Shown one piece after another: positions 1-22,215 of a stretch of DNA of 22,215 nt. The notes below the pieces were generated by a model. The model ran no database searches, was not told where the DNA came from, and was given only the letters and a program-made list of their open reading frames with translations. A program made the position numbers and the translations under genes. The stretch is from a virus: positions 1-22,215 of the IMG/VR virus record IMGVR_UViG_3300017738_000044. One strand, given 5' to 3'. Within the stretch, counting starts at the first letter, position 1; each line of letters starts with the position of its first letter.

Positions 1-66
1 AAACTTGCGGCGCTGGTTGAGATCAAACGCCCCAACCAGCAGATCGACGGTGCGATTTTGAGCCAT
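1..66 (-). CDS. Tail-region protein, N-terminal fragment (runs off window)
   Basis: An open frame starts with ATG at 66 and continues past the left edge, giving 22 residues that begin MAQNRTVDLLVGAF. It is co-oriented with the tail tube gene and lies 35 bases downstream of its stop. In siphoviruses the gene after the tail tube is often a tail assembly chaperone, so that is a positional guess. The fragment is too short to assign from sequence. Confidence 0.55.
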   Translation of the reverse strand, partial: MAQNRTVDLLVGAFDLNQRRKF

Positions 67-101
67 TAAATAAAAGCTTGCGCTTAAATTATAGACCTAA
101 A

Positions 102-524
102 TCATTGCAGGTTTAAAGCGATTGTGCCGCTAGTGACAAAGCTGCAGGACACAGTGACTAATTCGCCAACAGTTGAAGTGATTTCCATGTCGGTAATGAT
201 GCCTGTAAAAACAGCCGAATCGGTGCCTGAGGTGGTTCCGGTTGTAAACAACTCAAACGACGCGTCTGCAGGATCTGCTGCCGTGATGACATCCTCAAGG
301 AACGCTGCTTGGCCTGTTGCGTCTGGGTCATAAACCAGTTCAACAGTGCCAGAGCCGGAAACCATGCTGCCAATAAAGCTGCGAAAGGTGTCGCCCTGCT
401 TTGAAGTGTCAAGCGTTTCTTTCGTAGTGGATAAGCTCCAACTACGAGTGCCGACGATTGTTGCATTGCTGCCGCCAGAAGCTGAAAATTGGACTGCTCC
501 TTGTTCGCCTCGAAGTGTTGCCAT
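102..524 (-). CDS. Major tail tube protein
   Basis: This 140-residue protein is the likely building block of the siphovirus tail tube. It is rich in Ser, Thr, Gly and Val with alternating beta-type segments. An N-terminal stretch with GTRSWSLSTTKETLDTS, a central GSGTVELVYDPDATGQ and a C-terminal ITDMEITSTVGELVTVSCSF match the pattern of phage tail tube proteins of the TP901-1/lambda V type. The family's usual length is about 140-200 residues. It lies directly downstream of the tail terminator gene (stop of that gene at 527, start here at 524), which is the standard siphovirus order. The stop is TGA. Assignment rests on composition, motif style and position, not on a search. Confidence 0.8.
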   Translation of the reverse strand: MATLRGEQGAVQFSASGGSNATIVGTRSWSLSTTKETLDTSKQGDTFRSFIGSMVSGSGTVELVYDPDATGQAAFLEDVITAADPADASFELFTTGTTSGTDSAVFTGIITDMEITSTVGELVTVSCSFVTSGTIALNLQ

Positions 525-526
525 GG

Positions 527-952
527 TCAGAGTTCCTCGATGAATTCAAAGGTCACAGAGACCCGGGTTTGGAAATAGCCTTCAGGTGTTGGCGATGCCA
601 GCGCCGTCGGGCCATTGGGAGCGTCGAAGAAAACCCCCGACACGATCTCTCTATTGTAAAGGTCTCGGATTCGTTTACCAATCACCAAATTTGCCCCAGG
701 ACCAACGCCTTTGCCGCTAAAGATATTAAACACGGCAAGGCCCACGATCCGGTTGCGAGAATTAGTCGTAGATCCTTGGCTTAGGTATTGGTTGGCCCCA
801 AAGGTTGTTAAGCACTGCACAAATGAACTGTTAGGCGTGGGCTCAAAGGCCATGTTTTGAAAGACCACAGAGATAGTGGGGCTGTTGGCCAACTCAGTAG
901 CTAGTCGCCCTTCGATCGTGGCCCGCACTGAGTTGAGGTCTGTAGCTGCCAT
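527..952 (-). CDS. Tail terminator-like protein (DUF4128 type)
   Basis: This 141-residue protein probably caps the head-proximal end of the tail tube and joins it to the neck. An N-terminal helix (VRATIEGRLATELAN) is followed by FQNMAFEP, then a beta-rich domain ending in VSVTFEFIEEL. This is the layout of the DUF4128 phage tail terminator family. Its start overlaps the stop of the HK97 gp10-like gene upstream (TGATG), and it ends two bases before the tail tube start, so it is translated in the connector series. The product could also be called a minor tail protein. Family recognition is from memory. Confidence 0.7.
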   Translation of the reverse strand: MAATDLNSVRATIEGRLATELANSPTISVVFQNMAFEPTPNSSFVQCLTTFGANQYLSQGSTTNSRNRIVGLAVFNIFSGKGVGPGANLVIGKRIRDLYNREIVSGVFFDAPNGPTALASPTPEGYFQTRVSVTFEFIEEL

Positions 953-1425
953 CAGATCTTGCCTTCCTTTTGGGCCTGCTTAACAGCATCGTTGAAACGT
1001 TGCTGAGAATCAACCTGCAGTTCTTTGGTGATGATTTCGGGGAAACCCGCAACAGTGGCTTGGCGTGTCTTGAAGGTGCCGCCCCATGAAGGTGGCAGGC
1101 CGGTGCCCATGCAGACGGGCTCGGCATATTCCACGGCGTTGTGGACGTTGTAAACGTTGCCGATTGTTTCAGTGCCTGGTTGGTAGTTAATGCCCTTCGC
1201 TTGAGGGATGCTTTCTCCTTTAGCCGCCGCATATTCACCGGGTGGTTTTGATTTGTTACTTATGGCGTTTTCACCGATCTGCCAACTTGCCCTCAACCTG
1301 CCGGTTTGCGTTGGCGTTGCTTCTTTTAACAATTTGTCGGCTTCAAACACTGTGCTTTGCGCGAAAAAGTCCCCCAACTGATTTAAATAGTCGTCAACAC
1401 CATCAAAACCGATCTGCTTTGCCAT
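952..1425 (-). CDS. HK97 gp10-like neck/tail completion protein
   Basis: This 157-residue protein belongs by appearance to the HK97-gp10 family of head-tail joining or tail completion proteins. The diagnostic feature is an N-terminal helix followed by ATPTQTGRLRASW near residues 36-48, where the TGxLRxSW motif leads into the beta domain. The C-terminus (about residues 125-157) is a charged helical tail rich in Lys and Gln. It sits between the stopper-like gene (1428-1790) and the terminator gene, the order seen in HK97-like siphoviruses. Its stop overlaps the next start by a TGATG junction. Confidence 0.75.
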   Translation of the reverse strand: MAKQIGFDGVDDYLNQLGDFFAQSTVFEADKLLKEATPTQTGRLRASWQIGENAISNKSKPPGEYAAAKGESIPQAKGINYQPGTETIGNVYNVHNAVEYAEPVCMGTGLPPSWGGTFKTRQATVAGFPEIITKELQVDSQQRFNDAVKQAQKEGKI

Positions 1426-1427
1426 TG

Positions 1428-1790
1428 TTAGGCCCTCAAATAAAGGTCGTAGGCAATGTCAACACCGTTCAGCTCTTGCTTGTCTACCTGGACGATCTGA
1501 TAAACGATACTGCTGATCACCACGCGGTCTTTGGTCTCAGGTGCGCTAGTCACATCTGCCGCCGAAATGGTGAGCTTTTTGTCGCCTGCTTGAATCAGCT
1601 CATTGGCCTCACGCAGCGCCACTTCACTGACAACACCCTTGATCGCTGTGTCTGATTCAGTTTCTGTGACTGTGCCCGTCGTGGTGTTGTAGCTGCCGCC
1701 ACTCACGAAGCGGATCGTGACATCACCGCCAAGAACCGTCCCCCCGATAATCGGGGCCAGCTTTGCTGCCAGGATGTCGCCAAGTGCCAT
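1428..1790 (-). CDS. Head-tail connector/stopper-like protein
   Basis: This 120-residue beta-rich protein fits the head completion or head-tail joining family (SPP1 gp16-like stopper). Visible features are an N-terminal MALGDILAAKLAPIIGG, the middle segment FVSGGSYNTTTGTVTETE, and AIKGVVSEV followed by GDKKLTISAADV and VYQIVQVDKQELNGV. This run of strands with a hydrophobic last third is typical of these small connector proteins. It starts inside a TAATG overlap with the preceding gene and lies in the expected place between the adaptor and the gp10-like protein. The stop is TAA. Confidence 0.7.
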   Translation of the reverse strand: MALGDILAAKLAPIIGGTVLGGDVTIRFVSGGSYNTTTGTVTETESDTAIKGVVSEVALREANELIQAGDKKLTISAADVTSAPETKDRVVISSIVYQIVQVDKQELNGVDIAYDLYLRA

Positions 1791-2035
1791 TAGGCCTCGT
1801 AAGCAATGATGGTTCCGCTGGTAAGGGTGATGCTGGTGATAATTAGTCCCTCAATACAGGCAGCTGTATCAAACTCAATCGCCTCTTTAGTAGCTGAGCC
1901 GTTTTCTGTGATGTTGGTGGCTGTCATTGACGCGATTACAGAATCTTCAAGCGCCATGATCTTGAAAAACTTGCCGGTGTGCGCGGCTGTGTTTGTGATG
2001 ATCGTGGCCTTGGCAGGCGTGTATCCATAACCCAT
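1790..2035 (-). CDS. Small structural-region protein of unknown function
   Basis: This 81-residue protein is not confidently recognised. It begins MGYGYTPAKATIITNT and has a repeating beta pattern (FFKIMALEDSVIAS, then GLIITSITLTSGTIIAYEA). Small proteins ending in SITLTSGxxIAY are common in phage structural clusters and may be virion or head-fibre components; that is inference. It lies two bases downstream of the head-tail adaptor stop and overlaps the next gene by TAATG, so it is certainly part of the structural operon. Confidence 0.6.
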   Translation of the reverse strand: MGYGYTPAKATIITNTAAHTGKFFKIMALEDSVIASMTATNITENGSATKEAIEFDTAACIEGLIITSITLTSGTIIAYEA

Positions 2036-2037
2036 GA

Positions 2038-2598
2038 TCAGCTCCGTTTAACAGAAATGTTGCCTGGTCCACTGATTCTAAGTGAGTGGAGATATCTTTC
2101 AAACATGGGCGGCACGCGATCAGCTCCCACTGAACCGGTCTTATCAGGCACGACCGAAATACTGCCCACTTGGATGCTCTTGAAATCCTCAAGGCCACCC
2201 AGACTGATGCCGTCTTTGTTGCTGTGCAGGTAAACCGCTAGCTCAATCTGAGCGTGTTTAATCTGCGAGGGGATCTCTGTATCGGTAAAGAAATCGTCGG
2301 CAATACGAAAAGGAAAACCCGTTGCGTAGGTATTGATATACGTCGAAGGCTTTCTGACACCTGTACGCGGCCACTCAAGCGCCTGCGTGTCGGTTGCCTT
2401 GGCCCCTAAAAATCTTTCGCGGTCAAGCCGTTGTGTGGCGGCTGTCAGCGCACGGTTGCGACTATCAGTGTTGCCTGAGCCCCACTTATTCGCATCAGTG
2501 CCCAGCACCATGGCGTCAACGTAGGCATCAGCCTCCGCCAGCGTCATGTAGCTGTTCGAGCTTGCCCCGCCCGCTGTTGCGACGATTGTTACTGCCAT
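2038..2598 (-). CDS. Head-tail adaptor (DnaT-like/gp6-type connector)
   Basis: This 186-residue protein probably forms the ring that binds beneath the portal. The N-terminus (NSYMTLAEADAYVDA at about residues 14-28) followed by an Arg-rich helix (NRALTAATQRLDRERFLG) and LEWPRTGV is the signature of the phage family annotated as DnaT-like ssDNA-binding or head-tail adaptor protein. The middle (IPSQIKHAQIELAVYL) is the usual second helix pair. The ATG at 2598 is supported because the family starts just before the NSYxxxxEADAY motif. The gene begins inside the 3' end of the 58-residue gene upstream, a 71-base overlap in a different frame. Confidence 0.8.
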   Translation of the reverse strand: MAVTIVATAGGASSNSYMTLAEADAYVDAMVLGTDANKWGSGNTDSRNRALTAATQRLDRERFLGAKATDTQALEWPRTGVRKPSTYINTYATGFPFRIADDFFTDTEIPSQIKHAQIELAVYLHSNKDGISLGGLEDFKSIQVGSISVVPDKTGSVGADRVPPMFERYLHSLRISGPGNISVKRS

Positions 2599-2704
2599 TG
2601 GCCTTGCGGGTGGTGGTCTTGGGTTCAGTCTTAGCAGGGGCAGAGGCCACCGCTTGCGCGGCAGCCTGCTGTTCCCTAAGTCGCTTGAAAGCGAACAAAG
2701 CCAT
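2528..2704 (-). CDS. Small Ala/Lys-rich protein overlapping the adaptor gene
   Basis: This 58-residue open frame starts MALFAFKRLREQQAAAQA and continues into an Ala, Pro, Thr and Lys rich tail. Its ATG overlaps the stop of the decoration-like gene (TGATG at 2706-2702), which supports translational coupling. Its last third overlaps the start of the adaptor gene by 71 bases in another frame. Short proteins with a hydrophobic-basic head and a Lys/Pro tail are often seen between capsid and connector genes in marine siphoviruses. I know no function. The evidence is the coupled start and the otherwise empty gap before the adaptor gene. Confidence 0.6.
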   Translation of the reverse strand: MALFAFKRLREQQAAAQAVASAPAKTEPKTTTRKANGSNNRRNSGRGKLEQLHDAGGG

Positions 2705-3069
2705 CAGCTAGAAGCGCCTTTAAGCGCAACAAAGTTGATGACGATCGCCTCTGACAGCGAGCCAGCAGACACGTTTGAAACGGTCAGGTTGAAAGAACCT
2801 GCCGCCATCGTGCTTGCCTGCACCAAATAGCTGCCAGCAGTTCCGGCAGAGCCGTGAACAGCAACGACAACATCTGTTGCGGCCACTTCGCTGTTGGTCA
2901 CAGCAAAAGTGGCTTCAGCGCCTGCACCAAGGGCAGCGCCGTTCATGGTGATTTGACCGGATGCAGCGTTAATCGTCACGCCGGTCGTCTTGTTGGTGGC
3001 CTGGGTCACAGTGCCGCCAGTGGTCGGGCCAATGAGTTTGCCCGCTGTTGCCTCAAAAATGGATGCCAT
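2704..3069 (-). CDS. Putative head decoration/fibre protein
   Basis: This 121-residue protein is low in charge and rich in Ala, Gly, Thr and Val, with a repeating beta pattern: GTVTQATNKTTGVTINAASG, ITMNGAALGAGAEATFAVTNS, then ATDVVVAVHGSAGTAGSYLV. Proteins with this pattern often follow the major capsid gene in marine phages and are taken to be decoration or head-fibre proteins. It has the strongest Shine-Dalgarno in the window: AGGAGGT (complement of 3078-3084) eight bases before the ATG. This suggests high expression, as expected for a multi-copy virion protein. The exact role is inferred. Confidence 0.65.
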   Translation of the reverse strand: MASIFEATAGKLIGPTTGGTVTQATNKTTGVTINAASGQITMNGAALGAGAEATFAVTNSEVAATDVVVAVHGSAGTAGSYLVQASTMAAGSFNLTVSNVSAGSLSEAIVINFVALKGASS

Positions 3070-3087
3070 GGTTAGTTACCTCCTGGG

Positions 3088-4116
3088 TTAATCAAGGGAG
3101 CTAATAACTGTCGCGCGGACGATACCAATGTTCTTGGTTTCGTACACCTGCGACCAGTTACCCACGGTTTCCAGCTGAGCGCGAGTCGGGTTGACCGTGG
3201 TCACGCCCCACTTTGCACCGATCGGGTGGTAGCAGTACCCGAGCGAAATTGCAAGCGCGTCTGACAAACTTAATATGTCACGGTCAGTTTCGGTCCTGAG
3301 CGCAGTGACCTCAGAACCGCCGACAGCGCCCTGGGTCATGAAGTAAACGGCGTATTCCGTGGAAGCGCCGCTGCCTGTGGTCTGCACGTCATCGCTGACC
3401 ACAACCCGCATTCCCATGAAGACCGGGACAGTGGGATTACCAAAGGCACCCTCAAGCGAACCACCGCTTGCGGTTGCGCCTGCAGCGGTATCACCTGCAG
3501 CGACGAAATCGACTGCACGTCTTTCGACAAGCTCGTAATAAGTCGCGCTGTGCATGACCACAGCCGCCAACTTGTCGCCTTGGTCGCCCAAAAGATTTTT
3601 GGCGCGTGCGACGTGGCCAGGCGTCAATGAGGTCGGTGAATCACCAGACTCAGAATCCAAGGACAGGCCAAAGAAGGCGCTGCTGGAAGAGTTGTTATTC
3701 AGCGAACCGAAAACACCAGACAGACAGGAAACAAGATCCTTCTGCTTTTGGTGGTTTACATAGCGGGCCATTTTCTGGCCAATCGCTCCGATGGGGTCGG
3801 AGCCAGATGCCAATGCCGCAAGATCTCTTGCCTCAAAAGCCCTGCCTCTACGAAGCAACACGCCGATCTGACGATCTGCCTCGATTTTGCCTGGTGTCAA
3901 TGACGTGCTGTCGGTCAGCACCTCAAAGTCGCCAGAAAGGTTTGCCTTATAGAAAGGCACGGAAACAAAGTCTCCGCTGCCATCGCCGGAAGTATTCAGC
4001 TCGGCCATCGGTTGCACCACACCCGACTGCAAAAATGCGTCGGAACGGGTCGATTCCTCGATGACGTAAGGGCTAAATACCTCGGGGATGATCAAATCTG
4101 ACCGAAGGGTGGCCAT
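3088..4116 (-). CDS. Major capsid protein
   Basis: This 342-residue protein is the likely capsid shell subunit. The N-terminus (LIIPEVFSPYVIEESTRSDAFLQSGVV) and the segment VSVPFYKANLSGDFEVLTDS then LRRGRAFEARDLAALASGSDPIG are typical of the HK97-fold coat family sometimes annotated as major capsid protein 13-like. A central VMHSATYYELVERRAVDF and a C-terminal IGAKWGVTTVNPTRAQLE also fit. It sits directly downstream of the scaffold gene and upstream of the decoration-like gene. AGGAG lies five bases before the ATG, a strong site. Stop is TAA. Confidence 0.88.
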   Translation of the reverse strand: MATLRSDLIIPEVFSPYVIEESTRSDAFLQSGVVQPMAELNTSGDGSGDFVSVPFYKANLSGDFEVLTDSTSLTPGKIEADRQIGVLLRRGRAFEARDLAALASGSDPIGAIGQKMARYVNHQKQKDLVSCLSGVFGSLNNNSSSSAFFGLSLDSESGDSPTSLTPGHVARAKNLLGDQGDKLAAVVMHSATYYELVERRAVDFVAAGDTAAGATASGGSLEGAFGNPTVPVFMGMRVVVSDDVQTTGSGASTEYAVYFMTQGAVGGSEVTALRTETDRDILSLSDALAISLGYCYHPIGAKWGVTTVNPTRAQLETVGNWSQVYETKNIGIVRATVISSLD

Positions 4117-4189
4117 GATCTCCTGAAGTAGTGTTTACGGTGTGGGCGTAACCCGATTGGCTCGGCGTAGCGTTGCCAGTTGATTCATA

Positions 4190-4891
4190 TTAACGCTCGC
4201 GCAAACGTCTTTCAGCTTCAGCTTTGTAATTCTGCCAATTTTCAGGGTGCTTTCTAATAATTTCACCCAGGGCTGACATGTTGATGCCGCGATTGATGCC
4301 GCCGACGGTCAAGTCACGCAGCAAATCAGGATCTAGGCCACCGCTTGATGCACCCCGCGCTGCAGGTGCGCCACCGCCCTGGGGCTTAGGAACCTTCTGC
4401 ACCCATTCCGGCACGTTGTTGCGAGCCCAGTCAGCGACAGGGATTCGCTCATAGCCATCAACCACCACCGGGCCATTGTTGCCCTGCTGGATTTCCTTAT
4501 CCTTCAAATAATTCCGCATGACTAAATCAGGGTCATGCACAACGTCTGACAGGGCGCTAACCGCAGGCGCAGTCAGCTCAAGGTCACGCACACGGCTCTC
4601 CAGCTCTGCGATGCGTTCATCTTTCTTGGTGCTGTTTTCGCGAAACTGATGCTCTCTGGCTTGTAGTGCTTCGCTGTACTTGCCCTGTGATTCCAGTTGT
4701 TCTTGCTCTGCTTTTGCCTTGAAGTCCATCAACTCTTGGATGTTGACGCCTTCAGGCACTGATTTGGTTTTTTTTAATTTACCAATCAGCTCGTGATTTT
4801 TTCGTTCTAATGCTTCAACGCTGCTTTTAAGCAGATCCAATTCATTCGTGTCTGCTGTAGGCGTAGCCTCTTGCAGTTGTTCTTCCGACAT
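4190..4891 (-). CDS. Head scaffolding protein
   Basis: This 233-residue acidic, strongly helical protein is the likely internal scaffold for capsid assembly. It has long coiled-coil stretches (about residues 17-42 and 52-110) rich in Glu, Lys and Gln. A Gly/Ala-rich hinge with QGGGAPAARGASSGG near residue 175 follows. The protein ends in a basic C-terminal helix, HPENWQNYKAEAERRL, the usual capsid-contacting end of scaffolds. It lies immediately upstream of the major capsid gene, with 73 bases between them. A short inverted repeat (TAACC, 5 bases, GGTTA) lies just upstream of the ATG at about 4895-4909. Confidence 0.8.
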   Translation of the reverse strand: MSEEQLQEATPTADTNELDLLKSSVEALERKNHELIGKLKKTKSVPEGVNIQELMDFKAKAEQEQLESQGKYSEALQAREHQFRENSTKKDERIAELESRVRDLELTAPAVSALSDVVHDPDLVMRNYLKDKEIQQGNNGPVVVDGYERIPVADWARNNVPEWVQKVPKPQGGGAPAARGASSGGLDPDLLRDLTVGGINRGINMSALGEIIRKHPENWQNYKAEAERRLRER

Positions 4892-4926
4892 AAATAACCC
4901 GTAAGGTTAATTGCAGCCCAAATGTA

Positions 4927-5208
4927 CTACCAAAGAAACTTATTCGCCCAGTAAGCCTTTGAACTTGGCCCGCGTTTGATGTTTTGCGCGTGCCGGGCCT
5001 TCCAATTTTTGCGGGTTTCAGCAGCGGCTTTGCTTTCACCCTTACGTTTGGGGAAACGCTTTGCACCCTGCAGGCCAAACCTCAGCAGCTTTTCTTTGCC
5101 GTCAACCTTGGTCACAACCGCAGCCGCATACTTGGGGTGCTTTGTGGTCATGATCGGTTTATTGAGGCCCTCGAAGCGGTGGCCTCCTTTGTCAATGGCC
5201 TTAGCCAT
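4927..5208 (-). CDS. Small basic protein (DUF6321-like)
   Basis: This 93-residue Lys/Arg-rich protein has the core motif LRFGLQGAKRFPKRKGES followed by TRKNWKARHAQNI and ends AYWANKFLW. The motif RxxFxARHxxNI with a terminal AYWANKxxW is common in small phage proteins between portal and capsid genes; it resembles DUF6321, though I cannot check. A nucleic-acid-binding or internal virion role is possible. It ends with TAG right after the family-typical final Trp, which shows that TAG is read as a stop in this phage. A two-base gap separates it from the upstream Tudor-like gene. Confidence 0.65.
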   Translation of the reverse strand: MAKAIDKGGHRFEGLNKPIMTTKHPKYAAAVVTKVDGKEKLLRFGLQGAKRFPKRKGESKAAAETRKNWKARHAQNIKRGPSSKAYWANKFLW

Positions 5209-5210
5209 GG

Positions 5211-5444
5211 TTATTTCTTTTTAGCCTTTTTGGAAGGGCTCAGCTCTGAGCGCTTTTTTAAAACAGTGTTGCCAGTTACATCTGACTTGATCCGCACAAT
5301 CGGATCATTAGCAGAGCCAACCCTGGTGACAGTGCCGCCGCTGCGGGTCTTAACTGACACGCGATCAGATTTGGCAACGCTTTGCACCACTCCTGTGGTC
5401 CTGGCCCCTCCGTAGGACCAGGCGACACGAGAACCTATCCTCAC
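5211..5444 (-). CDS. HVA1/Tudor-like small protein (DUF2945 type)
   Basis: This 77-residue protein starts at GTG 5444. It contains GSRVAWSYGGARTTGVVQSV, then VKTRSGGTVTRVGSANDPIV and TGNTVLKKRSEL, which is the full pattern of the small SH3/Tudor-like domain family PF11160 (hypervirulence-associated TUDOR, formerly DUF2945). These single-domain proteins occur in many phages, without a settled role. The GTG start overlaps the stop of the 25-residue Lys-rich peptide gene (GTGA at 5444-5441), so the two are coupled. The C-terminus is Lys-rich. Confidence 0.75.
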   Translation of the reverse strand: MRIGSRVAWSYGGARTTGVVQSVAKSDRVSVKTRSGGTVTRVGSANDPIVRIKSDVTGNTVLKKRSELSPSKKAKKK

Positions 5445-5518
5445 TTTTTCTTGCCTCCTTTCTTTTTCTTTTTGCCCGCAGGTTTCTGAGGCTTCATGGG
5501 GCCTTTGTAACTAGGCAT
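5441..5518 (-). CDS. Tiny Lys-rich peptide gene (25 aa)
   Basis: A 25-codon frame begins MPSYKGPMKPQKP and continues as a run of Lys and Gly. Its ATG overlaps the stop of the 40-residue gene (TGATG), and its TGA overlaps the GTG start of the Tudor-like gene (GTGA). Overlapping junctions at both ends are strong evidence that it is translated. Short basic peptides of this MPxYKG type occur in other phage head clusters. It could bind packaged DNA, but that is a guess. Confidence 0.55.
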   Translation of the reverse strand: MPSYKGPMKPQKPAGKKKKKGGKKK

Positions 5519-5640
5519 CAGCTGTCCTCCTTGGATGCTTCTGTTTTAGCTGCTTTTTTCTTAGCAGCGGGCTTTTTTGGAGGGCAGGCCGGGGCCTCTT
5601 CTGTGGTCGGTTTGAACTGAAACTTGCTGTGAAGTTGCAT
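5518..5640 (-). CDS. Small Lys/Ala-rich protein (40 aa)
   Basis: This 40-codon frame starts MQLHSKFQFKPTTEEAP and ends in a Lys/Ala-rich tail (KKPAAKKKAAKTEASK). Its stop overlaps the next start (TGATG at 5520-5516). It is the first minus-strand gene after the plus-strand insertion at 5731-5928, so it may be the first gene of a separate transcript reaching the capsid genes. No good Shine-Dalgarno precedes the ATG. Function unknown; the basic tail suggests nucleic acid contact. Confidence 0.5.
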   Translation of the reverse strand: MQLHSKFQFKPTTEEAPACPPKKPAAKKKAAKTEASKEDS

Positions 5641-5730
5641 GGGACAGGCTTTGACAGCTTCTTAACTGTATCTAACGATCAAAAATTATTCATCAAAGGC
5701 CGATTCAGATTGCAGTGCTACCTTGAGGCC
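5641..5730. promoter_or_regulatory. Divergent intergenic region, possible promoters
   Basis: This 90-base, AT-rich stretch separates the minus-strand gene starting at 5640 from the plus-strand gene starting at 5731. On the plus strand a perfect TTGACA lies at 5651-5656, but I find no good -10 hexamer 16-18 bases downstream. On the minus strand TTGATG (complement of 5693-5698) could be a -35 with only a weak -10. It is the natural place for promoters in both directions; the exact elements are uncertain. Confidence 0.3.
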
Positions 5731-5928
5731 ATGGCAACACAGGATTACAGCAGCAAGAAACAAGCCAAAGAACGCGCACAGCGTTTTGGCTATGACGATT
5801 CACGGGCCGACGAGGTTGGCACCGTGACAAATGCCAATGGCAAGCAAGTTGGCCCAGGGCAGGACGGGTTTATGGATGCCTTGGCACTTGAGTTTGGTTT
5901 CAAATACGAGGAAGAGGTCAAGGGCTGA
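5731..5928 (+). CDS. Plus-strand orphan gene inside the late block
   Basis: This 65-residue protein starts MATQDYSSKKQAKERAQRFG and contains a charged helix, then DDSRADEVGTVTNANG and an acidic C-terminus. It is not recognised. It lies against the direction of the surrounding head genes, fills a stretch with no minus-strand gene, and its last 11 bases overlap the convergent end of the MuF gene. The frame extends upstream to a GTG at 5629, but that start would overlap the minus-strand gene at 5640, so ATG 5731 is preferred. It may be a moron-type gene with its own promoter. Confidence 0.55.
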   Translation: MATQDYSSKKQAKERAQRFGYDDSRADEVGTVTNANGKQVGPGQDGFMDALALEFGFKYEEEVKG

Positions 5929-8422
5929 CCTGATCCAACGTCACTTCGAAAACAGTCTGGCCATCTACCAAGGTTTTCTTGACGTTTTGGACGTTGTAGA
6001 GGTTGCCTTTAGGCATAAGCACTTCAGCTTCTTTTTGAAATCTTGAGTGCGCTGCAATCGGCACACCGTTTTTGTTTTTCATTTTCCACAGGATGCCAAC
6101 CTCTCCATCCTCAAAGAAGTTTTGGGCCTGATCTGAGTTGGTGGTCCAACTGTCGTAAGTCGGTGTCCTGCGTCCGTTAGCAACCGACTTGATCATGCTC
6201 TCAGCGTCGGCCACACTGTTTACCGCATTGCCTCGCAAAACCTCGCCTTGATACTTAGGCGCGTTTTTAACAAACGTATCCAGGTTCTTTTCCAACGTTT
6301 CATAGTCGTAAAAAACATCGCCTTGCTTTTTCTTTTTATTCCAACGTTCAACCTTGCTGACTTCATACGCCGTCAGGTTTTTAGTGGGCACACGACTAAG
6401 TTGCTCGTTCCGCAACCCGGTGTAAGCCATATTTGTCCAATCTTGAATGCCTTGTTTGGCTTCGTCAAAAGCGGCCTCAGTTTTAAAGCCATATTCCTTA
6501 TAAAGACTGCTTTGGTGCTCGAAAGAAACATCGCTGACCTTCCCTGACTTGGCTTGTTGTGATGCTTTATCAGCCAGAAGTTTGTTTTTCTTGGCGATCA
6601 ACTCTTTTGTTTTTTTGAACGCCCCAGGATCAACCTTTGACTTAAGCAGCTCAGGCGTCAAAAATTTCAGTTCCTTTGTTACAGAAGCCAGTTCAACGTC
6701 AAAATCAACTGTCGGCGTTTCTACCTTCGCTACTGGCTTGGGCTTTGGCTTAGCCACAGCTTTGGTTTTTGGCTTGGGTTTGGGTTTGACTTTTGCAAAC
6801 TTCTCAGTGGTACTCAGCCCTGACTTTTGCTTGGCATCAGCAATCAAGCCGACAAAATCCGTATCCTTTGGCACGCCTTTATCAACCATCGCCTCGATGC
6901 GTTTCTTATCGCTTCTTAAAGCTGGATCCTGCATCACCTGTTTGGCGATCTTTTCATTCTTGGTCAGAATTTTTGTAGTGGGTTTTGCTTTAGGGGCCGC
7001 AGCTTTCTTGCTCTTTGTGATCTTGTCCGGCTCCCCATATCGAGAACGCAGCTGCTTCAGGCTCACCTCTGAGCCGTCCTCACGCATGAACCGCTTCATC
7101 GCCCCATCTGGGCCATAGCGATCAGCCAAGCGGTTGTAATAACGGGCCTTCTCAAATGCCCCAGGCGTTGCCTTACCACCGTTCAGCATCCGCGCCTGAG
7201 CAGGACTGGCGTCAAACCTTGATTTCTTGCCCGCCTTAGTCGTGCCTCGAAGGTCGTACAGGTGCTGTGCTGCGCTAGTGCCTACAGGCACCCGGCCACC
7301 CTTGGGGTCTGAACTAGACGGCGTGCCCTCTTTTGTCGGCCGATATCCAATCTTTGAGCTAGGTGGTGGAATATCAATCCCAAATTTCTTGGATGCGCCC
7401 GCGTAATCAATCACCGGCACTGTTGTAGATCTGCAGCCGAAATGTGGTGGGCTTGACGGTGTTGGTCCTTTGCCGTAAAAGAACTCCTTCTGATCCAGGT
7501 TGCGACAAATCGCCGTGGTGTTGCTATCCAGCGTGGCATTCCATCTGTACTTCTTCGTAAGGTTTGGATTGGCCTTATAAACCTGCAGGCTGGCAGCGTT
7601 TGATGTGGCGTTGACGCTGGTCCTAACCAACGTCCGCACCTGATGCTTTGCCATCTTCCAGGCGTTGCCCTGCTGAGCCAAGGCCACCTGACGTGGGGTA
7701 AGTGCCTCAGTTGAAAAGCCCAGCTCTCCATACAAAGACCGTGCAATTGACTCTGTGCTCTCACCTGTAAGCACGCCATCCAACACCGCACGAGAGAACA
7801 GCTCACCTTGGCGTTCAGCTAAACCGCGAAATGCTTTGACAATGCTGGTGCCATCAGGCATCCGAATCACAGCGCCCTGCCGTGCCGTCAGCTTCATCAC
7901 TGAACCTGGCCCCTTCACCGCTTCCTCAAAGCTTTCCTGCAAAAGGTTGGTGCCTACATCCAGTGGGTCAGCTTTCACCACAGCCTTGGCGAAGGACTCC
8001 GTGACCTCGACCGTCCGTACCTGGGTCTTGACCGCTGCAGGCACTACCCGTTGCAGTTCCGCCTTGGCAAACGCAACCTCAACATCAGCCAAACCATCCA
8101 GCTGTTGAACCAACTCATTGATGCTTTGCCCGGACCACTTCTTCATGGCGTCCAGGTTTTGCTTGATGAGGGCCCGCATCCGTGCAGCCTTGAACTGCGG
8201 CTTTTTGCTGCTAGGCATCTTGTCGATGCGCTCTAGCTCACGCACCGCCTTGACGATCTGCCGTCGGTAAGACTCCAGCAGCTTGTTAGCCACGCCATTG
8301 CTAAACCGATTTAGATCTAACGCCTTGCGGTAGTAGCTCTCAGGCACTCCCGCAACGCCACCAGGCTTGATGGTGTTATCAAGGAACCTGACCTGTTCCC
8401 CAGCACTAGGCGATGCAGTCAC
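5918..8422 (-). CDS. MuF minor head protein fused to ADP-ribosyltransferase-like domain
   Basis: This 834-residue protein starts at GTG 8422, overlapping the upstream stop (GTGA). Residues 1-240 are helical. Residues about 255-340 form the Phage_Mu_F (SPP1 gp7-like) domain, with HQVRTLVRTSVNATSNAASL, ICRNLDQKEF and a closing PHFGCRST (Cys306, His327, Cys330, Arg331). A Lys/Pro linker (about 545-570, PKPKPKTKAVAKPKPKP) leads to a C-terminal domain with three features of R-S-E ADP-ribosyltransferases: Arg730 in GEVLRGN, YDSWTTN with Ser758, and KEAEVLMP with the ExE pair Glu798 and Glu800. MuF proteins attach to the portal inside the head, so the domain could be injected with the DNA. The MuF call is strong; the transferase call rests on motif order and spacing, and the target is unknown. 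Confidence 0.85.
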   Translation of the reverse strand: MTASPSAGEQVRFLDNTIKPGGVAGVPESYYRKALDLNRFSNGVANKLLESYRRQIVKAVRELERIDKMPSSKKPQFKAARMRALIKQNLDAMKKWSGQSINELVQQLDGLADVEVAFAKAELQRVVPAAVKTQVRTVEVTESFAKAVVKADPLDVGTNLLQESFEEAVKGPGSVMKLTARQGAVIRMPDGTSIVKAFRGLAERQGELFSRAVLDGVLTGESTESIARSLYGELGFSTEALTPRQVALAQQGNAWKMAKHQVRTLVRTSVNATSNAASLQVYKANPNLTKKYRWNATLDSNTTAICRNLDQKEFFYGKGPTPSSPPHFGCRSTTVPVIDYAGASKKFGIDIPPPSSKIGYRPTKEGTPSSSDPKGGRVPVGTSAAQHLYDLRGTTKAGKKSRFDASPAQARMLNGGKATPGAFEKARYYNRLADRYGPDGAMKRFMREDGSEVSLKQLRSRYGEPDKITKSKKAAAPKAKPTTKILTKNEKIAKQVMQDPALRSDKKRIEAMVDKGVPKDTDFVGLIADAKQKSGLSTTEKFAKVKPKPKPKTKAVAKPKPKPVAKVETPTVDFDVELASVTKELKFLTPELLKSKVDPGAFKKTKELIAKKNKLLADKASQQAKSGKVSDVSFEHQSSLYKEYGFKTEAAFDEAKQGIQDWTNMAYTGLRNEQLSRVPTKNLTAYEVSKVERWNKKKKQGDVFYDYETLEKNLDTFVKNAPKYQGEVLRGNAVNSVADAESMIKSVANGRRTPTYDSWTTNSDQAQNFFEDGEVGILWKMKNKNGVPIAAHSRFQKEAEVLMPKGNLYNVQNVKKTLVDGQTVFEVTLDQVSP

Positions 8423-8688
8423 AAGCCCTCCAGGCCTAATTCGGCAGGGTCACAATCCACATAAACAGACACGTCAGCACCTTCCCGCAATGCTGTACCC
8501 ACTACGGCTGTGAACTTGGCTGTATTAACAACCCAATCGGGGCTTTCCCTCAACCTTGTTTCTTGAATCCCGCTGATTTGGCCGTTGTCGTACCAAGTAG
8601 TTCTCACGATCCCAAAATGTGGGCCCACACAGCTGCCCTGAAACACAAATAGGTTCCGCTCTCGACGTTCCGGTTTATTCCGCCACAT
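8419..8688 (-). CDS. Hypothetical protein between portal and MuF
   Basis: This 89-residue protein begins MWRNKPERRERNLFVFQGS and has beta-type segments (FGIVRTTWYDNGQISGIQET, then FTAVVGTALREGADVSVYV). It is not recognised. The start overlaps the portal gene's 3' end by 14 bases and its stop overlaps the MuF start (GTGA), so it is translated in series with both. Its place suggests a head-related role, but nothing in the sequence proves it. Confidence 0.6.
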   Translation of the reverse strand: MWRNKPERRERNLFVFQGSCVGPHFGIVRTTWYDNGQISGIQETRLRESPDWVVNTAKFTAVVGTALREGADVSVYVDCDPAELGLEGL

Positions 8689-10120
8689 CTTCTACGTCCT
8701 CATCCTCTTCTGGCAGCGTATCTTCTTCATCTTCTTCTGGCTCCTCTTCTGGTTCAGGCTCCTGCGTGCCTGATAAACCGCCCATTTCAAGCGCCTCAAG
8801 CTCTTCTTCAACGTCCAGATCATCAAGCACTTCTCCCTTGCTGAGTTCTTCAAGCAAGGTTTTCTGGGTGATAGTCCCGGCAGTGTAAAGCTGCAGCAAT
8901 GCTTGTATTTCTTGCGGCTGTAGACGTTGACCCAAAAAGTCCCGATTGACGTAAGCCGTACCAGGCTGGCTTTCGTTTAAATACTCAGCATGAAAACGTA
9001 AACAGTTATCCAGCAGATCTTGCATTTGCATCGCGATCAGCATCATGGTGCTGTCGCCCTGGCTGCGATCTATGCGCTTGGACTCGGCTGTTTCCGCTGA
9101 AAGCTTTTGACCTAGGACACTGGCCAACGCCAGCGTGTTGATCTCTTCCGCGATCCGGTCCAGGTGCTTGAACTGCGCCTCGTAACTATTGCCGGATGGC
9201 TCAACAAACGCAACTCGTGAATCTGTCGGCAGGCTCATGGCCTCCGATGGGCCAGCCGTTATTTCTTCCGCGCTAGGCGGCATTCCGTAGATAGCCAAGA
9301 AAGGCACCGCACTAATTCGCAACTGGTTGCTGAGATCAGAGCTGGCCTGATAGTGCTTGAGGTTCAGCTCTGCAATGTCGTTCATTGGTGGCCGCGACTC
9401 AAGCACGCCAAAGCGGTTGGAATATGCCACCGCAAACGGAATTTCTTTGACAGTCGTTGTGCCCTCGTCGAACAGCTTGAACTCACCGTCCTGTTCCTTG
9501 CGGTGAATCTCGTAAGCCCCAGGGGTCAGGACTCGAACTTGCTCAATTACCTTTTCCCCGTATTTACCATCGGGCTCAGTGATTGTTTCAAATAAACGCA
9601 GCTGAGTCAGCTTCTGTTCGCCGTAAATAATTTCACTTCGCCAGCCCAAAATATCTCTTGGGGTGTAGCGCACGTAGTACGGCCTACCGCTGCCATCAGA
9701 CGCAGCATCGACCAGAACACCGACATGGCCGTAACGCAGACAAACTCTCGTTGCTTCATACAAAAACTGCGTGATGTCGTTTCCCTGCAAATCTGCATCA
9801 AACAGCTGCTCTGAGATCGTGTCACTTACATCGGTCAATCTGACCGGCTTGCGGGTCAACATGCCCGCCAACATTTTTTCGATGCGAGCGTAAAAAGGGC
9901 TGAGACAGCTGATTTTTAAACGATTGTCATAGCTGAGGTCGTCTTCTCGTGGATACTGCGGCAAGAATTTTCTGTGTCCCTTCCGAAGGCCGTAAGTGCC
10001 CGATAACAGGACTTCAAGAAGGCTCCAATGGTCAGCCATGTTCATGTACGCCTGGTTAGGCGAATCAACAGTGCTGACGTTGCCAACACGCTTAGCGCCA
10101 CCAATCCCAGATGAATACAC
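8675..10120 (-). CDS. Portal protein (DUF4055 type)
   Basis: This 481-residue protein forms the dodecameric ring at the packaging vertex. The N-terminal third (HWSLLEVLLSGTYGLRKGHRKFLPQYP, then DDLSYDNRLKIS and PFYARIEKMLAGMLTRKPV) is typical of the DUF4055 portal family. YVRYTPRDILGWRSEI and NDIAELNLKHYQASSDLSNQL follow as expected. The last 45 residues are very acidic (long Glu/Asp run). The start is GTG at 10120, preceded by a purine-rich TAGGGGC. It lies between terminase and MuF, the standard head order. A 180-base gap with a hairpin separates it from the terminase gene. Confidence 0.9.
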   Translation of the reverse strand: MYSSGIGGAKRVGNVSTVDSPNQAYMNMADHWSLLEVLLSGTYGLRKGHRKFLPQYPREDDLSYDNRLKISCLSPFYARIEKMLAGMLTRKPVRLTDVSDTISEQLFDADLQGNDITQFLYEATRVCLRYGHVGVLVDAASDGSGRPYYVRYTPRDILGWRSEIIYGEQKLTQLRLFETITEPDGKYGEKVIEQVRVLTPGAYEIHRKEQDGEFKLFDEGTTTVKEIPFAVAYSNRFGVLESRPPMNDIAELNLKHYQASSDLSNQLRISAVPFLAIYGMPPSAEEITAGPSEAMSLPTDSRVAFVEPSGNSYEAQFKHLDRIAEEINTLALASVLGQKLSAETAESKRIDRSQGDSTMMLIAMQMQDLLDNCLRFHAEYLNESQPGTAYVNRDFLGQRLQPQEIQALLQLYTAGTITQKTLLEELSKGEVLDDLDVEEELEALEMGGLSGTQEPEPEEEPEEDEEDTLPEEDEDVEDVAE

Positions 10121-10172
10121 GGCTAAGCCCCTACCAATAATTTGATATTAATCGAGAGAACTGCAGACACAA

Positions 10173-10198
10173 GAAAGGGGCAGTTGCCTGCCCCTCTC
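10173..10198 (-). terminator. Hairpin between terminase and portal genes
   Basis: An eight-base perfect stem (AGGGGCAG, loop, CTGCCCCT at 10176-10195) extends to 10173-10198 with one mismatch. On the minus strand it is followed by TTCTTG, so it could act as a partial terminator or processing site after the terminase gene. The rest of the 10121-10300 gap shows no convincing gene on either strand. Confidence 0.5.
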
Positions 10199-10300
10199 AC
10201 TATTCAACTGGAAGGGGAGAACACAGTGTCTAGGGCAAGCCCTGACCCGATCCGTTTGGACTTTGATCCGGCAGCCCGCAGGCCAATTCCGATTCTGCAA

Positions 10301-11662
10301 TCAATATACTCTGATTCCAGTCCCACGCCCAGCCCGAAGATGTAGCGGGTTGTATAGAGCCCAAACGGCGTAGCCCAACGCGTCCGTTAAATGATCGTAG
10401 CCACCTTCCTTATCAGGTTGCTCAGGATTGCGCTCTGAATAACCCTGCAGCTCTAGGCACTCGATCATCTTTTCGCACTTAGCAAGGATCTGTAAACGGA
10501 CCTCACCCTTTCCGTTTACTAGCAGTGCCTGCAGCGCTGCCACTCTGTCCCTGATTAGGGGGTTACTTTTGCCTGCGATGACAGTGAGACCGGCCATTTG
10601 CAGCAGCTCAATGTCTGTTCTCGCGGCATTAGTGCTGCGGTTTGCGCCTGATGAGTCAGGGTAAACCTATACAGGAACTTGTAAGTGAGCTGATTTTTCT
10701 TTAATGGCTTTTGCCATTGAGTCGGTGTCATGGGCTTTCACTTCGTCGATTAAGAGAAATGAATTGCCCAGGCGTATCCCGCACACAGCGTTGCAATTAC
10801 CAATGTTGAAATCGCAACCCCAGTGGCGTGGCTCATTGTCCAAATTGACCGGGGCCGTCTCAATGACGTGCTTCGCTCGGTCAAAACGGTCGTAAACCTG
10901 GCCAGTGTTCAGGTTGACGAAGACTCCGTTCAGATAGGACTGAATGAGTTGCTCTGGGTAATTCTGGAGTAAAGAATCAATGAACCCTTCTGGGAGGTAA
11001 GGGTTGTCCGTAGTTTTAGCGCGAATCAACGCGGTGTCATCTCCTGCGTTTTTCTCAAAGGTGTCAAACGCCCAGCCGAAGCCTTCTGGCGTGGTGGCCG
11101 CATAGAACTGCTGGACGTTGCCAGAGCGCAGGCGAGCCAGTGCCATCCGCATGGCTTGGGTCGCAACTGATTTGTTTGCTGTATCAGCTTCGTCAAACCC
11201 AACAGCGCAAAGGTTCTGGCCACGGATGCGATTGGCCGTCTCCATGGTGCGAAGCAGGATGGTATGGGAGCCCTCGCGAAAATGGATCCGGTATTCCGGC
11301 AAGGGGCTTACACGAAAATCAAAAGGAATCTCAAATTTCGTAAGCAGCTCATCCATCTGGCGCATGAGAATATCTCTCAACATGGGCGCTATGGGTTCAA
11401 ACAAGGCAGAAACGTGGCCCACATTCAGGGCCGCCATGTGAAGGCTTTTGCAGATCAAGCCGTAGGTTTTGCCCGCTCCAAATCCACACACAAGGCCAAG
11501 TTTGCGGTGCTCTGTGTCCTGGCAAAAAGCAATTTGATGTGGAAGCAACTCTGCTTGCACACGCTGCAGAACTTCTGCGGTGGTCGGCTTGCTGAATCGC
11601 TGCAGCTCAAGGATCGGAGCCAGCAGCGGTTCACTGCCTACGACATCATCAACCAAACTCAT
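10301..11662 (-). CDS. terL: Terminase large subunit, interrupted by in-frame TAG
   Basis: The packaging motor ATPase and nuclease. Read through one amber codon at 10667-10669 it is 453 codons. The first 331 residues hold the Walker A motif GFGAGKT (60-66), Walker B with Asp157-Glu158 (AVGFDEAD), the coupling motif YAATTPEG (187-194), and nuclease residues Asp284 (WGCDFNIG) and Asp306 (LLIDEV). After TAG, the same frame continues VYPDSSGANRSTNAARTDI and reaches YDHLTDALGYAVW, whose Asp423/Asp427 supply the third nuclease carboxylate. A product ending at TAG would lack that part. There is no frameshift. The ATG overlaps the small subunit's stop (ATGA). The cause may be readthrough, mutation or sequencing error. 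Confidence 0.88.
10667..10669 (-). other. In-frame amber codon within terL
   Basis: The complement reads GTA TAG GTT TAC, between codons for VPV and VYPD. Frame is kept on both sides: 23 sense codons separate it from the next Met codon. TAG is an ordinary stop elsewhere in this window (genes ending at 4927, 14480, 16400, 17342 and 19867), so wholesale recoding is unlikely. Confidence 0.9.
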
Positions 11663-11982
11663 GACATCTCGAAGCGCAAAAGTCGGGCCTGTAACTCGAT
11701 GGCTTTAAGGGCTGTGCTGTATTGGCTTTTTGTGGTGGCTTTTCGTTGGATGTCTTTCAAGGCACAGAGCGATTCGTGGAGCCACTCAGGCCGCTCTAGC
11801 TCAGCGTCTAAGCGCTGGTGATCACGGGCCCGCTTGATGTATTCCTCCAGCTGGCGAGTGCTAAGGCCCCAGGCGTCCGCGCCATATTGCAGGATTTGAG
11901 TTCTGCTATTTCCTTCCAATAAAAGCTTGTAAACGGTATTTATCCGCTCATCTACTTGAATATTGGTCGATTTAGCAGCCAT
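11659..11982 (-). CDS. terS: Terminase small subunit
   Basis: This 107-residue helical protein is the likely DNA-recognition subunit of the packaging motor. The N-terminal part, INTVYKLLLEGNSRTQILQYGADAWGLSTRQLEEYIKRAR (about residues 14-53, a helix-turn-helix), is typical of phage small terminases. The C-terminal half is a helical oligomerisation region (LCALKDIQRKATTKSQYSTALKAIELQARLL). It overlaps the large subunit start by ATGA, the standard arrangement. Confidence 0.85.
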   Translation of the reverse strand: MAAKSTNIQVDERINTVYKLLLEGNSRTQILQYGADAWGLSTRQLEEYIKRARDHQRLDAELERPEWLHESLCALKDIQRKATTKSQYSTALKAIELQARLLRFEMS

Positions 11983-11991
11983 GCCCTGACG

Positions 11992-12249
11992 TTAACAGGG
12001 CTTGGAAGTTTGGTGAAGTGAATTAATGGCGACAGAGGTTATATGGAACGCCTGATCGCGTGAGAGAAAACCTTTGTATCTGTGATGAACTTCAGCGGCG
12101 GCCTTGTAAAGCTGCGAGGTGGAGGGCTTGAAATCCGAATTAGTCAAGTGGTCAATAACGACGTGCGAAAGCGGTTTTTGATTTTGCTCAGCGATGCGTT
12201 TGTAAGCGTCTAGCTGGTCTTGTTTTAGGTTGATTGTGACTTTAGCCAT
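11992..12249 (-). CDS. Ribbon-helix-helix DNA-binding protein
   Basis: This 85-residue protein begins AKVTINLKQDQLDAYKRIAEQNQKPLSHVVIDHL: a beta strand followed by two helices, the layout of ribbon-helix-helix (MetJ/Arc) domains, which bind DNA as dimers through the strand. The second half has several His and may be a second small domain. It lies nine bases upstream of the small terminase gene, so it could regulate the late genes or help packaging-site recognition; both are inference. No Shine-Dalgarno is visible before the ATG. Confidence 0.6.
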   Translation of the reverse strand: MAKVTINLKQDQLDAYKRIAEQNQKPLSHVVIDHLTNSDFKPSTSQLYKAAAEVHHRYKGFLSRDQAFHITSVAINSLHQTSKPC

Positions 12250-12280
12250 TAGGAGAAATGCAAAAAAAACAGTTAATTTT

Positions 12281-12478
12281 TTATTCAGGAATTTTTACTT
12301 GATCACCTATCCAGTGCAAATATGGGCCAATATTGACCTCTGGTTCCTGCGCGGTGTACCACCTGTAGTCACAGCTATTACAATGGCGACGGCGCACTAT
12401 TTCGTAAGGACCGTCAACAGTTCTTTTGGTCGTCACAACAGATACCCGTAGTGAATGGCATTTTGGACAATTTTTCAT
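12281..12478 (-). CDS. Zinc-ribbon protein, NrdR-like finger
   Basis: This 65-residue protein has a clear four-Cys zinc site: CPKC at residues 4-7 and CNSC about 30 residues later, framed as MKNCPKCHSLRV and RRRHCNSCDYRWYT. This resembles the zinc ribbon of NrdR and of small phage transcription regulators, without the NrdR ATP-cone, so I call it only zinc-ribbon. ATG 12478 is chosen because the zinc motif starts three codons later; a TTG at 12505 would add nine residues. The first 65 bases overlap the 3' end of the upstream gene in another frame. Eight T residues follow the stop on the coding strand. Confidence 0.65.
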   Translation of the reverse strand: MKNCPKCHSLRVSVVTTKRTVDGPYEIVRRRHCNSCDYRWYTAQEPEVNIGPYLHWIGDQVKIPE

Positions 12479-12668
12479 GAGCGGAAAGGCGAAGAATTTG
12501 ATCAATTTCTTTTAGTTGGCCCGAAATAAACTCATAAGTTGATTCAGGTAAGGGCTCAACATCTTCGAGGGTGTTATCAAGAACTGCACGCGATACGGCC
12601 AAAGATTCATCAAGAAGCGTTTGCAGGCGAAAGATTACAGGCCGTTGCCTGACTGTGTGGAGTTGCAT
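12414..12668 (-). CDS. Hypothetical helical protein
   Basis: This 84-residue protein begins MQLHTVRQRPVIFRLQTLLDES and is mostly helical (SRAVLDNTLEDV, then TYEFISGQLKEIDQILRLSAHEKL). It ends with a Cys-containing tail. It is not recognised. The ATG directly follows the stop of the upstream gene (TGAATG), suggesting coupled translation, while its own end overlaps the zinc-ribbon gene. Confidence 0.5.
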   Translation of the reverse strand: MQLHTVRQRPVIFRLQTLLDESLAVSRAVLDNTLEDVEPLPESTYEFISGQLKEIDQILRLSAHEKLSKMPFTTGICCDDQKNC

Positions 12669-13178
12669 TCAGTCGATTGAAGGTAGGAGCTGCTCGACGT
12701 TTTGGAGCTGCTCTTTCACGTCAGCAATGTATGCAGGCAGCAGTGGCTTAAGGCCAGTGCGGACTTGTTGTCTTAACGAGTTGATGTCACGGGCGGTGGC
12801 CTCCCAGTTGGCACGACGTTGACGGTGAATGTCGCGAATGGTGTCTTTGTCAACGTTGACGCCTATGGGTTGTTGACGACCACTTGTGTCAGTTGCGCGA
12901 ACACCTGTTGAATCACGAAAACCTGCGCGAGTTGTTTGGGCCTCGAAGTCCTGGGCCTCGTAAGCGGCAACGCAGTGACAGATAACGGCTAAATCTGAGC
13001 CACCATGCCGATGGATGTTGCCGTCGATAATTTCGGCGTCGTAATCGGGCAAGTAGTGGTTCAGGAGCCCGTCGCCATTGGTAACAATGCCAGTGTCGTA
13101 ACACGCGAAGCAGGAGACCTTCGGAGCGTAAAAGGTTGCATCACGGTCGAGGGACGACCGCTTGTGTGATGAAGTCAT
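12669..13178 (-). CDS. Cys-motif protein next to the replication initiator
   Basis: This 169-residue protein has a likely metal site formed by CFAC (Cys23, Cys26; context SCFACYDTGIV) and CHC (Cys67, Cys69). The CxxCxDTG form is seen in zinc fingers of DnaJ-like and some replication-associated proteins. The C-terminal half (residues 110-169) is helical and basic then amphipathic (TIRDIHRQRRANWEATARDIN). It lies 15 bases downstream of the initiator gene, so a replication role such as helicase loading is plausible but unproven. The bases before its ATG (AACCCCACCCC) resemble the leader found in the plus-strand cassettes, though less exactly. Confidence 0.55.
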   Translation of the reverse strand: MTSSHKRSSLDRDATFYAPKVSCFACYDTGIVTNGDGLLNHYLPDYDAEIIDGNIHRHGGSDLAVICHCVAAYEAQDFEAQTTRAGFRDSTGVRATDTSGRQQPIGVNVDKDTIRDIHRQRRANWEATARDINSLRQQVRTGLKPLLPAYIADVKEQLQNVEQLLPSID

Positions 13179-13193
13179 TGGCCAGGGGTGGGG

Positions 13194-14003
13194 TTAAAAG
13201 GGATCGCCTTCCTGAACACCAAGATGGGTCAGGTAACTGGGTTTGGCTGTGGCTGCTGTGGCAGTTTCGAGGAAGGATTCATAGCGGCCATCACGCAGCC
13301 AACGAAAACAATCGGGGTAGCAGGTCAGGAACCGGCCCTTTTGCTCCCCTCTGGCCTGATCCTTCAACGAAGCAGCCAAAGTGCCTTGTAGGCGCTCCTG
13401 AACGCCTCTGGTGAGCTTTTTGTATTCAGCCCATGCCTTGGGCTTGGATTGGCCAGTCGCTCTGTTTCCAATTTTTTGGTACTGCTGCCAAAAGGCCTGG
13501 AACTCGTCGCTATAGGCATCTGGTCCTGGTTTTCGGCCTTTTGCAGCTTTACTTGCTGTTTGTAGTTCTTTTGTATTTAGTTCTTTTGTATTTAGTTCGG
13601 CGGCAGCTCCTGCCGGGGGGTCCGGCACCATTTGCCGGGGGGTACGGCATTTCCTGCCTAGGGGTGCGGCAGATGCTGCCGGGGGGTCTAAGGACGGTGG
13701 GGCAACGTTGGCCAGGTGGTTAACGGTGACCCGATAGAGGTTTGTGCAGCAGTCGCCGCGATCGTTTCGGCGTGATTCGCGCTGGAGAAGTCCCATGGAC
13801 TCCAACTGCCCAGCGACAGTCCGAGCAGTCCGAACAGAAACACAAGCGCCATCAGCAATGGTTTTGATTGACGGCCAACAGTCGGCGTTTGCTCCGGCGT
13901 AGGTCTGGATGACCCAAAGAACCGCCAACTGATTCGGCTGAAGCGTTCCGCGAATTGCTGTTGGGAGTGACGTAAAAGGGACGCCTTGCGGGATAAATGA
14001 CAT
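13194..14003 (-). CDS. Replication initiator (winged-helix, lambda O-like layout)
   Basis: This 269-residue protein probably binds the phage origin and recruits the helicase. Residues about 20-95 form a winged helix (LQPNQLAVLWVIQTYAG, then WPSIKTIADGACVSVRTARTVAGQLESMGLL), the HTH_36 type of phage and plasmid initiators. Residues 100-150 are a Pro/Ala-rich linker containing ELNTKELNTKEL. The C-terminal domain starts at about residue 165 (DEFQAFWQQYQKIGNRATGQSKPKAWAEYKKL) and looks like the helical helicase-contact region. The linker is encoded by DNA with four 22-bp repeats and an AT-rich repeat, as in lambda O. The gene is divergent from the plus-strand operon at 14061. Confidence 0.75.
   Translation of the reverse strand: MSFIPQGVPFTSLPTAIRGTLQPNQLAVLWVIQTYAGANADCWPSIKTIADGACVSVRTARTVAGQLESMGLLQRESRRNDRGDCCTNLYRVTVNHLANVAPPSLDPPAASAAPLGRKCRTPRQMVPDPPAGAAAELNTKELNTKELQTASKAAKGRKPGPDAYSDEFQAFWQQYQKIGNRATGQSKPKAWAEYKKLTRGVQERLQGTLAASLKDQARGEQKGRFLTCYPDCFRWLRDGRYESFLETATAATAKPSYLTHLGVQEGDPF
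13564..13693. repeat. Iteron-like repeats and AT-rich repeat: likely replication origin
   Basis: Four copies of a 17-base unit start at 13611, 13633, 13655 and 13677, exactly 22 bases apart. Unit 1 reads TGCCGGGGGGTCCGGCA; units 1-3 are themselves inverted (TGCC...GGCA), and unit 4 keeps only the left arm. A half unit (CGGCA at 13601-13605) fits the same period. Beside them lies a 15-base AT-rich tandem repeat (AGTTCTTTTGTATTT at 13564 and 13579, with a partial third copy). Because 22 is not a multiple of three, the units are read in different frames by the initiator gene, so DNA sequence rather than protein appears to be conserved. Confidence 0.7.
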
Positions 14004-14032
14004 GAACTAGCGTTGAAGGGGAAGAGCACCGG

Positions 14033-14060
14033 GCGGGGATTCGAGCACCCCGCTTTTTTT
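14033..14060 (+). terminator. Hairpin with T-tract directly before the resolvase start
   Basis: An all-GC six-base stem (GCGGGG at 14033-14038 with CCCCGC at 14048-14053, nine-base loop) is followed by seven T and then immediately by ATG 14061. This is a textbook intrinsic terminator in the plus direction, and only 57 bases separate it from the divergent initiator start. It may act as an attenuator in the leader of the plus-strand operon. Confidence 0.7.
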
Positions 14061-14480
14061 ATGCGTTACGACATCGAAATTTCAGGAATCGAAGCCGCAC
14101 CGCAGGGGTCAAAAATTCGCACTCGTTACGGGATGCGAGAAGCCTCAGAACGTGTCGGGCCTTGGAGAGACGCCGTAAGAGTTGAGGCATTAGCTGCCTG
14201 CGGAGAGTTGATTGAGCAAGCCTGCAGCGTTGCCGTTGAGTTTCGTTTTTTGCGACCTAAGGGTGATTTTGGGGCGAAAGGCAATTTGCGTCCATCAGCT
14301 CGCACGCATTACATCGCCAAAAAAAACGACATCGACAAGTGTTGCCGGAGTTTGCTTGATGGGCTCACGGGGTCGGCATTTACCGACGATTGCTACGTGG
14401 TGGTGCTTAGTGCTTGTCAGAGATACTGCCTGCCTGGGGAACGTCCAGGGGCAACTGTGACGATTGAAACTCTGTCCTAG
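14061..14480 (+). CDS. rusA: RusA-family Holliday junction resolvase
   Basis: This 139-residue protein is a likely RusA-type endonuclease that resolves branched DNA before packaging. The signature is KKNDIDKCCRSLLDGLTGSAFTDD (residues 87-110), matching the RusA pattern KxDxDxxxxxxxDxLxGxxxxDD; Asp90, Asp92 and Asp110 are the probable metal ligands. The N-terminal VEFRFLRPKGD and PSARTHYIAKK also fit. ATG 14061 is chosen because the family starts here; an upstream TTG at 14013 would put the hairpin inside the coding region. It is the first plus-strand gene, divergent from the initiator. Stop is TAG. Confidence 0.85.
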   Translation: MRYDIEISGIEAAPQGSKIRTRYGMREASERVGPWRDAVRVEALAACGELIEQACSVAVEFRFLRPKGDFGAKGNLRPSARTHYIAKKNDIDKCCRSLLDGLTGSAFTDDCYVVVLSACQRYCLPGERPGATVTIETLS

Positions 14481-14483
14481 TAC

Positions 14484-14538
14484 CTACCAAACACCTACCA
14501 ATTAGGCCCATACTGACTCCAGTTCAGGCAACCACCCC
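14484..14538 (+). promoter_or_regulatory. Repeated promoter-leader element, copy 1
   Basis: CTACCA at 14484-14489 and again at 14495-14500 (11-base period), then eight bases, then CATACT at 14509-14514 as a -10-like hexamer, then a short leader ending CAACCACCCC at 14529-14538 against the ATG. The upstream inverted repeat of the other copies is missing here. The first box lies where a -35 would be. A promoter is inferred from repetition and spacing. Confidence 0.65.
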
Positions 14539-14808
14539 ATGGCTTTCACACTCACCCGCGAAAACGGCACTGCAGGCGTCGAGACCAAAGTGTTTCACCC
14601 CCTGGCTGACGGCTGGGTTCAGATCATCACCAGCTTTAATCAGATTGTTGAATCCCATGTAGCTGAGTGCGTGAACGAATGGGAAGGCATCATGCGCTTT
14701 ACGGGAGAAATCAACCGTCAGATTGTGCCCTGCGTTCACACCAGCGAGCTAAGGACTGAGCAAGCCCGCAAACTTTGGGCAAAACTAAAACTGCAGGGCT
14801 GGGCTTAA
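14539..14808 (+). CDS. Small orphan gene in cassette 1
   Basis: This 89-residue protein begins MAFTLTRENGTAGVETKVFHP and contains GWVQIITSFNQIVESHVAECVNEWEGIMRFTGE, ending with a helix LWAKLKLQGW. I do not know a function; I associate this kind of small protein with marine cyanophages, but cannot verify that. It has no Shine-Dalgarno; the leader is CAACCACCCC next to the ATG. It sits alone between a repeated promoter element and a short hairpin, so it is probably transcribed separately. An early host-takeover role is a guess. Confidence 0.75.
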   Translation: MAFTLTRENGTAGVETKVFHPLADGWVQIITSFNQIVESHVAECVNEWEGIMRFTGEINRQIVPCVHTSELRTEQARKLWAKLKLQGWA

Positions 14809-14825
14809 CCCTAGTTGTAGGGGTT
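14807..14825 (+). terminator. Weak hairpin after cassette 1
   Basis: AACCCTA and TAGGGGTT pair around a GTTG loop with one bulged base. There is no T-tract, so it may be only a partial terminator. It begins in the stop codon of the preceding gene and abuts the next repeated promoter element. Confidence 0.4.
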
Positions 14826-14907
14826 GTGCCGACTCAAAAGGCTGCACAATCCCTACCATTTGGCTACCAGCCAGGCTCATACTTAGCTCAGTTCAGTCAA
14901 CCACCCC
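14824..14907 (+). promoter_or_regulatory. Repeated promoter-leader element, copy 2
   Basis: TTGTGC at 14824-14829 and GCACAA at 14844-14849 form an inverted repeat 14 bases apart. Three bases later come CTACCA at 14853-14858 and 14864-14869 (11-base period), eight bases, CATACT at 14878-14883, and a leader ending CAACCACCCC at 14898-14907. This is the most complete copy of the element. Confidence 0.75.
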
Positions 14908-15147
14908 ATGAACCTCTCCACCTTCTTCGCTGAGAAAGACTTCACCCTCAAGACCTACGAAGTCACCAGCCCTACGACCGGCGACTCGCACATCATCACC
15001 ACCGACGTTGTGATCGATCGCATTCTCAGCACCAAGGGCCAAGAGCGCCAACAGATCACCGGCATCCTTCAGCAACTGGATTTCCGCAACGGCGATTTCC
15101 ACCACTTCTTCAAGCACTTGGCCACCGGCCTCGCTGCTCAGTTCTGA
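14908..15147 (+). CDS. Small orphan gene in cassette 2
   Basis: This 79-residue protein begins MNLSTFFAEKDFTLKTYEVTS and continues with DSHIITTDVVIDRIL, then LQQLDFRNGDFHHFFKHLA. It resembles small uncharacterised proteins I associate with marine picocyanobacterial phages (FFAEK start and LDFRNGD motif); this is from memory. It is preceded by the full promoter element and the SD-free CAACCACCCC leader, and followed at once by a TTCG-loop terminator. Soluble, no membrane segment. Function unknown. Confidence 0.75.
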   Translation: MNLSTFFAEKDFTLKTYEVTSPTTGDSHIITTDVVIDRILSTKGQERQQITGILQQLDFRNGDFHHFFKHLATGLAAQF

Positions 15148-15163
15148 GGCCTTCGGGCCTTTC
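15147..15163 (+). terminator. TTCG-loop terminator after cassette 2
   Basis: AGGCC, loop TTCG, GGCCT (15147-15160) followed by TTCC. The stem begins with the last base of the preceding stop codon. Five perfect base pairs and a stable tetraloop, with a short T-tract. Confidence 0.65.
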
Positions 15164-15176
15164 CGGGGATAACAGA

Positions 15177-15182
15177 GAGGAG
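15177..15182 (+). promoter_or_regulatory. Shine-Dalgarno supporting start 15193
   Basis: GAGGAG lies ten bases before ATG 15193. It favours that start over the internal ATG at 15238, which has no purine-rich site. It contrasts with the neighbouring cassette genes, which have no Shine-Dalgarno. Confidence 0.5.
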
Positions 15183-15192
15183 TCGCCAACTT

Positions 15193-15402
15193 ATGGGCGC
15201 AGGCTCGCCAACCCCGAACCTTTTCTTTCTTATCGCAATGAAATTAATCAAAACTCAGCTCTCTTACGTGGCTAGCTTGATGCGTGAAGACCTGGCCAAT
15301 GGGGTCATGGCCTGGGACACCCCAGAGGGCCAGTCCCTAACCCGTGAAGATATCCGCGAATTGTGCGAGGCCATCGAAGGCTTTCGGGAGGAACTGCAAT
15401 GA
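15193..15402 (+). CDS. Small acidic hypothetical protein
   Basis: This 69-residue protein has an alternative 54-residue form starting at 15238 (MKLIKTQLSYVASLMREDL). The core is amphipathic and helical, with a C-terminal LTREDIRELCEAIEGFREEL. It is not recognised. The longer start is preferred because GAGGAG precedes it, but the first 15 residues look non-conserved and the shorter form is possible. Its stop overlaps the next start (ATGA at 15399-15402), so the two genes form a pair. Confidence 0.6.
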   Translation: MGAGSPTPNLFFLIAMKLIKTQLSYVASLMREDLANGVMAWDTPEGQSLTREDIRELCEAIEGFREELQ

Positions 15403-16400
15403 GCAAACCAAACAGATACCTGAATCCCATGTACGACCACGACCACGGCAATGGTCAGGACAGGATTCAAAAACGTCGTGCCTGGTTGCACGACAAGATG
15501 ACTCGGATGGGCCACCACCCAGACAAATATCAAAAATGGCATGAGGAACTAGAGACCCTCAAACAGCAGTCGAAACAAGCCAAGCAAGAGCCAATCGTAA
15601 GGACTGAGAAATTTGCCGTTAGGCCTGCGGCAATCCTTAAGGATGGAGCATCCCTTAAAGGCTGCACAGATTACGAACTAGAGATCCTGCAAAAGTTTGT
15701 TAATAACGAGATCAGCAGACGCGCAACTGCTAGGCACAAGATCAAGATGCAGCGCGTACAAATAATCCTGCTGGACTACAAAAGACGGGGATGGCTGCCC
15801 GAACACGAAGCATTGGTAGAAGTGCGCCGTGTGATTGTTCAGCAAAAGATTTTTGGCATGGGCAAGAAACGCGCCGCCAAAGATCTAAGCGACCAAATTA
15901 TCCGGGCTATGTGGCGAGGCGATAAGCAGCCATGGGACAAGCATCAAGGCATTGGCGCGATGCCTAGAGGACATTTTGGTTATAAACCAGGCAAGAAAAG
16001 CAAGACCCACTATTACCTAGATCCCAAACAGCTGCTTTGTCATGTCATTGCCCAATGCAAGTACCAAGCCGAAAGAAAGCGAGAACAAGTCGAAGCAGCT
16101 GCTGAACGTAAACGGTTCCATGAGGCGAAGTTGAAAGAGTGGGAGGAAAGGAATAAAGCCCGATCAGCAGACGTTGCAAACGAATGGCATCAACAGATAA
16201 GTGAGCAGAACAGGAAGTTTCGCCAGGCTCTGGTCCGGCATGAGCAGATAAAACAAGAAAACATGGGCGAAAGAATGTATGCAGTTGCGATGCAGACTCA
16301 ACGGCTGCTGGCAAAGCATGAGTTAAACACTATTTCTGTGCCAACTGACGAACCTGCACAATCCCTACCAAAGACCGACCACAAGGGGCAGAATGGGTAG
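15399..16400 (+). CDS. Large basic coiled-coil protein of unknown function
   Basis: This 333-residue protein, highly rich in Lys, Arg, Gln and His, is not recognised. Residues 1-60 include DHDHGNGQDRIQKRRAWLHDK. The middle (residues about 85-190) has LKGCTDYELEILQKFVNNEIS and long helices. Residues about 220-310 form a probable coiled coil (QAERKREQVEAAAERKRFHEAKLKEWEERNKARS). GGGAGG precedes the ATG and the start overlaps the previous stop. Its last 60 bases also contain most of the next repeated promoter element. Nucleic acid binding is likely from charge only. Stop is TAG. Confidence 0.7.
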   Translation: MSKPNRYLNPMYDHDHGNGQDRIQKRRAWLHDKMTRMGHHPDKYQKWHEELETLKQQSKQAKQEPIVRTEKFAVRPAAILKDGASLKGCTDYELEILQKFVNNEISRRATARHKIKMQRVQIILLDYKRRGWLPEHEALVEVRRVIVQQKIFGMGKKRAAKDLSDQIIRAMWRGDKQPWDKHQGIGAMPRGHFGYKPGKKSKTHYYLDPKQLLCHVIAQCKYQAERKREQVEAAAERKRFHEAKLKEWEERNKARSADVANEWHQQISEQNRKFRQALVRHEQIKQENMGERMYAVAMQTQRLLAKHELNTISVPTDEPAQSLPKTDHKGQNG

Positions 16401-16417
16401 GCCTATGCAACCACCCC
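16337..16417 (+). promoter_or_regulatory. Repeated promoter-leader element, copy 3
   Basis: TGTGC at 16337-16341 and GCACAA at 16356-16361 are again 14 bases apart. After three bases come CTACCA at 16365-16370 and CGACCA at 16376-16381 (11-base period), seven bases, CAGAAT at 16389-16394, and CAACCACCCC at 16408-16417. The upstream half lies inside the end of the coding region before it, which shows the element is kept even under coding constraint. Confidence 0.65.
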
Positions 16418-16564
16418 ATGGATCTTGGCTCTAAACACCTGAAAGCCCTTGTGGCCCACCAGGAAGAACTAGACCGCAAGTTACAAGAACAGCACCAGCA
16501 ACTGGTTAAAGACCTCAACCAGTACCTGGCCCAGGAGCGCAAGCGCCTGTTGTCTATCGACTGA
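16418..16564 (+). CDS. Short coiled-coil gene in cassette 3 (48 aa)
   Basis: A 48-codon frame begins MDLGSKHLKALVAHQEELDRK and is one long amphipathic helix rich in Gln, Leu and Lys (QEQHQQLVKDLNQYLAQERKR). It probably oligomerises. It is flanked by the repeated promoter element with its SD-free leader and by a strong terminator five bases after the stop, so the small size is not a reason to dismiss it. Function unknown. Confidence 0.65.
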   Translation: MDLGSKHLKALVAHQEELDRKLQEQHQQLVKDLNQYLAQERKRLLSID

Positions 16565-16568
16565 CCCC

Positions 16569-16590
16569 AGGGGCTTCGGCCCCTTTTGTT
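16569..16590 (+). terminator. Strong TTCG-loop terminator after cassette 3
   Basis: AGGGGC, loop TTCG, GGCCCCT style pairing (16569-16574 with 16579-16584) followed by TTTGTTG. Six perfect pairs plus a T-rich tail. It ends on the first bases of the next repeated element. Confidence 0.85.
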
Positions 16591-16671
16591 GTGCCAACCT
16601 AAAAGGCTGCACAAGGGGTACTAGTCACCTACCAAGGCGGGGCCATACTGACTTCAGTTTCAACCACCCCA
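16589..16671 (+). promoter_or_regulatory. Repeated promoter-leader element, copy 4
   Basis: TTGTGC at 16589-16594 and GCACAA at 16609-16614, 14 bases apart, enclose AAAAGGCT as in copy 2. After three bases come GTACTA at 16618-16623 (weak box) and CTACCA at 16629-16634, nine bases, CATACT at 16644-16649, and CAACCACCCC at 16661-16670, one base before the ATG. Confidence 0.7.
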
Positions 16672-16839
16672 ATGAACTTCTGGACCCCCGAACGCTGCAA
16701 GACCATCTCCACCCTGGTCTTGATGGACAACTCCCTCGAAATGAGTTCCCAGGCAGTTATCACCAACAACTCCGCAAGGAAAGACCGCCTGATGTCCATC
16801 GTCGAGATGATCCAAGCAGAACTGCATTCCCGCTTCTGA
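16672..16839 (+). CDS. Short gene in cassette 4 (55 aa)
   Basis: A 55-codon frame begins MNFWTPERCKTISTLVLMDN and ends RLMSIVEMIQAELHSRF. It is soluble and mostly helical. It is not recognised. The promoter element, leader with CAACCACCCC and the downstream TTCG hairpin are all in the same places as in the other cassettes, which is the main evidence that it is a gene. Confidence 0.65.
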   Translation: MNFWTPERCKTISTLVLMDNSLEMSSQAVITNNSARKDRLMSIVEMIQAELHSRF

Positions 16840-16845
16840 TTTACT

Positions 16846-16868
16846 GGCTCCTTCGGGGGCCTTCTCTC
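16846..16868 (+). terminator. TTCG-loop terminator after cassette 4
   Basis: GGCTCC, loop TTCG, GGGGCC (16846-16861, one G-T pair) followed by TTCTCTC. It is the third terminator in this region with the same tetraloop. Confidence 0.7.
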
Positions 16869-16881
16869 CTTCCCTAAATCA

Positions 16882-17082
16882 ATGAAACAAGTTCGCTTAC
16901 AGAGCACCAAGCTCTACAACGACCCCGGCAATCCCCGGTGGTTCGCTCCAGCTTTTACTACTTTTCTGTTCGTGCTGTTCGGCGGTGCCTTGTTCGTTTC
17001 TTTGACCGGCACGCTGGACCAAATGACCGAACGCGACTGCCGCCTAGGCGTCCAGGCCGCCTGTAAAGAGCTTCAGCGATGA
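16882..17082 (+). CDS. Single-span membrane protein
   Basis: This 66-residue protein has a basic N-terminus (MKQVRLQSTKLYNDPGNPRW) and one membrane segment at about residues 22-43 (FAPAFTTFLFVLFGGALFVSL). A tail with two Cys (TERDCRLGVQAACKEL) follows. The two Cys could form a disulfide if the tail is outside the cytoplasm. It is not a known holin family. Its stop overlaps the next start (ATGA). Confidence 0.65.
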   Translation: MKQVRLQSTKLYNDPGNPRWFAPAFTTFLFVLFGGALFVSLTGTLDQMTERDCRLGVQAACKELQR

Positions 17083-17342
17083 CTGATGACTTGAAAATTT
17101 CTCCCGAATTCATGGGGAAACTTATGGCGACCATGGAGCTGATCAGGTTTGAGCATTTCCCAGAACTCGAACCTGTGACCCCTTTGAACTATTTGCAAAT
17201 ACAAGAGTCCATTACAGAACGGCTGGGAATGACAGTTGATACAAATCCTGCCAATCCGACAGTTTCGACTTCAGATACGTTCCAACGCATCTTTTTTGAT
17301 GCCGCAGAACGTACAGGCCTCGACAAACTTATTTTCAAATAG
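17079..17342 (+). CDS. Hypothetical protein
   Basis: This 87-residue protein begins MTDDLKISPEFMGKLMATMEL and is acidic, with mixed helices. It is not recognised. It overlaps the membrane protein gene upstream by ATGA and ends one base before AGGAGG, the ribosome site of the next gene, so the three are co-transcribed. Stop is TAG. Confidence 0.6.
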   Translation: MTDDLKISPEFMGKLMATMELIRFEHFPELEPVTPLNYLQIQESITERLGMTVDTNPANPTVSTSDTFQRIFFDAAERTGLDKLIFK

Positions 17343-17346
17343 GAGG
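17341..17346 (+). promoter_or_regulatory. AGGAGG ribosome site deciding GTG 17357
   Basis: A full AGGAGG sits ten bases before GTG 17357. It supports that start over the internal ATG at 17417. Confidence 0.6.
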
Positions 17347-17356
17347 ACAAACCCCA

Positions 17357-17608
17357 GTGCTACAACCACCCCTGGCATCGCTTCTGAAGTCTGCCCACGC
17401 AGATTCTAGGCCCCAAATGACTCAAAGCGAAATTACCCGAATGTTTCATATCGCCCAGGTGCATGGCGGCGGCTTTGTCCGTAAGTTGGCCACCGCTGGC
17501 TTGGTCGCTGACCCGGACAACGTGGCCAAAATCTTGCGGACCTGGCCTGAGCTTCAAGGCATATATGGTCCTGGCGGCATCCATTGGGATCGGGAGGACG
17601 TGAAGTGA
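17357..17608 (+). CDS. Hypothetical protein before the exonuclease
   Basis: This 83-residue protein starts at GTG with a good ribosome site. Residues 22-60 (TQSEITRMFHIAQVHGGGFVRKLATAGLVADPDN) look helical and may form a small DNA-contact fold. The end is WPELQGIYGPGGIHWDRED. Its stop overlaps the GTG start of the exonuclease gene (GTGA), so it belongs to the recombination operon. Codons 3-6 contain CAACCACCCC, the leader sequence of the cassette genes. Function unknown. Confidence 0.6.
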   Translation: MLQPPLASLLKSAHADSRPQMTQSEITRMFHIAQVHGGGFVRKLATAGLVADPDNVAKILRTWPELQGIYGPGGIHWDREDVK

Positions 17609-18378
17609 CCGTCTCAGAAGTCGATTATTTCAGCGACCCTGGCTACAGCCAAAGCGACATGAAGCAGGCCTTAGAGTCCCCTGAGCTTCTCTACTGGATG
17701 AAGCATCAAGGTGGACGCGCTGAACGCAAGCCAAGCCCTCAGATGATCGAGGGCACCTTGGCCCACTGCTTCATCCTTGAACCTGACAAGTTCAAAAACA
17801 CCTACCAAGTTTGCGGCCCACGCAACACCAAGGCAGGCAAGGAAGAGGTCCAGCAAGCCATCAACAACGGTCGGCAGCCCATCACCCTGGCCCAATACGA
17901 AAAGGCCCTAGGCATGAATCACGCCGTAAATGGAGACCTTTTGTGCAACACCTTTTTTGTCGATGGGTTGGCTGAGCAGTCTTTTTTTGCAGAAGACGAT
18001 TCGACAGCCCTCCCGATGAAAGCTCGGCTGGATTGGATTACCCCAGATGAAACCATCGTTGATTTAAAGACGGTGCCCGCTGGTGGAGCAAGCCCAGCCA
18101 ATTTTGCCAAACAGGTGGCCAATTTTTCTTACCACCTGCAATGCGCTCACTATCTGGAGATGTCCCAGATGAAGCGTTTTGTCTTTGTAGTTGTTGAACG
18201 TGAGCCGCCTTTTCAGATTGGCATATATCGCCTCGATGATGATGCGATTGCAGAGGGCCGTTACCTGCGCCGTAAGGCTCTGGACCTCATTGCCAACTGC
18301 AGAGTCTTGAACAACTGGCCGGGGCACACCCCGATGGAACCGCAAACCCTTTCACTGCCCGCTTGGGCCTTTAAATAA
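17605..18378 (+). CDS. PD-(D/E)XK exonuclease, RecE-like
   Basis: This 257-residue protein is the likely 5'-3' exonuclease of a phage recombination pair. It starts at GTG 17605 (overlapping the previous stop, with GGGAGG upstream). GTLAHCFILEP at residues 50-60 gives the conserved GxxxH. KARLDWITPDETIVDLKT at 139-156 provides Asp143 and Asp153-Leu-Lys155, and QCAHY at 179-183 is the QxxxY motif. Together these mark the lambda-exonuclease/RecB fold, DUF3799 (PDDEXK-like) branch. The family's length is about 250-300. Its partner is the Rad52-type gene that follows with a TAATG overlap. Confidence 0.85.
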   Translation: MTVSEVDYFSDPGYSQSDMKQALESPELLYWMKHQGGRAERKPSPQMIEGTLAHCFILEPDKFKNTYQVCGPRNTKAGKEEVQQAINNGRQPITLAQYEKALGMNHAVNGDLLCNTFFVDGLAEQSFFAEDDSTALPMKARLDWITPDETIVDLKTVPAGGASPANFAKQVANFSYHLQCAHYLEMSQMKRFVFVVVEREPPFQIGIYRLDDDAIAEGRYLRRKALDLIANCRVLNNWPGHTPMEPQTLSLPAWAFK

Positions 18379-19070
18379 TGGACATGTCCACGATGCTTCT
18401 TGATCAAGCCGCCAAGGAATCCTTGGCTGCACCGCTTGACCTCAACAACGTTAAAAAGCGCAAGGGTGCTGGAGGTCGCACGCTTGACTACATCTCCGGC
18501 GAACACGCCATCTCAGAAGCCAACCGAATCTTTGGGTTTGATGGCTGGAGCACTGAAACCCTTGACATGAAGTGTGTAAACGAAAAGCAGCCCACATACA
18601 TTGCCCGCGTTCGCGTTCGTGCCGGTGGTGTTACCCGTGAAGGTTGGGGAGGCGATAACAGCCACGACCATGAAAACGCCGTTAAAGGTGCAGAGACTGA
18701 TGCGATCAAACGAGCCCTGCGGACGTTTGGCAACCAGTTTGGTTTGCCGTTATATGACAAGGAAGAGAACGCTGAGAACCTGACCCGTGGATCAGAGCCC
18801 GCACCAAAGCCCCGGCCAACGCCTAGCCCGGAGTTCAAGCGCACTCAAGAGATCGTCGAAAAAGATATTAAAACGGGGCCCTTTTATATCTGGGAAACCA
18901 AAATTAAGAACGCCGGCCCTGGTTCTAACTGGATGGCCATGGAAGCCGCCATTCGCAACGGCAAAGACAAAAATGGAAACGATGCTGGATTAACCGACGC
19001 CCATAAACAAGACCTCATGAAGGCGTACAAGGCAAGAAAAGCCGAAGTTGAAAAGGTTGCAACTGCATGA
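18378..19070 (+). CDS. Rad52/Rad22-family single-strand annealing protein
   Basis: This 230-residue protein anneals complementary single strands. The core (about residues 35-127) reads LDYISGEHAISEANRIFGFDGWSTE, then REGWGGDN and VKGAETDAIKRALRTFGNQFGLPLYD, the classic Rad52/22 fold signature. Residues 140-155 are a Pro-rich linker, and the C-terminal 70 residues are a basic helical tail that may contact the neighbouring exonuclease or SSB-like protein. The start overlaps the exonuclease stop (TAATG) and the stop overlaps the next start (ATGA), giving tight coupling. Confidence 0.92.
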   Translation: MDMSTMLLDQAAKESLAAPLDLNNVKKRKGAGGRTLDYISGEHAISEANRIFGFDGWSTETLDMKCVNEKQPTYIARVRVRAGGVTREGWGGDNSHDHENAVKGAETDAIKRALRTFGNQFGLPLYDKEENAENLTRGSEPAPKPRPTPSPEFKRTQEIVEKDIKTGPFYIWETKIKNAGPGSNWMAMEAAIRNGKDKNGNDAGLTDAHKQDLMKAYKARKAEVEKVATA

Positions 19071-19315
19071 CTATGACCCAGGCCAACTATGACCCGAATT
19101 ACTCCGGGCCCTACTTTTCAGAACAGCAGCTAGCGCAGCGTTGGGGCAGACACCCCAACACCCTGCGCCGTTACCGACAAGCAGGCACTGGGCCCGCTTT
19201 CTACGAAGTGCGGCAGGTTTTTGGCCCCCGCGCTCCACGCATCAGATACAAGCTTCATGACGTGCTGGCCTTTGAGCTGGCCAACTCCATTACCCCCGAC
19301 AAACTCAATGGCTGA
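19067..19315 (+). CDS. Excisionase/MerR-like helix-turn-helix protein
   Basis: This 82-residue protein contains FSEQQLAQRWGRHPNTLRRYRQAGTGPAFYEVR, the pattern of winged helix excisionase-like or AlpA-like HTH domains (HTH_17 type). RIRYKLHDVLAFELAN follows as the wing and helix. Such proteins act in excision, or as small transcription regulators. No integrase is visible here, so a regulatory role in the recombination operon is as likely. Start overlaps the Rad52-type gene's stop. Confidence 0.7.
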   Translation: MTMTQANYDPNYSGPYFSEQQLAQRWGRHPNTLRRYRQAGTGPAFYEVRQVFGPRAPRIRYKLHDVLAFELANSITPDKLNG

Positions 19316-19643
19316 TTTCAACCCTGCGCTCCCTGTCCCTGGCAAGTGGAACATTTATCAGAACGACGCCGACCATCAATACAACCCAGGCGGCAAAAGG
19401 CTGCAGCTAAAAATCCCTGTGGAATCAATCCCGGCTTTTTGCCAACACTTGATGAATCTTGCAGATGATCCCGTCAAACACAGAGAGATTCAAGTCTGGG
19501 ATTTTGAAGCTAGAGAGGTGAAAACTGTGACGGCCATTTCTGCTGGCTTCAATGCGAAGTCCGGCAAAGAAGACGATGAAGGTTGGTACGGCACCATTAA
19601 CCCACCGGCACACAAGGCCCCAGCCACAGACATTCCGTTCTGA
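19308..19643 (+). CDS. Putative ssDNA-binding protein with DIPF tail
   Basis: This 111-residue protein begins MADFNPALPVPGKWNIYQND and has beta-type segments (KRLQLKIPVESIPAF, then REIQVWDFEAREVKTVTAI). It ends in TDIPF, close to the DDIPF tip by which bacterial SSBs bind partner proteins. It lies in an operon with exonuclease and annealing genes, which supports an SSB-like job. The core is not a clear classical SSB OB-fold, so this is inference. ATG 19308 is chosen because it overlaps the upstream stop region by eight bases; earlier in-frame codons look like noise. Confidence 0.6.
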   Translation: MADFNPALPVPGKWNIYQNDADHQYNPGGKRLQLKIPVESIPAFCQHLMNLADDPVKHREIQVWDFEAREVKTVTAISAGFNAKSGKEDDEGWYGTINPPAHKAPATDIPF

Positions 19644-19867
19644 TGGCAGGCCCTGAACTCCAAGCCTTTCGAGAGCTGGACAAAATGGGGCTGATCTTAG
19701 AGGGCGAGTTTTTCTCGCCCTTTATGGCGGGCCAGGATCACTACACCAAGCTTTTGGCGGCCATGAAGGCGAACCGACTGGGCATCAAGCGCCGCGCAAC
19801 GACTGACAGTCCATCTCAGCAATACGACCCACCGCCTGCTGAAGCAAACGCGCCGTCTGACGATTAG
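19643..19867 (+). CDS. Small hypothetical protein ending the plus-strand operon
   Basis: This 74-residue protein begins MAGPELQAFRELDKMGLIL, is basic in the middle (MKANRLGIKRRATTDS) and Pro/Ala-rich at the end. Its start overlaps the previous stop (TGATG). A perfect hairpin lies inside it at 19701-19721, and an alternative start ATG 19724 follows that hairpin. Its last 83 bases overlap the convergent minus-strand gene. Function unknown. Stop is TAG. Confidence 0.55.
   Translation: MAGPELQAFRELDKMGLILEGEFFSPFMAGQDHYTKLLAAMKANRLGIKRRATTDSPSQQYDPPPAEANAPSDD
19699..19723 (+). terminator. Hairpin inside the last plus-strand gene
   Basis: AGGGCGAG, loop TTTTT, CTCGCCCT gives eight perfect pairs (19701-19721), followed by TT. 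It lies within coding sequence, so it may attenuate or end the operon, or be a coincidence of the codons for GEFFSP. Confidence 0.4.
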
Positions 19868-19997
19868 CTCTGGCCAACGACACGCAGAGGCCCTGCAGCT
19901 CTGCCACGTCGTCGGTGTTCATAATTGATCGCACCATCTTTTCAGTCTCAAATGAGTCTTCTGTTGATGGCTTAACGATCATCCAGTCGAAAGACAT
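19785..19997 (-). CDS. Small hypothetical protein, convergent
   Basis: This 70-residue protein begins MSFDWMIVKPSTEDSFETEK and has helices (AELQGLCVSLARANRQTARLLQQAVGRIAEMD). I associate the MSFDWMIVKP start with small cyanophage proteins, from memory only. It is the last minus-strand gene of the cluster that includes the cysteine peptidase, 15 bases downstream of that gene. Its 3' end overlaps the plus-strand gene at 19643-19867 by 83 bases, tail to tail. Confidence 0.6.
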   Translation of the reverse strand: MSFDWMIVKPSTEDSFETEKMVRSIMNTDDVAELQGLCVSLARANRQTARLLQQAVGRIAEMDCQSLRGA

Positions 19998-20012
19998 AGG
20001 GCCTCCGCATGG

Positions 20013-20828
20013 TTATGGCCTAATGGTGATCATCCAACCTGAATTTGGCCCTTCAATCAGCCACCTGTAGTTGAACTCTGACTGACGGATGCGAACAGAT
20101 TCACCCGACCGTGAAAAATCATGGCCGCCTTTCTGCATAAGCGGAAAGCCCATGGGGTCGTGCATGACGTAATACTGATCGCCAACCGGACTGTGCCTCC
20201 CCTGGACCCCCGTAATCACCGACCAATGGCCGCACGCAAGGCCACTGCACATTGGCGGTTCGCCTTTGGTTAAGTCGCCCTTGTCGTACCAGCCCACGAG
20301 AACGGCGGATCCGCGAGATATGGCCGCTTCGATCATTTGCGGATTGCCCTGTTGGGTGAATTCCACATCCATGCCCAAAAACTTGAGCGTTTGGAGTTGG
20401 GCGTTGACGCTGGTGGTGTCCCCAAAGCGGGATAGGTGGAAGATGTACTCGTTATCACTAGCGACCAGATTGGCGCTGGCTGCGAGCATGGCGGCGGAAG
20501 AGGCGAAACAATCACGCCATCCATCGGGGCCGTTGTCGGTTTGCTTGAAATAAGGGACATAGACCTCTTCGTCAATCCCAGCAGCCCGCCACGCCTCGAA
20601 CCACTGGCTGTCTTCCTGTAGAAGCTCAGCAGGCATGGCATCTTGTAGGGCCGCAACGCCAGCCAGGTGGTAGGGCGAGTCATCCCTGAAATGTTGGAAG
20701 AAGGGCAGCAAACTGAGCACGCTCAGAAAACCCAAAGACGGCCCGATGATGGCTGGTCGTAACCGGTTTCGCCAACGGCCATTTTTATTTTTCAATTCTT
20801 TTTTCTGGGTACATGAACTTGGCCACAT
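20013..20828 (-). CDS. C39-like cysteine peptidase with N-terminal membrane segment
   Basis: This 271-residue protein has a papain-like C39 catalytic set: Gln96 in VPYFKQTDN, Cys107 in GWRDCFASSAAMLAA, His201 in CGHWSVITGV, and Asp224 in VMHDPMGFP. Residues about 25-45 (PAIIGPSLGFLSVLSLLPFF) form one weakly hydrophobic membrane segment after a basic N-terminus. In a phage this points to a cell-wall enzyme for lysis, perhaps held by a signal-anchor, but processing of another protein is possible. ATG 20828 overlaps the upstream gene by 44 bases; a TTG at 20795 (260 residues) is an alternative start. Confidence 0.7.
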   Translation of the reverse strand: MWPSSCTQKKELKNKNGRWRNRLRPAIIGPSLGFLSVLSLLPFFQHFRDDSPYHLAGVAALQDAMPAELLQEDSQWFEAWRAAGIDEEVYVPYFKQTDNGPDGWRDCFASSAAMLAASANLVASDNEYIFHLSRFGDTTSVNAQLQTLKFLGMDVEFTQQGNPQMIEAAISRGSAVLVGWYDKGDLTKGEPPMCSGLACGHWSVITGVQGRHSPVGDQYYVMHDPMGFPLMQKGGHDFSRSGESVRIRQSEFNYRWLIEGPNSGWMITIRP

Positions 20829-20958
20829 AGGAAACGACTTGATCGTCTATTTGTGATTCGGTCGATTTGGCGTAAGCGGTCAAAAGATCAACCACCAGTT
20901 TTTTGACCCCCTCCGATTGCAAGAACCGAAACAGGATTGGACGGATCAGAAGCAGCAT
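20785..20958 (-). CDS. Small hydrophobic-headed protein (57 aa)
   Basis: A 57-codon frame begins MLLLIRPILFRFLQSEGVKK and continues LVVDLLTAYAKSTESQIDDQ, ending with a basic tail. The N-terminus is hydrophobic but too interrupted for a sure membrane span; it may be an amphipathic helix. It is first in the minus-strand cluster, and its 3' end overlaps the peptidase start. Beside a probable lysin, a lysis accessory role is possible. This is inference. Confidence 0.6.
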   Translation of the reverse strand: MLLLIRPILFRFLQSEGVKKLVVDLLTAYAKSTESQIDDQVVSYVAKFMYPEKRIEK

Positions 20959-21002
20959 GGTTGGGCCTGATCGTTACCCTTAGAGCGTAGCTCTGTTGCG
21001 CC
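20959..21002. promoter_or_regulatory. Divergent intergenic region with short dyad
   Basis: This 44-base gap separates divergent starts at 20958 and 21003. It holds AGAGC-GTA-GCTCT near 20983-20995, a possible operator. No clear promoter hexamers were found. Confidence 0.3.
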
Positions 21003-21284
21003 ATGGCAGAAACACCGCAAACCAAGTTGGAAGAACAAGACGATCAACAACACTCCTGGCTAGGAGATGTTGTCCGCGTAACCATTCTGTTGTGGTCAAT
21101 GGGGATTTTGACAGCAAATTATTTGGGCATCTTCTCCCAGTCTGTTGATCCGACTTTTCCGGCCAGTTTGCTGACTGGGACTGCGGCTTCTTACTCGCCA
21201 GCACTAGGGAAACTTGGCAAGAAAAAGAAAGAGGACAGCGGCGTTATCGTAGAAAGCAAAGATTCCAAAGCTGGCATCAAATGA
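21003..21284 (+). CDS. Holin-like single-span membrane protein
   Basis: This 93-residue protein has an acidic-polar N-terminus (MAETPQTKLEEQDDQQHSW), one clear membrane segment at about residues 22-45 (VVRVTILLWSMGILTANYLGIF), a second weak hydrophobic stretch (FPASLLTGTAASYSPAL), and a Lys-rich tail. This charge layout is common for class II or III holins. It is divergent from the peptidase cluster, which would make a holin-endolysin pair. It is not a named family. Stop overlaps the next start (ATGA). Confidence 0.6.
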   Translation: MAETPQTKLEEQDDQQHSWLGDVVRVTILLWSMGILTANYLGIFSQSVDPTFPASLLTGTAASYSPALGKLGKKKKEDSGVIVESKDSKAGIK

Positions 21285-21787
21285 AACGCTCACTTTTGAT
21301 ATTGGGCATCACATTGGCAGCCGCTTTGCCTGCTAAGGCGGACTTGACTCATCGACTAAGTAGCAGCGTCCAGTTAGATGTGGGAGGCGCTTCGACTCGT
21401 GCAGTTCGCTTGCCAAACAGCTTCAGCATCAGCGGTAGCGGGATCGATACCAGCGTTACTGCAGGCGGGTCAACTACAAGTGACGCTCTCGGAGGGCTTG
21501 GGGCAGCTACTAACGGGGTCAATGCGATCACAGTCCCAGACGTAACCCAAAAAACCGCCGGCAACTCTTTTACCTACAGCGTCAGCTATTCAGCCGGTGA
21601 TACTGTGCCCACGTCAGCTCCAACGGTTGGCGCTGTGCCCGCCTTCGGCGATGTCACCAGTACATCTGCGGGCGTGAATACTGGTTTGAGCGGGAGCGTC
21701 ACGACAGCTGGCGCTATCACGATTTCGCCAGGTGCAGCCAACACAAGTGCGATAGGTCAGGTCATCAGTGAGCTGACTACACGGTGA
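21281..21787 (+). CDS. Secreted Ser/Thr/Gly-rich protein
   Basis: This 168-residue protein starts with a signal peptide (MKRSLLILGITLAAALPAKA, likely cut after AKA), then DLTHRLSSSVQLDVGGAS and a long low-complexity beta-type region. I recall similar DLTHRLSSSVQL proteins from cyanophages, where their role is unknown. It begins in the stop of the holin-like gene (ATGA) and ends in the start of the next (GTGA), so the three are co-expressed. Export to the host envelope or periplasm is inferred from the signal peptide. Confidence 0.75.
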   Translation: MKRSLLILGITLAAALPAKADLTHRLSSSVQLDVGGASTRAVRLPNSFSISGSGIDTSVTAGGSTTSDALGGLGAATNGVNAITVPDVTQKTAGNSFTYSVSYSAGDTVPTSAPTVGAVPAFGDVTSTSAGVNTGLSGSVTTAGAITISPGAANTSAIGQVISELTTR

Positions 21788-22170
21788 TGCGGCTGATTTT
21801 TCTGCTGTTGTTGGCTTCCCCAGCAGCAGCAGTCCCAGTTGTCCCGAATTTTTCCCAGGGTATTGTCTCCTCAACGACACAGTCGAAGACGGTTGTGCGC
21901 GAGAACATCCGCTCTGAGTCATTTCGTACAGGTTTTGAATACTCAGTTGCTGGCACAGGGGTGCATCCTTCTAGCGGTATTGTTAGCCCGCCAGCAGGCA
22001 ACAAAGCCTTAAACCTCTCAAGTCGCTCTACCTGGGTGCAAACTACGCCAGGAGCAGCGTTTCAGTTTGCCGAAACTTACAGCGGTCCAGGGCTGATCGA
22101 AAAAGTCATGATTGACCGCGAAACAATAATCGAAAGCGTCACTGACTCCACCAGCACGTTTAGCCAATGA
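21784..22170 (+). CDS. Second secreted protein of the same operon
   Basis: This 128-residue protein has a signal peptide (RLIFLLLLASPAAA, cut before VPVV) and then PVVPNFSQGIVSSTTQSKTVV, GFEYSVAGTGV, and GAAFQFAETYSGPGLIEKVMIDRETIIESVTD. I recall this VPNFSQG/FQFAETYxGPG type from cyanophages with no known function. The start is GTG 21784 or ATG 21787. Its stop overlaps the next start (ATGA). Confidence 0.75.
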   Translation: MMRLIFLLLLASPAAAVPVVPNFSQGIVSSTTQSKTVVRENIRSESFRTGFEYSVAGTGVHPSSGIVSPPAGNKALNLSSRSTWVQTTPGAAFQFAETYSGPGLIEKVMIDRETIIESVTDSTSTFSQ

Positions 22171-22215
22171 AAGCAGTTATTGCAGCCTTTTCGTTCGGCT
22201 TTTTATACTGCTTGC
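22167..22215 (+). CDS. Start of a further secreted or membrane protein (runs off window)
   Basis: Sixteen codons, beginning MKAVIAAFSFGFLYCL, continue past the right edge. The hydrophobic start after one Lys looks like a signal peptide, with a Cys that could be a lipobox. It overlaps the previous stop (ATGA). Confidence 0.5.
   Translation, partial: MKAVIAAFSFGFLYCL

Follow-up and report, generated by a model that had tools for sequence, protein, structure and literature searches.

An element of ~85 bp was found four times in the window (the whole stretch of DNA analyzed here, a 22-kb viral contig), each time 5′ of a small gene: 14539, 14908, 16418, and 16672. The analysis establishes the element with its spacing, an apparent restriction of it to one phage family, and the co-variation of its two direct-repeat boxes with a winged helix-turn-helix (HTH) protein encoded at 19067, including one recombinant. 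We propose, with a probability of roughly 0.6, that the phage encodes a BldC/Xis-like activator which, through this promoter-plus-leader module, drives a regulon composed of exchangeable cassettes of small genes.

Genomic context

The right half of the window carried early-type genes on the plus strand (RusA, 14013; PDDEXK exonuclease, 17584; Rad52-like protein, 18378; winged HTH protein, 19067); packaging and head genes occupied the left half, on the minus strand. Megablast against phage records returned no similarity for the window. The host is probably a marine picocyanobacterium, since a head protein resembled Synechococcus phage KBS-S-2A (41% identity over half its length) and DUF1651, to which gene 14539 was weakly matched, occurs in small cyanobacterial genomes. 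Within the replication-initiator gene (13601-13687), a 22-nt tandem repeat, CGGCA(N)..TGCCGGGGGGT, was present, with a similar array in a distant relative (L152:1349-1430); these repeats are possible origin iterons.

14484..14541, plus strand: copy 1; box 1 14484-14489, box 2 14495-14500, CATACT 14509-14514, predicted +1 A14521, CAACCACCCC from 14529, leader to 14538, ATG 14539
14539..14808, plus strand: cargo gene 1; 89 aa, sub-threshold DUF1651-like C-terminus
14824..14910, plus strand: copy 2; dyad 14824-14849, box 1 14853-14858, box 2 14864-14869, CATACT 14878-14883, predicted +1 A14890, CAACCACCCC from 14898, leader 14890-14907, ATG 14908
14908..15147, plus strand: cargo gene 2; 79 aa, PHROG 6004 (a PHROG without assigned function)
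16336..16420, plus strand: copy 3; dyad 16336-16361, box 1 16365-16370, box 2 16376-16381, CAGAAT 16389-16394, CAACCACCCC 16408-16417, ATG 16418
16418..16564, plus strand: cargo gene 3; 48 aa, intrinsic-terminator-like hairpin downstream (16569-16584)
16589..16674, plus strand: copy 4; dyad 16589-16614, box 1 16618-16623, box 2 16629-16634, CATACT 16644-16649, predicted +1 A16656, CAACCACCCC from 16661, leader to 16671, ATG 16672
16672..16839, plus strand: cargo gene 4; 55 aa
19067..19315, plus strand: 82-aa winged-HTH protein; sub-threshold HTH_17 match, recognition helix 30-39 with lineage-specific TLRRYR

Architecture of the element

A base-by-base check gave the following order: a 26-bp dyad (TTGTGC-N14-GCACAA), 3 bases, two CTACCA-like boxes, 7-9 bases, a CATACT or CAGAAT hexamer, and a leader whose 3′ end, CAACCACCCC, stood next to the ATG. 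The boxes were 11 bp apart (start to start) in 4/4 window copies, and the same spacing was found in aligned relatives. This agreed with the arrangement described in the earlier note, with small corrections. In copy 4, box 1 is GTACTA, and one additional A precedes the ATG. Box 2 of copy 3 is CGACCA. The dyad, previously reported for three copies, was exact in copies 2 and 4 and carried one mismatch (CTGTGC, left arm) in copy 3, ending 3 bases 5′ of box 1 in each; in copy 1, only its left half (TGTGAC) was present, within the 3′ end of rusA. The hexamer of copy 3 lay within the 3′ end of a 345-aa ORF (15363-16400), and this copy was without the CAGTTCAG start region. A fifth CAACCACCCC at 17363, just within a coding region, is not an element copy.

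The leader has no Shine-Dalgarno (SD) sequence and has the constant form AGUUCAGNCAACCACCCC. When the A of CAGTTC is taken as the predicted +1, the leader is ~18 nt long, the boxes are located at approximately -37..-32 and -26..-21, and the dyad is centered at approximately -53.5. The start region TAGCTCAGTTCAG (14884-14896) resembles a tRNA D-arm; ARAGORN found no tRNA, and the likeness is probably a coincidence.

Random occurrence of the full pattern at an equal rate was one of the refuting conditions set in the earlier note. The pattern occurred four times in the window, all on the plus strand, and in none of 1000 dinucleotide shuffles, and the same counts were obtained with the boxes and -10 alone; single parts appeared at 0.059 (boxes alone), 0.004 (dyad), and 0.069 (leader) per shuffle.

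The description of the cargo as orphan genes was fair: no named family was found except the weak DUF1651 match and PHROG 6004. Transcription units look mostly single-gene, judging from the hairpin 3′ of cargo gene 3 and from GGCC-TTCG-GGCC, read from the sequence, 3′ of cargo gene 2. The slot 3′ of copy 1 held a different gene in most relatives, diverging from the first residues on, and the sole relative of cargo gene 14539 was found in a phage with C-type boxes (see below), which together suggest that cassettes move between lineages.

Box types

The search for the motif in related phages proposed in the earlier note yielded ~65 further distinct copies in ~30 viral contigs, with the same order and spacing. 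Three main kinds of boxes were distinguished: A, TACCA/TACCA (the window); C, CTGCA or CTGTA/CAGCA; and B, CTGCA/TAGCA or TGGCA. A few were mixed (CACAA-type in c37584_5455, c06735, and c33182). Identity between A and C was 0.32 for box 1 and 0.61 for box 2, against 0.90 and 0.99, respectively, within A. Elsewhere in the element, A and C shared 0.88 identity in the -10, 0.98 in CAACCACCCC, and 0.65 in the dyad region (0.67 within A). Thus, the dyad, -10, and leader remained constant across phage lineages, while both boxes changed together, which is the trace expected if a single binding protein had changed. A perfect dyad, TTGTGCCAG-N8-CTGGCACAA, was present in some B phages.

At 17337-17375, AAATAGGAGGACAAACCCC(A)-GTG-NNN-CAACCACCCCTGG was nearly invariant at the DNA level in A, B, and C phages, third codon positions included; the sequence upstream of this seam was variable, and there were no boxes. 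Conservation of this kind (CAACCACCCCTGG after AGGAGGACAAACCCC, in a coding start without boxes), the variability of genes between seams, and the Rad52-like and PDDEXK proteins encoded by the phage would all fit a function of the repeats as homology seams for cassette swapping via a Rad52/exonuclease system, with the promoter function secondary. We regard this as improbable, because the boxes, unlike a seam, differ between lineages and change jointly at a fixed spacing.

Co-variation with the HTH protein

Box type co-varied with the recognition helix and wing of the HTH protein. Contigs with a TLRRYR (A-type) HTH carried TACCA-type elements only (9/9), and no TACCA-type element was found with a TLARYR HTH (0/10); these counts refer to contigs in which the HTH gene was accompanied by one element or more, and the shared ancestry of contigs weakens the association. 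Differences between A and non-A proteins in the HTH alignment were located mainly at 34, 38, and 39 in the recognition helix and at 47, 49, a one-residue indel, and 56 in the wing, with two elsewhere (11 and 18). The C-type counterpart of the window's protein is encoded at L030:4807-5055. Among TLARYR phages, boxes without the G pattern were found in copy 4 of c06735 (CACAA/CACCA) and copy 3 of c37961 (CATCA/GAACA); therefore, single residues do not map onto single bases, and a simple G-for-C code does not hold.

The decisive co-segregation is one event, a single recombinant carrying both the HTH gene and elements: G010 (IMGVR 3300030085_003278), in which an A-type HTH gene lies in an otherwise mostly C-type genome and the boxes were A-type in 4/4 elements. 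Most of the 18 genes compared were closer to C-type than to A-type phages (exo, 96 vs 86%; RHH, 96 vs 84%; gene 16418, 92 vs 75%; endolysin, 100 vs 92%), including the neighbors exo, rad52, RHH, and endolysin; g19643 was a near tie. The HTH gene showed 91-93% identity to A-type and 67-72% to C-type, and the A-like stretch was limited to ~19050-19260. Two further contigs, c37963_4119 and c37847_3011, had the same HTH swap (A-type HTH gene, C-type flanks), and both end before the elements.

Of the three candidate readers named in the earlier note, the HTH protein co-varied with the boxes. The RHH protein (11992) did not track box type: those of G010 and a C-box phage are 96% identical, yet their boxes differ. 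The sampled B- and C-type contigs yielded no gene for the NrdR-like zinc ribbon (12281).

Distribution and the question of a host reader

As far as searched, the element was apparently confined to one phage family. The leader pattern gave nine matches in 84,980 species, none followed by ATG and none with a -10 upstream, and in 121 genomes of a picocyanobacterial family, CAACCACCCCATG gave 11 vs 5 for the control. The -10 plus leader (≤2 mismatches) matched once in 201 genomes, at the mismatch limit, and the dyad showed no enrichment in Cyanobiaceae: 3 genomes vs 4 with the control. Since the prokaryote genomes searched, Cyanobiaceae among them, matched only at chance level, the system appears to be the phage's own, and the reading as a host regulon was dropped. 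Of the dedicated regulon with a phage or host activator postulated in the earlier note, the version with a phage activator is supported by the family restriction and by the tracking of the HTH protein by the boxes. The version in which a host factor or host sigma reads the elements, and the HTH protein correlates with them only through common phage lineage, draws on the common ancestry of most contigs, by which association alone is weak, and on the sigma-70-like hexamer. It is nevertheless quite unlikely in view of the genome searches and of G010, where HTH gene and boxes are jointly A-type inside a mostly C-type genome.

The element was absent from the isolates KBS-S-2A, S-H1, P-HS2, and MED4-117, despite distant HTH homologues in the first three. 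Period-11 direct repeats in other phages gave weak hints only. In L152 (the distant relative mentioned above; HTH 46% identical), several TTGGCC-type direct repeats with a period of 11 were present at 3815-4722, perhaps its own operator type, with weak statistics. S-H1 (L068) perhaps has an analogous leader: on its minus strand, near 3259 and 13390, GCCGGAGCCGCACCCAATC and then a stretch rich in CCACCCCAC precede the ATG at two starts.

Fold of the HTH protein and related systems

The AlphaFold model of the 19067 protein was a winged helix of medium confidence (pLDDT 73.5), with helices at 19-25, 30-39, and 63-72 and two strands between; the protein is short and without a dimerization domain. 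The closest solved structures were RdfS (Z 7.1), BldC on DNA (6.7 and 6.5), and the GIsul2 excisionase (6.4), with Pukovnik Xis lower (5.6); matches with Z <8 are not decisive. Sequence identity with BldC was ~20%, and searching the sequences of solved structures with the HTH alignment as the query gave no match.

BldC of Streptomyces, a MerR-like winged HTH protein without a dimerization domain, is likewise short, regulates transcription, binds direct repeats head to tail, and uses its recognition helix and wing on DNA, with Arg30 making base contacts and the wing in the minor groove (PMC5859096). From the aligned ranges in the structure match, Arg30 would correspond to the invariant R35 of the 19067 protein, next to the variable residue 34. 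BldC differs in being a host developmental regulator and in its sites, 9-bp repeats with an AT-rich part (PMC5859096), whereas the phage boxes contain C/G and are 11 bp apart. Excisionases also bind direct repeats head to tail, and excisionase-like proteins have direct-repeat sites 10-11 bp apart (PMC7498355). Accordingly, 186 Apl, P2 Cox, lambda and Pukovnik Xis, and RdfS share with the present system the winged HTH and direct repeats one turn apart, and Apl, in addition, promoter control (PMC7498355). In contrast to these systems, the sites of the phage lie at four separate promoters, with two boxes each, rather than at an attachment site, and no integrase (PF00589) was found in six records, possibly fragments, including a 39-kb one. 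A role as an excisionase (a recombination directionality factor acting with an integrase at an attachment site) is therefore unlikely.

Lambda CII-activated promoters carry TTGCN6TTGC around -35. The likeness to CII-type activation drawn in the earlier note extended to geometry only: a direct repeat approximately one helical turn apart at -35 of a weak promoter. Here, TACCA-N6-TACCA is located at about -36 and -25, the period is 11 rather than 10, and the spacer between -35 and -10 contains box 2. No match to PF05269 (CII) was obtained in Pfam scans covering the 19067 protein and further window proteins, part of the left-arm ORFs among them, and the fold of the candidate, HTH_17-like, was nearest to BldC, RdfS, and Xis, so that identity with the CII protein was rejected.

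Proposed mechanism

A phage activator is proposed because of the winged-helix fold, the likeness to RdfS and BldC, the direct-repeat binding known from excisionase-like proteins, and the lack of an integrase in the records searched. The 19067 protein would bind both boxes in a head-to-tail arrangement, at a separation of one helical turn, and would then activate host RNA polymerase at the CATACT -10 without a good -35. This would switch on mostly single-gene cassettes for small proteins, probably for host takeover or accessory purposes. The upstream dyad is probably recognized by another factor that is better conserved, and the leader probably gives SD-independent translation initiation. Binding by the protein, its action as an activator and not a repressor, the position at which transcription starts, the host, and what the dyad and leader do are our inferences from the sequences.

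The same box/HTH co-variation would be expected if the 19067 protein bound these boxes as a repressor that shuts off or delays the small genes. Early promoters are repressed by Apl and Cox (PMC7498355), BldC acts as a developmental repressor (PMC5859096), and the boxes are placed where bound protein could block RNA polymerase. The best TTGACA matches at 16-18 bp spacing averaged 3.06/6 against 2.37/6 in shuffled sequences, which is compatible with a weak -35. However, there was no strong -35 upstream of CATACT, a sigma-70 promoter scan listed none of the four copies as promoter-like, and the near-fixed spacing from box 2 to the -10 better suits an activator; repression, the main alternative, is thus the less likely mode of action. 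That a phage-encoded sigma factor reads the -35/-10 region is very improbable: an RpoD-like sigma factor is present in the related isolate KBS-S-2A (L067:7779-8708), but no Sigma70_r4 domain was found in 19 family records including a 39-kb one.

Tentatively, and with some doubt, a bolder reading may be put forward: in lytic cyanophages, a BldC/Xis-like protein without an integrase would serve as the dedicated activator of a plug-in regulon, promoter-leader cassettes would be exchanged, a single-gene activator swap (residue 34 Arg/Ala and the wing) would go with re-specification of all such promoters, and an SD-less leader would replace the Shine-Dalgarno sequence.

A probable regulator and its operator code can thus be named for a family of uncultured viruses that are probably marine cyanophages and have not previously been studied for gene control. 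The three box types and three HTH types form a natural specificity-swap series, and the constant SD-less leader poses a separate question on translation initiation. The element is also a usable tag, by which small genes behind it may be assigned to one regulon even without homology.
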